Of a stretch of DNA of 64,000 nt, positions 1 to 64,000 are shown piece after piece. Each line of letters starts with the position of its first letter. Positions within the stretch are counted from its first letter, which is position 1. The position numbers and the translations under genes were made by a program. Origin of the DNA: Bacteroidia bacterium (GTDB lineage Bacteria > Bacteroidota > Bacteroidia > CAILMK01 > JBBDIG01); contig JBBDIG010000034.1 of the NCBI GenBank assembly GCA_040880525.1, positions 1 to 64,000 on the forward strand, given 5' to 3'. A model generated the notes under the pieces. The model saw only the letters and a list, made by a program, of their open reading frames with translations, was not told where the DNA came from and searched no databases.

Positions 1-141
1 CTCTTTAACATGGAGCAAAAATAACATATTGCTACCTAAGCGCCTATACCTATTATTTAATACTAGCAACAAGCACTATTTATACCTTCAGGCTTTTAAT
101 TCTCCTTTGATTAAGCTCCGTCAGTTCCATCCCCTTCAATA

Positions 142-218
142 ATGTAGATCGCAAGAGCTTTGTGTGCCCGGAATGGATTCACCGGGAGTGGCGCTCCTGG
201 GCGCCGCAGGCATTCCGC
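142..218. repeat. Degraded copy of the ~135-base palindromic repeat
   Basis: This stretch contains the junction seen in the better copy at 2161-2317: GTAGATCGCA, then AGAGCTTTGTGTGCC, then GATTCACCGG and GCAGGCATTCCGCT. Relative to that copy it lacks the middle hairpins (the CGGATT-GCA-AATCCG and CGCAGTT-G-AACTGCG parts) and has several substitutions. Confidence 0.6.
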
Positions 219-240
219 TATTAAACTACCTACCTAACCT

Positions 241-269
241 TTCAAGGGTTTTGAACCCTTGAAGGGTTG
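241..269. repeat. Short palindrome of the AACCCTT/AAGGGTT type
   Basis: TTCAAGGGTT at 241-250 and AACCCTTGAA at 254-263 form a perfect 10-base inverted repeat around a 3-base centre, followed by another AAGGGTT. A related imperfect form (AACC, TCTGG, AAGGTT) lies at 309-323, and the same motif recurs on both sides of the hicBA module near 35.7 and 36.25 kb. Confidence 0.6.
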
Positions 270-560
270 AAATCGCTCCACTAATTATTAAACTGCTAAG
301 GATATCAAAACCTCTGGAAGGTTGGACAAAAAACTTCAATTGTTAAACTATCTTTGACATCTTTCAGGGCAGGTACAGCCTTTTACAGAGGCGAACGTTT
401 TTTCTGCCCTAAGAAGCAATCCGTGGCTTTAACCAGGCGGATCCCTAAAAAGGAGTGGGTGCCAAACGTAGTGGGTTGCTTTTTCACAAACCCACCACGT
501 CCCGCTGTTTTTTAATCGGAATATCTTACTTGATAACCAGCCAAGCAATTTGCCTGGAAT

Positions 561-672
561 GGCAGTGGCGATCTTGGACACCGCAGGCATTCCGCTGGCG
601 CGGAATATTCGGATTGCAAATCCGAGTTACATGTAGCTCGCAGTTGAACTGCGATTAGTCCGCAAGGGCTTT
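561..672. repeat. Interspersed palindromic repeat, copy A
   Basis: This 112-base stretch matches 2169-2280 with only four differences counted by eye. It contains three small hairpins in order: ATTCCGC/GCGGAAT with a 4-base loop, CGGATT/AATCCG with a 3-base loop, and CGCAGTT/AACTGCG with a 1-base centre. Two near-identical copies about 1.6 kb apart flank the methyltransferase gene, in the same orientation. Confidence 0.85.
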
Positions 673-874
673 AGCAACAACCGTATATTTAATCCTTCCT
701 CGCAGAAAAAATATCCTTTTGGAGATGACGGATCATCTTGACCCTCTTCCGGGCATTGTAATCTGCTGTCAGCATCCTCGGGAAAAGGGTCGGCACCGGA
801 ATATGCATCATTGTATAATCGTGATCCAGTTTGTGACTTTCAAATTGCAGAAACATCATCCTGAATATTTCAGC

Positions 875-882
875 TAAATTTG
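875..882 (+). promoter_or_regulatory. Candidate Bacteroidota -7 box for the methyltransferase
   Basis: TAAATTTG matches the Bacteroidota -7 consensus TAnnTTTG and ends 42 bases before the ATG at 925. No clear -33 element was found at the expected spacing, so this is a suggestion only. Confidence 0.35.
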
Positions 883-924
883 TAGGCGCAAGTACTTTTT
901 ACACTATAACTAAAAATCGAAAAC

Positions 925-1689
925 ATGCCCAATAAACTGGAGAAATTAAAAAGTCTAGGGAAAGGCCTTTTACATAAATTTGTTGAACAGCAGTTCCACT
1001 TTCGTCCCTATTTAAAGCCTCTTAGTATTAGAGATCTAAATGCTGTTTTCTATTACGGCACCCCTCAAGCCTCAGAATGGTATGACCCAATTAAGCCTTA
1101 TGCCTTGTTGGAGTATAATTGGGTATTAGAAAACATCGAGCTAAAAAATAAGAAGATAATTGATGGCGGTTGCCATCATGGGCAGTATTCTGTAGTCCTA
1201 GCCAAAGGTTCAGGTAACACGGCTGAATTAGTGGCCGTGGATCCATTTCCGATGAACTGTCTTTTGACAAACATCAATCGTTGTTTAAATGACTTAAACT
1301 TTAAAATTCTTGAGAAAGCAATTAGCGAGAAGGAAACCACACTTTTTTTCTCAGATCAATCAAACGGACATTTAACATCGAATGGAAAGCTTAAAGTGGA
1401 ATCGACCACTTTGTATAATATAATGCCTGATGCTGAGATAATCAAGCTCGATGTGGAAGGTGAGGAATTTAAAATAATTCCAAATGACATTGAAAGAATG
1501 TCGAAAGTTACGACATGGATAGTTGAGGTTCATCCATCTAATCAGCGCATTCCAGATGACCTTATAAAAGTATTTCTAAATAATAATTATGAAATCTTTT
1601 GGATTAATAGAGAGAATAATCAAGTAGAAAAATACAACCTGAATTCAGAATGGAGGTCACATAGTACTGTCTTTTGTTTAAAGAGGTAA
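925..1689 (+). CDS. FkbM-family SAM-dependent methyltransferase
   Basis: The 254-residue product has the two hallmarks of the FkbM family. A glycine-rich SAM-binding motif sits near residues 79-86 (IDGGCHHGQYS, of the D-x-G-x-x-x-G type), and the family block IIKLDVEGEEF lies near residue 173. There is no signal peptide or membrane segment, so it is probably cytosolic. FkbM enzymes O-methylate sugars or polyketides and are common in polysaccharide loci, but no glycan cluster surrounds this gene, so the substrate is unknown. The gene is clearly more AT-rich than the genes from 2.5 kb onward, stands alone, and is flanked by copies of the same palindromic repeat. Together these suggest acquisition by transfer (inference). 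Confidence 0.8.
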   Translation: MPNKLEKLKSLGKGLLHKFVEQQFHFRPYLKPLSIRDLNAVFYYGTPQASEWYDPIKPYALLEYNWVLENIELKNKKIIDGGCHHGQYSVVLAKGSGNTAELVAVDPFPMNCLLTNINRCLNDLNFKILEKAISEKETTLFFSDQSNGHLTSNGKLKVESTTLYNIMPDAEIIKLDVEGEEFKIIPNDIERMSKVTTWIVEVHPSNQRIPDDLIKVFLNNNYEIFWINRENNQVEKYNLNSEWRSHSTVFCLKR

Positions 1690-2160
1690 ATGCTGAAAAC
1701 TATGCAAAAGGAATCAGTGAACGGGTCTGTAATCTGCACTCTGTCCTGCTTAAATTTTAGTTCCTGCCGGGCACCAAGTTAAATTTATAATTGCTGCACG
1801 GTCAATGCCAGATGGCAAAATACGACCTCTGAATGGATATAAACTCAATAGCCAGACCTAGTTACGAAAATAAATTCAATCTCTTCATGAGGTAATAAGA
1901 GGCGATACTTTTTATGGCGGGACCCGTGCTGAGAATTCCGGAAATGGGAGCACGAGGTATGATCATAAGAAACTATCGCTGTTATCTATTTATTCAATTC
2001 CCGAATATTTCATTTGATTCCTCATCCCGTTTGCTGAAAAACCCTGGAATAACAGTGATGGATAGTGTTGAAACATCAGGTATTATGTAACCAGAAGGTT
2101 ATTGAGTTCTATTACAGCTATCCACTCGCATACACGCCTTACGAAATCTTCAGGTAGGTA
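1690..2160. other. Intergenic region without a recognisable gene
   Basis: This stretch separates the methyltransferase from the second repeat copy. I see no sustained reading frame with protein-like composition and no RNA gene. It may contain decayed coding sequence, but nothing identifies it. Confidence 0.5.
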
Positions 2161-2317
2161 GATTCACCGGCAGTGGCGATCTTGGACACCGCAGGCATTC
2201 CGCTACTGCGGAATATTCGGATTGCAAATCCGAGTTACATGTAGATCGCAGTTGAACTGCGATTAGTCCGCAAGGGCTTTGTGTGCCTGGAGTAGATTCA
2301 CCGGCAGTGGCGATCTT
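2161..2317. repeat. Interspersed palindromic repeat, copy B with partial tandem unit
   Basis: The unit runs from GATTCACCGGCAGTGGCG through three small hairpins to GCTTTGTGTGCCTGGAGTA, about 135 bases. The first 22 bases of the unit then start again at 2296. Bases 2169-2280 match copy A at 561-672 with four differences. The tandem start shows that the natural element is a head-to-tail array or was copied from one. The 65-codon frame on the minus strand here is only a reading of the repeat. Confidence 0.85.
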
Positions 2318-2468
2318 AAATGTATATTTGTTGCGCAGAAACCACAACTCTTCATTATAAATAAAGACCCTGTAAAAGTGAAAGAAGCAGCCAACACAAG
2401 GACCCTAAGTGCGGAATAATAAAATACATTTAATATTTTAAAGAATTAGTCTCTAAAAAATACAAAAA

Positions 2469-2903
2469 ATGAAAAAACCTGCAATTCTTCTAATGCTATT
2501 ATTCCTGTCCCCGCTATTAAGTAGAGCACAGGCTCCGGCAACTGACAGTATACGGGAAAGACCTGAAATGGTTAGGGAGGAGAAAATATTCGTTGTGGTA
2601 GAGCAAATGCCGGAATTTCCGGGCGGGCAAGTAGCGCTGTTCAAATATATTAAGGAGAACCTGGTATACCCGGAAAAAATGCAATCTGAGGGAATCAGCG
2701 GAACTGTTGTTTTAACTTTTGTGGTAAATGAGGATGGCAGCATCACCCAGATCCGGCCTATCAAATTCTTGCATCCTGAATTAGACCGGGAAGCCATTCG
2801 GGTGGTTGAGTCAATGCCAGCCTGGGAATGTGGCAAACAGCGTGGACGGCCAGTCAAAGTGCGTATGAATCTTCCTTTTAAATTTGAATTAGATCAGCAA
2901 TGA
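2469..2903 (+). CDS. TonB C-terminal-domain periplasmic protein
   Basis: The 144-residue product begins with a cleavable signal peptide (residues 1-20, ending SRAQA). It continues into a TonB C-terminal-type domain: the block MPEFPGGQVAL near residue 48, then GTVVLTFVVNEDGSI and the terminal VRMNLPFKFEL strand. The canonical TonB membrane anchor and proline-rich span are missing, so it is a short, stand-alone TonB_C protein of a kind common in Bacteroidota. Such proteins may interact with TonB-dependent receptors or be lineage duplicates without energising function. It is monocistronic and converges on the permease gene that ends at 2981. Confidence 0.8.
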   Translation: MKKPAILLMLLFLSPLLSRAQAPATDSIRERPEMVREEKIFVVVEQMPEFPGGQVALFKYIKENLVYPEKMQSEGISGTVVLTFVVNEDGSITQIRPIKFLHPELDREAIRVVESMPAWECGKQRGRPVKVRMNLPFKFELDQQ

Positions 2904-2980
2904 TTTGCATTTCAGGACTTTGATTTATTCTAATAGGGCATTTAAGCAAAAAAACGTCTGAAGTTTCCCCGTAGTAATTC

Positions 2981-4192
2981 TCACTTCCCCCTGACGTCCA
3001 GCGCGTCCTGCAATCCGTTGCCCACAAGGTAAAACGCCAGTACGGTAAGGCAAATAAAAATGCCGGGCAGCACGGCCAGGTACGCATTGCCAAAAACGAT
3101 CATCATGTAATTTTCTTTGATCATGTAGCCCCATGACGGAACGGGCGGCTGCACGCCTATTCCCAGGAAACTCAATCCAGCTTCCAACAGTATAGCCGCT
3201 GCGAAATTGGCCGCGCATACCACAATGAGGGGGCCTGTAATATTGGGCAACAAATGACGGGTGATGGTGCGGAAGCTCCCGTAGCCCAATGCACGCGCGG
3301 CCTCTACAAATTCCTTTTCTCTGGTGCTCATGATCTGGCCCCGGACGATGCGCGCTACTTCCACCCACATACTTACGCCCACGGCCACGAATACCTGCCA
3401 GAATCCCTTTCCCAATGCCAGGCTGAATGCGATGACCAGCAACAATGTGGGAAGAGACCACCATACATTTATGAACCACATTACTACATCATCAGCAAAA
3501 CCGCGGAAGTAGCCTCCGATGGTGCCGAGCGTAATCCCAATTACAAGAGAGATGAGCACTGCTATAAAGCCCACTGACAGCGACACGCGGATGCCTAGCA
3601 GAAGGCGGCTGAACAGGTCCCGCCCAAAAGAATCAGTACCCAGCAGAAAATGACGCTTTTCCAGGTTATTCTCTTCCACCAGGTTCGCCAGTTCCTGCAA
3701 TTCGATTTGCTGCTGGCCGCCAACTGCATCCTCAAAATAAACTGTGTTATCCTCGCTCCGCACCGATTCCAGATCAAGGGCAAAATGAATGTCTGCGAGA
3801 AGGTAATGCTCAGTGGGACCTTTTTCCCCTTCCCAGCCAGTAACTCTTGTAATGCGCAGAGAATCTTTTACGAACTCATATTCAGCAACAGGAATAAAAT
3901 TATAAGGACTTTCCCGGCCCTCCAGCATAGCGCTGAGAAAGGAGGTCTCAGGAAGTTGCAGATTTTTGCGTTTTTTCAGGATAAGCGCCTGGGTTCCCGG
4001 TGGCTGCGTCTTTAGCTCAATAATCTGCGCATTTGCATCCGGAGACGGATCCGGGAGGATCAGGTAACCTGGAATAGCAATAAGCGTGAGGAGCAAAATA
4101 TAGCTGAGGCCCACCACCGCCAACCGGTTCTTCAGGAACCTCTTGCGGGTGTGCCAGGCAGGGGAGCGGCCTTGCTCATGTTCAGTCTTCAT
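2981..4192 (-). CDS. OppC/DppC-type ABC transporter permease with long periplasmic insert
   Basis: The 403-residue membrane protein has the binding-protein-dependent transport permease domain from about residue 180. The entry motif LLGTDSFGRDLFSRLL precedes the inner-membrane core, and the ATPase-contact EAA-like loop appears as EFVEAARALGYGS. These features match peptide permeases of the OppC/DppC class. Between the first membrane helix (residues 24-47) and the core lies a charged, presumably periplasmic insert of about 130 residues, longer than in enterobacterial OppC. No OppB-type partner, ATPase or binding protein is in the window. Its ATG overlaps the end of the upstream small gene by 11 bases, making it the last gene of the operon that starts at 6710. 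Substrate unknown; a peptide or oligopeptide is the family expectation. Confidence 0.85.
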   Translation of the reverse strand: MKTEHEQGRSPAWHTRKRFLKNRLAVVGLSYILLLTLIAIPGYLILPDPSPDANAQIIELKTQPPGTQALILKKRKNLQLPETSFLSAMLEGRESPYNFIPVAEYEFVKDSLRITRVTGWEGEKGPTEHYLLADIHFALDLESVRSEDNTVYFEDAVGGQQQIELQELANLVEENNLEKRHFLLGTDSFGRDLFSRLLLGIRVSLSVGFIAVLISLVIGITLGTIGGYFRGFADDVVMWFINVWWSLPTLLLVIAFSLALGKGFWQVFVAVGVSMWVEVARIVRGQIMSTREKEFVEAARALGYGSFRTITRHLLPNITGPLIVVCAANFAAAILLEAGLSFLGIGVQPPVPSWGYMIKENYMMIVFGNAYLAVLPGIFICLTVLAFYLVGNGLQDALDVRGK

Positions 4193-4466
4193 CCTCCTGA
4201 ACGGAGTTATGCGCTACAAGGCCATCGCGCGTGATGAGATAATGGTAAGCATACATATTGTCTGCATCATAAATAAACGAGCGTTTAAAATCCCTGTCTG
4301 TTTCACTATACTTCATCGCCACCACCAGTTTATTATCAATCAGCAGTCGCAGACTATCTGCCACCTGGTTTTTCGGAGCATCCACCTCGTCCAGAATATT
4401 TTCAAAAGGCTCTACAAAATAGAGCACGTTCAAAATATCATATTCAAGTCCGGTAAGTTTCTTCAT
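4182..4466 (-). CDS. Small conserved-looking protein of unknown function
   Basis: This 94-residue soluble protein has no signal peptide and mixed alpha-beta composition. Its first 60 residues alternate short helices around LEYDILNVLYFV and QVADSLRLLIDNKLVV, followed by a strand-like segment. That pattern would suit a small winged-helix fold, but I do not recognise the family. Its ATG overlaps the stop of the glycosyltransferase gene (ATGA) and its own end overlaps the permease start by 11 bases. Such tight coupling on both sides argues that it is genuinely translated and works with its operon partners. The acidic C-terminus (SVQEDED) is encoded in the overlap. Confidence 0.65.
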   Translation of the reverse strand: MKKLTGLEYDILNVLYFVEPFENILDEVDAPKNQVADSLRLLIDNKLVVAMKYSETDRDFKRSFIYDADNMYAYHYLITRDGLVAHNSVQEDED

Positions 4467-5623
4467 TTTACTTTTCGTCCTTTCCAGGTGTAGCCGCCAA
4501 TATTTCCATAAATACCAATAAAAAGCACATAAAGGATGTGTAAAATAGCTGCAGGCAAAAATAGGATTAATAACGTTTTTCTATTAAAAAAGGAGGTCAC
4601 CAAAAATAAAAACGCAGACTCGGATAATATTTTTAAGAAGAAAATTAAAATAAAAACCGGCCACCAGCCGGGATAAAAAAAACATAATATCCCTGCCACC
4701 AGCAGCAGCAAAGAATAGGTATAGGCCGCTGCAAGAATTACCGTTATTGAACGGTTACTGTAAAAAGTGCTTTTTGACACCCATCTTTTTCGCTGCATTA
4801 CAAACTCGCGCAGACTTTTCGCAGCCCGTGTAAAAACGGTGGCATCACGGTTTTTCAAAAACAGCACTTTTCCCGGAAATGCATTAAAGAGCTTGTGCAT
4901 GAGAAATTCATCATCTCCTGATGCAAGATGGCTGTTATCCCTGTAGCCTCCCACGGATCTGAAGGCGCTGAGGGAAAAAGCGAGATTGGCTCCGTTGCAC
5001 ATATTCGGGGTGCCATTGCGCAGTGATGCCGCACCGATCCCAATCAGGCTCAAAAACTCCAGCGACTGCATCCTTTCAAACAGGTTTGCTTCCTTATGGT
5101 AAGCCACGGGTGCCGATACCATGACCGGCTCCTTTTCCCGGATAAAGGCTGAGAGGACTGAAAGCCATTTGCTTCCACGATCGGTGTCGGCATCTGTTGT
5201 AATGATCCAATCTCCTTTTGCTGCTGCTATCCCTGCTTCTAGTGCCCGCTTCTTAAATGCCACCGCAGGCTGAGGAGCGGTGTCGTCCTGCATCTGCAAA
5301 AGCCTGAGTTCCGGTGCGCTGTCTTTTTTCTTAGCAATTAAATCTTTAACTACTGCCGCGGTTGCATCCTCAGAATGATCATTCACCACGATGATCTCCC
5401 AGGGGCCCGCCTCATAGTCCTGCACTAATAAATGCCGAAGGGTTCGCCCGATGTTCTCTTCTTCGTTTCGGGCAGCAATAACGATTGTAAAAAAATGGGT
5501 AGAATCAAAGCCTGGCACCGGCCGGTACGTATTAAGATTTGTCCAGCCTCGGATAAAACTGAGCACCAGCAGCACATAGAATAATGTGAATATCGCAAGT
5601 AAAAAGAAAAATGCTGTGAGCAT
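4463..5623 (-). CDS. Membrane-anchored family 2 glycosyltransferase
   Basis: The 386-residue product has an N-terminal membrane helix (residues 1-24) and a GT-A domain. It starts with FTIVIAARNEEENIGRTL, carries the metal-binding DAD motif in ITTDADTDRG near residue 144, the acceptor-site block SGDDEFLMHK and the processive-type QRKRWVSK motif. Three further hydrophobic stretches close the protein. This layout is that of membrane GT2 enzymes transferring sugars to lipid or polysaccharide acceptors on the cytosolic face. It sits 10 bases after the flippase-like gene, which suggests a shared lipid-linked or envelope glycan pathway (inference). The exact donor and acceptor cannot be read from the sequence. 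Confidence 0.85.
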   Translation of the reverse strand: MLTAFFFLLAIFTLFYVLLVLSFIRGWTNLNTYRPVPGFDSTHFFTIVIAARNEEENIGRTLRHLLVQDYEAGPWEIIVVNDHSEDATAAVVKDLIAKKKDSAPELRLLQMQDDTAPQPAVAFKKRALEAGIAAAKGDWIITTDADTDRGSKWLSVLSAFIREKEPVMVSAPVAYHKEANLFERMQSLEFLSLIGIGAASLRNGTPNMCNGANLAFSLSAFRSVGGYRDNSHLASGDDEFLMHKLFNAFPGKVLFLKNRDATVFTRAAKSLREFVMQRKRWVSKSTFYSNRSITVILAAAYTYSLLLLVAGILCFFYPGWWPVFILIFFLKILSESAFLFLVTSFFNRKTLLILFLPAAILHILYVLFIGIYGNIGGYTWKGRKVK

Positions 5624-5633
5624 AGGGTCGCTG

Positions 5634-6710
5634 CTATTTGCTGCTCAGTGAGGCGGGTCTTTCACTTGCCGTAATGGAGACTTCCTGCTGTGCTGTTTTT
5701 CTCAACTTCCGTTGTGTGCCCTCTTTTCTATACCGGGCTCTGAGAATGAAAACGGCTCCGAACAGCGATGGCAAAATGATATTGACGAGCCAGAGGGAAT
5801 AGGAAGCGCTGAATATACCCGCTGTGTTGGCCGTCAAAACCTGCAGGATAGCGATCGATGCCGCACCACGAATTCCAAGTTCTGAGAGGGCAATTGAAGG
5901 AACCACAGACTGCACCAGAAATATTACGGCAATAAGTGCCAGGGCAGGAAACATCGCGACATTAATCTGAAACACCAACAAGAGCAAATAGAATTGCATC
6001 GCAAAAACAACATACCGTAAGGCAGAAATGCCCAGCACCGAGAGCATAAGTTTCCGGTCATAACGAGTGAGAATAGCCAGCCCCTGCCTCAGCTTCTTCC
6101 ATTTTATACTGACCGGAACAAGCCTTACCGCCATCCCTATATTAAACAATGCAAGAAGATAAAGGAGACTCACCACCACCAATGCCCCAAGGATGATTAT
6201 GATGACGACCGGACTATCGCTTCCTGCCACGTTCGTGATAAATGAAGATTTGTTTTGCCAAGCCATGAAGAGGCCGATGGTTCCGGCTATAAGCGTAACC
6301 GCCATTTGACAAAGACTTCCGGCAATCGTGCTGAAAATGGCCTTGATCCGGGCTTTTGGAGGCAGATAGAATACGCGGCCAATATACTCTCCGATGCGGT
6401 TGGGCATCCAGGTACTGATCGTTACCCCGCTGAAAACAGCCCTCATGGCGCGCCCAAATGAAATACGGGAAATGTGCCGCATGAGCAACTGCCACTTTCG
6501 CGATTCGAGGCTCCAGTTGGCGACCATCAGCAGCAGGGTCAGCAAGATCAGCCACGCCTCGAACCATCCGGTATGCAGCAGCATTTCATAAAGTTCCTTA
6601 TACCTGCCGGTTCGGATCAGTTCAACGTAAATGTAGCTGAGGGTAACTGCTAAAACCAGAAGTTTGAAAACCCAAAGAAGCCGTGCAGCCAGTGTTTTTT
6701 GCTTCCGCAT
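5634..6710 (-). CDS. Flippase-like integral membrane protein (LPG synthase TM / UPF0104 type)
   Basis: The 358-residue protein has about eight hydrophobic segments. The family block around residues 93-110 (GVTISTWMPNRIGEYIGR) and the SIALSELGIRGAAS segment near residue 273 resemble the transmembrane domain of lysyl-phosphatidylglycerol synthase and the UPF0104 group. The soluble aminoacyl-transferase domain is absent, so it is not MprF itself. It ends in a basic tail rich in Ser and Thr. It is first in a four-gene operon with GT2, the 94-residue protein and the OppC-type permease. A role in moving or organising lipid-linked intermediates is a family-level inference. A good -7 box lies 19 bases upstream of the ATG. 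Confidence 0.8.
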   Translation of the reverse strand: MRKQKTLAARLLWVFKLLVLAVTLSYIYVELIRTGRYKELYEMLLHTGWFEAWLILLTLLLMVANWSLESRKWQLLMRHISRISFGRAMRAVFSGVTISTWMPNRIGEYIGRVFYLPPKARIKAIFSTIAGSLCQMAVTLIAGTIGLFMAWQNKSSFITNVAGSDSPVVIIIILGALVVVSLLYLLALFNIGMAVRLVPVSIKWKKLRQGLAILTRYDRKLMLSVLGISALRYVVFAMQFYLLLLVFQINVAMFPALALIAVIFLVQSVVPSIALSELGIRGAASIAILQVLTANTAGIFSASYSLWLVNIILPSLFGAVFILRARYRKEGTQRKLRKTAQQEVSITASERPASLSSK

Positions 6711-6729
6711 TAAGGAGGTTTAAATGCCG

Positions 6730-6737
6730 CAAAAGTA
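6730..6737 (-). promoter_or_regulatory. -7 box for the flippase operon
   Basis: Read on the minus strand, these bases are TACTTTTG, an exact match to TAnnTTTG. The box ends 19 bases before the ATG at 6710, leaving a short leader. The divergent ruvC box lies only about 35 bases away. Confidence 0.55.
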
Positions 6738-6771
6738 AGGCATGAGGCAGGAAGCGGGGTTTGATTTCCGC

Positions 6772-6779
6772 TATCTTTG
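6772..6779 (+). promoter_or_regulatory. -7 box for ruvC
   Basis: TATCTTTG matches TAnnTTTG exactly. Transcription would begin about seven bases downstream, at or next to the GTG at 6785. This implies a nearly leaderless mRNA and rules out the upstream TTG at 6761 as start. Confidence 0.5.
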
Positions 6780-6784
6780 CCTCT

Positions 6785-7342
6785 GTGGCAGCTATAAAAA
6801 ACAAGATCATCCTTGGCATTGACCCCGGCACTAATGTAATGGGCTATGGCCTGATTACTATCAAAAACCGGGATGCAGAACTTCTGAACTGCGGGGTGGT
6901 GAAAATGCAACCCAAGACAGACCACATGGAGCGGCTGGCCAGGATCTTCAACCGCTGCATCTATCTCATAGACCAGTTCAAGCCTGATGTGCTCTCCATT
7001 GAAGCGCCATTTTATGGCAAGAATGTACAGAGCATGTTGAAACTTGGCAGAGCACAGGGAATGGCGATGGCCGCAGCTATTTCCCGCTCGGTACCGGTAT
7101 TTGAATATTCTCCAAGGAAAATTAAAATGGCAATTACCGGCAACGGAAATGCCTCTAAAGAACAGGTGGCAGGAATGGTGAAGGCCATGCTTTCATTGCA
7201 ATCAGAACCCTCATTCCATGACGCTACTGATGGTCTTGCTGTGGCGCTGTGCCATCATTTCCAGTTTAAAATTGAAGGGGAAAATACCGGTGCAAAATCC
7301 TGGAAGGCATTTCTCTCAGCCAATCCTGACCGCCTTGGGTAA
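6785..7342 (+). CDS. ruvC: Holliday junction resolvase RuvC
   Basis: The product (185 residues from the GTG) is the RuvC endonuclease that cleaves Holliday junctions with RuvAB. All four catalytic acidic residues are present: D13 in LGIDPGT, E73 in SIEAPFYG, and D146 and D149 in SFHDATDGLA. Their spacing is that of the RNase H-like fold of this family. Length is normal. The frame is open to a TTG at 6761, but the -7 box at 6772-6779 would then lie inside the gene, so the GTG at 6785 is preferred. The gene is transcribed alone and converges on the HIT gene, 26 bases away. No ruvA or ruvB is nearby. Confidence 0.93.
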   Translation: MAAIKNKIILGIDPGTNVMGYGLITIKNRDAELLNCGVVKMQPKTDHMERLARIFNRCIYLIDQFKPDVLSIEAPFYGKNVQSMLKLGRAQGMAMAAAISRSVPVFEYSPRKIKMAITGNGNASKEQVAGMVKAMLSLQSEPSFHDATDGLAVALCHHFQFKIEGENTGAKSWKAFLSANPDRLG

Positions 7343-7368
7343 AAGGCTCTGAGAAAACTTGTATTTCT

Positions 7369-7764
7369 TCATTCCAAATTCGACCGGATGTGCGCTGCAA
7401 TCTGACGGAATTCCTCTTCAGCAAGGTTTAGCTTAGGCCGGGAGAAATTGATGTCTCCCACCTCGTTTATAGGAATGAGGTGAATGTGGGTGTGCGGCAC
7501 TTCGAGGCCGAGTACCGCGATACCTATTCTCTCGCACGGAACAGCCTGCTCTATTGCAATCGCAACGGTCTTGGAAAAGATCATTAATCCTTTCAGCAAT
7601 TCGTCTTCAAGATCAAATATATAATCCACTTCCTTTTTAGGCACCACCAGCGTATGTCCTTTCGCCAATGGATTTATATCCAGAAATGCGAAATACTTCT
7701 CACTTTCTGCAATTTTATAAGAAGGAATTTCCCCCTTGATAATTTTAGAGAAAAGGCTGGCCAT
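7369..7764 (-). CDS. HIT-family (histidine triad) nucleotide-binding protein
   Basis: The 131-residue protein carries the histidine triad HTHIHL near residues 91-96 and the N-terminal block FSKIIKGEIPSYKI found in HINT/PKCI-type members. These enzymes hydrolyse AMP-linked phosphoramidates or related nucleotide conjugates and act in the cytosol. It follows greA by 14 bases in the same direction, so the two are probably co-transcribed; a greA-HIT pairing is familiar in Bacteroidota. The C-terminal 30 residues are charged and lack the extra domain of larger HIT proteins. The cellular substrate is not known. Confidence 0.9.
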   Translation of the reverse strand: MASLFSKIIKGEIPSYKIAESEKYFAFLDINPLAKGHTLVVPKKEVDYIFDLEDELLKGLMIFSKTVAIAIEQAVPCERIGIAVLGLEVPHTHIHLIPINEVGDINFSRPKLNLAEEEFRQIAAHIRSNLE

Positions 7765-7778
7765 AATGCAGGATTAGA

Positions 7779-8255
7779 TTATTCAATGGTTATATCCAGA
7801 ATTTCAAAGGAAAGCACACCAGCAGGGACGTTGATTTCCACCACTTCACCTCTTTTCCTCCCCAGCAGTCCTTTGCCTATTGGGCTTTGAACGCTGATTT
7901 TCCCTTGTTTCAAATCGGCTTCGTTTTCTGAAACCAGTTTGTACTTTGTGTTTTTCCCACTTCTCATGTTCCTGAGATGAACTGTGGAGAGGATCATTAC
8001 TTTGCTGGTATCTATATTCTTTTCATCCAGGATGCGTGCATTCCCCAGGATTCCTTCCAGTTTAGCAATCTTCATTTCGAGCATTCCCTGGGCATCCTTG
8101 GCTGCGTCATATTCAGCATTTTCTGAGAGATCGCCTTTTTCCCGCGCTTCAGCAATTTGCTTTGAAATAGCAGGTCTCTCCTTTGTGGTTAGATGATGGA
8201 TCTCCTGCTTCAGCTTTTCCAGCCCCTCCTTCGTAAAATATATTGCATCTTTCAT
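7779..8255 (-). CDS. greA: Transcription elongation factor GreA
   Basis: At 158 residues this has the length and layout of GreA. An N-terminal antiparallel coiled coil contains GDLSENAEYDAAKD with the acidic tip residues, and a C-terminal FKBP-like domain ends with SPIGKGLLGRKRGEVVEI. GreA enters the RNA polymerase secondary channel and stimulates cleavage of backtracked transcripts. The gene is separated from the PorV-like gene by a probable terminator and leads a short unit with the HIT gene. No clear -7 box was found in its upstream region. Confidence 0.93.
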   Translation of the reverse strand: MKDAIYFTKEGLEKLKQEIHHLTTKERPAISKQIAEAREKGDLSENAEYDAAKDAQGMLEMKIAKLEGILGNARILDEKNIDTSKVMILSTVHLRNMRSGKNTKYKLVSENEADLKQGKISVQSPIGKGLLGRKRGEVVEINVPAGVLSFEILDITIE

Positions 8256-8290
8256 CTTCAGCTAAAATTTCTACCGTTCTGTTAAAAGCA

Positions 8291-8325
8291 ATAAACGCTT
8301 TGACCCCGTGGATCAAAACGTTTAT
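8291..8325 (-). terminator. Probable terminator after the PorV-like gene
   Basis: ATAAACG at 8291-8297 pairs with CGTTTAT at 8319-8325. After one mismatch, TTTGA pairs with TCAAA, leaving a 9-base loop. On the minus strand the hairpin is followed shortly by TTTT. It lies between the secreted-protein operon and greA, the expected place for the end of the 17061-8353 transcript. Confidence 0.5.
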
Positions 8326-8352
8326 TTATTAGTTCAAATTTAATAAGAAAAC

Positions 8353-9450
8353 CTACAAACTCAACCGGCCTCCTATTGAATGAATTCCATTGAAATTAAC
8401 AGTAGCACGGTATGAATAATCAAGTCCGAAACTTCGCCTGTAATCCCGTTTGCTGGTTTCGAGGGCTGTTCTGCCAAATGGAATATCTACCGAAACTCCG
8501 GCAGAAGGACCGGAGAAAGCTGTTCTCCTTTCTTCATCACTGAATATACCTTGCTGATAGGCATAACCACCTCTCACAGAAACAATTTTTCTGAAGGAAT
8601 ACTCGGCTCCAACAGAAAAAATATCAGTAGCAAATGCATTGGAAGAATAGGTTCCGGCAAGTGTCAACCTGTGAAACTCCAGATCCTGCATGATGCTGTC
8701 TCCAAACCGGAAATCATAGGAAAGGCCTATGCTAAGCATTGAAGGCAGTTCATATTGGGCAGAGCGGCTTTCCAGCGTTCTGTTCAGTTCATTACCCTGG
8801 ATGATGCCGTTCACTGAAAGGCCATCACCATTGTAGGTCATGGGAGTTCCCACATTCCGAAGTGCAACGCCAAACTTGACGCGGTCGTAGTCTCCTGTAA
8901 CGTACTGAATTCCTGCATCAAGCGCAATGCCCGTTGACTTCACGTCACTAATGGATTCCGATATGATCCTGACCAGGCCACCCCCTCTGATGGAGGGGGA
9001 AAATGCTTTTACGAAAGACGCCCCCAAGTTAAAATATTGAGGAGAGTAGGTACCGATCCCTCCTTCAGGATCCTCCTCAGTCGTTCTCTCAATATCGCCA
9101 AAATCAAATGCCATGAGACTCAGGCCAAGAAATTTAGTTCCTGCGCTGTCAAGGCTTGAAACCAAACCGAAGGAATTGATATTGATCCCGGAACCCCCAA
9201 GCCATGAGGTGCGGGAAAACATGAATTCGGTGCCTTTGGTAAATGCTAGTCCTGCAACGTTGAACCGCATGGCTTCCACACCTGATATGGAAGCACTGTT
9301 TGCTCCGCTCCATCCGGCACTTCGCGCCCAGGGATTTACTTGTAAACTCATGGCTCCTGCCTGTCCTGCACGATCAGGGTTGCCTGCTTCCACTCCGGCA
9401 GATGCCAGCAGGAACAGGAGGCCCAATGCGCTATAATATAATTTTTTCAT
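8353..9450 (-). CDS. PorV/PorQ-family outer-membrane protein
   Basis: The 365-residue product has a signal peptide (residues 1-22, ending GVEA). It then shows the PorV/PorQ signature: an N-terminal block ending in GAMSLQVNPWARSAGWSGA, the MRFNVAGLAF segment, and alternating beta-barrel strands to the C-terminus. PorV shuttles T9SS cargo at the outer membrane, and PorQ-like relatives are outer-membrane barrels of the FadL type. This copy is the third gene of an operon with a TonB-dependent receptor and a giant secreted protein, 38 bases after the latter. It is therefore more likely a dedicated partner for that protein than the genome-wide PorV (inference). Slightly shorter than typical PorV. 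Confidence 0.8.
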   Translation of the reverse strand: MKKLYYSALGLLFLLASAGVEAGNPDRAGQAGAMSLQVNPWARSAGWSGANSASISGVEAMRFNVAGLAFTKGTEFMFSRTSWLGGSGININSFGLVSSLDSAGTKFLGLSLMAFDFGDIERTTEEDPEGGIGTYSPQYFNLGASFVKAFSPSIRGGGLVRIISESISDVKSTGIALDAGIQYVTGDYDRVKFGVALRNVGTPMTYNGDGLSVNGIIQGNELNRTLESRSAQYELPSMLSIGLSYDFRFGDSIMQDLEFHRLTLAGTYSSNAFATDIFSVGAEYSFRKIVSVRGGYAYQQGIFSDEERRTAFSGPSAGVSVDIPFGRTALETSKRDYRRSFGLDYSYRATVNFNGIHSIGGRLSL

Positions 9451-9488
9451 CGTTGATTCTTCTTAAAGTTTTAAGGTTGAATACAAGG

Positions 9489-12400
9489 TTAAAATATGTC
9501 AAGATCAATGGGCCTCATTACCCCGAACCATTTAATTATCTTCTGGCCCAGTTCGCCACCGTCCACATGAATAATATAAATGCCGGACGAAATAGGAATT
9601 CCTGCGTGATTCTTTAAATCCCAATCAAGGAAATTAACATGGTTCTCAAAAGATTCATCTTTCCTGTATTGCCGGATCAGCGTACCATCCAGCGTATATA
9701 TGGAAATATCCACTTTTGGAGGCAGGTTCGTAATCCTTACACGCGAATCCACCTGGCTATTTTCATACGCTGAATAAGCATAATATGGATTAGGAACAAC
9801 CTGCACCATTTGCATAGCTTCTTCACCGGCTTCCTTGCTTTTTACGACCTGGATGTTTTCCGTGCTGAACCGGTACAGTGGAAGTGAGTTGTTTTCCACA
9901 GGTTGTCCATCGTTCACTTCGTAGGAGGCAAGTGGCTGCGACACACGCAGTTTCATCCTCATATCATTAGGAACTACGCCTTCTTCATACGATAGCATCG
10001 GATACTGGGGATTGCTCATCGGCAACAGCGTCCACATAGCTGAAGCGTAAAGTGCTCTTTTATGAACAGGCGAAGGCTGCCCCGACTGACCCAATAAACT
10101 AAGATAACTCGCTCCTGCATCATACGCAGATGAGTAATCAATAGCACCAAGCCCTCCGGTTGCCGCCATTACATAGGTGTAGTGCTTTCCAGCCATTACA
10201 TAACGCAAATAGTTTTTCCCGGCTGCCGTGCTGTTCTGGATGGTTGCAGTAGGATTCCATTTCATATCATCGCCATTCTCGCCTTTGAAAAAAGAATCTT
10301 CACCGTAGAGGATATTAAGGCGCTGTCCTGTTTCCAGATCAATCGCATAACCGGGAAACCAGCCCATGCCGACTGCACTGATATAGTGAGGATCATCCGG
10401 GTTGTTGGAAGGAGCAGCGGAAGGATCAGCCATGTTTCCGTCTTTATCAATTGAAGGACTTCTCCGCATATCGAATTTCCGGGCACCTCCAACATTGTTC
10501 GAAGGATCTTCACCCATTTCAATTACCACGCAACGGGTCCATTTACTTTTATCAGAGGTGAAAACCAGGTCAACGCTGTGAAGACTATTCATGCTCACAT
10601 CGCAGTGGGAACCTAATTTCGGCCCCAGGGTGTATCCTCCCCTGGACGCATTCACGTCAGATATGGCCGTGAGCGCGTATGGCGCAACGATGCCATCAAG
10701 AAGCGTTTCGTACACCGCATTTTCATCCAGCCAATTAGCCGCTCCGCAATAGGCGTCATCAGTTTGATCATTGGTACCTTCTCCGGCAGTACCCCCGTCA
10801 TCTACATTGCCTGCACGTATCCAATTCAGCGGATTGGCAATTCCATTAAAGTCGCCATCCCCATCAGGAATTCCCGGCAACCATCTTTGGGACGGATCTT
10901 CATATTCCATGGTGGCATTGAGAAAACCGTTTTCCTCATCTGTGGTATCGGCTCCGGGCTCTGGCGCAACTTTGTGCGTTACGGAAAGCCCCCACTTCAG
11001 GATTACCTTTTCATCCGCACCGGCTGCGGTCGTATCCGATTCAACTGATTCGCCAGTGGAAAGATTAGTAAGCGTCCATTTGGACTGCCCGGTAAGGAGG
11101 GTTCCGCGTGCAGGATTAGCCGAAATATTAGGATCTGAAAAGCTTAGCTCAAATTCAGCACTTTCAACGGCAAGGGGGTCTATTACCTTTACATTAACCG
11201 GCCCCATTCCTTTTGCATAAACAGGCTCCGGCACAAAAGTATTGGCTAAAATTTCATCCTCCGTTTCAGGAGTGAGTTCCAGTATATTTCCACCGTTCCC
11301 CATACCTTCTATTCTTCTCAGTTCAGGTCCGGAACCGTATTCCGCTCCCACTACGGCACCACCAAATTCTGCAATGTTTCTGTGTGGTATACCAGTATAG
11401 GTATGAACATTTAAACGACCTGCCAGATATTGCCGGTCCTCATCCGGATTATCGGCATTGGCATAAGCCAATATCATATAGTAGTAAGACTTATAATTGA
11501 TAAGACTATCCTCACCACTTGCAAAGTAATCCTGGGTAATTGAAAACGTATGGCTAATACCATCATTGGCCGCATCCAGGATCATGGGGACATAGTTCGT
11601 CTGTCCGATTACCGGATCGAATTCACGATTGATCAGTTGAGAAACCTGATCCTCTACGTCTACCTGAATGATAAGCCTGGCGAGATCAGCATTTGCCAGT
11701 TCAGAGGGAGTAGATTGTACGTTAGAGTTCGCCAATTGATAAATCTGGTATCCCTGGAAGGAATAGTATACAGTGTCACCATCTTCTGTTATTTCAAAGT
11801 CCCGGTAGTTCTCAATGGACTGAGTATTATTAAGGATGAGAACGAGTTGCCTGTCCAGTTCCTGAATGACCAGATCAGGTGCATCAGGACCATCAATCAG
11901 GTCAAAATTGTTGTTGTAAAGTTTCTGTGCTTTATCGTCAGCCAGTCTCAATTGATCCAGCGAGCCGGTAGCGCCACCCGTGGAAGCACGGGCCCATACA
12001 GCACCGGTTACAACGTAATTCACAGCACCAGGCGCAAGGCGGAAAGCCCCGGCTGACTGGAGAAACCTCCTGTCAGCAGGCCTGTTACCGGCTGTCACCT
12101 CTGACCATCCGTTCGCATCGCGTGGATCATCCGGAAACATATAGCTCGCAGGAGAGCCTGTTTTATAACCAGAGCCTCCGAATGTGATCGGTGTACCATC
12201 CTTCCAGGTACCTGTCAGGTAATTATAAAAATCCTGGCTCTCTTCAGGGTTACCGGTGGCGGTGAAATCATTGTTGTAGTAAACAAATTTTTCCATGCCC
12301 AGCACATTTCCATTTTCATCGGTGGGTCCCTGGAAAAAGTCAACTCCTACTGAGGGAGGGTTGCTGCCATATCCATTGGTTCCATCATCAAAGTTGTCAC

Positions 12401-13310
12401 CGTTGTAGCATATCCCCAGGCTTCTTTCCACATCGCATCCTACGTAGTCATCAAAAGCATACCCGAGGTCGGCATCCACCCATTGTCCAAAGTATACGCT
12501 GTCCAAGGCATCACGTGAACGGTTTATGATCTTATTATTGTAAAATGTCATGTTATTGATTTCGTCATTCGTGGCAAAGGCAAATGCCTGTGTCTGAATT
12601 TCGAGACCGATGGGTGCGGCTTCGGATTCTTCATGAATGTTTCCCTTGTCGTTATAAACAAACCACAGTGTCTGGTCGCCAAAAACATCAGGGTAATCTC
12701 CGCCACCAGCATCAGGATTGTATACACCGTCCCCATCTTCGTCCACAAACGGAGCAATAAATTTGGCTTGGCCGGGACTTTTTCCATTGCCAGGCCACTG
12801 CCGGATTCCGGGTGTTACTTCGCCCGTTTCCCGGTAATTTTGTATTTCCTGACGGGAAATTTCATAGATCCTGTCCCACTGCAGACATTCCTCTACGCTG
12901 ATCGTAGCACTTTGGGTATCCAAAGGACCGGGGTAAAAATCACTCCCTGATTGGCGGTAGGTCATGGCTGCAAGCTTAAGATTATTTCCGGCATCATATC
13001 CGCCAATCCAAAGGGCACCGGCAAAAAGGGAATAGCGCCTGATGGCACCTTCTTCCGTAACCTTAGGAATTTCATAGCGTGCCTGGCCCACCAGGTCCCA
13101 CCACATATCGCCACCATTCATGATCCGGGCGCGGACGTTATTTATATCAAGATCCACCTGAGCAGAAGCCGGAGCACATCCCGCTACCATTTTGTTTACC
13201 TGGCTGCCCTGCTTTTTTACAGGTATCCCCACATTTTCTTCTGCTGACAATCCCGAAAAGGAGAAGCAGGTAAATGCGATGAAGATCCAATGATTGACTG
13301 CTTTATGCAT
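9489..13310 (-). CDS. Very large secreted protein with T9SS-type C-terminal domain
   Basis: The 1273-residue protein has a short signal peptide (residues 1-23, ending SGLSA). It then has a long Asp-, Asn-, Gly- and Tyr-rich body without an enzymatic motif that I can recognise. Calcium-binding-like acidic turns such as DEDGDGVYNPDAGGGDYPD recur. The last 110 residues begin with VVPNPYYAYSAY and contain an Ig-like fold with YTLDGTLIRQY and SGIYIIHVD, the layout of a type A T9SS sorting domain. The end differs from the usual Lys-rich tail: it closes with KWFGVMRPIDLDIF. It lies 31 bases after the TonB-dependent receptor gene and 38 before the PorV-like gene. Surface exposure or release is inferred; the ligand is unknown. 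Confidence 0.8.
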   Translation of the reverse strand: MHKAVNHWIFIAFTCFSFSGLSAEENVGIPVKKQGSQVNKMVAGCAPASAQVDLDINNVRARIMNGGDMWWDLVGQARYEIPKVTEEGAIRRYSLFAGALWIGGYDAGNNLKLAAMTYRQSGSDFYPGPLDTQSATISVEECLQWDRIYEISRQEIQNYRETGEVTPGIRQWPGNGKSPGQAKFIAPFVDEDGDGVYNPDAGGGDYPDVFGDQTLWFVYNDKGNIHEESEAAPIGLEIQTQAFAFATNDEINNMTFYNNKIINRSRDALDSVYFGQWVDADLGYAFDDYVGCDVERSLGICYNGDNFDDGTNGYGSNPPSVGVDFFQGPTDENGNVLGMEKFVYYNNDFTATGNPEESQDFYNYLTGTWKDGTPITFGGSGYKTGSPASYMFPDDPRDANGWSEVTAGNRPADRRFLQSAGAFRLAPGAVNYVVTGAVWARASTGGATGSLDQLRLADDKAQKLYNNNFDLIDGPDAPDLVIQELDRQLVLILNNTQSIENYRDFEITEDGDTVYYSFQGYQIYQLANSNVQSTPSELANADLARLIIQVDVEDQVSQLINREFDPVIGQTNYVPMILDAANDGISHTFSITQDYFASGEDSLINYKSYYYMILAYANADNPDEDRQYLAGRLNVHTYTGIPHRNIAEFGGAVVGAEYGSGPELRRIEGMGNGGNILELTPETEDEILANTFVPEPVYAKGMGPVNVKVIDPLAVESAEFELSFSDPNISANPARGTLLTGQSKWTLTNLSTGESVESDTTAAGADEKVILKWGLSVTHKVAPEPGADTTDEENGFLNATMEYEDPSQRWLPGIPDGDGDFNGIANPLNWIRAGNVDDGGTAGEGTNDQTDDAYCGAANWLDENAVYETLLDGIVAPYALTAISDVNASRGGYTLGPKLGSHCDVSMNSLHSVDLVFTSDKSKWTRCVVIEMGEDPSNNVGGARKFDMRRSPSIDKDGNMADPSAAPSNNPDDPHYISAVGMGWFPGYAIDLETGQRLNILYGEDSFFKGENGDDMKWNPTATIQNSTAAGKNYLRYVMAGKHYTYVMAATGGLGAIDYSSAYDAGASYLSLLGQSGQPSPVHKRALYASAMWTLLPMSNPQYPMLSYEEGVVPNDMRMKLRVSQPLASYEVNDGQPVENNSLPLYRFSTENIQVVKSKEAGEEAMQMVQVVPNPYYAYSAYENSQVDSRVRITNLPPKVDISIYTLDGTLIRQYRKDESFENHVNFLDWDLKNHAGIPISSGIYIIHVDGGELGQKIIKWFGVMRPIDLDIF

Positions 13311-13341
13311 TGTATTAAATTTTAAATCGTGAAAGATTCAA

Positions 13342-16300
13342 TTAGAAATTAAAAATTGCCCCTAATCGGATAAAACGTGGTTGAGCATAATTTGCCGGAT
13401 TATCCACTTTGAGTGAATACTGATCCACATAGGCTTCCGTACTCGTAGCATTCGCAGCCGTTTGACGACCTTCCACTGAAGCAAGGAATCCGTCATCATC
13501 AGGACTTCCGGTGTAAGCATAAACATTTACCACATTCAGGGAATTCAGGAGATTACTCACCCAGATATAGACATTAAGTGTCATTGGATTATTCTGGCGG
13601 TAAGCGGAAACTTCACTGTCATCCCGGTTCGTTCCCAGGAGGAAGTTTCTATCTACTTTCAGGTCAGCACGAAACTGCCACGGCAGGCGAGAACCATTAA
13701 TATTCCCGCTTAATGCTCTTCGCTGTGCAACCCCAATGGCTACGGCCTGGGTCACGTTTTCCTGTTGTGTATAAGGTTCACCGGAGCGGGCATTGATGAG
13801 CAGGTTAAAGCCCATATTTTCCAGCAATGGAATATCTTTTTTATCATCGGCTTCTGCTGCAGGATTGGTTCCGTCCTTTTCTCCACGAACCCAGACCGGT
13901 CCGTTGTAACGGGGACCATCAAGGTAGCGATAGTCAACTACGGCTGCGATATTATGGCGAACGTCATAGCTCAGCGGCACCGGAATGCGCAGGCCGGGTA
14001 ATCCAAGATTAGCGAAGTTGGCGCCTGAAGTTGCGGAAGAGCCTGTTCCATCTGCAAATTGAAGGGTATAATTAAAGTTGAGGCTCACATTTGAACCAGG
14101 CAACTTCCGGAGATCATATTTAGCTGCGAATCCTTTTACGGTACCAAAGTCAATATTGCCGTAAGAAGTATATTCAATCGGATACGCCTGAACTACTCTT
14201 ACCACCTGCACCATATCCCGGATCTCTCCATAAAATGCTTGCAACGTCAGCGCGGTATTGACACTCAGCTTTTGCTTGAACCCAAGTTCATAGTTGATTC
14301 TCTTTTCCGGTCTTAGTGCCGGATTATTAATACGCCTGGTTGAACGGCTTTCCAGGAAGAAATAATCCTCAATTCCACCAATGTTATAGGTACGGGGGCG
14401 CTGTGTCAGGACATCATAGTTTGCAAAGAAAGATGCCTGGTCAGAGATGGGAAAGGAAAATGAAACTCTGGGCATCACAGACACCTGGGGCTGGTAGTCC
14501 TCAAATGACTCCGTTGTCAGTTCCTCCTCCGTATTAAGGAGGTAAGGTTGGATTGTACCGGTTGTAGTACTCAGGGCAATATTATTCGGATCATTTATTT
14601 CGGCCCCCGTTTCGTCATACCAGGTATCACCATCACGGTAGCCTACAATTTGAGGAGAAGGACTAGACAGGTCATTTACGTATACCTTAAAGTCGCTTCC
14701 GATATTTCCCGGGTGGTTATAATTATCACTAATCTCCCCGGCAGTCCGGATTGGATACAGGGAATAGGGATCTTTCAGTACCGGCTGGTTGGCGTCAAAG
14801 CGATCTACCCGTACGCCCACCCGGAAGATCAGATCGCGGAAAGCAAATTTATCCTCAATGTAACCAGCTACATAGATGGGATTATAAGGTGCCAACAGGC
14901 GTCTTTCATCATCAACAAAGTCCGCAAGCGATGGCCTTCCTTTTAACTTATCCCCTTTATAGTCGTATCCATAATACGCGACCAGTGAATTACCCTGGCT
15001 CAGGAGATCGTCTGCACTAAACATATCCAGAGAATAATCAGCCGGGCTGTACCGGTCAATATTGATAATGGAGCGTTCGGTGATAGGATTTCCGTAAATG
15101 TCCGTAGCGCCTCTGTCAATCAGTGATTGCCTGAAATTCCGGTCAAAATCAGATTGGGCATCCGGGTTCGTGACCGATTCATCAAACGGAAGAAAATCCA
15201 CGGTATCCTGAAAAACTTCATCTCTGTATCGGCCAACGGGATTCGCAGTATCAAGCTGGGACAGGTGGCTGTTCATCAACTGGCGCATTTGTGTCCAAAG
15301 TCCAGTCGCGTTAATGCCATACGAGCGCTCTACGCGCTGTTCAAACTGCACTCCGAATTTTATTGCATGATTTCCAACATTCCCAGAAGCCGTAGCAAAA
15401 AGATTGAACTGATCCTCTTCCAGCTTTTGATAATTGGGGTATTGCGCACCACTGTTGTTCCAAAGAGAATAAATGATCCGTGGTGCGTCCCCGTTTCTAA
15501 GGCCACCAAAGGCCACAACCTCATTTAGGCTACTAACATCCCCGTCCTGCAAATCAAAAAATTGTTTAGTATAATTTTCTGTAGTGGGATTCAGGCCTGC
15601 CGGTGTAAATTTCACCAGGGTATCCTGATAGCCCTGTAACACATTGGTATAAGTTTTCTGGCCATTCACTACAATGGTATCCAGTGCATAAAACGGTGCC
15701 CTGTAGGTTTCAAAAGATCCCAGGTACCCATAGTCAAAAACATTATCCTTATGCGTATCATCCTGGCGGGTAAAGTATTGCTTTGAATAATCAACCTGAA
15801 CGGAATAATATGCATTCTTAATGGTCGAGGCTGAGTCATAATCGAAATTTTGTCCGAAACGCAGGTATCCCCGATAGTTGCTCCTGATCACCTGGGGATT
15901 ATTGCTGCTGTTGACCAGGGAATAGCTGTAGATATATTCATTGTAATTTCTATATCCAAACTGTCCTCCAGCGGTCACATTAAAATTCTTAACAGGCTGG
16001 AAATCAAGTTTCCCTGAAAGATTAAAATTGATCTCATCAGTATTGGGCTTTATTTTACCCAATTCAAAATCATCCTGGGTAAGAAATTCGGAAGCCGGGA
16101 CAAAACCAATACCTCCAGGAGCAGGACGAATAGGATTTCGCTGAATCTCGTCAAGCACATCATCTTTTATTGTATAAATACCAATCGCAGAAGGATCATT
16201 GTCCCTGGTACGGCTAACGTTCCCTGCCAGGAAATATCCTAACATCACGGAGTCGCGCCTGTCATCCTTGTCTTTTACGATCAGCGGTCCTGTCACGTTT

Positions 16301-17061
16301 GCCTCAAGGAGATTATAGCCATAAGGATCAAACATCTCTGAAGAAATAAGCTCTAAACCACCGCCAAACCGGGTGGATGGCCCCCTTGTGGTAATGCTGA
16401 TAATCCCTCCTATAGCATCGCCATATTCGGCAGGAACCCCACCTGTTATTACCTGAAGCTGCTCAATAGCATTCTGCGGCATGCTGAGACGCCCGCGAAC
16501 CTTCATTCCGTCAATATAATATTCCGTAGCATCGGTTCTTGCACCTTTGATATTGGGGGTTCCGCCATCCTTGGAATATACACCACCGGCAATAGCGGCA
16601 GCCTGGTTTACACTTCGGGTTGGAAGTGCCTTGATTTCTTCTTTCGTAATCGTTTCGCCCTGGGTGGTTTCATCCAGCTCGATCAATGGCTTCACGTATT
16701 CCACAAAATCTACGGTGGTAAGTTGGGTAGCCGAAGAGGTCATCTTAATATCCACCTTAGTAATTCTCCCAGCGTTAACTATAACATTTCTTGATTCGAA
16801 AGGGCGATAACCCACATAGGTAACTCTGATGGTGTAGGATCCGGGCGTCAGAGGCTTGATCGTATAATAGCCTTCAACATCAGTCGCTGATCCGCCTTTT
16901 TGCGCTCCGTTTAGCTCTGCCACCACGTTGGCAAACATAATCGGTTCTCCGGTTTGAGCATCGGTTATTCGTCCGCTTACCTCACCTGGTGAGGATTGCG
17001 ACCAGCCGCAAACGGAGATGAATAACATTGACAGTACGAGAGGAAGTAACTTTATCTTCAT
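13342..17061 (-). CDS. TonB-dependent outer-membrane receptor with regulatory-like N-domain
   Basis: Starting at the ATG at 17061, just before the signal peptide (residues 1-22), the product is 1239 residues. The open frame extends 25 codons further upstream, but that part has no signal character. Domains in order are a carboxypeptidase-regulatory-like beta-sandwich (about 27-112, GEVSGRITDAQTGEPIMFAN), a plug domain (about 115-235, with ALPTRSVNQAAAIAGGVYSK and YYIDGMKVRG), and a 22-strand-type barrel ending in the aromatic terminus IRLGAIFNF. It imports a large ligand with TonB energy. No SusD homologue follows; instead a giant secreted protein and a PorV-like protein do. It is the first gene of that operon. 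Confidence 0.88.
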   Translation of the reverse strand: MKIKLLPLVLSMLFISVCGWSQSSPGEVSGRITDAQTGEPIMFANVVAELNGAQKGGSATDVEGYYTIKPLTPGSYTIRVTYVGYRPFESRNVIVNAGRITKVDIKMTSSATQLTTVDFVEYVKPLIELDETTQGETITKEEIKALPTRSVNQAAAIAGGVYSKDGGTPNIKGARTDATEYYIDGMKVRGRLSMPQNAIEQLQVITGGVPAEYGDAIGGIISITTRGPSTRFGGGLELISSEMFDPYGYNLLEANVTGPLIVKDKDDRRDSVMLGYFLAGNVSRTRDNDPSAIGIYTIKDDVLDEIQRNPIRPAPGGIGFVPASEFLTQDDFELGKIKPNTDEINFNLSGKLDFQPVKNFNVTAGGQFGYRNYNEYIYSYSLVNSSNNPQVIRSNYRGYLRFGQNFDYDSASTIKNAYYSVQVDYSKQYFTRQDDTHKDNVFDYGYLGSFETYRAPFYALDTIVVNGQKTYTNVLQGYQDTLVKFTPAGLNPTTENYTKQFFDLQDGDVSSLNEVVAFGGLRNGDAPRIIYSLWNNSGAQYPNYQKLEEDQFNLFATASGNVGNHAIKFGVQFEQRVERSYGINATGLWTQMRQLMNSHLSQLDTANPVGRYRDEVFQDTVDFLPFDESVTNPDAQSDFDRNFRQSLIDRGATDIYGNPITERSIINIDRYSPADYSLDMFSADDLLSQGNSLVAYYGYDYKGDKLKGRPSLADFVDDERRLLAPYNPIYVAGYIEDKFAFRDLIFRVGVRVDRFDANQPVLKDPYSLYPIRTAGEISDNYNHPGNIGSDFKVYVNDLSSPSPQIVGYRDGDTWYDETGAEINDPNNIALSTTTGTIQPYLLNTEEELTTESFEDYQPQVSVMPRVSFSFPISDQASFFANYDVLTQRPRTYNIGGIEDYFFLESRSTRRINNPALRPEKRINYELGFKQKLSVNTALTLQAFYGEIRDMVQVVRVVQAYPIEYTSYGNIDFGTVKGFAAKYDLRKLPGSNVSLNFNYTLQFADGTGSSATSGANFANLGLPGLRIPVPLSYDVRHNIAAVVDYRYLDGPRYNGPVWVRGEKDGTNPAAEADDKKDIPLLENMGFNLLINARSGEPYTQQENVTQAVAIGVAQRRALSGNINGSRLPWQFRADLKVDRNFLLGTNRDDSEVSAYRQNNPMTLNVYIWVSNLLNSLNVVNVYAYTGSPDDDGFLASVEGRQTAANATSTEAYVDQYSLKVDNPANYAQPRFIRLGAIFNF

Positions 17062-17386
17062 GATATCCAGTTTTTGAAAAAAATGTGTCCAAAAATGCAA
17101 AAAAATATGGCAATGTCCCTTTGCTCTATCCTGCAAAAAGCAACAAGAGCCTCATTTTCAATTCTTTTAAAAGAAAAATAAATATTTCATCTTTCTTTTC
17201 GATCCCATTTTACTGTGAACTGGAATCTAATTCCGGGATAAAAGTAATGAGTCTGAGCGTGTCAAAAAATGGCAAATATATAAGTGGAAAACAGGATGAT
17301 ATAAGTGGATTAAAGCTTTGCCTTCATATTTAATCCGCTCGTGTACGCATCTTTCTGTTTTTTTTACCCTCTTTTAATTCATCTGA
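17062..17386. other. Intergenic region upstream of the receptor operon
   Basis: This 325-base, AT-rich stretch must hold the promoter of the 17061-8353 operon. The closest match to the -7 consensus on the minus strand is CATTTTTG at about 17092-17099, one base off. I see no gene, repeat or strong hairpin here. Confidence 0.4.
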
Positions 17387-18133
17387 TTATGCCTTGTCCA
17401 GCGCTGCGAGGAAATGCTCCCGCTTTCTTTTGGATACGTCCACCATTGTCCCATCTGTCATCACCACATATCCTCCGTCTCCCCGAACATACTTTTCAAT
17501 TTCTTCCATATTGACCAGATGGGAATGATGAACGCGGTAAAATCCATAGGCAGACAACAACTCCTCGTATTCCTTGATCTTCTTGCTAACGATAAGCTTC
17601 CGGCCATCCTTAAAGTAAAACCATGTGTAACTTCCGTCAGCTTCGCAACGCAAAATATGGCTTACCGGCACAAAGGTAAGCCCTTGCGTTGTAGGCAGGG
17701 CAATTTTATGGTTTGAAGATGCTGATTTAAGATTTTGCATGAGCACCTCAAAATTTTTATTTGCCTCGCGGTGGTTCAGGCGCTCTTCCGCTTTAAACAC
17801 CGCAGCCGTGAGTTCTTCCACATCAATAGGTTTAAGCAGGTAATCTACCGCTGCAAACTTGATCGCTTTCAGGGCGTATTGTTCAAATGCGGTGGTAAAG
17901 ATTACTTCGAAGTCAGTACTGTCAAGGCTGCTCAGGATATCGAAACCGGTTCCGTTGTTCAATTCAATATCTAAAAAAACCAGTTGCGGTTTTTCATTGG
18001 CAATGGCCTCAATTCCACTTTCCACTGAATCGGCTGTGGCAATCACCTTCAGATGTTTACAATACTTCTCTATCAGCGCCTTCAGGTTTTCTCCACTCTT
18101 GCGCTCATCGTCAATTATTATGGCCTTTATCAT
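17387..18133 (-). CDS. LytTR-family response regulator
   Basis: The 248-residue protein has a receiver domain (residues 1-120) with the acidic pair D8/D9, phosphoacceptor D55 in LVFLDIE and the conserved lysine in YLLKPID. A LytTR DNA-binding domain follows (about 142-245), with FYRVHHSHLVNMEEIEKY and RGDGGYVVMTDGT. It pairs with the propeller histidine kinase encoded 36 bases upstream in the same direction. Its targets are not known. The TonB receptor operon lies directly downstream on the same strand and is one candidate. The second LytTR regulator in the window (44455-45192) is a clear paralogue. Confidence 0.92.
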   Translation of the reverse strand: MIKAIIIDDERKSGENLKALIEKYCKHLKVIATADSVESGIEAIANEKPQLVFLDIELNNGTGFDILSSLDSTDFEVIFTTAFEQYALKAIKFAAVDYLLKPIDVEELTAAVFKAEERLNHREANKNFEVLMQNLKSASSNHKIALPTTQGLTFVPVSHILRCEADGSYTWFYFKDGRKLIVSKKIKEYEELLSAYGFYRVHHSHLVNMEEIEKYVRGDGGYVVMTDGTMVDVSKRKREHFLAALDKA

Positions 18134-18169
18134 CGCTCTTCATGTTTAGTTCAATTCTCAAATTCGGGC

Positions 18170-21100
18170 TCAATATACAAGGCTGGATTCTAATGGTATC
18201 AGTATTTCTACCCTCGTTCCGGCCGGATTGCCCTTGTCATCTTTTAAATCGGTTATTTTGAATACATGTTTATCGCCCAGTTCATGCAGAATTTCCAACC
18301 TGTTTTGGGTCATCTGCATTCCTAATGACTTGTATTGCAATTGCTTGCTTGCTTTGATCATCTGCGCCTTTTCCCTTCCTATCCCATTATCTTCAATTAT
18401 GCATCGTATCCATTCATTCTCCTTCTTCAGAATAACTTTCAGGTAACCTCTACCTTCCCTATTGATCAGCCCGTGCTTTATAGCATTTTCCACATAGGGT
18501 TGGAGCAACAAAGCGGGAACTTCCATATTCTCAGGGTCAATTTCCGGATCCATCTCCACGAGATATTCAAATTTATCTTCAAATCTCAGGGCCTCCAGCT
18601 CTACATATAGCTTCAGGGTCTCCAGTTCCTCTTCCAGCGTAATGTAATCCTGGTTGGAATTATTCAGGATCTTACGCATCAGGCTTGAAAATTTAGTAAG
18701 ATAATTCCTCGCGGCTTCAGGGTCATTGTTGGCTATATAATGCTGGATGCTGGTCAAAGAATTAAATATAAAATGGGGATTCATCTGTGCCCTGAGTGAA
18801 GCCAGGCGGGCTTTTACGCTTTCCCCTTCTGCCCAGGCTGCTTTCAGCTTCGATTCCATTACCTGGCTGCGGCTGCGTTGCCTGAAGTTGCGCAACACCA
18901 GATAAAAGACATACCCCAGAAATACAAAGCTGAGAACTAAAACCAATGGTAAGAACCACCAGGCAAGCCAAAACGGGGATGCGATGGTAAAAGGGATCTT
19001 CTTGCCGGCTGCGTTCCATACACCATCATTATTGGATGCCCGTACATGAAGCATATATTCTCCGGGATCAAGATTGGTGAACGACACAAACCTGTGGGTG
19101 CCTGAATATATCCACTGATCGTTCAACCCTTCGAGCTTGTATGCAAACTCATTCTTACCTGGATTGATGTAGTTGAAAGCCGTGAATTCGAAGGAAATGA
19201 AATTGCTCTTGTAGTCAAGTACCATTTCCTCGTATTGCCGCAGTTTCTGCTCATAAGGTAAAGGGATGGCCAGTTGCCGGAACATCGCGACCCCAATTTC
19301 CGGAACGTATGCGTTCATCTTAATTCGATCAGGATAAAATGCATTCAATCCATTGATGCCACCGAAATACATTCTTCCGTCATCCGCCTTCAGATATGCA
19401 CCCTGGTTGAATTCATTGCTTTGAAGATCATCAGAATGGTCGAAGTTCTTGAATCTTTGGTTCCATGTCCCTCCATAGCTGAAGATCGTTCCCGGCACCT
19501 CGAACCGGGAGATGCCCCGGTTGGTGCTGATCCAAAATGCTCCCTGGCTGTCTTCCAGGATACCGTACACCACGTCATTCGGCAAACCCTCCGCTTCTGA
19601 CAACGAAAAGAACCGCCCGGTCTCCGGATCAAAATAATTCAACCCACCGCCAAAGGTGCCTACCCAGAGCCGGTTCTTGCTGTCTTCAAAAATTGTCATT
19701 ACCTTATCATTACTGAGGCTAAAGGGATCGTGAATATCATTGCGGTAATGCTTTGCAATGGTGTGGTGTTCCTTATCATAAAGCGCCAGGCCACCCCCAA
19801 AAGTGCCGAACCACAACCTGCCCTTGCTGTCTTCTTTAATGGCAAAAACCGAATTGCTGCTAAAACTCCTGAAGTTGGCGGTATCCACACGGAGGGATCT
19901 GAATTTCTCAGTTCGCGGATCAAACCTGCAGAGTCCGTCATCAGTACCGGCCCATACGATCCCCTGTTTATCCACCAAAACAGAATAAAGGAAGTTGCTG
20001 CTAATGGTATGTTTCAGCCCCTGTGTCGACTGATAGCTTTTAAATTGCTCTGTCTCCGGATCGAATTTATTCAACCCTCCGCCTAAGGTCGCAACCCAGA
20101 TATTGCCACTGGTATCCAGCGCCAACCCGCGTATTTTATCGCTGTTCAGACTGCCCGATTTTTTCGCATCAGCCCTATACCAGATGAATTTTTCTGAAAT
20201 GATGCGTCCGCTGCTATCCCTTTCCTGTACAATTTTATTCAGACCACCGCCTTCCATTCCTACATATATGTTATGCCCGGTGTCCTCCAATAATGCAAAG
20301 ATGCTATTGTCACGCAGGCCTTTTTTATCTCCCGGTCTTGACTGGTACAGGTCAAACTGGTTCTGACGCCAGTCCATTTTGCTCAACCCTGAGTTAGAAG
20401 TTCCTACCCAAATTACTCCGGAGCGGTCCTGGAAAACGGCATCCAGGTTATTACTGCTGAGGCTTCGTGGATCTGCCGGGTCATGGTAGTAATTGAAAAA
20501 GCGTTGCTTTTTTTTGTCAAACATGCTGAGGCCGCCATCCGTAGCAATCCAGATCCGGTTTTGATCATCCTGATAAATTTCCTGTATATCGTTGTTGCAA
20601 AGGCTGGAAGGGTCTTCGGGTTCATGGAGATACTGCCTGAACGTGGAAGTAACCGGATCATAAAACTGCAGTCCTTTGCTGCTGCCAAACCACAATCCGT
20701 GGTCTTTATCCCGGTAAATACAGTTTACAGGATCTGCTTCGTATAGCGAATCTGTTTCCTGTAAAATGTGGGCGAAGGTTTCCTTTTCGGGATAAAAAAT
20801 ATTCACTCCCCGGTCTGTTCCAATCCATAAATAACCTTTTTCATCCTGGAGAATGGAAAATATGCTGTAGCTTTTAACGCCTTCAGGAAGGTAGTTTCTG
20901 ATGTTGCCTGTTACCGCGTCCAGCCGGGACAGTCCGTGGTTGGTGCCAATCCATATATTACCTTCCTTGTCGCCCGCTATGGTAAATACATTATTGTTTG
21001 CGAGGCAATTTTCACAACCGGGTTCCTTTCTATAATGCGTAAAATTTTCGGAGAGGGGATTGTAGCGGGTGAGGCCACCTCCATAGGTGCCGATCCAGAG

Positions 21101-21388
21101 ATTGCGTTGCTGATCGGCATAGAGGCAGTTAACGAAATTGTCCGGAATGGAATGGGTGTCATTCGAACGGTATTTATAATGAACGAATTCGTAGCCATCG
21201 AACCGGTTCAGCCCGTCTGCGGTGGCAAACCACATATAGCCGGTGCTGTCTTGTAAAATATCGTATACAGCACTTTGCGACAGTCCCTCATTTACCGAAA
21301 TGCGGTCGAACCGGAGATCATAGGTTTGTGCGGGGGACAACCCTGGCATCAGAAAAAACAGCGATGCTATCAGTAACTTACTTTTCAT
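18170..21388 (-). CDS. Two-component-propeller sensor histidine kinase (LytS type)
   Basis: From the ATG at 21388 that precedes the signal peptide, the product is 1072 residues; the upstream part of the frame lacks coding character. Periplasmic two-component propeller repeats fill about residues 25-720, seen as recurring W[FIV]GT-D/N-GGL motifs such as LWIGTYGGGLTRYNP. A Y_Y_Y beta-sandwich follows, with DQWIYSGTHRFVSF, then a single membrane helix near residues 812-834. The C-terminal LytS-type kinase carries the phosphoacceptor histidine in QMNPHFIFNSL (about residue 872) and the ATP-binding N box LQPYVENAIKHG. It lacks the fused AraC domain of hybrid sensors and signals to the separate LytTR regulator. 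The periplasmic ligand is unknown. Confidence 0.9.
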   Translation of the reverse strand: MKSKLLIASLFFLMPGLSPAQTYDLRFDRISVNEGLSQSAVYDILQDSTGYMWFATADGLNRFDGYEFVHYKYRSNDTHSIPDNFVNCLYADQQRNLWIGTYGGGLTRYNPLSENFTHYRKEPGCENCLANNNVFTIAGDKEGNIWIGTNHGLSRLDAVTGNIRNYLPEGVKSYSIFSILQDEKGYLWIGTDRGVNIFYPEKETFAHILQETDSLYEADPVNCIYRDKDHGLWFGSSKGLQFYDPVTSTFRQYLHEPEDPSSLCNNDIQEIYQDDQNRIWIATDGGLSMFDKKKQRFFNYYHDPADPRSLSSNNLDAVFQDRSGVIWVGTSNSGLSKMDWRQNQFDLYQSRPGDKKGLRDNSIFALLEDTGHNIYVGMEGGGLNKIVQERDSSGRIISEKFIWYRADAKKSGSLNSDKIRGLALDTSGNIWVATLGGGLNKFDPETEQFKSYQSTQGLKHTISSNFLYSVLVDKQGIVWAGTDDGLCRFDPRTEKFRSLRVDTANFRSFSSNSVFAIKEDSKGRLWFGTFGGGLALYDKEHHTIAKHYRNDIHDPFSLSNDKVMTIFEDSKNRLWVGTFGGGLNYFDPETGRFFSLSEAEGLPNDVVYGILEDSQGAFWISTNRGISRFEVPGTIFSYGGTWNQRFKNFDHSDDLQSNEFNQGAYLKADDGRMYFGGINGLNAFYPDRIKMNAYVPEIGVAMFRQLAIPLPYEQKLRQYEEMVLDYKSNFISFEFTAFNYINPGKNEFAYKLEGLNDQWIYSGTHRFVSFTNLDPGEYMLHVRASNNDGVWNAAGKKIPFTIASPFWLAWWFLPLVLVLSFVFLGYVFYLVLRNFRQRSRSQVMESKLKAAWAEGESVKARLASLRAQMNPHFIFNSLTSIQHYIANNDPEAARNYLTKFSSLMRKILNNSNQDYITLEEELETLKLYVELEALRFEDKFEYLVEMDPEIDPENMEVPALLLQPYVENAIKHGLINREGRGYLKVILKKENEWIRCIIEDNGIGREKAQMIKASKQLQYKSLGMQMTQNRLEILHELGDKHVFKITDLKDDKGNPAGTRVEILIPLESSLVY

Positions 21389-22371
21389 GCAATAGGTACA
21401 GGAAATCCAATGTTTCACAGGCGAAGGGAATGTCAACCACAGGTTTAATTGCAGCTTGGCGGTTTGCCCATTTGTTTCTATATTCCTCCTTTCCAGGCTT
21501 TTTATGGTAATCAAAAAGATTAGAATAGAAATATTTGAAAGATAATATGAGGCGATGGATATATAACCCGTAAGCTCACAAACCGCTGTTGTTGTTCCAT
21601 AACAGGGCAAAAATCTGACATTACGCGGCAAATATTTTCAATAAATGGCAGCGAATGAGATTTTCCGGTAAGATTTTAAGAGCCCGATTACGGCACGGAA
21701 GCCAACACCTCCGGAGCTGATAACAATATCAGGATGGGTATAAATAGAAAATAGCTGCACCCAATTAAGCGTGCAGCTATCTCCCCAACCAACCCAAAAA
21801 ACAACCTATGATAATTTCTTGCTCTTGCCGCGAAATAAACGGGGCAAGGTGTCTATTTATATATTTTTAATTACTTCCCGTTTGACAATACAAAGATGAT
21901 CTGCCGCTGCCCTGCGAAAAATTTACATACTGAATTGCTCAAACATCTGTAAGGGAGGGAGCAATAGCGGATCGTTTATTCGTGGTAATCACCCCCGTTT
22001 CTGTCTTTCTGCCTCTCCGAGAAGCAGCGGGACTATAAAAAAATAAATTCAGGCATGGGATCAATCAGCTCCAACTCTGAATTTCCTGTCAATCCGTTTT
22101 CATTTTTCCTGTCCGAAGCCTGTAATCTAATATCCCTAACCTCCGTCTCTTTTCACCTTTGGTAAAAATCCTGGATTTCCGGTTTCCTTGCAGTCTCTTA
22201 TAAAATCCCGCTTCACCTCAGGCCGAATATTAATAGTATAGCTGTCATCTCTCTGTCACGGTTTTCGTTGTTATTATAAAATATGTTAATAAAGAGGCGT
22301 CTCCAAAAACAATGGCATTAATTTGTGTCTTAATAGAAGATTCCACAGAAACACATATAATATTAAGTCAG
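21389..22371. other. Long intergenic region between the divergent propeller kinase and prc
   Basis: This 983-base gap lies between divergent genes. Apart from the hairpin-rich element at 21751-21900, listed separately, I see only AT-rich spacer with no convincing reading frame. The open frame immediately before prc (22312-22371) has no signal-like or protein-like start. Confidence 0.5.
21751..21900 (-). ncRNA. Candidate small structured RNA (strand uncertain)
   Basis: Two hairpins lie about 50 bases apart. One is a perfect 10-base inverted repeat, 21751-21760 with 21771-21780 (ATAGCTGCAC / GTGCAGCTAT). The other is CTTGCC / GGCAAG at 21824-21829 and 21843-21848. Read on the minus strand, a near-consensus -7 box (CATCTTTG, 21891-21898) leads into the second hairpin, then a G/T-rich strip, then the 10-base hairpin followed by TTTTCTATTT. 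That order is promoter, body, terminator for an RNA of roughly 130 bases. On the plus strand a 20-residue mini-frame with two Cys-rich turns (21808-21870) overlaps it. I cannot assign it to a known family. Confidence 0.3.
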
Positions 22372-24471
22372 ATGAATTTTAAAATATTTAAGTACCTGCC
22401 GGTTTTCCTGATGGTTTTCACCTTTTGCTCCTATGCGCCCCCAACGGAAAACGACCGCAAAAACACCGTAATGCTGGAGCTGATCATGCAAGGGCTGCAA
22501 TCCAGCCATTTTGAAGCTATCGAGATCAATGACGAGTTTTCTGAAAAGGCTTTTGATCTGTATCTGGAACGGCTGGATGCTACCAAGCGCTTCCTGGTAC
22601 AATCTGATGTGGAAAAACTGAAAGCCTACCGTACCAAAATTGACGACCAGATCAGGCAGAATTCCTTTGAGTTCTTCGACTTCTCAGAGGATCTGATCAA
22701 TAAGCGTGTGAAGGAAGCTGAGGGTTATTACCAAAAAATCCTCAGCAAGCCCTTCGACTTTAAAAAGGATGAGCAAATAGAGCTTGATACAAAAAAACGG
22801 GAGTTCCCTGCTGATGAAGCAGCACAGAAAGAGGAATGGCGAAAATATCTGAAATACCAGACAATGACCCGGTTGCTCAATGCGGTGGAACGACAGGAGA
22901 AGGCGCTTAAAGAAAACGATGAAACCGTGGAGCAAAAGAAATTTGCAACTCTGGAAAAAGAAGCGCGTGAGGGTGTTAAGAAAAGCCATGACGACCTCTT
23001 TTCCCGGCTGAACCGGCTTGAGGAAGAAGACAGGCTCACTGTCTATATAAATGCGATCCTGAATACTTATGATCCGCATACCAGTTACTTCCCTCCTCAG
23101 GACAAAGAGAATTTCGACATTTCCATGAGCGGGCAGCTAGAAGGTATTGGTGCAACGCTTCAGGAGAAGGACGGCTATATTACCGTTCAGCGAATTGTTC
23201 CCGGAAGTGCATCGCACCGCCAGGGGGAGTTGGAGGTAAGCGATATGATCCTGAAAGTAGGCCAGGGAAGTGATGAGCCGGTTGATATTGTGGATATGCG
23301 GCTGGATAAAGCTGTTAAGCTGATTCGTGGAAAAAAGGGCACCGAAGTCCGCCTCACCGTCAAGAAACTTGATGGTACCATCACCGTGATCCCGATCATC
23401 CGTGACATCGTAATAATAGAAGAAACCTACGCCAAGTCTGCTCTCCTGAAACATCCGGACAGTGAGAAGAAAATCGGGTACATCCAGCTTCCCAGCTTTT
23501 ATGCTGATTTCAACAATAAAGGCGGAAGAAGCTCCTCCACTGACGTAGCCAATGAACTGGAAAAACTGAAGGCACAAAATATATCAGGACTGGTGATTGA
23601 TCTGCGAAACAATGGAGGCGGGTCTCTTCAGGATGTAGTGGATATGGCGGGTCTCTTTATAGAATCAGGACCCATTGTTCAGATAAAGGCACGGAAAGGA
23701 GCACCTTATGTTTTGGCGGATGAAGATCCTGCTGTGCAGTATGAAGGACCATTAGTAGTGATGGTGAACGAGTTCAGCGCCAGTGCTTCCGAGATTATGG
23801 CTGCTGCCATGCAGGACTACAAACGAGCGGTGATCATGGGAAGCAAATCCACCTTCGGGAAAGGAACGGTGCAGCAATTTGTGGAGCTTGACCGCTTCCT
23901 GCCAGCCGAATACAATGATCTCAAACCCCTGGGTTCTGTGAAACTTACGCTGCAAAAATTCTATCGGATCAATGGAGACGCTACCCAATTGCGCGGGGTT
24001 ACGCCTGATATTATCTTGCCGGATGCCTATCAATATCTCGAAGTAGGCGAAAAGGAACTGGATCATCCTATGCAATGGAGCCAGATTCAGCCCGTAAATT
24101 ATAGCACCTGGACCACTACCGCGCCTTTGGAAGTTCTGGAACAACAGAGTATGAGCCGGATCAATACCAATCACACTTTTGAAATGGTGCAGGCAAATGC
24201 AAGGCGCCTGGATGAGCAAAGCAAGAAAACCCTATATCCGCTCCACCTGGAAAAATACCGCGCCCATCAGGAAAAGGTAAAAGAGGAAGCAGATAAATAC
24301 AAAAATGTGCAAAAGGAAATTGAAGGATTCACAGTATTGCCCATGCCGCATGCAAATCCTGAAGCAAGCATGGATACCACAAGGATAGCCATGATCGAGG
24401 AATTCTATAAGAATATTCGCAAAGATGTTCACCTCTTTGAAGCTACTTCCGTTCTTCAGGATATGAAGTGA
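22372..24471 (+). CDS. prc: C-terminal processing protease (Prc/Tsp, peptidase S41A)
   Basis: From the ATG at 22372, which begins a hydrophobic signal segment, the product is 699 residues. It has the long N-terminal domain of Tsp-type proteases (to about residue 230). A PDZ domain follows (about 240-330, SGQLEGIGATLQEKDGYITV). The S41 core holds the catalytic serine in the NEFSASASEI motif and the lysine in STFGKGTVQQ. A C-terminal tail domain (DUF3340-like) closes the protein. It degrades or trims periplasmic proteins from the C-terminus. The upstream in-frame ATG at 22312 would add 20 residues without signal character and is rejected. Monocistronic, ending at a hairpin terminator shared with the convergent OsmC gene. 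Confidence 0.93.
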   Translation: MNFKIFKYLPVFLMVFTFCSYAPPTENDRKNTVMLELIMQGLQSSHFEAIEINDEFSEKAFDLYLERLDATKRFLVQSDVEKLKAYRTKIDDQIRQNSFEFFDFSEDLINKRVKEAEGYYQKILSKPFDFKKDEQIELDTKKREFPADEAAQKEEWRKYLKYQTMTRLLNAVERQEKALKENDETVEQKKFATLEKEAREGVKKSHDDLFSRLNRLEEEDRLTVYINAILNTYDPHTSYFPPQDKENFDISMSGQLEGIGATLQEKDGYITVQRIVPGSASHRQGELEVSDMILKVGQGSDEPVDIVDMRLDKAVKLIRGKKGTEVRLTVKKLDGTITVIPIIRDIVIIEETYAKSALLKHPDSEKKIGYIQLPSFYADFNNKGGRSSSTDVANELEKLKAQNISGLVIDLRNNGGGSLQDVVDMAGLFIESGPIVQIKARKGAPYVLADEDPAVQYEGPLVVMVNEFSASASEIMAAAMQDYKRAVIMGSKSTFGKGTVQQFVELDRFLPAEYNDLKPLGSVKLTLQKFYRINGDATQLRGVTPDIILPDAYQYLEVGEKELDHPMQWSQIQPVNYSTWTTTAPLEVLEQQSMSRINTNHTFEMVQANARRLDEQSKKTLYPLHLEKYRAHQEKVKEEADKYKNVQKEIEGFTVLPMPHANPEASMDTTRIAMIEEFYKNIRKDVHLFEATSVLQDMK

Positions 24472-24530
24472 TCTGGAGTTCGGATCCATCTTCGCCAAAA
24501 GCGGGGTGGAGTCAAGGGAACATACATAAC

Positions 24531-24568
24531 ATCAGCCGCTGAACTACCTTGTACTTTCAGCGGCTGAT
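24531..24568. terminator. Bidirectional hairpin terminator between prc and the OsmC gene
   Basis: ATCAGCCGCTGAA (24531-24543) and TTCAGCGGCTGAT (24556-24568) form a perfect 13-base stem with a 12-base loop. A short T run (GTTTTAG) follows on the plus strand. It lies between the converging ends of the two genes. Confidence 0.7.
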
Positions 24569-24636
24569 GTCGTTTTAGCACGATTCCGGATTTTGCGGGA
24601 GAACCCCGGAAGGAGACTCTTGTGGCTCACCCGGCT

Positions 24637-25050
24637 TTAGTTAACCAGAGTGGCATTCAATTCAATTTCAGTATCCAGTAATTTAGATACCGGGCAGGTT
24701 TTCCTTGCTTCTTCTGCCAGTTCTTTGAACTTGGATTCGTCAATATTCTTTATGCCAGCCTTCAAAGTTAAATGCGATTGGGTAATGGTACCTTCCTCAA
24801 GCGTAATCTCACATTTTACATCCAGCTTATCGGGTGTATAACCTGCTTTTTCCAAGATGAATCCGAGTTTCATAGCAAAACATCCTGCATGCGCTGCAGC
24901 TATAAGTTCTTCCGGGTTTGTCCCATTTTCATCTTCAAATCTGGATTTGGCTGAATAGCGCGCTTTATTAAGCACACCACTTTGGGAGGCCAGGTGCCCG
25001 CTGCCTTCTTTGCCGGTCCCTTCCCATATTGCCGTTGCTGATCTTTTCAT
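24637..25050 (-). CDS. OsmC/Ohr-family peroxiredoxin
   Basis: The 137-residue protein has the OsmC layout. Catalytic C57 sits in AHAGCFAM and the resolving C119 in KTCPVSKLL. The N-terminal AIWEGTGKEGSGHLASQSG block is typical of OsmC proper (rather than Ohr). Such dimeric thiol peroxidases reduce organic hydroperoxides in the cytosol, often induced by osmotic or oxidative stress. The gene stands alone. No -7 consensus match was found upstream, so its promoter is not assigned. Confidence 0.9.
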   Translation of the reverse strand: MKRSATAIWEGTGKEGSGHLASQSGVLNKARYSAKSRFEDENGTNPEELIAAAHAGCFAMKLGFILEKAGYTPDKLDVKCEITLEEGTITQSHLTLKAGIKNIDESKFKELAEEARKTCPVSKLLDTEIELNATLVN

Positions 25051-25144
25051 AATTCTATAGTTTGATTTTTTACCCTAAGAAGCATCCGGCCACTAAAAAG
25101 TTCAGGAGCATGAAATAATCGTGGAAATGAAAAAAGCCGGGCAC

Positions 25145-25171
25145 AAAAAAAAGGCGCTGTATAAGCGCCTT
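25145..25171 (-). terminator. Intrinsic terminator after secG
   Basis: AAGGCGCT (25151-25158) pairs with AGCGCCTT (25164-25171) around a 5-base loop. On the minus strand the stem is followed by a run of eight T. It sits 27 bases past the end of secG and closes the lptE-to-secG transcript. Confidence 0.85.
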
Positions 25172-25197
25172 CTATATTCAATATCTCAAAACCCATA

Positions 25198-25578
25198 TTA
25201 TTCTTCAGCGGGAGGAGGAGGAGGAGGAGGAGTTCCCTCGCCCTGTTGTTGTTGCTGCTGCGTGCCCGGAGGTGGTTGGTTCAGGTTTTGAGGAGCCATG
25301 CCTTCTACCCGGTCTTCCAGGCGGCTTCGCCTTTCATCTTCCGGTCCCCCCATAGTTGGCATAAAGAAGTTAGAACCCAGGGAAAGGACAATGATCCCAA
25401 TTGCCAGGTACCATGTGGCCTTCTCCATGAAATCCACGCTTTGGCGTGCTCCCATGATCTGGTTTCCTATGCTTCCAAATGATGCGTTCAGTCCGCCACC
25501 TTTTGGATTCTGCGCAAGGATCACTACCACAAGCAATGCGCAGGCGATCATGATAAATATTACTACAAAAGTGAACAT
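25198..25578 (-). CDS. secG: Preprotein translocase subunit SecG
   Basis: The 126-residue protein has the two SecG membrane helices (about residues 2-22 and 54-74) with the conserved cytosolic loop AQNPKGGGLNASFGS between them. SecG assists SecYE in protein export across the inner membrane. After residue 80 the protein carries a disordered tail with a run of glutamines and then prolines (residues about 104-123), seen as CAG/CAA and CCT/CCC codon repeats; such tails vary among Bacteroidota. It is the last gene of a run starting at lptE, one base after the preceding gene, and is followed by a strong terminator. Confidence 0.92.
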   Translation of the reverse strand: MFTFVVIFIMIACALLVVVILAQNPKGGGLNASFGSIGNQIMGARQSVDFMEKATWYLAIGIIVLSLGSNFFMPTMGGPEDERRSRLEDRVEGMAPQNLNQPPPGTQQQQQQGEGTPPPPPPPAEE

Positions 25579-25579
25579 G

Positions 25580-27085
25580 TTAATTTCTTGATTTGTGTCT
25601 TAAATCCTTAATAAGGGCCGCAAAGTAACTAAATTTCTCAGGATATTTTTTTCCTAATTTCTCATACATTTCTATGGCCTTCTTCAGGTTACCCTGCTCT
25701 GCATTGATCCGTGCCAACGTTTCCGAAAATAGCTCATCATCCTCCTCTGCACTTCGGGTGGCCATCGCGGATGGCGAATAAAACTCAGTTTTGGGCGGTT
25801 TTATCCTAGGCGATTCTTCAATGAATTTATCAATGATCTCAGTGACATCTGCGGGTGCCGGTCTGCTTTTGAACTCAAAGCTTAAATATTTTTCCCTTTT
25901 CTCTTCAGGAGATACACTCTTTTCCTTCTGCGTATTTTCTACTATGATTTCAGGGGCTCCACTCTCGTCATTATAATAGTGGAGCCATTCAATAAAGCTC
26001 TTCCTGCCTGCATCCTCAGGGCTTTCGTCTACCACTGACGCAGGCTGCATCGCAGTATCCTCCGCAGCCGTCACCTCCTCTGAATCCGGAGATTCTTCGG
26101 CCTCAGACAGATCTTCATCGGTATCCAAAACCTCCGTTCGTGACTGAACTGTATTTTCCTCTGTATGAACAACTCCAGGTTCTTCAACAACCATTTCGGG
26201 TATTTCCTGATCAGACCTATCATTTTCTTTGTCCTCAGAAGGAACATCCGCACTTTCTTCCATCCTCTTTGTCTCCGGTGTGCTTATCTCCGCAACAGGT
26301 TCTGCCGTTTGTAAAGCTGGGCTGTCATGCTGTAATGAGGGTTCAGGGAGATTCGTCTCCTCAACTTGTTCCGCGTCTTGCTCCTCAGTGTTTTGAGGCA
26401 ACTCCGTAAATTCCTCTGGACCGGTATCAGAGGTTTCCGTCATTTCCTCTGCTTCCTTCTCCTTATCTGTACCGGTTTCTGAAACTACGGGAATATCCTC
26501 CTCCGTTTTCGTTTCAGCCGCAGTTTCGGCCATCGTTGTTTCTCCCGGAGCGCTGGTTTCTTCCGGAACATTTAATTCAGCAGGGCTTTCTGATTCCGGT
26601 TCTACCGCAGTTTCAGCTTCCGGTTCCCGGAATGTGCTGACCGGCTTCTCTTCATCCTTAGCTTCTATTACTTCTTTAATTTCGTTTTCTGCTTCATTTT
26701 CTCTTACGGCTGCAGCCTCTTCTTCATTTGATCTTGTCGGTTCATTTTCAACTTCTGGAGTTGGAGCAGGTTTTGCCTTCTCAAGTGATGATGTCGTAGC
26801 AACATCCTCTTCGGATTTTTCCGTTGATAAATTCCATGTTTGTTTTGTTTTGTCTTTATATAAAAAATGATAAAGCGCACTGCGGTCAGCGCTATGGGCA
26901 GCGGTTGTTTTCAGTGTTTTCTCAAAATTAATTGTATTGCGGTCACTCAGGGTTTTAGTGAACAATGCACGGGCAGAATGAAAATAAGGATATTCCCCAA
27001 TTACCTGCCTCAGAAGTTCTGATTCTTCCTGGTTCATTGGCTTTTCCGGGTTTTGCAGAAGCTGATGAAGCGTTTCCTTTTTCAT
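25580..27085 (-). CDS. Acidic-linker protein with TPR-like C-terminus, unknown function
   Basis: The 501-residue product has a small folded N-terminal part (residues 1-85, with LRQVIGEYPYFHSARALF). A very long low-complexity linker rich in Glu, Thr, Pro, Val and Ser follows (about 90-370). The C-terminal 120 residues include the TPR-like helix pair LARINAEQGNLKKAIEMYEKL. No signal peptide or membrane segment is present, so it is probably cytosolic. Its position between lptE and secG, with one-base gaps on both sides, is an arrangement I know from other Bacteroidota and implies a conserved role. Glu-rich linkers vary in length between strains. No enzymatic function is evident. Confidence 0.75.
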   Translation of the reverse strand: MKKETLHQLLQNPEKPMNQEESELLRQVIGEYPYFHSARALFTKTLSDRNTINFEKTLKTTAAHSADRSALYHFLYKDKTKQTWNLSTEKSEEDVATTSSLEKAKPAPTPEVENEPTRSNEEEAAAVRENEAENEIKEVIEAKDEEKPVSTFREPEAETAVEPESESPAELNVPEETSAPGETTMAETAAETKTEEDIPVVSETGTDKEKEAEEMTETSDTGPEEFTELPQNTEEQDAEQVEETNLPEPSLQHDSPALQTAEPVAEISTPETKRMEESADVPSEDKENDRSDQEIPEMVVEEPGVVHTEENTVQSRTEVLDTDEDLSEAEESPDSEEVTAAEDTAMQPASVVDESPEDAGRKSFIEWLHYYNDESGAPEIIVENTQKEKSVSPEEKREKYLSFEFKSRPAPADVTEIIDKFIEESPRIKPPKTEFYSPSAMATRSAEEDDELFSETLARINAEQGNLKKAIEMYEKLGKKYPEKFSYFAALIKDLRHKSRN

Positions 27086-27086
27086 T

Positions 27087-27593
27087 TTACCAATTAATTA
27101 CTGCTTTATTAAAAATTTCTTGTACAATAATATCTGTAACCTCTTCTACTAATGCATCCTGCACCTGCTGAAGATTTTGCCGGCTATCATAATCAGAGAA
27201 TGCCGAAAAGTTCTGCTCGAAGCTCTCCTTCTCGTTTTTAGTATTTACAAAGATCACATTTACCTCCATCGTGAAGCGCGTCAGGGAAGCCGTGGTATTG
27301 CCCTGGATGGCCACCGGATTGGTGTATATTCTGGTAATGGCCCCGCTAAATTGCATATCTCCATTGTTTCTCACCACGCCCAATTGCGTTTCCCGGATGA
27401 ATTTGTTCTTGAGTTTTTCGCTGAATGTCTGGCTTACGGCAGGAATGGTTAATGCCGCCTGGTTGGGAAAGGTCTCCACCGAAACCGTTTGGATTGAAGG
27501 ATCAATCTGTGCTCCGCTCAGCGTATAACTTATGCAGCCGGGGACAAACAGGATTATCCAAATAAGACAAAAAAAGGAAAGATATTTTTTCAT
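27087..27593 (-). CDS. lptE: LPS-assembly lipoprotein LptE (Bacteroidota type)
   Basis: The 168-residue precursor has a lipoprotein signal with the lipobox FVPGC, so it would be anchored at C20. The mature part follows the LptE layout: a short beta-alpha fold beginning YTLSGAQIDPSIQTVSVETF and ending with a helix after VQDALVEEVTDIIVQEIF. LptE plugs the LptD barrel and takes part in lipopolysaccharide insertion at the outer membrane. LptD is not in the window. The gene follows the sigma-54-type regulator by 97 bases and precedes the acidic-linker protein by one base. Confidence 0.88.
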   Translation of the reverse strand: MKKYLSFFCLIWIILFVPGCISYTLSGAQIDPSIQTVSVETFPNQAALTIPAVSQTFSEKLKNKFIRETQLGVVRNNGDMQFSGAITRIYTNPVAIQGNTTASLTRFTMEVNVIFVNTKNEKESFEQNFSAFSDYDSRQNLQQVQDALVEEVTDIIVQEIFNKAVINW

Positions 27594-27690
27594 TCAATTA
27601 ATAAATAATTAAATAAACCGACACCGGTGATTCTTAACATTCTTCAAAATTATAATTGAAAAATCCAGCCATAAAGGATGGGGAGCATTT

Positions 27691-28947
27691 TTACTCCAAA
27701 TCATATTCCTTAATTTTCCGGTAGAGAGTGCGTTCGGAAATTCCAAGTTCATCTGCTGCAGGCTTGCGTTTGCCTTTAAATTTCTGTAAGGCCTTGCGGA
27801 TCATATCCTTTTCCACCACCTGCAGAGAAAGTACTTCTTCTGGTTCATCATCTTCGCTAGAGTCCACCAATACTTCCTCCTCACGGAAGCTACTGGGAAC
27901 GGCATATTCTTCCTGGTGCAATAAAGGCTCGTTCTCATTACTGTGAGCCGCTTTCAGCAGGCGGTGCTTCAGTGGCGAAATATTGTCGTTTATTTCTCTT
28001 CCCGTTTCATTTACATTTTTTGCCAATTCATGCATGGTCGCCTTCATTTCTGACAGATCCTTTTTTATTTCAAAAAGAAACTTGTATAGAATTTCACGTT
28101 CGCTAAACCCATCGAAACCTGCGGATTGTCCTTGCGGACGTAATGCAATTTGCTGCGAAGGCTCTTCCGGGAGATTATTTTCGATGGCCGCTCCTGTAAG
28201 TTTTCTTTCCTGCTCTAACACAGAAAGCTGCTCAACGAAATTCTTGAGCTGCCGAATATTTCCGGGCCATGAAAATTTATTCAATTGCTCCTCTGCTTCC
28301 CGGGTCAGCTCCAGGGAAGGTACGCGGTACTTGTAGCTGAAGTCGTTAGCAAACTTGGTGAAGAGCAGGCCGATGTCTTCCTTCCGCTCGCGCAGGGCCG
28401 GGATCTTTATGGTTACTGTGCTGAGGCGGTAATAGAGATCATCGCGGAATTTTCCTTCCTGAGTATGCCGGTACAATTCCTTGTTGGTTGCTGCTATTAC
28501 GCGTACATCGGTTTTTTGCGTTTTAGAGGAGCCCACCTTTATGAATTCGCCTGACTCCAGCACCCGCAGCAGCCGCGACTGCGTTTCCAGCGGAAGTTCA
28601 CCGATCTCGTCCAGGAAAATGGTTCCGCCATCCACAGTTTCAAAGTAGCCTTTACGGGCTTCGTGCGCGCTGGTAAAGGAGCCTTTCTCGTGTCCGAAAA
28701 GTTCCGAATCAATTGTTCCTGAAGGAATCGCCCCGCAGTTTATTGCGATGAATTTTCCATGCTTCCGCTTGCTCAGGCTGTGAATGATCTTGGAAAACGC
28801 CTCCTTCCCCACACCGCTTTCGCCAACAATGAGGACGGTCATATCCGTGGGTGCTACCTTCTTTGCCGTTTCAATGGCCCGCAGAAGCACGGGCGAATTA
28901 CCTACAATTTCGAACCTGTTCTTAATACTTAAAATTTCTGGATCCAC
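27691..28947 (-). CDS. Sigma-54-interacting AAA+ transcriptional regulator
   Basis: The 418-residue protein has no receiver or GAF domain. The AAA+ core starts almost at once (Walker [11 protein letters not shown], Walker [13 protein letters not shown], sensor region [12 protein letters not shown]). A Fis-type helix-turn-helix closes the protein ([21 protein letters not shown]). The loop that contacts sigma-54 reads GSFTSA instead of GAFTGA: the essential Phe and Thr remain, but two positions differ. A charged segment of about 100 residues with coiled-coil character (about 275-375) separates the core from the HTH. It lies upstream of lptE in the same direction; whether it controls the envelope genes is open. 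An intact rpoN elsewhere would be needed for activity. Confidence 0.88.
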
Positions 28948-29090
28948 TTCTTAATTTTTAATTGAGATGTTTATTGTCCTATTAAAAGAATGTTTAAACT
29001 TTTCATTTTCACGGTTGAAATATTTTCCTTTTTTAATTTTAAATGCCAATTATATCCTGGTGTTTCCAGCCAGTAAGGATTAAGTTTCTA

Positions 29091-30533
29091 TTAAACGGAT
29101 TTAACCTCATGAATAGCCACATCCTTTTCCACGATCTTGCCCAAGAGTGTAGCACTGGTACAGTCATGCACTGCCACCTGCACGTAGTCGCCCCTTTTGT
29201 ATCCTTCTGCCTGGAAGACGATCATTTTATTCTGGTCATTCCGTCCTTTCAGCATTTCATCTGATTTTTTCGAGGTTCCTTCAATCAGCACCCGGAATGT
29301 TTTGCCGATATCCTGCCTGTTGCTTTCTTCTGAATTTTGCTTTTGAATGGCGATCACTTCCTGGAGTCTCCGTTTTTTTACAGCTTCCGGTACATCATCA
29401 GCGTAGCGCTTTGCGGCCAGCGTTCCGGGCCTTTCACTATACATAAACATGTAAGCAAAGTCATACTGAACCAACTTCATGAGGCTCAGTGTTTCCTGAT
29501 GCTCATCCTCCGATTCGCTGCAAAACCCCGTAATAATGTCCGTGCTAAGTCCCATATCCGGAACAATGCTGCGGATCATCTGCACCCGGTCAAGGTACCA
29601 TTCGCGGGAATAGCCCCTGTTCATCAATTCCAAAACCCTGGAACTCCCTGCCTGTACAGGAAGATGGATGTAGTTGCAAATATTTTTGTAACGGCTCATG
29701 GTTAGGACTACCTCTTCCGTAATATCTTTGGGATGTGAAGTTGAAAATCTCACACGGAGCAATGGATTCACTTGTGCCACCATTTCCAGCAGGTTTGCAA
29801 AATTGACCTCATCCCCGGTTTCGGCTTTGAGACAATAGGAATCTACGTTCTGGCCGAGCAGCGTTACCTCACGGTAGCCCCGGTTGAAGAGATCTGTCGC
29901 CTCTGCAACAATGCTGTGAGGATGGCGGCTTCGCTCCCGGCCACGTGTAAAGGGGACCACGCAAAACGAGCACATATTGTCGCATCCGCGCATGATGCTG
30001 ATAAAGGCCGTTACCCCGTTGCTGTCCAGCCGCACAGGACTGATGTCTGCATAGGTTTCTTCGCGGCTGAGGAATACGTTTACCGCCTTTTGGCCGGTTC
30101 CCGCTGTACCAACCAGGTTGGGCAGCTCGCGATATGCATCCGGTCCGGCCACGAGGTCTACGATCTTCTCCTCTTCCAGCAGTTTCTGCTTGAGGCGTTC
30201 AGCCATACATCCCAGCACTCCGATCACCATATCCGGCCGCTTCAGCTTCAGGTGCTGAAAGTTCTTCAGCCTTTCCCGGATCCGCTGTTCCGCTTTATCG
30301 CGAATTGCGCAGGTATTGATGAACACAACATCCGCCTCTTCTATGAGGGGTGTTGGTTCAAAACCGTTTTCTATCATCACAGAAGCTACTATCTCGCTGT
30401 CAGAGAAATTCATTTGGCAGCCGTAGCTTTCGAGGTATAATTTCTTGCCCGCGCCCGGTGCCGGTGCTCCGGCTGTAAAAATCTCTCCCTGGCGTTTCTC
30501 CTCAATCTTCTTATCTAATATTAATTCTTGCAT
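29091..30533 (-). CDS. miaB: tRNA-2-methylthio-N6-dimethylallyladenosine synthase MiaB
   Basis: Starting at the ATG at 30533 the product is 480 residues, the usual MiaB size. It has the three UPF0004 cysteines (in [20 protein letters not shown] and GVLGCMAER), the radical-SAM CxxxCxxC motif ([13 protein letters not shown]), and a C-terminal TRAM domain. It attaches a methylthio group to A37 of tRNAs reading UNN codons, using two iron-sulphur clusters. The frame extends upstream to 30605, but the -7 box at 30571-30578 lies inside that extension, which favours 30533. Transcribed alone; the next gene downstream is the sigma-54-type regulator after 143 bases. Confidence 0.94.
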
Positions 30534-30570
30534 ATCCTTTTTATTAGCCTCTTCTTCTGAAACGGAAGCG

Positions 30571-30578
30571 CAAAAGTA
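30571..30578 (-). promoter_or_regulatory. -7 box for miaB
   Basis: On the minus strand these bases read TACTTTTG, an exact match to TAnnTTTG, 37 bases before the chosen ATG at 30533. It supports the shorter MiaB start. Confidence 0.55.
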
Positions 30579-30741
30579 AGAAAAATCAAGCCTCTTTGCT
30601 GACAAGATGGCAGGAGATTATTGGGCGATTCAGGAGGTTCCTGTGCGTGAAGAGTGCAAAGAGCTTATTATGCTTAGGCAGGTCAGGCGGAGTTATTCAG
30701 GACAGTGAACACAGGATTGGAAATCCAGCGTGAAAATACCT

Positions 30742-31680
30742 TCAATCAGGATTTTCACTCCTTATTTTTTCAAATAATTCATCCGCATCCTTTTTATGCA
30801 GCAGTTCAGAGCCCGGAGTCATGATGGCGGCACTTCCGCAACATAAGCCATAACGCACCGCTTCCCTGATCTCCATTCCTTCTATGAGCTTCGATACGAT
30901 GCCCGCCACCATGCTGTCTCCGGCCCCCACCGAACTTTGTTTTTCAACCTGTGGTGCAGCCAGTTTTTCTATATTTCGGGAGGTGGCAAGGATTGCCCCT
31001 TCACCTCCCAGGGAAACAACCAGCACTTCAATATCATACTTATTAATAACCTCTTCTGCCGCATTTTTCCAATCGCTTTCATTGGTCAGTTTTCGGCCTA
31101 CCAGCGCTGCCAGCTCATTCTTATTTGGCTTCAGCAGAAATGCACCGGCCTCGGTAATCTTGCATAATGCCGTTCCTGAAGTATCAAGGATAAAGCGCAC
31201 ATTATGCTCCCTGGCTTTCCGGGAAAGACGGGCGTAGAAGTTTTCAGGCGCACCGGGCGGCAGGCTTCCGCTGGCTATCAAATAATCCGCATCGGCATAA
31301 TCATTCACAAGGTCAAGCAGCATTTGCCATTCCCTTTCTTCCAATTCGCCTCCCGGTAAAATAAAACGATACAGATCGTTATGCTCCTTATCCGTGATCA
31401 TTATACTTTCCCGTGTGGCGCTTTTTACCTTAAGCGGATGCTGGTCAATTTTCTCCTTAGCCAACAGCGATTCATACATTTCACCGGTAGGCCCGCCAGA
31501 GGGAAAAATTGCCGTTGCATCGCAACATAACCGCTTTAATGCGCGGGCTACATTTATTCCACCTCCGCCCGGTTCGCGAAGCGGCTTTGCACAACGTAGC
31601 TTTTCTTCAGGAATAAATTTATCTGTACTTGTACTCAGATCCAGTGCAGGATTGGGGGTGCATGTGATGATTTGAGGCAT
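30742..31680 (-). CDS. PfkB-family hexose kinase (1-phosphofructokinase type)
   Basis: The 312-residue protein (start at the ATG at 31680, which opens with MPQIITCTPNPALD) follows the 1-phosphofructokinase/tagatose-6-phosphate kinase branch of PfkB. The substrate-binding block GGGGINVARALKRL is near residue 40. The DTSGTAL segment is near residue 155, and the anion-hole/catalytic motif SVGAGDSMVAG is near residue 250. It phosphorylates a sugar phosphate with ATP. It lies 8 bases after gapA in the same direction, suggesting a role in glycolysis, possibly as the cell's 6-phosphofructokinase in the manner of PfkB (inference). Upstream in-frame codons to 31758 overlap gapA and are not used. Confidence 0.88.
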   Translation of the reverse strand: MPQIITCTPNPALDLSTSTDKFIPEEKLRCAKPLREPGGGGINVARALKRLCCDATAIFPSGGPTGEMYESLLAKEKIDQHPLKVKSATRESIMITDKEHNDLYRFILPGGELEEREWQMLLDLVNDYADADYLIASGSLPPGAPENFYARLSRKAREHNVRFILDTSGTALCKITEAGAFLLKPNKNELAALVGRKLTNESDWKNAAEEVINKYDIEVLVVSLGGEGAILATSRNIEKLAAPQVEKQSSVGAGDSMVAGIVSKLIEGMEIREAVRYGLCCGSAAIMTPGSELLHKKDADELFEKIRSENPD

Positions 31681-31688
31681 AGTAGCGA

Positions 31689-32699
31689 TTAAACGGATTT
31701 TGATTGAAGCGCACTGATCCGCACACCTTCCTTCACCATCTGGCTGGCATATCCCCATTCGTTATCATACCAGGCGAGTATTTTCACCAGGTCGCCATCC
31801 ACTACCTGTGTACTGGTGCCATCCACTATCGCAGCGCGGGTATCCTTTATGATATCGGAAGACACCAGTTCCTCATCGCTAAAGCCTACTATTTTCCTGT
31901 AGCGACCAGAATTCGCTTCATCTATAAATGCGTTGTTAATTTCCTCCGCTGTTGTCCGTTTTCCTGTCACAATTGTAATGTCGGATATTGATCCTGCCGG
32001 GACGGGACCGCGAATAGCCATTCCATCGAATTTGTCCTTTAATTTAGGCAGCACTTTAATGGCAGCTTTTGCGGCTCCGGTAGTGGTTGGAACCAGATTT
32101 ATTGCAGCAGCCCTTCCCCTGCGCAGCTTTTTATTATGGCCATCCACAATTCCCTGAGAAGATGTATAGGCATGGACGGTGGTCATCATAGCCTTCTTTA
32201 CACCAAATCTGCGGCTCATGATCTCCATAACCGGGGCAATGCAGGTGGTAGTGCAACTGGCTGTAGAGATTACCCTGGCTGCCGGATCTACTTCATTAAC
32301 TCCACCAACCACTGTGGCCACATCATCACTTTTAGCCGGTGCTGATAAAATTACCTTTCCGGCACCCGCTTTCAAATGTTTTTCCAGATCTTCCTTGCGC
32401 GTAAAAAGCCCTGAACATTCGAAAACCAGGTCAACCCTCAGATCCTTCCACGGCAGTGATGCAGGATCTTTTTCGCTCAGGTAGCGAATTTCCCTTCCCC
32501 CTATATTAAGATTATTGCCAGCCGCCTCCACGTTTTTTTCATAGCGCCCGTAAACTGAATCATAACGGAGCATGTACACCATGTCATCAATGGGTACAAT
32601 ATCATTTACTGCCACAAGCTGCAGCTCATCGTTATTCATAATTATTTTTAAGGTGGCACGCCCAATACGTCCCATTCCATTGATTGCTACTTTAGTCAT
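31689..32699 (-). CDS. gap: Glyceraldehyde-3-phosphate dehydrogenase, type I
   Basis: The 336-residue protein has the Rossmann NAD site (INGMGRIGRATLK), the active site SCTTTC with nucleophile C149, and the C-terminal WYDNEWGYASQM signature. It oxidises glyceraldehyde 3-phosphate to 1,3-bisphosphoglycerate in glycolysis or runs in reverse in gluconeogenesis. The residue after the Gly-rich motif that recognises the coenzyme reads VNDIVPID; the Asp favours NAD over NADP (family knowledge). It is the first gene of a two-gene unit with the PfkB kinase. Confidence 0.95.
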   Translation of the reverse strand: MTKVAINGMGRIGRATLKIIMNNDELQLVAVNDIVPIDDMVYMLRYDSVYGRYEKNVEAAGNNLNIGGREIRYLSEKDPASLPWKDLRVDLVFECSGLFTRKEDLEKHLKAGAGKVILSAPAKSDDVATVVGGVNEVDPAARVISTASCTTTCIAPVMEIMSRRFGVKKAMMTTVHAYTSSQGIVDGHNKKLRRGRAAAINLVPTTTGAAKAAIKVLPKLKDKFDGMAIRGPVPAGSISDITIVTGKRTTAEEINNAFIDEANSGRYRKIVGFSDEELVSSDIIKDTRAAIVDGTSTQVVDGDLVKILAWYDNEWGYASQMVKEGVRISALQSKSV

Positions 32700-32816
32700 G
32701 ATTTAAGGTCTATTTGCTTTTAAAAATACTCATTCGATTTGTCGCATCGCTCATTTCTTCACACCTCCAATAAACCTCTGCTACTTAAAGATGTTTTAGT
32801 TTGCCAAACGAAACCT

Positions 32817-33269
32817 ATGAGCAGCTTTGGAAAAATCCTGATAGCGAGTTTAACCGGAACGGCATTTATGACGCTTTTCAGCTATAGTATTTCAAGAAAG
32901 GACAAAAAACAATACCGGGAGCCGGAACTGCTGAATCACCTCACAGGAAAAATTTCCAGGGGATTATTTATTCCCAAGGAAAAACATCCGCTCGGATATA
33001 TCCTGCATCTGCTTGTGGGCATGGGTTTTACCACTGCTTATTGGGCCGTGTGGAGATCCACCAAAATAGATCCTCACTGGGACAATGCTATGATATTTGG
33101 AGCATTTAGTGGCGTTGCAGGCATTATCATTTGGGAAATTAACTTTAAACTACATCCTGATCCTCCTGAAATTGACAAAAGAAATTATTACATCCAATTG
33201 ATGATCGCACACATCATATTTGGTACAACTGCCGGTGGTCAATGGCAATTAATGGAAGGGAAATATTGA
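32817..33269 (+). CDS. Small membrane protein of unknown function
   Basis: The 150-residue protein (ATG at 32817) has about four membrane segments: near residues 6-24, 62-80, 92-110 and 128-144. Between the first two lies a basic loop with the block LLNHLTGKISRGLFIPKEKHPLG. No family name comes to mind. The earlier in-frame start at 32739 would add residues with no hydrophobic character and is rejected. It stands alone between gapA (divergent) and the repeat-bearing spacer. No partner gene is evident. Confidence 0.65.
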   Translation: MSSFGKILIASLTGTAFMTLFSYSISRKDKKQYREPELLNHLTGKISRGLFIPKEKHPLGYILHLLVGMGFTTAYWAVWRSTKIDPHWDNAMIFGAFSGVAGIIIWEINFKLHPDPPEIDKRNYYIQLMIAHIIFGTTAGGQWQLMEGKY

Positions 33270-33417
33270 TTAAGATGTAAAAAAAGATAGCAGGAAAAAA
33301 ATAAAAATTTCAGCCAGCGATTTATAGCAACTTGTTTGTTTCGTAAATATTTGGTTTTAATTGAATATCGAAATTAATTAATAAGGCCGTTCCAAAAACT
33401 TTAATAAGAGCGATTTA

Positions 33418-33510
33418 ACCGCAGAGAGCGTAATGGGATGCGCAACGGTCGCAAAGAGAAAAATTAATTAGTGTACTTTATGGTAAACCTTTGTGCGCTT
33501 TGTGGTAAAA
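33418..33510. repeat. ACCGCAGAGAGCG / CTTTGTGCGCTTTGTGG dispersed-type repeat
   Basis: The stretch begins with ACCGCAGAGAGCG, passes GTCGCAAAGAG, and ends with the opposite-strand version CCTTTGTGCGCTTTGTGGTAAA. The two arms are loosely complementary, so it can fold as a long imperfect hairpin. Sequence of this kind is dispersed in non-coding DNA of many Bacteroidota (recollection, not checked here). Confidence 0.5.
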
Positions 33511-33649
33511 ATTTGCCCAACCTTATTTTAAAATTGGTTTACCTTTTATATAATGTTACTATAGTTTTAAAAAATAAAAACAAGACCACCATTCTTTATA
33601 ACCAGTTTATTTTCCATTTATTTCATTAAGATTCCAGTAAATATAAAAA

Positions 33650-33692
33650 TCTTTGAGTTCCTTTGTGTCTTAGAGCCTTTGTGTCTAAAATC
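33650..33692. repeat. Tandem CTTTGTGTCT/CCTTTGTGTCTA units
   Basis: Three short units of the same theme follow each other: CTTTGAGTTC, CTTTGTGTCTTAGAG and CCTTTGTGTCTAAAAT. They match the right arm of the element at 33481-33503 in style. Confidence 0.5.
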
Positions 33693-33779
33693 TTATATTC
33701 TGAGTTCCGAAAAATTAATTTCTTCCTGCATCTTTGTCTTAACGATAACAAGACATTTAATCCAAAAAAAGAAGGAATC

Positions 33780-35627
33780 ATGGGTATGTCTCAATTCTTC
33801 TCCTTCTTCTTTCAAAGAAGGGAGGAACGCAAAATTCGCAAGCTGGTAGAACGGCTGGAGCAGAATGAGGATGATGCAGAGGCGCAGGAGCACCTCTTCA
33901 ATTCGCTGGATAAGACGGCTGCGGCACTGGAAAAAGAGATCGGCAAAAAAGTGAGGCCAGAGCACATACGCGCTGAAAAACTCCTTGCACAGGAAATCAT
34001 AGCACGCTCTGCAGGCGAGCGGGAACAGCGCAGAAGCACGCGCAAAAAGGAAAAGCAGGAAAGACGCCAGGCACGATACGACCGTAAGGAAGCGCGCAAA
34101 GCTGCCCGCAAAAGGAGAAAGGGCGACCGCGAGGAAAACCTGATGGAGGCTCTTGAAAAGCGGAATACCGGCAGGCGCAAAGTCTGGTACAATGCTATCG
34201 AAAGCCAGAAAGTACAGCCGCTCCGCATTTTCTATCCGGAAAGCCTGGAAGCTCTGATTGATATTGTGGAAGAGGCCGATGAACTGGGTATAAAGGTAAA
34301 AGCTGTGGGTTCCGGCCATTCAGCTTCTAATATTGTTACCACATCCGATTTTATGGTTTATACCCACGGACTTGACGAGCCTCTGGAGCTTGACCGCTCT
34401 ATATTAAAGGAGGAGACAAATTCGCTGCATCTGTTCGAGGCTGAGGCGGGCATCACCGTGCGCGAACTCAATGGCGAACTAGAAGATGCAGGACTTGCGC
34501 TGCCCAACGCTGGCGGCTCGGATGTGCAGACGCTGATGGGCGCAATATCCACGGCCACGCACGGCTCGGGGATTAAATTAGGTTCCTACCCTGATCTGGT
34601 TCGCTCTATGGTGATGGTGACAACGGAAGGAAAGGTGTACCGCATTGAGCCTTCGGATGGCATCACAGACCCGCTCAAGTACAATGACCCGGACATTCCT
34701 CTGGTGCAGAATGATGAGTGGTTTTATGCTGCGGTGGTAAGCATGGGCTGCTTGGGAATTGTGTATTCTTTAATCATTGAAGTAGTGCCATCTTACTGGC
34801 TAAAGGAAACGCGCGAATTGATCCTATGGAGCCAGCTCAAGCCTCTGCTGGCTGAGGGCAGCATCCTGCAGAAAAATGAGCATTTTGAGGTTTACCTGAA
34901 TCCTTATAAAACCGATGGAGATTATACCTGCCTTATCACCACGCGCAAACACATTGATGTGCAACAACGGCCAAAAGGACCTCCAGGCAGACGGAATTTC
35001 TTTTCCAGCCTGCTACTCAGTTTCAGCTTCACCCCTAAAGTGATGCTCCAGCTTTTTCTATTAATGCCCAAAAAAACCCCGGCACTTATTGACCGTGCAT
35101 TGAAAGCGCTCGTTGACGAAGCTTACATCAACAAAAGCTACCTGGTGCTGAACCAGGGATTGCGGCAGGTAAAAACCACCGGCACAGCCATTGAGATGGG
35201 TTTTCCGCTAAGCAACTACCTCCCGGCAGTAGAGCGAATATTTGAAATAGCAGCCGAGCGGGCCGGGGATGGCGGGCAGTATGTTACTTCTCCTTTTGCA
35301 TTGAGATTTGTGAAGTCGAGCAAAGCCTACATGAGCATGATGAACGGAACCGACACCTGCATGATTGAGATTACAACGCTGACACAGTCGCTGGGTCGTG
35401 TAGACATGTTGCGCCATTTTCAGGAAGAACTCTACGCCTTTGGTGCACGCCCACATTGGGGTCTTGAACTGGATCACCTTACCGGTAGCCATGACCTCAT
35501 CAAAAAGATGTACCCGGAATATGACAAATTCATAAAGGTATTTAATGAATTAAATTATAAAGGAACTTTTAATAATGCTTTTACGGACCGGGTTGGATTT
35601 TCGGAGGTTGGGTTTAAACGGGAATGA
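33780..35627 (+). CDS. FAD-linked aldonolactone-oxidase-like protein with charged N-terminal extension
   Basis: From the ATG at 33780 the product is 615 residues. Residues 1 to about 125 form an extraordinarily charged, helical, probably coiled-coil segment rich in Glu, Arg and Lys (e.g. RREERKIRKLVERLEQ, then Arg/Lys-dense 80-115). The VAO-type FAD-binding domain follows, with the flavin-attachment motif AVGSGHSASN (H180) and the GAISTATHGSG block. The C-terminal D-arabinono-lactone-oxidase domain includes RPHWG near the end, but the Lys usual after HWG in this family is Leu here. Homologues oxidise sugar lactones or polyols. The N-terminal domain is not part of the family and suggests a fusion or a binding or anchoring role. 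Transcribed alone. Confidence 0.82.
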   Translation: MGMSQFFSFFFQRREERKIRKLVERLEQNEDDAEAQEHLFNSLDKTAAALEKEIGKKVRPEHIRAEKLLAQEIIARSAGEREQRRSTRKKEKQERRQARYDRKEARKAARKRRKGDREENLMEALEKRNTGRRKVWYNAIESQKVQPLRIFYPESLEALIDIVEEADELGIKVKAVGSGHSASNIVTTSDFMVYTHGLDEPLELDRSILKEETNSLHLFEAEAGITVRELNGELEDAGLALPNAGGSDVQTLMGAISTATHGSGIKLGSYPDLVRSMVMVTTEGKVYRIEPSDGITDPLKYNDPDIPLVQNDEWFYAAVVSMGCLGIVYSLIIEVVPSYWLKETRELILWSQLKPLLAEGSILQKNEHFEVYLNPYKTDGDYTCLITTRKHIDVQQRPKGPPGRRNFFSSLLLSFSFTPKVMLQLFLLMPKKTPALIDRALKALVDEAYINKSYLVLNQGLRQVKTTGTAIEMGFPLSNYLPAVERIFEIAAERAGDGGQYVTSPFALRFVKSSKAYMSMMNGTDTCMIEITTLTQSLGRVDMLRHFQEELYAFGARPHWGLELDHLTGSHDLIKKMYPEYDKFIKVFNELNYKGTFNNAFTDRVGFSEVGFKRE

Positions 35628-35691
35628 TTTATTTTTGATTTGAAATAAGCATGAAATATCTGGTTCCCTCACACACAAAACCAAAGGTTTG

Positions 35692-35707
35692 AAACCCTTG
35701 AAGGGTT
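35692..35707. repeat. Short AACCCTT-G-AAGGGTT palindrome left of hicBA
   Basis: AACCCTT (35693-35699) and AAGGGTT (35701-35707) form a 7-base inverted repeat with a single-base centre, preceded by another GGTTTGAAACC-like palindrome. It lies between the oxidase gene and hicA. Confidence 0.65.
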
Positions 35708-35735
35708 GGGTTTGCCGGTACGGACTGCGGAACAA

Positions 35736-35948
35736 TTAAATCAGATTCTTGAATTCTTCAATCGTAAGGCCAGCATCTTTAACAATACCCGCCATAGTAT
35801 GGGCATTTATAGGATTAGAACGGGGAATGGTAAGAATCTTCCGGCCATCCGTCATGATGATGTGCTTGCTTTCCCGGGCTATTCTAAATCCCGATTTTTC
35901 AAATGCGCGGACAGCTTTCCTATGATTTATACCTAGTAACTTGGGCAT
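35736..35948 (-). CDS. hicA: HicA-family toxin (mRNA interferase)
   Basis: The 70-residue protein shows the HicA double-stranded-RNA-binding-like fold. The N-terminal helix is HRKAVRAFEKSGFRI, and the active-site strand has the conserved histidine in ESKHIIMTDG (H29). A C-terminal helix IVKDAGLTIEEFKNLI follows the TIPRSNPINAHTM loop. HicA cleaves mRNA when not bound by HicB. It lies immediately downstream of hicB, in the hicB-hicA order, and its ATG is 4 bases after the distal hicB stop. Length and motif suggest an intact toxin. Confidence 0.88.
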   Translation of the reverse strand: MPKLLGINHRKAVRAFEKSGFRIARESKHIIMTDGRKILTIPRSNPINAHTMAGIVKDAGLTIEEFKNLI

Positions 35949-35952
35949 TTGA

Positions 35953-36156
35953 TCAAGCCGCTATTTCTACTTCGCGCAACTCAGAATTATCCTGCTATGC
36001 CAGTTCATTTGCGACCTCGAGATATTCTTTAATAGCCGTACGAATATTTTCCAGCGCCTCTTCCTCTGTCCTGCCTTCTGACCAGCAACCGGGAAGCCCC
36101 GGACAACTGACGCTATAGCCTTCCTCGGTTTTCTTTAACGCTACTTTGTATTTCAT
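35953..36156 (-). pseudogene. hicB: HicB-family antitoxin with in-frame amber codon
   Basis: The 68-codon frame from the ATG at 36156 encodes the standard short HicB: an N-terminal beta-hairpin (MKYKVALKKTEEGYSV), the CPGLPGCWSEG turn, the EEALENIRTAIKEYLE helix, and the closing strand ELREVEIAA. Codon 54 is TAG (35995-35997), exactly in the loop before the last strand. Translation would stop at 53 residues, while the conserved last strand remains encoded and in frame up to the TGA at 35953. The reading frame is otherwise undamaged, so either the antitoxin works in truncated form, the stop is suppressed or read through, or this is a recent lesion or a sequencing error. Coupled to hicA by a 4-base gap. 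Confidence 0.75.
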
Positions 36157-36245
36157 CTGTTTTCAATTTTAAAAACTGCAAGTTAAGAAATTAGATAGCT
36201 TCTTTTCAGTTTGTCCTTTTCGAAGATGCTGCCCATCCTCACCAA

Positions 36246-36258
36246 AACCTTGAAGGTT
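36246..36258. repeat. Short AACCTT-G-AAGGTT palindrome right of hicBA
   Basis: AACCTT and AAGGTT flank a single G. It is a shorter relative of the palindrome at 35692-35707, so the hicBA module is bracketed by the same kind of element. Confidence 0.6.
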
Positions 36259-36340
36259 TGAATTTGCTTGGATATCCACCTGCGCCCGAATATTTCATCC
36301 GGTATCCTCACTTTTGCAGTACTCAATAAAAATAAATGTT

Positions 36341-37129
36341 ATGGCTCAATTTCAATTCCTGAAGAACGAACAGCAGCAGAACCTCCAATACATTACGCTG
36401 AACCGGCCTGAAAAACGCAATGCGCTGAACGATGGAATGGTGGCTGAACTGAAACAGGCCCTTCATGAAGCCGCTGAGAATCCTTCGGTCCGGGTGATCA
36501 TTTTGCGCGGGGAAGGCAAGGCTTTCAGTGCCGGAGCTGATCTGGCTTACCTGCAACAGTTGCAGCAAAACACGCTTGAGGATAATATTGCTGATTCCAC
36601 CCACCTTATGGAGCTTTTCCGTCAGATATACTTTTGCAGCAAAGTAGTAGTGGCGCAGGTGGAAGGACATGCCATTGCGGGTGGCTGTGGACTGGCAACG
36701 GTTTGCGACTTCATCTTCTCCGTACCAGAAGCCCAATTTGGATACACCGAGGTAAGGATAGGATTTGTACCGGCCATCGTTATGTTTTTTCTCATCAGAA
36801 AAATTGGCGAGGCCAAAGCGCGTGAATTGCTGCTGACAGGCAAACTCATTTCGGCAACTGAAGCTGCGAATCGTTTCGGAATTGTCAATGAAGTAGTTGA
36901 TGCCGGAAGAATTGCGCAGCACGTCAGAAGCTTCTCTGAGGACCTTGCACGCGATACATCACCGGCTTCTATCGAAATAACGCGCAGAATGATCGCAGAA
37001 ATTCAGCACGAAGAAACTATGGAAGCGCTGACTTATGCCGCGCAAAACAACGCCCGCGCCCGCGAAACCGAAGACTGCAAGCGCGGTATTGCTGCTTTTC
37101 TTAATAAAACTAAAATAGAGTGGAAATAA
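36341..37129 (+). CDS. Enoyl-CoA hydratase/isomerase (crotonase) family protein
   Basis: The 262-residue protein (ATG at 36341) has the crotonase layout. The N-terminal block is ITLNRPEKRNALN. The CoA/oxyanion-hole segments are AFSAGADLAYL near residue 65 and AIAGGCGLATVCDF near residue 108. The catalytic-Glu region FGYTEVRIGFVPA has one of the two usual acidic residues. It hydrates or isomerises acyl-CoA in the cytosol; the branched-chain amino acid degradation enzymes such as methylglutaconyl-CoA hydratase are close relatives. No other fatty-acid or amino-acid degradation gene is near, so the substrate is not assigned. A near-consensus -7 box (CACTTTTG) lies at 36309-36316. Confidence 0.87.
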   Translation: MAQFQFLKNEQQQNLQYITLNRPEKRNALNDGMVAELKQALHEAAENPSVRVIILRGEGKAFSAGADLAYLQQLQQNTLEDNIADSTHLMELFRQIYFCSKVVVAQVEGHAIAGGCGLATVCDFIFSVPEAQFGYTEVRIGFVPAIVMFFLIRKIGEAKARELLLTGKLISATEAANRFGIVNEVVDAGRIAQHVRSFSEDLARDTSPASIEITRRMIAEIQHEETMEALTYAAQNNARARETEDCKRGIAAFLNKTKIEWK

Positions 37130-37182
37130 AATTTGCCACTTAATAATTACATGGAGGGGATAATCTGAACAAGGTCCCCGTT

Positions 37183-37806
37183 TCAAGTGCCCTGTCCTTC
37201 TTCTTTCTGCCCTTTGCAGCCGGGAAAATTTTCAAGTATCTGCTTCATCACCGGCTCGAACTTATTCTTTTCTTCTGCCGGGTAGCTGAAGTCGAGCGTT
37301 ACGAATTGATCATCCAAAAGATACGTTTTCCGGTAAAAAATGCTTCCCCCTTCTGTTCCGGAAACTACAAACCAGTTATCACCTTTTGTGGAATAGGTAA
37401 TGTTCCTTGCCTGTTCGTCCTGATTTTCACTCTTCTCAAATTCAAAAGCTTCTTCCAGCGTTTCGTCAGTGGTAATCTGGTTGCGTCCATAAGCCTCCAT
37501 CTGGAAGCCATCCATATTCACGAAGCTTTTGCCATCATTATTTTGTGATTCTTTATCAAGCTGAAAGGTTTCACGCGGGTAAGAGACGCAGAAATTAAAG
37601 CGGTCATTATGATATAATGTTATGGCGCTGCCGGCATTTCTGTCGTTTTGCTTTGTTGCCGTTTCCTCTCGCGGCTGAGCAGGCAGCGTTGCTGTGTCTT
37701 CATCAAAAATATCAGTGCCGGAATCTCCACTGCTTTGGTTTTCCTGCGTATCGCATCCCACCATCAAAAAGATTGGCAGCAGGAAGATTAAGATTGACTT
37801 TTTCAT
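37183..37806 (-). CDS. Lipoprotein of unknown function
   Basis: The 207-residue precursor (from the ATG at 37806) has a lipoprotein signal with lipobox FLMVGC, so it would be anchored at C18. An acidic, Ser/Thr-rich linker follows to about residue 60. The globular part starts with HNDRFNFCVSYPRETFQL and ends with PVMKQILENFPGC, a layout seen in small surface or periplasmic lipoproteins resembling PsbP-like or LpqN-like domains. I cannot name the family. An alternative ATG four codons upstream (37818) is possible. A good -7 box lies just upstream. It converges on the enoyl-CoA hydratase gene. Confidence 0.75.
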   Translation of the reverse strand: MKKSILIFLLPIFLMVGCDTQENQSSGDSGTDIFDEDTATLPAQPREETATKQNDRNAGSAITLYHNDRFNFCVSYPRETFQLDKESQNNDGKSFVNMDGFQMEAYGRNQITTDETLEEAFEFEKSENQDEQARNITYSTKGDNWFVVSGTEGGSIFYRKTYLLDDQFVTLDFSYPAEEKNKFEPVMKQILENFPGCKGQKEEGQGT

Positions 37807-37832
37807 TATAATGATCATAAATTTAGCGTCCG

Positions 37833-37840
37833 CAAAAATA
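37833..37840 (-). promoter_or_regulatory. -7 box for the lipoprotein gene
   Basis: On the minus strand the bases read TATTTTTG, an exact match to TAnnTTTG. It lies 26 bases before the ATG at 37806 and 14 before the one at 37818. Confidence 0.5.
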
Positions 37841-37948
37841 AACGCTGGCCGGGAAGGAAAGTTGAAGTGAAGCCGCCTCCTGGGCTTTTTTTTTTAAAAA
37901 TTTAATTTTAAAATAATTTAAATATTAATATAAAAATAAAACAAACAC

Positions 37949-38872
37949 TCAGGATTGAAAAGAAATTGAACAGCCATTATTATTTACATTTAAAGTTGAA
38001 GGCATTCCCATAACCATTGCCAGGTTCCGAGGGCCATGCCCTGCCGGAAATCCGAAAGCCACGGGATAAGTATAGTCCTCCACATGCGCCCGAATAATTT
38101 CTTCAGCAGACTGCCCGAAAGGAACGGCATTATCGTTCATCCCCGTCATGCCGCCAATGAGGAGGCCTGCCAGGTTCTCCAGCTTTCCGGCCCGCTTCAA
38201 CATCACCATCATGCGGTCCACATGGTACAGGTATTCGTCAAGATCTTCCAGGAAAAGAATCTTCCCGTCCGTATCAGGCTCTGACGCTGTCCCGGTCAGG
38301 TTGTAAATGATGGATAAATTTCCCCCGGTCAATTCCCCTGACGCCATCCCCGCGCGGTTCAGCAAATGTGGATCAAAATCATAATTTTTTATCTTACCTT
38401 TTAAAACTGCAACCAGGGAATCAAAACTCTCCTGATCCTGATCGCACTTCAACATATGAAGGGGCATCGTGGCGTGGAGCGTGGCAACACCATGATTTTT
38501 CACTACATGGCAATGCAGCACCGTTACATCACTATATCCCACAATCCATTTTGGTTTCTGCTCAAACCGGGAGAAATCTAGACGGTCAATGATCCGGGAG
38601 GTTCCGTATCCGCCACGGGCGCAAATAATCGCCTTTACTTCGCCATCATCTATCATCTCCTGGAAATCGGCTAACCGCTCGTTATCGCTTCCGGCAAATT
38701 GATGGAAACTCCTGCCGATGGTTTTGCCCAGCCTGACTTTAAACCCTTCCTTTTCATACGCAGCGACAGCCGGCAGCAGCTCATCAGGCGCTATCTTCCG
38801 GGCGGTAGAAACAATAGCTATCGTATCGCCATTTTTCAAAAACGGAGGAACAGCAACGCTTTTCATACCCAT
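37949..38872 (-). CDS. LD-carboxypeptidase (peptidase S66)
   Basis: The product (307 residues from the ATG at 38872, or 305 from 38866) has the S66 layout. The N-terminal substrate domain is [16 protein letters not shown]. The nucleophile region is [15 protein letters not shown] with the serine in [12 protein letters not shown]. The catalytic Glu lies in [17 protein letters not shown], and the His in [14 protein letters not shown] near the C-terminus. These enzymes cut the terminal D-Ala from muropeptide tetrapeptides during cell-wall recycling in the cytosol. The frame is open to 38971 but that part overlaps metG and is not used. The start codons of this gene and metG are only 27 bases apart on opposite strands. 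Confidence 0.9.
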
Positions 38873-38899
38873 ATAATTAATTTCGCGCAATTTAGAAAA

Positions 38900-40948
38900 A
38901 TGACCAACCCAACCCGGTATACCATCACTGCTGCACTGCCTTATGCCAATGGCCCCATCCATATCGGGCATCTGGCAGGCGCCTATTTGCCTGCTGATAT
39001 TTACGTTCGCTACCTGCGATCGCAGGGCCGAGAAGTGGCATTTATCTGTGGCTCAGATGAACATGGAGTTGCCATCGAATTAAAAGCAAAAAAAGAGGGC
39101 GTAACTCCAAGAGCTATCGTGGATAAATATCATGCGATGATCCGGAATTCCTTCCAGGAATTTGGGATCAGCTTCGATGTTTACTCCCGTACCAGCACTG
39201 AGCTACACAAGAAAACGGCAAGCGATTTTTTCCTCAATCTTCATGAAAAAGGAATATTTGAGAAAAAGATAACCAGCCAGTTTTACGACCGGGAGAATAA
39301 CCAGTTTTTGCCAGACCGGTACATTACCGGCACCTGCCCTGTGTGCGGCAACGAGAGTGCTTATGGCGATCAGTGTGAAAAGTGCGGCAGCAGCCTGGAT
39401 CCCGCTGATCTTATCAATTCGCGATCAGTGATCAGCGGCAATGTTCCTGAGCTAAAGGAGACTGCGCACTGGTATCTGCCGCTTGACAAGTATCAGGATT
39501 GGGTGCAGGAATGGCTGGAAACCCATCCCGGCTGGAAAAGCAACGTGCTGGGGCAGTGCCGCTCCTGGCTGAAGGAAGGGCTCCACCCACGCTCCATTAC
39601 GCGAGATCTTAGCTGGGGCGTTCCGGTTCCGCTGCAGGATGCAGAGGGAAAAGTGCTATACGTATGGTTTGATGCCCCCATTGGCTACATTTCCGCTACA
39701 AAGGAATTTGCCAGCGGAATGGGCAAAAGCTGGGAACCATACTGGAAAAATGAGGATACCAGGCTCATTCATTTTATAGGGAAAGACAATATCATTTTCC
39801 ACTGCATTATTTTCCCGATTATGCTGCATTTGCATGGTGATTATATTCTTCCGAAAAATGTTCCCGCCAATGAATTCCTGAATCTTGAAGGGCAGAAAAT
39901 TTCCACCTCGCGAAACTGGGCCGTCTGGCTTCATGAATACCTGCAGGATTTTCCCGGAAAGGAGGATGTGCTGCGTTATCATCTCACCTCCATTATGCCG
40001 GAAAATAAGGACAATGACTTTACGTGGAAAGACTTCCAGGCAAAAAATAACAATGAACTGGTAGCAATTCTCGGCAATCTGGTGAACCGGATGGTTGTGC
40101 TCACGGATAAATATTTTGCCGGTAAAGCTCCGCAAAGGGGAACGCTGACGGAAGCGGAAACGGCACTACAGGCTGAGCTGAGCAACTACCCGGGGCGAAT
40201 AGCCGCATCTCTTGAGAAATTCAGGTTCAGGGAGGCATTGAACGAATACATGAACCTGGCGCGGCTGGCCAACAAATATCTTACAGACCATGAACCCTGG
40301 AAGCTCATAAAAACAGATGAAGCCCGGACGAAAACGATCCTGAACACGGGCCTGCAGGTGGTTGCCAATCTTGCTATCCTGGGTGCGCCTTTTTTACCCC
40401 ACACGGCAGAAAAAATTAAAACGCTGCTGAACCTGGGAGAATTTTTCTGGAAAGATGCCGGATCGTTGGACCTGGTAATTGAAGGTCAGCAAATAACAAA
40501 AGGTGAACTCATCTTTGAGAAAATAGATGACGCGGCAATTGAGAAGCAAATGGAAAAACTGAATCGCCAAAACCAGGCAACGAACCAGGCTGTCCCGGAG
40601 CGGACAGTTCCGGGGGCCAGGGAGGAAATTCAATTCGATGATTTTATGAAGCTTGATTTACGCGTGGGCAAAATTTTAAAAGCTGAAAAAATTGAGAAAG
40701 CAGATAAACTTCTAAAGCTATTGGTGGATGTCGGATTTGAGGAGCGGACAATCGTGTCAGGAATTGCGCAGCATTTTAAGCCTGAAGAAATTGAGGGCCT
40801 GCCAGTTAGCGTAGTGGTGAACCTGACGCCAAAGAGCCTGCGGGGCGTGGAATCTAAAGGAATGATCCTGATGGCAGAAAACGAGGAGGGCAAACTCTCC
40901 TTTATTTCTCCCGGAAATGAACAACTTCCAGGATCAATAATCAGATAA
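38900..40948 (+). CDS. metG: Methionyl-tRNA synthetase
   Basis: The 682-residue protein (ATG at 38900) has the class I signatures HIGHL (residues near 24) and KISTSRNW. The zinc knuckle [18 protein letters not shown] lies in the connecting domain. The anticodon-binding helices and a C-terminal tRNA-binding EMAP-like domain ([20 protein letters not shown]) complete it. It charges tRNA-Met for initiation and elongation. The earlier frame start at 38699 belongs to the shadow of the divergent carboxypeptidase gene. A near -7 match (TAATTTCG at 38878-38885) is positioned for a short leader. It is followed by a small TerB-like gene, 33 bases downstream. Confidence 0.96.
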
Positions 40949-40981
40949 TTTTAAAGCATTAACAGACTAAAACAGAAAAAC

Positions 40982-41365
40982 ATGAATTTGGCACAATCAG
41001 GATATCATCTTTTAATGATCCTATCAATCGTAGATGGAAAATACCAGCAAATAGAAGGAGAAGTTATCCTCGATTTTCTGACTAAGAATTATGATGAGAA
41101 ATTTAATCTTGATGCAGAAAATCGCAAGCTTACATCGTTGAAAAAAGAAAAAATAGCGGACCACTTCAGTAAATCCGCCAAAGAATTCCATCTGCACTCC
41201 ACCACTCCCCAGCGCCTGGATCTGCTCACTTTCATGATTGATTTGGCTACAGCCGATGGCAGCATTACAAAGGAGGAGCGGAAAATCATCACCAGCCTTG
41301 CAAAGTCCTGGAGCATTGATATTGAACCCATTTTCAGCAAAAAGCTGGGGAGCGGAAATGCCTGA
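40982..41365 (+). CDS. TerB-like helical protein
   Basis: The 127-residue protein is all-helical with two EF-hand-like DG turns, one near residue 19 (SIVDGKYQQIEGEVI) and one near residue 92 (LATADGSITKEERKIITSL). This pattern is the TerB/DjlA-N fold, seen in tellurite-resistance and membrane-stress proteins, often acting as a small stand-alone module. No ter operon partners surround it. It follows metG by 33 bases and may be co-transcribed with it. Function unknown; a stress-related or scaffold role is a family guess. Confidence 0.7.
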   Translation: MNLAQSGYHLLMILSIVDGKYQQIEGEVILDFLTKNYDEKFNLDAENRKLTSLKKEKIADHFSKSAKEFHLHSTTPQRLDLLTFMIDLATADGSITKEERKIITSLAKSWSIDIEPIFSKKLGSGNA

Positions 41366-41486
41366 CAGACGCTGGCGGGCCGCACCATCATCAGGAGAAA
41401 ATGATGCAGTGCGGCTTTCACGGGCAGATTTAATTTAAGTATCATTAAGTTTCCCCCGGCAACTGCCAATTCCAAATTGTTTTATA

Positions 41487-44483
41487 ATGAGGGAAGCAAA
41501 AAAACTAAATCTTTTCGTGGGCCTGCTGATGTGGGTATTGACTTCGGGCCTTCCGGGAACGGTTGCCGGCCAATCCTATTCCTTTCGTTATTTAACCGTG
41601 AATGACGGCCTACCTTCCAACGAGACATATTCCATTTATCAGGGAGAAACGGGAAAGCTATACATCGGCACTGAATTCGGGCTGGTTCATTATGACGGGG
41701 AATATTTTAACCCGGTTCCTTTTGAAGACCACCGTTTCAGCGGATCAATGGTTTTTGAGATTAAAAAAGATATTACCGGCAAAATTTGGATAAGGACCTA
41801 TCGTGACGGGTTTTTTTATTTAGAAAATGATACACTTAGGGCATTCACAGGGAATGCTACAATTAATAAAATAATAGAAGAATCCTACATCTATCAGTTT
41901 TATGTAGATAGCTCAAATTCCATTTGGTTTACTTCCGGAAATGTAACGGATACGATTTTCAGGATTGATGCAGAAGGAAAAAACCTGCAGCAGATACCGG
42001 TAAAAGACGATCCGGAGATTGAGGTCCAGCAGTTTATATATTGGATTAATTCAAGCGCTTCTTTAACGGTAAGAAGCAGGATACACAATTTGTCTGCTCC
42101 GCAACCCGGTGCCATTTTGGAGCAAAAAAACGGATTCGGAGTGATCCCGCCCAAAGAACACCTGGAAACCCATGTTTCCAGGTCGGGACTTTTTGTGGAT
42201 CATCCTCATCACTTCTGGCTGAGCATGAGAAACGTCATGCTGCACTACCACAAGGATACCCGTAGAATGGAAAGCTACACACTGAACGATGAGATCATCA
42301 GTGTGTATGAAGACAAGCTCGGCAATATTCTGATAGGCACCAGAAGTGCAGCATATATTTATTCAGTTGCCTCTGGAGAAATTGAAATACTATTCGACAA
42401 CCGGCAAGTGACCGGCATTTGCCAGGATAGTGAAAGAGGGTATTGGTTTACCACCAACAACGGAATTGTATATATGCCCTCCCTGGAAATCTTTCTTATA
42501 CCCGGAAATCAGCTCGGAAACACCTATATTTCTGCCATCGCAGGCTCTGACAGCCTGTTCGCTACCGCAGGCTCTGATCGCTATATACGTTTCTTCAATA
42601 CCTCTGGCCACCATCCTGAAATCTACAAACTGTATGACCGCCAGCGCAACACCCACCCAAAGAGAATATTATTTAATGCTAATAAATTATTAAGCGAGTG
42701 GCACTATGTTGATTTAAATAGCTGGGAAGAAGTTCCGTTACATCCAGAACCCTTTGGGTCAATACTGGATGCCGAGGCTACAGAGCACCAAATGCTATTA
42801 GCATTTAAACGAGGGTTTGCGGTTCTAAATTCAGACGGAGACAATCCTGACCGCATGTCCTCAAAACACACGGATCTATTTTGCCGCGCAATTTATCAGG
42901 ATGACGATAACATCTATATCGGTACTGACCGGGGCGTTCATATATATAATGAAAAATCAGGACTTCGGGCATGCTTTCCGGGCGTTTTAAAATTTAGTGT
43001 CAACGATATTCATGGTACCACTTCCGGAGAAATAATAATTTCAACCAGGGCCGGTGGTATCTTTATAATTAAAGAAGAAAACATTTATCAGCTCAGCCTG
43101 GAGCAGGGTTTATCCAGCCCGTTCTGTACCCGCTTACTTGTAGAAAATGACAGCACCTTTTGGGTAGGTACCAATCACGGACTGAACAGGGTTCAGCGAT
43201 CAGACACCCGCAGCAACCATTGGCAAATTGATAATTGGTATGCAGAGGATGGGCTTGCTTCGGATAAAATAAATGATTTGGCGAAAGCCGGCAACTTTCT
43301 GTTCGCCCTTACTGATGAAGGAATTAATTATTTTAATCCGGGTAATATAAGTACAACTCCTCCGAGCCTGAACATTGATATGATAAAAGCTAGTATAAAA
43401 GGACGAAATGCGGCAGTTGACAGCGTTATTCATCTCATGCCCAATGAACGGGATATCTGGTTCGAGTTCAGAGTATTCGGATTTAAGAAGCGGAGAAATA
43501 CACAAATGATGTATACCCTGAGTGGCAATGAGCAGTACCTGAGCCAGACCGGTGGGCAAACAATTCTGTACCGTGATCTTCTGCCGGGTGAATATTTACT
43601 GGAAGTCAAGGCCATCTCACCAGCAGGAAAAACCATTGGAAAGCCTGTAGTGTATTCTATATTAATTGAACCCCATTTCTATGAAACATTAATTTTTAAA
43701 ATTATAGTCGTCATTATTTTACTTTCATTACTTGCCGCAGCGGTAATAAACTACCTGCGAAGAGTGGAGAACAAAAGACGCAGGAAGTGGGAGTTTGGGA
43801 ATGCCCAACTGGAGGCTCTGAACCTTCAAATGAACCCGCACTTTTTATTTAATGCATTAAATAATATTCAATATTTATCTTTTTCTAAAGATCATAAAAT
43901 GTTGAATCGTTTTGTTTCGGGATTATCAGGATTATTGCGGAGTATTTTAATGCTCTCAAAAAATCATCTTATTCCGTTGGCTACGGAACTAAAAAACCTG
44001 GAGCAATATATTGAACTGGAGGTAATACGTATTGAAGATGAAACTTTTAGTTATGAAATAATTGTAGATAAGGAATTGGATCTGGAGAAAGAATTTATTC
44101 CGCCAATGCTCCTTCAGCCTTTGGTTGAGAACGCGATATGGCATGGATTACTTCCCCGGAAGGGAACGAAATTTCTACAGATCAGCTTTACTAAAAGCAA
44201 CCGGGGGTTCGCAATTGAAGTCTTAGACAACGGAGTGGGTATAAACCAGGCACGGGAGAGCAAAATTAACGGCCATATTGCCATTAAGCCTTCATTGGGC
44301 TTAGACAATATCAAGCGAAGACTTAAATTATATGAGAGCATGGGATTTGGTACTGCCGGGATAATTATTGATGATCTTGAAAGCGAAAAGGCCGGAGGTA
44401 GCGGAACCAGGGTCTCTATGTCTTTTGTGCTTTCTGATAAAAACGATTCATACGATGCAACTCAGAGTGATTATAATAGATGA
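41487..44483 (+). CDS. Two-component-propeller sensor histidine kinase (second copy)
   Basis: The 998-residue protein has an N-terminal signal/anchor (about 10-30). The periplasmic propeller repeats (YLTVNDGLPSNETYSIYQ, later IYIGTDRGVHIYN and FWVGTNHGLNRV) fill to about residue 620. A Y_Y_Y domain and a membrane helix (about 735-757) follow. The C-terminal LytS-type kinase has phosphoacceptor H785 in QMNPHFLFNALNNI and the N box LQPLVENAIWHG. It shares design with the kinase at 18170-21388 but has a shorter, more divergent propeller. The gene overlaps the LytTR regulator start by 29 bases, so the two are translationally coupled. The ligand is unknown. Confidence 0.9.
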   Translation: MREAKKLNLFVGLLMWVLTSGLPGTVAGQSYSFRYLTVNDGLPSNETYSIYQGETGKLYIGTEFGLVHYDGEYFNPVPFEDHRFSGSMVFEIKKDITGKIWIRTYRDGFFYLENDTLRAFTGNATINKIIEESYIYQFYVDSSNSIWFTSGNVTDTIFRIDAEGKNLQQIPVKDDPEIEVQQFIYWINSSASLTVRSRIHNLSAPQPGAILEQKNGFGVIPPKEHLETHVSRSGLFVDHPHHFWLSMRNVMLHYHKDTRRMESYTLNDEIISVYEDKLGNILIGTRSAAYIYSVASGEIEILFDNRQVTGICQDSERGYWFTTNNGIVYMPSLEIFLIPGNQLGNTYISAIAGSDSLFATAGSDRYIRFFNTSGHHPEIYKLYDRQRNTHPKRILFNANKLLSEWHYVDLNSWEEVPLHPEPFGSILDAEATEHQMLLAFKRGFAVLNSDGDNPDRMSSKHTDLFCRAIYQDDDNIYIGTDRGVHIYNEKSGLRACFPGVLKFSVNDIHGTTSGEIIISTRAGGIFIIKEENIYQLSLEQGLSSPFCTRLLVENDSTFWVGTNHGLNRVQRSDTRSNHWQIDNWYAEDGLASDKINDLAKAGNFLFALTDEGINYFNPGNISTTPPSLNIDMIKASIKGRNAAVDSVIHLMPNERDIWFEFRVFGFKKRRNTQMMYTLSGNEQYLSQTGGQTILYRDLLPGEYLLEVKAISPAGKTIGKPVVYSILIEPHFYETLIFKIIVVIILLSLLAAAVINYLRRVENKRRRKWEFGNAQLEALNLQMNPHFLFNALNNIQYLSFSKDHKMLNRFVSGLSGLLRSILMLSKNHLIPLATELKNLEQYIELEVIRIEDETFSYEIIVDKELDLEKEFIPPMLLQPLVENAIWHGLLPRKGTKFLQISFTKSNRGFAIEVLDNGVGINQARESKINGHIAIKPSLGLDNIKRRLKLYESMGFGTAGIIIDDLESEKAGGSGTRVSMSFVLSDKNDSYDATQSDYNR

Positions 44484-45192
44484 CGAACCCAAGAGCGTTA
44501 GGCTCCTTCAGGGTTACCTTGAAGAGTTCAGCAGTGTCACCGTTCTGGACGTAGGATATAATACGCAGGAGGCCTACGCGCTCATCATGAAACACCAGCC
44601 TGACCTTGTGTTTCTGGATATTTCAATGCCAGGTGGAAATGCATTTGAACTCCTTAGCAAATTCAGATCAAGGAAATTTGAGGTGATCTTCACCACGGCC
44701 TTTGACCAATATGCCTTACGTGCTTTTGAAGAAAATGCACTGAATTATTTGCTGAAGCCTATAGACCACAGCAAATTAGAGAGTACCATTCAGCGATGCC
44801 TGAAGGTACTTGACAAGGAATCGACTTTGGCGGAGGAAAAAGAGGGATTCAAATTATCCATTCCCGCACAGTATGGCTATGACCTGGTGGATGCAAAAGA
44901 AATTATCCGCTGCGAGGGAGAAGGAAACTACACCCGGCTATACACGGTGATGAATAAAAAATATCTTGTCAGCCAGAATATTAAAATCTATGAGGAAAAA
45001 CTTGTGCCTCATGGTTTTTTCCGTGTACATAAACGGCATCTGATCAACCTGGCTTTTGTGGATGGTTTCAGCCGCGGAAAGGGCGGCTATGTCACGCTTC
45101 TGGACGGAACGGAAGTGGCTATTTCATTCCGGAAGAAGAGCGAATTTGTGCAGTTAATCAATGAGCAGGGTTCGCCAGTGGCCCAAAATTGA
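44455..45192 (+). CDS. LytTR-family response regulator (second copy)
   Basis: The 245-residue protein (ATG at 44455 inside the end of the kinase gene) has a receiver domain with phosphoacceptor D55 in LVFLDIS and the lysine in YLLKPID. A LytTR DNA-binding domain follows (about 135-235, with FFRVHKRHLINLAFVDGFSRG). It resembles the regulator at 17387-18133 over its full length. The frame is open upstream to 44368, but that part lies inside the kinase gene and is not used. Its target may be nearby genes such as the giant secreted protein downstream (speculative). Confidence 0.9.
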   Translation: MQLRVIIIDDEPKSVRLLQGYLEEFSSVTVLDVGYNTQEAYALIMKHQPDLVFLDISMPGGNAFELLSKFRSRKFEVIFTTAFDQYALRAFEENALNYLLKPIDHSKLESTIQRCLKVLDKESTLAEEKEGFKLSIPAQYGYDLVDAKEIIRCEGEGNYTRLYTVMNKKYLVSQNIKIYEEKLVPHGFFRVHKRHLINLAFVDGFSRGKGGYVTLLDGTEVAISFRKKSEFVQLINEQGSPVAQN

Positions 45193-45506
45193 ACCTTCAT
45201 CATTTCTCCTCTATGCTTGAATAAGAAAGCTGGGAAAAGCTATTGTGATTCCTGGCAAATCTCCGCACAGAATGGCAGATTTCCCGGTCCCTCAGGAAAC
45301 GACCAGACAAGCAGGTCCTAAAGAAACCTCCTTCTTTTTTAAGAAAACTTTACCTGGTGTTACGTTGCCTCAATTTTATGCAACGCTTACTAATTAACGG
45401 CTTTGATCCTTATAACTAATACATTACTTCGGAAGGTAAGAAAGGCAGTCAGCGATGTTGAAATGCTCAGCTATTTCTTAACATAACCTATTTAAAAATA
45501 AATCGA
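45193..45506. other. Intergenic region before the giant secreted-protein gene
   Basis: This 314-base stretch has no reading frame of note and no repeat. It must carry the promoter of the 45507-52379 gene, but no TAnnTTTG match was found. Confidence 0.4.
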
Positions 45507-48500
45507 ATGAAAAGAACATCCAACCTTAACCGATTTCGATCAGGAAGCATCCAGGCTTGGGTTTCCATGATCTCATTTTTCACATTAATGGCATTTACAA
45601 ATAATGTATATGGTGAAAATCCCAGGACACCTTCAACAGGATTCATTGAGAATAAAGGACAAATTGTGGATCAAAACCACGATTTAAATCCCGATGTAAA
45701 ATACCTTCTCAATATGCCGGGGCTGAACGTGCAACTCAAAGGCAACAGTTTCAGCTATGATGCTTATACTGTGGAGGTGCAGGAGAAAGCACCTTCAGCG
45801 CATGACCTAATGTATCCGGGCGAGGAGCAGCCAGAAGTCATTTACAGCTTCCATCGAATTGATGTGGAATTTATTGGCGCCAATCCTTCTCCACAAATTA
45901 TTGGTGAAGAGGCAGGTACTGATTATCTGCACTATTATACTACCGGAACGCCAGAAGAAGGAGTTACCTATGTAAGGCATTATGGCAAGGTAACTTACAA
46001 GAATATTTATCCAGGGATTGATCTGGAGTTTTTAGCCAGGCCGGGTACGAATAAGCCGGTAGAGTATAACTTTATTGTGAATCCAGGAGCTGACATTTCT
46101 CAAATTAAATGGAGATATAACGGAAGCAATGGAGCAAGTATATCTGAAGATAAAATAATGATCGGTACTATTCATGGCAAATTGTACGAGAACATTCCCC
46201 TGTCCTATGAAAAAGAAAGCAACACCACCATCAATTTGACATACAAGGCCCTCGGTAGTGGAGCGTTTGGTTTTAATGTTCCTCAATATCAAATCCAACA
46301 TACCCTGATTATTGATCCGATGCCCGACATTGAATGGGCTACATATTATGGAGGCACAGGTGTAGACAATGGGTTCGGGGGTGCGGCCACAGATGCGGCT
46401 GCCAATATTTTCCATGCTGGTCAGGCAAATAGTAACACCCTTGCCACATCAGGCGCTCATCAAACTTTTGGTGGAGGTACTTATGATGCTTACCTCGTGA
46501 AATTTAGCAAGGATGGAACACGGCTCTGGTGTACATATTATGGAGCGAACGGCAATGAGACAGCCAATGGAATTACTACGGATGCGTGGGGAAATGTAAT
46601 AATAGCCGGAACCACAAGCAGTGCCTCAACTACGAACATCGCAACACCAGGCGCACACCAGGCATCACCTAGCCCCGGGAACGAAGGTTTTGTGGCACGG
46701 TTTAATGGAAATGGAATTCGCCAATGGGGTACCTATCTGGGAGGATCCAACAACCGGGACTTCGGACAACGACTAGCTACGGATTCAGATGGCAACGTAT
46801 ACTTCTCCGCATACATGGCTTCTGCGGGCTTGGCCAGCACAGGAGCGCATCAAACAGCGGCAGGCGGAGGTGATGATGCAATCATCGCCAAGTTTGACAG
46901 CACAGGTACTGCGCAGTGGATTACTTACTTGGGAGGAAATCAAAATGATGCAGCACTGGCAATTGTTGTCAACTCCAATGGTGATGTATATGTAGCTGGA
47001 CAAACTGGCTCCAGCAACAATATTTCTTCCTCAGGGTCTTATCAGTCTGTTCATGGGGGAGGAAATGATGCCTTTCTGGCTAAATTCAATTCCAGCGGTG
47101 TGCTACAGTGGTCCACCTACTTAGGTGGTTCAGGGGCTGACGATGCCCGCGGAATCGGCCTTGATGCTTCAGAAGATATATATATAGGAGGGGGGTTCTC
47201 CTCATCTGGTTTTTCAACGGTTGGACCTTCACATCAGGGAGATATGGATGGGTACATGGCCAAGTTTACCCCTTCCGGATCGCTGGTATGGCTCAGGTAT
47301 CTTGGCGGTTCTGGCGCAGACCGCGTCTTTTTTCTGGTAACTGATATGGCAGGGACAAGCTATGTTTCCGGCCAGACCGCCTCATCCAGTGGGATTGCCA
47401 CCACTGATGCCTATCAGGAGACATTTGGAGGTAGTACTGATGCCTTTTTTGCAAAGTTTAATTCTACGGGGGACCTGCAATGGTCAAGCTATTTTGGAGG
47501 TTCGGGAAATGAAGACTCAAGAGGACTTACCATTGATGGATTAGGAAATGTTATCGTTACCGGGAGGACAGGCTCTTCCTCTGGAATAGCCACTTCGGGC
47601 GCATTTCAAACTACTTATGGCGGAAGCACCTTCGATGGTTACATTGCCGTGTTTAAAGATTTGGTGGGCGAAAACAATGCAGGGACAACAAAGATGACCA
47701 GTCCGGCAGGTTTAACCTGTAGCGGAAACCATGACATAAAAGTAGAAATTGTAAATGCCGGGATTGATACCATACAGTCGGTAGATGTGGAATGGTCTGT
47801 AGATGGCACAGCACAATCTACGGTGAACGTAACCACAGCAATCAATCCAGGTACCCTTCGGGAGGTAACTTTAGGCAACATAAGTTTTCCTGCAAATACT
47901 ACCAAAATCATTAAAGCATGGACTTCGCAGCCAAATAATAAGGCTGACACCTTTAACACCAACGACACAATAAGAGAAGAAATTCGCCCCGGCCTCAGCG
48001 GTACCTACACAGTTGGCGGCACAAGCCCGGATTATCCTGATCCTGCTGCTGCAGCGGCAGATTTAAGCGATTACGGAATGTGCGGGCCGGTGGTGTTCAA
48101 TTTAGCAGCAGCTACCTTTAGTGGCCCTGTAGTGTTGAATCAGCCTGAGGGAAATTCCTCCACAAACACCATTAGCTTTTTGGGTGCTGGCAAAGGGGCC
48201 ACTATCCTCACCCATGCGGGTACAGGAACAGGTGACATGGCGACTGTGATGCTAAACGGAGCTGACCATGTTACATTTCGCGATATGACGATAGAGAACA
48301 CCGGCAGCACTTTCGGTGCAGGCATCTGGTTGACGAATGCTGCCGACAGCAATCACTTCATTAATTTGGATGTGGAGGTGGACGCCACCTCTGCAAGCAA
48401 CAGCGTAAATGGAATCATAGCAAGCGGCAGCGCAACAGGAATCAGTGACGGCAACACAGGAAGCCATAACCTCTTCGACAGCCTTAACGTAACGGGCGGT

Positions 48501-51500
48501 TTTCATGGCATAAGACTGAATGGCCCTAACACCAGCAGCAGTTATGCAATGGAAAATACAATAAGCAACAGCGTCTTTTCAGATCAGTATCAGTTTGGGG
48601 TATACCTGAGGAGCCAAACCTTTCCAGTCGTACGTGTAGATTCCGTGAAGGGCCTGAGAAATACCAGCAGTTATGGCGTGTATGTAAGTTATTCGGCTAA
48701 CGTAGAGGTGGCCAATAACGTGATTGAGGGCAACGATATCGGTATATACCTTACGTATGTGAACAGCAGCCTGGCGGACAATAACTTTGAATCCCGCATT
48801 TATAACAACATGGTGAGCAGCACCTCCGATTATGGATTGTACAGCGCTAATTCTGAGAAACTGCATATCTGGCACAACTCCTTCAGCGCTGAGGCAGACC
48901 ACAGCACAATGCGGTTCCAGGGTAGCCAAACAATGGACCTGCGCAACAACCATATTGACAACCGCAGCACAGTTCCAAACCACTATGCACTTCATGCCGA
49001 TGCATTGTCCACGTTTTCCGAAATGGATTATAACAACTACTACACGCTTTCGAGTTTTGTAAATATTGGGGTTACCTATTATGCAAATCTTCCGGTATTG
49101 CAGGCGGCAGTGACTCAATACAACCAGAACAGCAGCAGCCGGGATCCGCAGTTTAATTCAAATACTGATCTTCATACAAGTATTAACATATCGGGCACCT
49201 ATGTAGGCATAGACGAGGATATTGACGGAGATTTCAGGAACACATCCGCACCGGTGGTAGGCGCTGATGAGGTAAATATTCCTGACAATGCCGGTACCAC
49301 GCGGCTTATCTCTCCCGCTCCCGCCTTTTGTGCAGGCAGCCAGGATGTGATTGTTCAGATTGGGAATTATGGCATCAATGTCATTAACAGTGTGGACGTA
49401 CACTGGGAAGTTAATGGAGTGGCTCAGCCCGATACCAGCATTACAACGGCTATAGCGCTGAGAGGATTCAGAGACATAAACCTCGGCAGCGTATCTTTTG
49501 CAACCGGAGAAAGCAAGGACATTAAAGTCTGGACATCAATGCCAAATGGCATAACGGATCCGCTTCGCAATAATGATACACTCAGAATCACAGTACGAAC
49601 AGGGCTTGACGGCACTTACACCGTAGGAGGTACGGCTCCTGACTATGCTGACTTCAGCGAGGCTGTATTTGCATTAAATACATGGGGCGTATGTGGAGCC
49701 GTAACGTTTGACGTCAGCCCAGGCACTTACAATGAACGACTTGCCATAGGCAACGGGATAAGAGGTGTTTCTGCTACTAATAACATTACTTTTAATGGAG
49801 CCGGAAGAACCTCCACCAACCTGAGCTATAGCGCCAACGGCATTTCAGACTGGGCCACACTCCTGCTCAATGGTACAGATCATTTCACCTTTAGTGATAT
49901 GACCATTTCTGCGATGAATGCTAATTATGGAATCGGAGTACAGCTTACGGGTGGCGCAGACAGCAATACTTTCCGCAATGTGATCATCCAAACCAGCACT
50001 ACTTCCAATTCTCTGGACCTGGTAGGAATCGCAATAATGACCAGCACCACCGATCTATATTCTGCACCAGGCCAACCGGGAGATGGCAATGTATTCGACA
50101 GCTTGGAAGTTACCGGAGGATATTATGGCATTTACCTGAACGGCAACAGTGAACACCAGGTTATAAGCAACTCCGTATTTACTGAGCAGCAGGTGAGCAG
50201 CATTTATTGCTCTGCCCAGGATTATTTAAGGCTCAGTAATAATGACATCAGCCCGCTGAGAAACAGTTCCTTTTCATACTCGGTAAATCTTGATCAGATC
50301 TCCAATTTTGAAATTAATGCCAACACCATTGATGCAGTTGGGGAAGCCGGATTATACCTTCAACTTGGAAATGACCTGGGAGCCGATCCAAATTTCACAT
50401 CAATGATATACAACAACATGGTAAGCAATACCGTGGGTTATGCTTTTTACTGTGCCAATTCCAGTGAGATCAGCATTTATCACAACTCTTTCCGGTCAGT
50501 TGGCAGCAGCAGCAACGTATTAGGCGCAGCTTATTTCAGTACCACCGGGGCCATTGATTTACGAAATAATATCATCAGGAATGACAATCCGAACAGCTAC
50601 GCGCTCTATGCGGACCTAAATCCTTTTGATTCCATGGATTATAACAACTACTATTCTTTTGGAAATTTCGTGAATATCGGAACGGATTATCCCGACCTCT
50701 CAGCCCTGAGAAGCGGATTGCCAAACCTCAACCAGAACAGCTACAGCCAGGATCCACAGTTTGTATCGCTCACTAACCTGCATGTGAGTTCATACCTGCC
50801 GGGCGAATATGTGGGTGTGGATATTGACATTGATGGTGAGAGCCGCTGCCCGCAAAACCTTTCCCTGGGCGCAGATGAAGATGGAGACTGGAACTTTGCC
50901 AAGCCGGTGATCAGCACCAGCCACAGCAATTTCTTTGAGAATAATCCACTCCGGTTCAGCAACAATATCCCTGATCCGCAGGATAAGCCGGTAGACTATT
51001 CCTGGTATATAGATGGCATCATGGTATCGGACAGCACAGCATTCAATTATGCTTTTACCGATTCCGGAAGTTTCAGCGTAAAACTGGTAGCCGAAAATTG
51101 CGCTTACCGGGACAGCACTACTATCAATATTATGGTAGGTTCAGGAATACCAATTCTGGTTTTGACCGGTGATAATCCCGATACATCCCTGGTTTTTGAT
51201 CCTTACACGGATCCGGGAGCTACCGCAACTGACCGTCTCGGCCAGGATATTACAGGCCAAATCGTTGTGATCAGCAACAATGTAGATGACAATGTAGTGG
51301 GCAGTTACGAAATCTGGTACACAGTGGAAGATTCCTGGGGAAATATAGATTCCGCAATGAGAATCGTGGATGTGATAGATGATGAAGCACCCGAACTTGA
51401 TCTGGTAGGATTGGATACTATCACAATTCAGGTATTCGGGTTCATCAACGATCCTGGTGTTACAACAACGGACAACTATTACAAGACCGTAAGTGTGGTA

Positions 51501-52379
51501 GTGGACAGCAGCACGGTTGATAAAAACCAGGTGGGAATGTATACCATGACCTACACAGGTACTGACAGTTCCGGAAACAGCGCCCAGATTACACGATGGG
51601 TAAATGTGCAGGATACTATGGCACCGGAACTTGTGTTGATCGGTCCTGATACCATTACGGTTGATGTATTCAGTGCATACTTCGAAATGGGTGCAAGGGT
51701 TACAGATAACTATTGCAATGGAGTAATGAACTGGCACGTGGATCAACTCCCCGACATTAATGTGCTCGGAGAATATATCCTGACGTACTCAGCAATGGAC
51801 TGCCAGAATAATTCGGCAATACCCGTTACGCGCCTGGTCAAAGTAGTGGATCGCGAAGCTCCGGTCATTGACCTGATAGGCGATGGCGCTGTTACCATTG
51901 ACCGGTGGGACGATTATGCGGATGAAGGCGTAACAATTTCTGACAACTATTACGAGGAATCCATTTTACAAGGTTTGCTACAGACTGATGAAAGTGTGAA
52001 TCCTCTGCTGGATGGCACTTACAGCGTTTGTTATGAAGTAACGGATCCTTCAGGCAATAAAGCCAGGAAGGAATGCAGAATTGTAACAGTACGCGCGAAT
52101 ACGACCGGGGTATCCGAATCCCGTTCGCGCTTGTCCATCAAAGCATTCCCGAATCCTGCCAATGGAGTGGTTACCCTGGAGCTCGGTAATGGAGTTATCA
52201 ACAGAGCAAATCTTTCGATAACCGACCTTGCCGGACGAATCGTTTACCAGGCTGATGTGGTGAAAGGACAGACGCAGCTAAACCTTGACCTTACTTCAGA
52301 AGCTGAAGGCATGTACCTGGTTAGGCTGATGGAAGATCATAGGACAACCACTATTAAATTGAGTATTGTAAAAAATTAG
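45507..52379 (+). CDS. Giant T9SS-secreted adhesin-like protein with internal duplication
   Basis: The 2290-residue protein has a signal peptide (about 1-36). The first domain (to about 270) is of a kind found ahead of SBBP repeats (GFIENKGQIVDQN). Seven SBBP beta-propeller units follow (about 276-720, motif QWSTYLGGSGADDAR). Then comes a duplicated pair: a CARDB-like Ig domain (about 724-820, and again 1260-1360) and a right-handed beta-helix domain (about 831-1240, and again 1369-1790), each opening with GTYTVGGT. A PKD-like domain (about 1800-1875), four Ig-like DUF5011-type repeats (about 1882-2196) and a T9SS type A sorting domain (about 2205-2290, AFPNPANGVVTLEL) complete it. No enzymatic motif is visible. 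A strong terminator follows. Adhesion or surface structure is inferred. Confidence 0.85.
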   Translation: MKRTSNLNRFRSGSIQAWVSMISFFTLMAFTNNVYGENPRTPSTGFIENKGQIVDQNHDLNPDVKYLLNMPGLNVQLKGNSFSYDAYTVEVQEKAPSAHDLMYPGEEQPEVIYSFHRIDVEFIGANPSPQIIGEEAGTDYLHYYTTGTPEEGVTYVRHYGKVTYKNIYPGIDLEFLARPGTNKPVEYNFIVNPGADISQIKWRYNGSNGASISEDKIMIGTIHGKLYENIPLSYEKESNTTINLTYKALGSGAFGFNVPQYQIQHTLIIDPMPDIEWATYYGGTGVDNGFGGAATDAAANIFHAGQANSNTLATSGAHQTFGGGTYDAYLVKFSKDGTRLWCTYYGANGNETANGITTDAWGNVIIAGTTSSASTTNIATPGAHQASPSPGNEGFVARFNGNGIRQWGTYLGGSNNRDFGQRLATDSDGNVYFSAYMASAGLASTGAHQTAAGGGDDAIIAKFDSTGTAQWITYLGGNQNDAALAIVVNSNGDVYVAGQTGSSNNISSSGSYQSVHGGGNDAFLAKFNSSGVLQWSTYLGGSGADDARGIGLDASEDIYIGGGFSSSGFSTVGPSHQGDMDGYMAKFTPSGSLVWLRYLGGSGADRVFFLVTDMAGTSYVSGQTASSSGIATTDAYQETFGGSTDAFFAKFNSTGDLQWSSYFGGSGNEDSRGLTIDGLGNVIVTGRTGSSSGIATSGAFQTTYGGSTFDGYIAVFKDLVGENNAGTTKMTSPAGLTCSGNHDIKVEIVNAGIDTIQSVDVEWSVDGTAQSTVNVTTAINPGTLREVTLGNISFPANTTKIIKAWTSQPNNKADTFNTNDTIREEIRPGLSGTYTVGGTSPDYPDPAAAAADLSDYGMCGPVVFNLAAATFSGPVVLNQPEGNSSTNTISFLGAGKGATILTHAGTGTGDMATVMLNGADHVTFRDMTIENTGSTFGAGIWLTNAADSNHFINLDVEVDATSASNSVNGIIASGSATGISDGNTGSHNLFDSLNVTGGFHGIRLNGPNTSSSYAMENTISNSVFSDQYQFGVYLRSQTFPVVRVDSVKGLRNTSSYGVYVSYSANVEVANNVIEGNDIGIYLTYVNSSLADNNFESRIYNNMVSSTSDYGLYSANSEKLHIWHNSFSAEADHSTMRFQGSQTMDLRNNHIDNRSTVPNHYALHADALSTFSEMDYNNYYTLSSFVNIGVTYYANLPVLQAAVTQYNQNSSSRDPQFNSNTDLHTSINISGTYVGIDEDIDGDFRNTSAPVVGADEVNIPDNAGTTRLISPAPAFCAGSQDVIVQIGNYGINVINSVDVHWEVNGVAQPDTSITTAIALRGFRDINLGSVSFATGESKDIKVWTSMPNGITDPLRNNDTLRITVRTGLDGTYTVGGTAPDYADFSEAVFALNTWGVCGAVTFDVSPGTYNERLAIGNGIRGVSATNNITFNGAGRTSTNLSYSANGISDWATLLLNGTDHFTFSDMTISAMNANYGIGVQLTGGADSNTFRNVIIQTSTTSNSLDLVGIAIMTSTTDLYSAPGQPGDGNVFDSLEVTGGYYGIYLNGNSEHQVISNSVFTEQQVSSIYCSAQDYLRLSNNDISPLRNSSFSYSVNLDQISNFEINANTIDAVGEAGLYLQLGNDLGADPNFTSMIYNNMVSNTVGYAFYCANSSEISIYHNSFRSVGSSSNVLGAAYFSTTGAIDLRNNIIRNDNPNSYALYADLNPFDSMDYNNYYSFGNFVNIGTDYPDLSALRSGLPNLNQNSYSQDPQFVSLTNLHVSSYLPGEYVGVDIDIDGESRCPQNLSLGADEDGDWNFAKPVISTSHSNFFENNPLRFSNNIPDPQDKPVDYSWYIDGIMVSDSTAFNYAFTDSGSFSVKLVAENCAYRDSTTINIMVGSGIPILVLTGDNPDTSLVFDPYTDPGATATDRLGQDITGQIVVISNNVDDNVVGSYEIWYTVEDSWGNIDSAMRIVDVIDDEAPELDLVGLDTITIQVFGFINDPGVTTTDNYYKTVSVVVDSSTVDKNQVGMYTMTYTGTDSSGNSAQITRWVNVQDTMAPELVLIGPDTITVDVFSAYFEMGARVTDNYCNGVMNWHVDQLPDINVLGEYILTYSAMDCQNNSAIPVTRLVKVVDREAPVIDLIGDGAVTIDRWDDYADEGVTISDNYYEESILQGLLQTDESVNPLLDGTYSVCYEVTDPSGNKARKECRIVTVRANTTGVSESRSRLSIKAFPNPANGVVTLELGNGVINRANLSITDLAGRIVYQADVVKGQTQLNLDLTSEAEGMYLVRLMEDHRTTTIKLSIVKN

Positions 52380-52400
52380 GTTGCATTATTTTGTTAGGTT

Positions 52401-52431
52401 AAAAAGCCCCGGACAAAATCCGGGGCTTTTT
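52401..52431. terminator. Strong bidirectional intrinsic terminator
   Basis: AAAAAGCCCCGGA (52401-52413) and TCCGGGGCTTTTT (52419-52431) form a perfect 13-base stem with a 5-base loop, followed by TATTTT. It lies between the converging giant-protein gene and rlmN, and the A and T tracts let it serve both strands. Confidence 0.9.
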
Positions 52432-52543
52432 TATTTTCGACTTTATTTCAAACCTCATAATTTCCAACTTCCTGATGTATTCCAAAAATTGTATTTGGTT
52501 AATCGAAAAAAAGGTGGTTCCTGAAAAATGCAGAAAATATAGG

Positions 52544-53581
52544 TTAGTTTTTGTTTGCCAACTGACCGCAAGCGGCATCAATATCCTGTCCACGGCTGCG
52601 CCTGATGTTGCAGATGAGTTTGTGCTCTCCTAACCTTTGCTGAAATGCTTCAGCCTGGCTCACTTTAGAGCGCTGGAAAATTCCGTTATCAATAGGATTA
52701 TATTCAATAAGATTAATCTTGCATGGAACCTTGCGGCAGAAACGCGCCAGTTCATCGGCATCCTTCATTTGATCATTAAAATCTTTCAGAAGAACATATT
52801 CGAAGGTGATCCAATTATTGGTTTTCTCGAAATAGTGTTGCATGGCTCCTGCCAGCGCTTCCAGATTGTTGCTGTCATTGATGCTCATAATCTTACTGCG
52901 CTTCACATCATTGGCAGCGTGCAGAGAAAGGGCCAGGCCAAATTTCACCTCCTCATCGCCCAGCCTGCGGATCATCTTAGCAATACCGGCCGTTGACACC
53001 GTAATCCGGGAGGGCGAGATTCCCAAACCATTTTCGCTGGTAATTTTCGCTATTCCTAAAGTTACCTGCTTATAATTCAGGAGCGGTTCTCCCATTCCCA
53101 TAAACACAATATTGGTTAAAGGGCGGCTATAGTGCTCCTGCGCATTCTTATTGATGATAGCTACCTGATCATATATTTCATCGAAGTTCAAATTACGCTT
53201 CAAGTCAATTGCGGCAGTAGCGCAAAAGCTACAGGCAAGGCTGCACCCTATCTGGCTGCTGACGCATGCCGTCATCCGCTTTCCGGAAGGAATCAGCACT
53301 CCCTCTACAAAGTGCCCGTCATGCAGCTTAAAGGCATATTTCATGGTCCCGTCCCGGCTCTCCTGCATCGTACTTACTGAAATGGCATCAGTGACAAAAT
53401 CGCGCGATAACTTCTTGCGCAATGGCACTGAAAGATTTGTCATTTCATCAAACGATGTAGCCGATTTTTTCCACAACCACTCGCTTATTTGTTTTTCACG
53501 AAAGGCAGGCTCACGCTGTTCCTTTAGGTAAGTCTGGATATCTTCCCGCTCCAGGTGGCGGATATTGTTGGTTTTCTTCAT
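52544..53581 (-). CDS. rlmN: 23S rRNA/tRNA adenine-C2 methyltransferase RlmN
   Basis: The product, 345 residues from the ATG at 53581, has the radical-SAM motif in QIGCSLACSFCATAAID. The conserved GEPLLNYKQV block follows, and the methyl-carrying C-terminal cysteine lies in IDAACGQLA. It methylates C2 of A2503 in 23S rRNA and A37 of some tRNAs. The track-style start four codons earlier (TTG) is not needed. A one-off -7 match (GACGTTTG on the minus strand, 53591-53598) lies just upstream. The neighbours are unrelated. Confidence 0.95.
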   Translation of the reverse strand: MKKTNNIRHLEREDIQTYLKEQREPAFREKQISEWLWKKSATSFDEMTNLSVPLRKKLSRDFVTDAISVSTMQESRDGTMKYAFKLHDGHFVEGVLIPSGKRMTACVSSQIGCSLACSFCATAAIDLKRNLNFDEIYDQVAIINKNAQEHYSRPLTNIVFMGMGEPLLNYKQVTLGIAKITSENGLGISPSRITVSTAGIAKMIRRLGDEEVKFGLALSLHAANDVKRSKIMSINDSNNLEALAGAMQHYFEKTNNWITFEYVLLKDFNDQMKDADELARFCRKVPCKINLIEYNPIDNGIFQRSKVSQAEAFQQRLGEHKLICNIRRSRGQDIDAACGQLANKN

Positions 53582-53997
53582 AGCGCGCTGCAAACGTCAA
53601 TTTTCATGCAGAATGAGAAACCAAGGGCCTTACTGTAAAACTCTGATGAAATGAATGGTAAGAACAGCTTCTGCCGGGAAGCATCTTTTTTATTTAGTTT
53701 AAATAAAACATTTACGGATATAAGATCAATATCCAAAATAAAAACGCTGGCCTTTTGTCATTAAATCCTCTTCTCAACCTGTTCTTTCATTTTTCCACAA
53801 TTTCACAGAAATCGGAGTAGAACCAGAATGTCGCTGATGCCTTCTAAAATTCTCATGAAACAATGACTGCGTAACGGTGTTCAGGATTTTGGAAGTTAAT
53901 TGAAGTATTTGATTTTTAATGAACTTGTGTACCTAATAAATAATCAATTCATTTTTGTAAATAAATCCATTTTAGCGCTGACCTAAAAAATAAAACT
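53582..53997. other. AT-rich intergenic region
   Basis: This 416-base stretch between divergent rlmN and the unknown gene at 53998 contains no reading frame of note, no RNA gene and no repeat that I recognise. A weak -7-like CATTTTTG lies at 53950-53957 on the plus strand. Confidence 0.45.
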
Positions 53998-54498
53998 ATG
54001 AAAAAGTACACGATTGCCCAGGGAAAACATTTTCCGCAAGGATTAAACCTTAACTTGTATATTGGAAAGACATTCCTGCATTTCCGTGCCCGGTTTGGCA
54101 GCTCGTGCAGATATGAAATTGGCCAACCTGATCAGGACGATATATGCAAATTAACCGGATTAACTCCGGGATTTATCAGGAACAGGAATTCAGCAAGGTG
54201 GGGTTGGCGTTTTGATGTGGAGCGTGATCAGGTAGAACTATTATATTATTGCCAGGTAAAAGGAAACCTTGAATTCGGTTCAATAGGGTTTGTGAATTTA
54301 GAGCAAGACTTCGAGGCAAGTTTAGAAGCATCATCATCGCAATATATATTTAAGCTACTAAAACCCACAGCCCAGGAACATACAGTAGCAAAAAACAACA
54401 CCCTCAGTATTGGCTATCGCAATGTTCCCTACTTTGGAGGCAATCAAACGGCACCGCATGATATGGAGCTATGGATCGAGGTGCTGAAAATGACATAG
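53998..54498 (+). CDS. Unknown protein, conserved-looking beta-rich
   Basis: The 166-residue soluble protein has no signal peptide. It is rich in aromatic and beta-forming residues, with a distinctive block FGSSCRYEIGQPDQDDICKL near residue 34, RNSARWGWRFDVERDQVELLYYC near residue 61, and VPYFGGNQTAPHDMELWIEV at the C-terminus. I have a recollection of similar small Bacteroidota proteins annotated as hypothetical, but cannot name a function. The motif order suggests a compact beta-sandwich. The gene stands alone, converging on the ABC-2 permease gene 59 bases away. Confidence 0.7.
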   Translation: MKKYTIAQGKHFPQGLNLNLYIGKTFLHFRARFGSSCRYEIGQPDQDDICKLTGLTPGFIRNRNSARWGWRFDVERDQVELLYYCQVKGNLEFGSIGFVNLEQDFEASLEASSSQYIFKLLKPTAQEHTVAKNNTLSIGYRNVPYFGGNQTAPHDMELWIEVLKMT

Positions 54499-54557
54499 CC
54501 AGAATTTATATTGCAAAAAATATTGAAATCAGATAATTCATCCCTCTCAGTATTTTA

Positions 54558-55637
54558 CTAATACCACTTATACATCTTTAGCCCTATAGCGAAACATGCC
54601 GTTCCCAAGCCGGTAAGTACTGCCATTTCCAGCCATACCTGTTGCATGCCTGCTCCTTCAATGAAGATGCTGCGCACTCCGTCAGCAAGGAGGGTGAGCG
54701 GGAGCATTCTGATAACCGGTACCAGCCACTCAGGGAAATTATGGTAGCTGAAGAAGATGCCGGAGCAAATCATCATCGGCATAACGACAAGATTTATCCA
54801 GCCATTGCCAACCTGCGTATTGGAGGTGCGGGAAGAGACGAAAATCGCGATGCCCGTAAAAGCAAAGTTTCCGGCTAAAAAGATAAGCACCAATGCCGGC
54901 AAACTTCCCTGGATCTCAATGCGGAAATACCACCAGGCAAATGCCAGTAACAAAGCTGCTTCCACCACACTTAATGCGATGCGTGCCACAAGGTGGGATA
55001 CCAGAAAACCGATTTTTGACATTGGTGTTGCCACCATTCTGCGCAGAAGTTTTTTGCTGCGTTTCTCAATCAATGAATAACTGATTCCCCACATCGCTGA
55101 CATCATGATGCCCATCGCCAGCAGGCCCGGCACCAGAAAATCCACATATCGGGTGCCCGTCTGGCTTAGCGCCCGGATGTTTTCAGCGTCCATTGCAGTA
55201 TTTTTCCCTGACATGGCATCAGTCAACTGCATATATATCAGTTGCGCTTCCGGGTTCTGAGGATCCAGGAGATAGCGCAAATTCTGCCCGGCCGCATCCA
55301 TTATCACGGCCGCTTTCCCGCGTTTCACCATCAGGGTTGCTTCCTCCTCCGAAACCGGATGAAAATGAAAGATGGTATTGCCGAGCTTTTCATTGCCCAA
55401 CCGGACCTGATATCCGGATTGATCATGGCTGCCCTGGCCGAAGAATTTCTGTAGTTGACCATGCTCCCCGTTATAATTAACTACAGCTACATGCCGTACC
55501 TGATCTTCCTTCTGCGTAAAGGCAATGCCGAGGCCCCAGGCCATCAGCACCGGAAAAGCCAGCGTCCAAAAGAGAATTCCCGGTTCCCGAAAAAATTCCT
55601 TAAACTGTATTGAAATAAGTTGTAATTGTTGTTGCAT
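54558..55637 (-). CDS. ABC-2 type transporter permease
   Basis: The 359-residue protein has an N-terminal membrane helix (about 18-40), a periplasmic domain of about 140 residues, and then five clustered C-terminal helices (about 170-355). This is the layout of ABC2_membrane_3 (YhfD/DrrB-like) permeases. It follows the ATPase gene in the same direction, so the pair forms an exporter, with two copies of each subunit expected. Lipid, drug or polysaccharide export are the family options; the sequence does not decide. The 102 AT-rich bases between the two genes may include a weak internal promoter. Confidence 0.85.
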   Translation of the reverse strand: MQQQLQLISIQFKEFFREPGILFWTLAFPVLMAWGLGIAFTQKEDQVRHVAVVNYNGEHGQLQKFFGQGSHDQSGYQVRLGNEKLGNTIFHFHPVSEEEATLMVKRGKAAVIMDAAGQNLRYLLDPQNPEAQLIYMQLTDAMSGKNTAMDAENIRALSQTGTRYVDFLVPGLLAMGIMMSAMWGISYSLIEKRSKKLLRRMVATPMSKIGFLVSHLVARIALSVVEAALLLAFAWWYFRIEIQGSLPALVLIFLAGNFAFTGIAIFVSSRTSNTQVGNGWINLVVMPMMICSGIFFSYHNFPEWLVPVIRMLPLTLLADGVRSIFIEGAGMQQVWLEMAVLTGLGTACFAIGLKMYKWY

Positions 55638-55739
55638 TGGGTAGATATAAAAATGATGTTCTTTTTTTAATTTTAAAATTACACGAAAAATTAAAGGTTA
55701 AATATTCTAATACATGAAAATTAAAATAATGAAAAACCT

Positions 55740-56675
55740 TTATTCGTCCAGTCTTCTTCCGGTCATTTTAATAAACAGATCATCCAAAGTCATTTTGCGG
55801 CATTCCAGGGTAGAAAGCGTTAATCCCTGCTCCTTTATTGTTGCCAGGAAATCAGGAAGATACTGCACGATGTCGTGTACTGAAAGCTGCCACTCCTGCT
55901 CCTTCTCGTCCCAGTGCAGCTTATGTTCGTGGCCGTTGCGTGGCAATTCAAATTTTTCAGTTCGCTCTCCCAGCCTGAACTGGATGATTTCGTTGCTTTC
56001 GTGAGCCGCCAGCAATTCTTCAAGCGTTCCCTGCGCCAGTATCTTTCCCTGGTCAATGATCACAATGCGGTCGCAGAGATAATCCGCTTCCTCCATGTAG
56101 TGTGTGGTCAGGATCATTGTGGTATTAAACTTTTCTCTCAGCTCGAAAAGGATGTCCCAGATTTCCCTGCGGGCTGCGGGGTCCAGTCCCGTGGTAGGTT
56201 CATCCAGCAAAAGAATCTCCGGGCGGTTAAGGAAGGCGATGCCTAATGCCAGGCGCTGCCGCTGTCCGCCTGATAGGTTCTTTGTGTAGCTCTTCTGCTT
56301 TTCCTCAAGGTTCACCAGTTTCAGGATTTCCTCAATGCGCCCTGCTTCCAGGCTGTAGAAGCTGGCAAACAGCTTCAGTGTTTCTCTCACCGTGAGCTTA
56401 TCTATGAAATGCGTTTCCTGAAGTGAAAGGCCCAACATTGCGCGCAGCTTAGCCTGATGCTTTTTCCAGTTCATGCCGCGAATACTTATCGTGCCGGAAT
56501 CAGGACGCTGAATGCCCTCGATCATCTCTACCAACGTAGTTTTGCCCGCCCCATTGGGGCCCAGCAAAGCCAGGAATTCGCCCGGCCATATTTTCAGATC
56601 AATTCCGTTTACGGCCTTTATTTTCCCAAAATGCTTCCTGACTTCCTTTACTTCAATTACAGGTTCCTTATCCAT
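55740..56675 (-). CDS. ABC-2 type transporter ATP-binding protein
   Basis: The 311-residue protein has Walker A (GPNGAGKTTLVE), the signature LSGGQRQRLALG, Walker B (PEILLLDEPTTGLDP) and the H-loop (LTTHYMEEADYL). A C-terminal extension of about 90 residues follows, as in drug- and lipid-exporter ATPases of the CcmA/DrrA class. It powers the permease encoded downstream. A clean -7 box 22 bases upstream makes it the first gene of the two-gene unit. Confidence 0.9.
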   Translation of the reverse strand: MDKEPVIEVKEVRKHFGKIKAVNGIDLKIWPGEFLALLGPNGAGKTTLVEMIEGIQRPDSGTISIRGMNWKKHQAKLRAMLGLSLQETHFIDKLTVRETLKLFASFYSLEAGRIEEILKLVNLEEKQKSYTKNLSGGQRQRLALGIAFLNRPEILLLDEPTTGLDPAARREIWDILFELREKFNTTMILTTHYMEEADYLCDRIVIIDQGKILAQGTLEELLAAHESNEIIQFRLGERTEKFELPRNGHEHKLHWDEKEQEWQLSVHDIVQYLPDFLATIKEQGLTLSTLECRKMTLDDLFIKMTGRRLDE

Positions 56676-56697
56676 TGGCTTGAAATATTATAGCCCG

Positions 56698-56705
56698 CAA
56701 AAATA
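56698..56705 (-). promoter_or_regulatory. -7 box for the ABC-2 exporter operon
   Basis: On the minus strand the bases read TATTTTTG, an exact match to TAnnTTTG, 22 bases before the ATG at 56675. Confidence 0.5.
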
Positions 56706-56816
56706 AAGGAAGAAAAAGGTTTCAGGAATGTGCTGAACTTTCAATGGTCTACGGAGCTTATTGCAGAAGCATTAGTACTCTGAAAATAGATTTGGGTGAG
56801 ATGCCTGTGCATCCGG

Positions 56817-57992
56817 TCATATCAGGTTTAGCGCGGCAGCCGCTGATTGTTTTTTAGGTATCGAAAAGTAAAAAGTAGACCCAATTCCTTTCTCTGATTC
56901 CAGCCAGATAGTTCCAAAATTTGATTCAACGATCTTCTTTACTACCGCCAGCCCAACTCCCGTATCCTGTGTTTCGTCACGGAAAGAGAGTGTTTGGAAT
57001 AACTGAAATATTTTCTTGTGATATTTCTTCTCAATGCCTATTCCGTTATCCTTAATGCCAATGATCCAGTGCTTGCCATCTTCTTTGCAAAAAACGCTGA
57101 TGGCTCCGTTTGCTTTATCGTTAAATTTAATTGCGTTTCCTATCAGGTTTTGAAATACCTGATAGAGCTTTACCCGCTCAAAGGCCAGCACCGGTAAGTC
57201 CGGTTGCACCTCCACCTTAATACTGGCAGGCGGTTGTAAATTCTCCAATACTTCTGTAACCAGATCATTTATGCGCACTTCACATACATCGTGCTTTAAC
57301 CTGCCCACCTTAGAGTAGTCGAGGATAGCATTAATAAAATCATCCATCCGCACGGAACGATTAATGATCATTTCAAGCAACTCCCTCCCGTCATTATCCA
57401 GTGCGTTTGCATAATCTTTTTGTATCCAGGAGGCCATATTGGAAATAGCTCTCAACGGTGCCTTCAGGTCGTGAGAAACGATATAAGCAAACTGGCGTAG
57501 TTCTTCATTGCTCTGCTCCAGCATCAGGTTTTTCTTTTTAATATACTCTTCTGCCATCTTTCGGTCCGTAATATCATAGATCAATGCCAGGCCGCCCATT
57601 ACGGAGTTTTCTTCATTCATCAAAGGCATCATCTGCGCCTCAAAATAGCCGTTGCGGTTAGGGTATCTGTTTTCAGGTATAACGAGCCGTTCTCCATTAA
57701 GAACTTGTGTAAAAATATTTTCATCATATTTTTTATTTAACATAGGAAAAATCTCATGAACAGGTTTTCCCAATACTTCCATTTTATCAATTCCTGTAAG
57801 CACTTCAAGTGTAGGATTCCAGGATGTAATAACTTTTTCCTTATTAAAAGTAAATATGCCATCTACAGAGTATTTTATGAGACTCCGGGTAATGGCATTT
57901 TCAAGCGTTTTTTTATTCTTACTATTATTGTAGTTAATATTTGAGAACTTTTCTTTTATTTCCCCGGCTTTTTTTAGTTTATCCTGGTTCAT
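56817..57992 (-). CDS. PAS-domain sensor histidine kinase
   Basis: From the ATG at 57992 the product is 391 residues, soluble, without membrane segments. A PAS domain occupies about residues 30-145 (SVDGIFTFNKEKVITSWNPT, then a PAC-like DITDRKMAEEY). A HisKA dimerisation domain follows, with phosphoacceptor H174 in AYIVSHDLKAPLRAI. A HATPase domain is next, with the N box NLIGNAIKFND and G boxes GIKDNGIGIE and TGVGLAVVKKI. It is the last gene of the chemosensory run, 28 bases after cheC. A PAS kinase at the end of a che operon may feed or modulate that pathway (inference). No own response regulator follows in the window. Confidence 0.88.
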   Translation of the reverse strand: MNQDKLKKAGEIKEKFSNINYNNSKNKKTLENAITRSLIKYSVDGIFTFNKEKVITSWNPTLEVLTGIDKMEVLGKPVHEIFPMLNKKYDENIFTQVLNGERLVIPENRYPNRNGYFEAQMMPLMNEENSVMGGLALIYDITDRKMAEEYIKKKNLMLEQSNEELRQFAYIVSHDLKAPLRAISNMASWIQKDYANALDNDGRELLEMIINRSVRMDDFINAILDYSKVGRLKHDVCEVRINDLVTEVLENLQPPASIKVEVQPDLPVLAFERVKLYQVFQNLIGNAIKFNDKANGAISVFCKEDGKHWIIGIKDNGIGIEKKYHKKIFQLFQTLSFRDETQDTGVGLAVVKKIVESNFGTIWLESEKGIGSTFYFSIPKKQSAAAALNLI

Positions 57993-58020
57993 AACCAAAT
58001 TTAATATTTTGTCCGCACAA

Positions 58021-58665
58021 TTAAATTAATTTATTTTTTCTGATCAAAATATGATCCTTTCCAGTCCTGACTTTCCTTACCATTTTTTCAAATGATTCGG
58101 TATTAAATACCAAAATAAGCGGAAACTCCAATACAGAGCGCTCGCTAAGGAAACTGGTATTAACAGTTAGTACCAAAGGTTGGTTAACCGGAAAATCAAG
58201 CACAATGGTTTTTATGCCTTCCATCACATTTTTGGTGGGCGCTTCAGGCGGTGATCCCATTATCTCAAAACCCATAATGTCAGCTATCTGAGTCAGTACA
58301 GCTCCTGTAAGAATATTACTGATTTCCATGAGCAGTGAATCCTGCAATCCGTTGTTCGCTCCTGATGCGGTATTATGGTCTTTCAGGCATCTTTCAGCTA
58401 TTTGCTCCACCTGCTCCTGGCGTAAAAGCAGGAACGTCTTGCCCGTCAGGTCTCCCGAAATTTTAGACTGGATCAAAGTGTCATTATCCTTAAATCCTTG
58501 CTTTATATGTTGCACCTGGAAAAGCTGAAGAATTTTTATATGAGGAACGGTCAGGAGGACCCGCTCATGCACAATGGTTGCAAACGAATCTGCAGCCCTT
58601 GCCACCCCAATATTCAGGATTTCTCTCAGGATGTCCTTTTCTGCATCATTTATTTCAATAGCCAT
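58021..58665 (-). CDS. cheC: Chemotaxis phosphatase CheC
   Basis: The 214-residue protein has the two CheC-type helices with E-x-x-N active sites: REILNIGVARAADS (E15, N18) and LLMEISNILTGAVL near residue 113. Both are intact, including the downstream prolines, so it is CheC-like rather than a single-site CheX. CheC dephosphorylates CheY-P and, in some bacteria, partners CheD; no cheD is present here. It lies 9 bases after cheA in the same operon. A C-terminal tail is basic. Confidence 0.85.
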   Translation of the reverse strand: MAIEINDAEKDILREILNIGVARAADSFATIVHERVLLTVPHIKILQLFQVQHIKQGFKDNDTLIQSKISGDLTGKTFLLLRQEQVEQIAERCLKDHNTASGANNGLQDSLLMEISNILTGAVLTQIADIMGFEIMGSPPEAPTKNVMEGIKTIVLDFPVNQPLVLTVNTSFLSERSVLEFPLILVFNTESFEKMVRKVRTGKDHILIRKNKLI

Positions 58666-58674
58666 CGCTATAAC

Positions 58675-60312
58675 CTACTTTTTTAAAATATAATCTTTGA
58701 GCAATGTCGGAACATCAATGACAAGGCACACTTCACCATTTCCCAACAAAGTAACGCCATTGAACAGACTCACCTCCTCAACCGGCTTGGTAAGCGGTTT
58801 AACCACAATATCGAGTTGCTTAACAAAATTTTCCACGATGATCCCGAATTTCCGATTGTTGTGATTCAGGATAATGATGTCCAGAAATATCTTGTTAACC
58901 GATTCGCTTTTTTGAGGCTGAACTCCTTCCTTGAAAAAGACATCGCTGATATTGATGAGGGGCAATGATTCTCCTTTAACATCGGCAAACAGCACCGAAC
59001 CCATCCTGTGAAGTTCATCAGGCCGCATCATCACTACGGAATCTATATGGATTAAAGGCAGTGCATAATAGCTCTTCCGCACTTCAAAAAGCAAAGCACC
59101 CTTAACGGCCAGCGAGGTAGGGAGATACAGGTTGAATACGGTACCTTTCCCCTGTTGTGAACTAATGGTCATTTTACCGCCCATTGAATCCACTGCATGT
59201 TTTACCACATCCAGCCCTACGCCCCGGCCAGAATATTCTGTAAGATCCTTTGAGAGGCTGAACCCGGGTTCGAGAATGAGTTGAAGAACCTCGGCTTCAT
59301 TCATCTCGTCCAGTTGCTGTTCCGTTACAAACCCCTTCTTTAGGGCGTGGCTTTGTACGATACCGGCATCAATTCCGCGTCCGTCATCCTTTACCTGGAT
59401 CAGAACGGCATCCCTGACATTCTCTGCATTCAGCCATATTTTAGCAAGCGCAGGTTTCTTCCGTTTCTTGCGCTCCGTTTTATTCTCCACGCCATGAACA
59501 ATAGCATTGCGCACCAGGTGCAGCAGAGAATCGGTCATGATCTGCAAAATATTCCTGTCTATTTTAATATCCTGGCCGGAGATGTCCAATTCCACTTCCT
59601 TGCCCTCGATCCCCGAAATATCCCGCACAATGCGCGGAAATTTATTAAATAAAAACCCCACGTTTACCAGGCGGGCTTCCATTACATCCTGCTGAATTTC
59701 ATTGGTAATTCGATACAGATGGGCTGATACGGTTTTCAGCGGTTCGTCATCAAGTTCCTTAGCAAGCTGCAGTATTCTCTCCCGGTCTATCATTAGCTCG
59801 CCCACGAGATTCATCAGGTTATCCAATTTTTTAATGGGAATATGGATAAGTTCAGAAAGTGCAATATTCTGGGAGCGCACATAATAGCTTTCTTCCACCT
59901 TCTGGTGTTGCAACTCCTCCTTGTTCAGGATCTTGTCCAGTTGGATGCTAAGATGAGATAGCTGATCCTGATGCACTAATTTTCCTGAAGGTTTGTCAAT
60001 CTGCCTGATGATCTTTCCCAGAGCATCCAGGCCCTGGAACAGGACATCCACGACTTGTCCTTTAAAAGCTATCTCCTTATTTCTAATGGCACTGAAAATA
60101 CTTTCCTGCTTGTGGGCCAGCGTAGAAAGCTCCATGAAACCCATTGCTTTTGCATTTGCCTTTAGATTATGTAACAAGCGGAATACTTCAGCCAACAGCT
60201 TTTGATTTGCCGGTTTTTTTTCAAGCTCAACCAAATGCCTGCTGAGAAGATCAAACTCTTCCAGGGATTCAGCCATGAAAATTTCAAGATATTCCTTCTC
60301 TTTAAGATCCAT
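58675..60312 (-). CDS. cheA: Chemotaxis histidine kinase CheA (short form)
   Basis: The 545-residue protein has an HPt (P1) domain with phosphoacceptor H48 in VFRLLHNLKANAKAMGF. A short linker of about 30 residues follows instead of a P2 domain. The dimerisation helices (ELIHIPIKKLDNLMNLVGELM) precede the ATPase P4 domain, with the H/N-box VRNAIVHGVE and G boxes DDGRGIDAG and GRGVGLDVVK. The CheW-like P5 domain ends the protein. It transfers phosphate from the receptor array to CheY. The lack of P2, the usual CheY-docking domain, is compatible with lower or altered transfer rates (family knowledge). It follows cheY by 8 bases and precedes cheC by 9. Confidence 0.92.
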   Translation of the reverse strand: MDLKEKEYLEIFMAESLEEFDLLSRHLVELEKKPANQKLLAEVFRLLHNLKANAKAMGFMELSTLAHKQESIFSAIRNKEIAFKGQVVDVLFQGLDALGKIIRQIDKPSGKLVHQDQLSHLSIQLDKILNKEELQHQKVEESYYVRSQNIALSELIHIPIKKLDNLMNLVGELMIDRERILQLAKELDDEPLKTVSAHLYRITNEIQQDVMEARLVNVGFLFNKFPRIVRDISGIEGKEVELDISGQDIKIDRNILQIMTDSLLHLVRNAIVHGVENKTERKKRKKPALAKIWLNAENVRDAVLIQVKDDGRGIDAGIVQSHALKKGFVTEQQLDEMNEAEVLQLILEPGFSLSKDLTEYSGRGVGLDVVKHAVDSMGGKMTISSQQGKGTVFNLYLPTSLAVKGALLFEVRKSYYALPLIHIDSVVMMRPDELHRMGSVLFADVKGESLPLINISDVFFKEGVQPQKSESVNKIFLDIIILNHNNRKFGIIVENFVKQLDIVVKPLTKPVEEVSLFNGVTLLGNGEVCLVIDVPTLLKDYILKK

Positions 60313-60320
60313 GGGAATAT

Positions 60321-60692
60321 TTAATCATTCTGGTCGAGTACGTTTTTCATAATGCTTTGCACCTTCTCTTCTGAAAAAGGTTTGATAATGTAGGCAAGCG
60401 CGCCAAGTGCCAGGGCCTCATCCACCACTGATTCCTGCCCTACTGCACTTACCATCACTACTTTTAAACTGGTATTGGATTTTCTGATTTCTCTCAGCAC
60501 TTCCAGCCCTGTATTGTCAGGTAATATTACATCCAGCGTAACGACATCAGGTGAGTATTCTCTTATATATTCCAAAGCCGATTCAGCGTTTGCCGCCTCT
60601 CCGATCACATCATAGCCGGCATCTAAAAGGATATTCTTCAATATTGTTCTCATATAAAATGAGTCATCCACCACCAAAATCCTATGTGCCAT
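60321..60692 (-). CDS. cheY: CheY-type response regulator
   Basis: The 123-residue single receiver domain has the acidic pair D9/D10, phosphoacceptor D54 in TLDVILPDNTG, the switch Ser in VMVSAVG and the lysine in YIIKPFSE. It has no output domain, so it acts by protein interaction, classically at the flagellar motor. Gliding Bacteroidota lack that target, so another output is likely if this is such a species (inference). It lies between cheW (22 bases upstream) and cheA (8 bases downstream). Confidence 0.9.
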   Translation of the reverse strand: MAHRILVVDDSFYMRTILKNILLDAGYDVIGEAANAESALEYIREYSPDVVTLDVILPDNTGLEVLREIRKSNTSLKVVMVSAVGQESVVDEALALGALAYIIKPFSEEKVQSIMKNVLDQND

Positions 60693-60714
60693 TTGAAGTT
60701 TTTAATTATTTTAA

Positions 60715-61227
60715 TTAAAACATTTCCTTAACCATTTTAGCCCCTACCACTTTATTAATATCTAAAATAATTATTAACTGTTCATTTACTTTTCCAATTC
60801 CTTCAATAAAATTCTGGTCAATATTAAAATCCCTGAAAAAGCCTGGCGTACGGTCAATCTTGCTTAGCGGAATAGCAAGCGACTGGGGCATTTTAGGAAC
60901 AATGATCCCTAGCGGATATTCGTCAAAATCAATGACCAGCGTAAAGGATTTGAGAATTTGCTCTTCGTCAAGCGAGGATTGAAGCCCAAACCGTTTTTCA
61001 ATATCCATGATGGCCACAATGTCTCCCCGGATATTTGCCACGCCCCTGATATATTCCGGGCTCCGTGGCATTTTGGATATGGGAGGAGTTACGGTTACTT
61101 CCTTTACCCGCTGAATTTTGATGCCATATTCTTCGTCTCCAAGGATAAAAACGATCAGGAAAATTTCTTCATCCTGAATTTTTTTCCCTTTAGCCGGTGC
61201 CCGTTCACTGACAACACGTTCTGCCAT
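60715..61227 (-). CDS. cheW: Chemotaxis adaptor protein CheW
   Basis: The 170-residue protein has the CheW beta-barrel: IFLIVFILGDEEYGIKIQRV, the PPISKMPRSPEYIRGVANIRG segment with the invariant RG of receptor/kinase binding, and the KVNEQLIIILDINKVV end. It couples the receptor to CheA. Its ATG shares one base with the stop of the receptor gene (TAATG), so they are translationally coupled. N-terminal 20 residues are charged and probably flexible. Confidence 0.92.
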   Translation of the reverse strand: MAERVVSERAPAKGKKIQDEEIFLIVFILGDEEYGIKIQRVKEVTVTPPISKMPRSPEYIRGVANIRGDIVAIMDIEKRFGLQSSLDEEQILKSFTLVIDFDEYPLGIIVPKMPQSLAIPLSKIDRTPGFFRDFNIDQNFIEGIGKVNEQLIIILDINKVVGAKMVKEMF

Positions 61228-64000
61228 TATTCCTTCTTTTTATGATTAGAATTAGAAGATTGGTTAGCCGAATTTTCAGAACCCGTTGTTCTTCCGCTCC
61301 GGGATTGATTGCCGTTTTTGCTTTTCGCAGATGATTTTATGCTGCTGCCACTTTTACTATTTGTTTTTTGAGACGATTGCTTTTTGTCATATTCCTGCTG
61401 TTGCATTTTGTTTTTAAGCAGCATATTCTCCGATTGTTTCAGGGTGGATTGATAAAACCTGCCCCCGGAACCATGCTCCTGTTTAGCTTTCATATCCCTT
61501 TTGCGCTGGCGGAGGAGTGATGCTCTTCTTGCTTCATTGGCATTCTGCAGTTTGAAGGCAGAAATTGAAATCTGCAATTCATCCGCAATCACATTAAGGT
61601 TTTGGCTGCTCATGGTCAATTCCTCCATAGAACCTGATAATTGTTGAGCGGTTCCTGCTACCTCGTTGGTGCCGGATGCTGTTTGTTCGGCAATGGCCAC
61701 CACCTCTTCCACGTATTTCACTACATCGCTGATACTGGCCTTCTGAACCTCTGTGGCGCCAAGAATGTCTTGCGTAGTTCTGAGGGTTTCCTCACTGGAA
61801 TCAGCAATGTTCTTAAATGCATCGGATGCCTGGAAAGTGGCGTTCTTTCCTTTGTCCACCCTCTCCACCATCGTGGAAATAGCTGTGGATGCAGATGTGG
61901 TATCTTTTTTCACATACTCAACAAGGGCTTCAATCTCACTGGCCGATTTTCGGGAACTCTCTGCCAGTTTCCTGATCTCCTCTGCCACTACAGCGAAGCC
62001 TTTACCTGCTTCGCCAGCACGTGCTGCTTCAATGGCCGCATTAAGTGCCAGCAGGTTGGTTTGGGCAGCAATATCGGTGATCACACCCAGGGAGTTGGAA
62101 ATTTGCTGCGAACGGGAACTCAACACCTCAATGGTTTTCACTGCGAGTGTTGCCGAGCTTGATATTTCCTCGATATTTTTTACCACCTCTGAAACGGTTT
62201 TAAGCCCGAGCTGAGAAGTTTCTTCACCGAGGGTTGCAGCCTTGTTCACAATGTCAGCTTTGTCTGCCGTTTCATCCGTAAGCTGCATGATCTCTTCAAT
62301 CAGCTTAAATGCCTGATCCGTTTTAAGCGCCTGATTCTGGGCGCCTTCCGCCATTTGTTGCATTGCAAGCGCCACGTTAACGGTGGCAGTATTCATCTCA
62401 ATTCCTTTCTGCGCCATTTCTTCAGATGATCCGCCTACGATCAGGGAGCTTTCATTGATCTCACCCAACAGCGAGTTGAGGTTATTCACGGCCACATTCA
62501 GTGCCTGGGCCATCACCAGAATATCTCCTGCGGTCTTCACCTCCACCTTTTGGGTCAGGTCTCCTTCTGAAATTGCCCTTACCACGCGGCTTACTTCCAG
62601 CACCGGAGTTACAATGGATTCGAGAAGGTCATTCAGCGTGTCCACAATTTCTTTCCAGCTACCGCTCACTCCCTGCAATGTAGCGCGCTCGGTAAGCTTT
62701 CCTTCTTCTCCGGCTACTTTAGCCACACGGCTTACTTCATTGGCAAGCCGGTTAAGGTCTACCACCATTGAGTTGATAGTTTCAGCCAGTTCGGCTACCT
62801 CGCCTTTGGCCTCCAACTTCAGGCTTTGCGTCAAATCCCCTTTGGATACTGCTGTTACCACCTTGATAATTCCCCGCACCTGCATCGTAAGGTTATTGGC
62901 CATTATATTCACGTTGAAGGTGAGCTGTTTCCAGACGCCTTCCACATTAGGAACTGTTGCCTGGCCGCCAAGCTTACCTTCCGTACCTACTTCGCGTGCA
63001 ACCCGTGTTACCTCATTGGCGAAAATATTCAGTGAGTCAACCATCTGGTTAATATGCTCCTTCAATTCCAGGATCTCACCTTTTACATCTACGGTAATTT
63101 TCTGTGTCAGGTCGCCTTTAGCTACGGCTGTTACCACATTCGCAATTTCACGCACCTGAAGGGTGAGGTTTGCGGCCATGGTATTTACGTTGTCCGTGAG
63201 TTCTTTCCAGGTTCCTTCCACGTTTGGCACTTTGGCCTGTCCGCCAAGGTTTCCTTCCGTTCCTACCTCGCGGGCCACACGGGTTACTTCCCCGGCAAAA
63301 ATGTTCAGCGAGTTCACCATCTGGTTTATGCTGTTCTTGAGTTCGAGGATCTCTCCTTTTACGTCCACGGTGATCTTCTGAGTGAGATCACCCCGCGCAA
63401 CAGCCGTGGCAACATGTGCAATGTCCCGCACCTGCAATGTCAGGTTGCTGGCCATTGTATTTACATTATCAGTAAGCTCTTTCCATGTTCCTTCTACTTT
63501 AGGTACGTTGGCCTGACCACCAAGTTTTCCTTCGGTACCCACCTCACGGGCTACACGGGTTACTTCCCCGGCAAAAATGTTCAGCGAGTCTACCATCTGG
63601 TTCAGGATGTTTTTCAATTCAAGCAACTCCCCTTTTACGTCTACCGTTATCTTTTGCGTCAGGTCACCGCGTGCTACTGCTGTAGCAACATCGGCAATAT
63701 CCCGCACCTGAACAGTTAGATTGCTAGCCATTGTATTCACATTGTCAGTAAGTTCCTTCCAGACTCCGGCAACGTCAGGTACATTTGCCTGTCCCCCAAG
63801 CCTGCCTTCCGTCCCTACTTCGCGCGCTACGCGGGTTACTTCCTTCGCAAAAATGTTCAGCGAGTTCACCATTTGGTTCAGGTTGTCTTTGAGATCTGCG
63901 ATTTCCCCTTTCACGTCTACCGTGATCTTTTGGGTGAGGTCTCCTCTTGCCACTGCTGTTGCCACGTTTGCAATATCCCGTACCTGTACGGTAAGGTTAC
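61227..64000 (-). CDS. Methyl-accepting chemotaxis protein with tandem HAMP array (partial)
   Basis: The frame runs off the right edge of the window: 923 codons plus the stop are visible. From the right it contains at least six HAMP-type units in head-to-tail order, each about 92 residues, with the repeating block [18 protein letters not shown] and the spacer [16 protein letters not shown]. These units resemble those of group III (Nik1-type) fungal and bacterial kinases. The last unit leads into the MCP signalling domain, with the hairpin tip [17 protein letters not shown] and flanking helices. The last 100 residues are a basic, Gln/Ser/Lys/Asn-rich disordered tail. No membrane segment is visible in the window, so it may be cytosolic. 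First gene of the che operon in the window. Confidence 0.9.
62604..63983 (-). repeat. Five tandem 276-base HAMP-coding units
   Basis: Units at 63983-63708, 63707-63432, 63431-63156, 63155-62880 and 62879-62604 encode successive 92-residue blocks in register (each starts VRDIA, VREIA or VRGII). The first four are very similar also at DNA level; the fifth is divergent. A tail of a further unit is present at 64000-63984. This is a coding tandem repeat, not a CRISPR array. Confidence 0.85.

Follow-up and report, generated by a model that had tools for sequence, protein, structure and literature searches.

Putative REPIN repeats on either side of an FkbM-family methyltransferase gene in a Bacteroidia genome

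Results

The window, the 64,000-nucleotide stretch of DNA analysed here, starts at base 1 of contig C34 in a genome of 3.80 Mb and 60 contigs, so the repeat locus adjoins an assembly edge. Two copies of a 112-nt element, A (561–672) and B (2169–2280), lie in direct orientation around an FkbM-family methyltransferase gene. They are identical at 108 of 112 positions (96%), which confirms the four differences counted in an earlier note on this sequence. We read the locus as follows.

143..220, plus strand: copy C, one degraded REPIN unit with a TGTAG foot at 143 and its outer stems lost (from the sequence and an alignment of 150–220)
551..631, minus strand: u0, right part of a putative REPIN unit; spacer with a 9-nt deletion, then an L-type REP (minus strand) with core GTAACTCGGATTTGCAATCCGA at 609–630
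632..672, plus strand: u1 left piece, unit positions 1–41; R-type REP, GTAGCTCGCAGTTGAACTGCGA at 633–654, and second hairpin
673..2157, no strand: 1,485-nt segment between the repeats, putative insert into u1 with breakpoints at unit positions 41 and 53
925..1689, plus strand: FkbM-family methyltransferase gene, 254 aa, 35.7% G+C (Pfam, TIGR01444)
2158..2239, minus strand: u1 right piece, unit positions 53–134; L-type REP core at 2217–2238 on the minus strand
2240..2317, plus strand: u2, left part of the next unit; R-type REP core at 2241–2262, spacer cut at unit position 78

Copy B begins to repeat itself, as had been noticed, with a period of 134 (2158–2183 equals 2292–2317 at 26 of 26 bases), and its full extent is 2158–2317. 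The 134-nt reference unit was built from B, so B fits it perfectly by construction and the edges of B are the ends of its self-identity. Allowing for 9 nt missing from the spacer, similarity at copy A starts at 551. The degraded third copy is also real: 150–220 aligns with 71 nt of the unit (positions 30–100), downstream of the foot at 143, and by eye its right foot is possibly ACTACC at 225–230. The hairpins described in the earlier note are present, not as three per copy but as four per unit when read from the sequence. DNA folding of copy B beats 200 of 200 shuffles (z –3.9) and that of copy A 197 of 200 (z –2.5), and the folding of copy C is unexceptional (z –0.9, with 37 of 200 shuffles equally good). 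A structured RNA known to Rfam was rejected (0 matches at gathering score in the window), as was a link to tRNA (0 tRNA genes). Two other elements lie near the contig edge. Positions 1–52 are the end of an IS-like element (...GCCTATACCTA) whose body is cut off by the edge; this end is common to 11 contig edges (C34, C5, C59, C51, C40, C23, C53, C48, C42, C13 and C2), beyond which the flanks are unrelated. Positions 236–268 hold a separate palindrome, AACCTTTCAAGGGTT ttg AACCCTTGAAGGGTT, with matches at C37:97795–97834 and C37:21756–21790.

Each unit consists of an L arm and an R arm. An arm comprises a foot, a stem of 7–9 bp closed by a 3-nt loop, and another short hairpin. In the window the L arms (minus strand; 609–630 and 2217–2238) meet the R arms (plus strand; 633–654 and 2241–2262) foot to foot, GTTACA running directly into TGTAG; the R arms have GTAG feet and the L arms the variant GTAA. 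Single REPIN units elsewhere in the genome run from TGTAG or TGTAA to CTACA over 104–137 bases. Seven places were tried, and such units were found at five (TGTAG...CTACA at C9, C57, C24 and 3' of the C37 transposase gene described below; TGTAA...CTACA at C22). At the other two, the C37-3kb unit escaped the pattern by ending in CTACC, and the match at C23 started outside the element. Because the other copies end at their own feet, A and B are foot-to-foot junctions between tandem units rather than whole units, and the 112-base block was rejected as the mobile unit. By its sequence the repeat is a REPIN/BIME, that is, two inverted REPs forming one unit, each with a GTAG/GTAA foot and two hairpins.

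The repeat is not confined to this site. The pattern GTANNTCGNNNTTGNANNNCGA has 13 exact matches in 3.8 Mb against 0 for the reversed control, and four of these fall no more than 1 kb from the C37 transposase gene, although the pattern was derived jointly from the window and C37 copies and is partly circular for C37. A covariance model, built from 11 of the REPs that it then retrieved, gives 32 REP matches (E up to 0.04) on 12 contigs, with 150 of 1599 candidates scored: 7 on C33, 6 on C37, 4 on C34, 3 on C30, 2 each on C16, C28, C9 and C57, and 1 each on C32, C24, C23 and C22. These numbers are lower bounds, since the C30 and C9 arrays lie less than 300 bases from contig edges and the window starts at one. 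The copies are both dispersed and in arrays, and a GT[AG]G foot stands beside the stem-loop, as in REPs. Near-identical REPs are limited to the four in A and B. The next closest are at C16 (83% over 58 nt) and C37 (about 78–83% over 30–51 nt). A REPIN subfamily with GTAGGTCCGAT stems is found at L045 2050–3100 (C33), L046 1–273 (C30), L047 (C9) and L048 (C57); its copies on C30 and C9 sit at contig edges, and on C33 its units alternate with repeated coding fragments (...ISPATGQLSIYNRCGETIWKGENEGWDGT...) that resemble a secretion C-terminal domain.

The palindromic stem is kept by compensatory change. In an alignment of 34 matches (29 distinct rows), which was fitted to the model and thus favours structure, 70 cells have changed on both sides of a pair compared with a shuffled mean of 26.0, and 0 of 500 shuffles are as high. 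Stem cells are paired in 90.8% of cases versus 69.4% after shuffling, and slid controls reach at most 60%. Two of the five measures did not clearly exceed the shuffles: the number of pairs with two-sided change (7; 390 of 500 shuffles as high) and the number of further pair types (18; 50 of 500 as high).

There are eight Y1_Tnp matches in the genome, and the one on C37 (L010:1207–1818, 203 aa) is a REP-associated tyrosine transposase (RAYT), scoring 88.7 bits with NCBIfam NF047646 REP_Tyr_transpos at a cut-off of 80. It aligns to the structure of E. coli TnpArep (PDB 4er8, 1.1e-5) across the HUH motif NHVH, WQ together with the histidine and arginine that come after it, and the tyrosine motif YVLNNP, and its gene is open and motif-complete. 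Upstream lie two apparently fused REPIN units (L010 about 1005–1191, by eye) and downstream one unit at 1814–1923, whose GTAG foot provides the stop codon. The RAYT is thus flanked by REPINs of the same kind as those in the window, with about 78–83% identity to the window copies over the aligned stretches. For two 22-mers taken from the window only, seven scores of at least 17/22 occur at the C37 RAYT locus compared to a mean of 0.02 in 300 base shuffles, the scores covering both 22-mers and both strands so that one place may count twice or more. No score of 16 or above occurs at the seven loci of the other Y1_Tnp matches. The C37 RAYT very probably serves the window REPIN family in trans, although its recognition of the window REPs is not certain because the nearest copies, on C16 and C37, are only that similar to them.

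Several smaller features accompany the Y1_Tnp genes. A REP-like stem, TCGGAATTGAATTCCG, lies inside the C37 RAYT open reading frame at L010:1342–1357. The 3' end of an apparent SNF2-type helicase gene (by eye) seems to be repeated around a REPIN, at L006 1350–1750 and L010 1924–2300 (C37). C48 (L008/L009) and C29 (L013/L014) each hold two equal-scoring Y1_Tnp matches, and different GTAG-footed hairpins lie near L007 (C19) and near L013/L014.

A MITE of an ordinary DDE transposon, or an IS200/IS605 relict, would also be inverted-symmetric over 104–137 bases, and an IS-like end does lie at window 1–52. This origin was already disfavoured by the GTAG foot and hairpin architecture, the stem covariation and the RAYT flanked by the same kind of unit, and the C37 protein scores 22.8 bits where the IS200 family model needs 55. 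We consider it very improbable, and regard the REPIN/RAYT identity of the window repeats as highly probable. The suggestion in the earlier note of a REP-like, non-autonomous mobile family is borne out by the GTAG-footed hairpins, the inverted pairs, the dispersed and arrayed copies and the RAYT flanked by REPINs of this kind. Of the two conditions under which that note would have dropped the mobile-element reading, neither applies: related repeats lie at other places in the genome, and the methyltransferase gene is not core in the genomes searched.

The gene between A and B was rightly singled out for its unusual composition (35.7% G+C versus 45.3% for the window), and its product belongs to the FkbM family by both Pfam (2.2e-8) and TIGR01444 (7.9e-14). 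It is not a core gene in the genomes searched: at E ≤ 1e-5 there are no relatives in 11 same-order genomes and one weak relative (2.3e-7) among all 59 related genomes, and at E ≤ 1e-20 none in 295 other genomes of the phylum. Viral contigs gave 14 pattern matches and 0 relatives, and a PDB search gave no match at E ≤ 0.01. Of 34 OppC loci examined with tblastn (E ≤ 1e-4), several with short downstream flanks, none had FkbM or TonB_C next to OppC; the 34 were taken from 83, leaving out 49 that by title belong to other phyla, and part of the OppC set is the best 80 of at least 588 loci. A GT2 gene and the small gene at 4182–4466 adjoin OppC in three same-order genomes. Because its relatives are sparse and it is absent beside OppC at the 34 loci, we conclude from these comparisons that the FkbM gene is accessory and probably acquired. 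We also rejected the idea that the copies enclose a relict of the C37 RAYT, with no remnant in 1–2470 (best tblastn E 1.6). The segment has no second copy in its own genome save a 27-nt match at C3 (40 of 54 candidates scored).

Discussion

The breakpoints of the two copies adjoin in phase. On the 134-nt unit, A spans positions 45 to 134 and then 1 to 41, and B spans 53 to 134 and then 1 to 78, so that A stops at position 41 and B begins at 53. Joined, 632–672 and 2158–2239 therefore give one unit that lacks 11 nt. The simplest history, to which we give close to an even chance, is that a single tandem array of u0, u1 and u2 was opened in the spacer of u1 by the 1,485-nt FkbM segment. The splitting of one array would explain why A and B are both junctions, point in the same direction and are so alike. 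Against it, about 17% of phases (roughly 23 of 134, by our own arithmetic) would let the breakpoints adjoin by chance. The spacer may also be break-prone or a common breakpoint, as A by itself comes close to a full unit in circular permutation (45 to 41). By eye we see neither terminal repeats nor a target duplication at 672/673 and 2157/2158. Recombination-driven insertion, one option in the earlier note, agrees with the breakpoint phase, but no genome near enough to display an empty site was found. The nearest genomes are of the same order only, and the OppC-based locus set included in this comparison may lack the records closest to the genome of the window.

It is a substantial possibility, somewhat under even, that REPINs came to lie on either side of a pre-existing FkbM gene in two separate events, or in one event plus a duplication. 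REPINs in the intergenic spaces around a gene can be unrelated to it, and such REPs lie at several other places in this genome. The older copy C shows a region struck more than once, and most REPINs are single in the cited part of PMC3116915. Independent arrivals do not readily account for A and B sharing the same foot-to-foot junction type, direction, 96% identity and adjoining phases, and C9, C57, C24, C22 and C37-3' each have a single unit bounded by its feet.

The geometry at C37, where a REPIN array, a gene and a REPIN follow each other, could also be read into the window. A REPIN–FkbM–REPIN cassette would then move as one, with the low-G+C accessory FkbM gene in the REPtron place of the RAYT, driven by the C37 RAYT in trans. 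The segment's single genomic copy, apart from the 27-nt match, and the lack of a C37 RAYT remnant in 1–2470 make this improbable. The broader proposition that REPINs with a RAYT in trans can pick up and move a cargo gene, as a REPtron-like cassette with a methyltransferase replacing the transposase gene, is likewise improbable. Gene capture between the copies, which the earlier note had raised, is not supported by any second cassette in the genome, and no relative is near enough to display an empty site. Nothing links the repeats to the arrival of the FkbM gene.

Returning to the split array, we propose the following course of events. The REPIN family was very probably mobilized or amplified in trans by the C37 RAYT, which, by analogy with what has been published for E. 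coli TnpAREP on single-stranded REP DNA, would cut and move REPINs. The foot-to-foot units u0, u1 and u2 would once have made one array, and the 1,485-base segment with the probably acquired FkbM gene would then have split u1 within its spacer, with the gene as a passenger. At most, the hairpins beside it may form transcript ends of the ordinary REP type, and the FkbM gene could be lost by deletion at the 112-base direct repeats. Our overall confidence in this explanation is roughly 85%, with the split array within it at close to an even chance.

The window repeats fit the published REPIN/RAYT picture and are an ordinary instance of it. In the cited parts of PMC3116915 and PMC3733652, the REPINs/BIMEs of Pseudomonas and Escherichia likewise have two inverted REPs with GTAG feet outward (the HH dimers of PMC3733652), occur as dispersed singles and as tandem clusters with flanking DNA, and have a RAYT beside one cluster; PMC3116915 there describes REPINs as REP doublets, mostly single and sometimes in ordered tandem clusters, and three RAYTs each with a different cluster beside it. 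Unlike these, the family described here has two-hairpin arms, units of 104–137 nt, foot-to-foot tandem junctions in the window, a host that judging by its best OppC matches belongs to the Bacteroidota, and a low copy number, the 32 REP matches on 12 contigs being fewer than the more than 100 copies per genome that are usual for REPs according to the abstract of PMC2817692. The GTAG foot, the stem-loop and the dimers with feet outward are also those of the GTAG REP superfamily as far as PMC3733652 is cited here; that part of the survey places GTAG repeats in Proteobacteria, Cyanobacteria, Chloroflexi and the PVC group and lists Bacteroidetes with CGTC repeats only, in contrast to the present family. 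GTAG recognition by TnpAREP is treated in the part of PMC8266576 that we cite.

The C37 RAYT resembles the REPtron of TnpAREP subclass 2.4 (= RAYT group 4), which according to the relevant portion of PMC6006769 is abundant in Cyanobacteria and Bacteroidetes and has canonical long and double-foot REPs as well as REPs inside the RAYT gene. Of the subclass motifs given there (NH[IFV]H, WQ and YIxNNP), NHVH and WQ are present, the REPs are GT[AG]G-footed, and a REP-like stem lies within the gene (L010:1342–1357). The tyrosine motif YVLNNP differs from YIxNNP by one residue, and the in-gene stem precedes the HUH motif, whereas in that portion of PMC6006769 insertions generally lie between HuH and Y. 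The locus itself leaves the general view unchanged. What it contributes, in a genome probably of the Bacteroidota, is a clearly bounded GTAG REPIN family whose arms have two hairpins and whose REPINs flank a RAYT. Should the FkbM segment really have opened the array, it would be reasonable to treat REPIN arrays as places where accessory genes land.

A DNA search of 60 genomes with the repeat matched only its own genome at E ≤ 0.001, and a covariance-model search of the same 60 gave one further match, in G004 (8.2e-5); relatives may be under-counted in the latter because it used stricter filters and scored only 104 candidates in nearly every genome. Clear flanking REP pairs accompany just one of four RAYT relatives of other genomes, and in the three weaker relatives they are not clear. 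Around the genes of the four RAYT relatives elsewhere, GTAG/GTAA-footed hairpins number seven at L160, one at L161, none at L162 and one at L163. In G010, a genome of the same order, the RAYT is 53% identical and has GTAG/GTAA-footed hairpins with 8-bp stems on both sides. G004, also of the same order, carries at L058 1490–1560 a short REP pair of the same layout, TGTAGGACCGAATTTCATTCGGTC ... GTCCGATTGCAAATCGGACCTACA.
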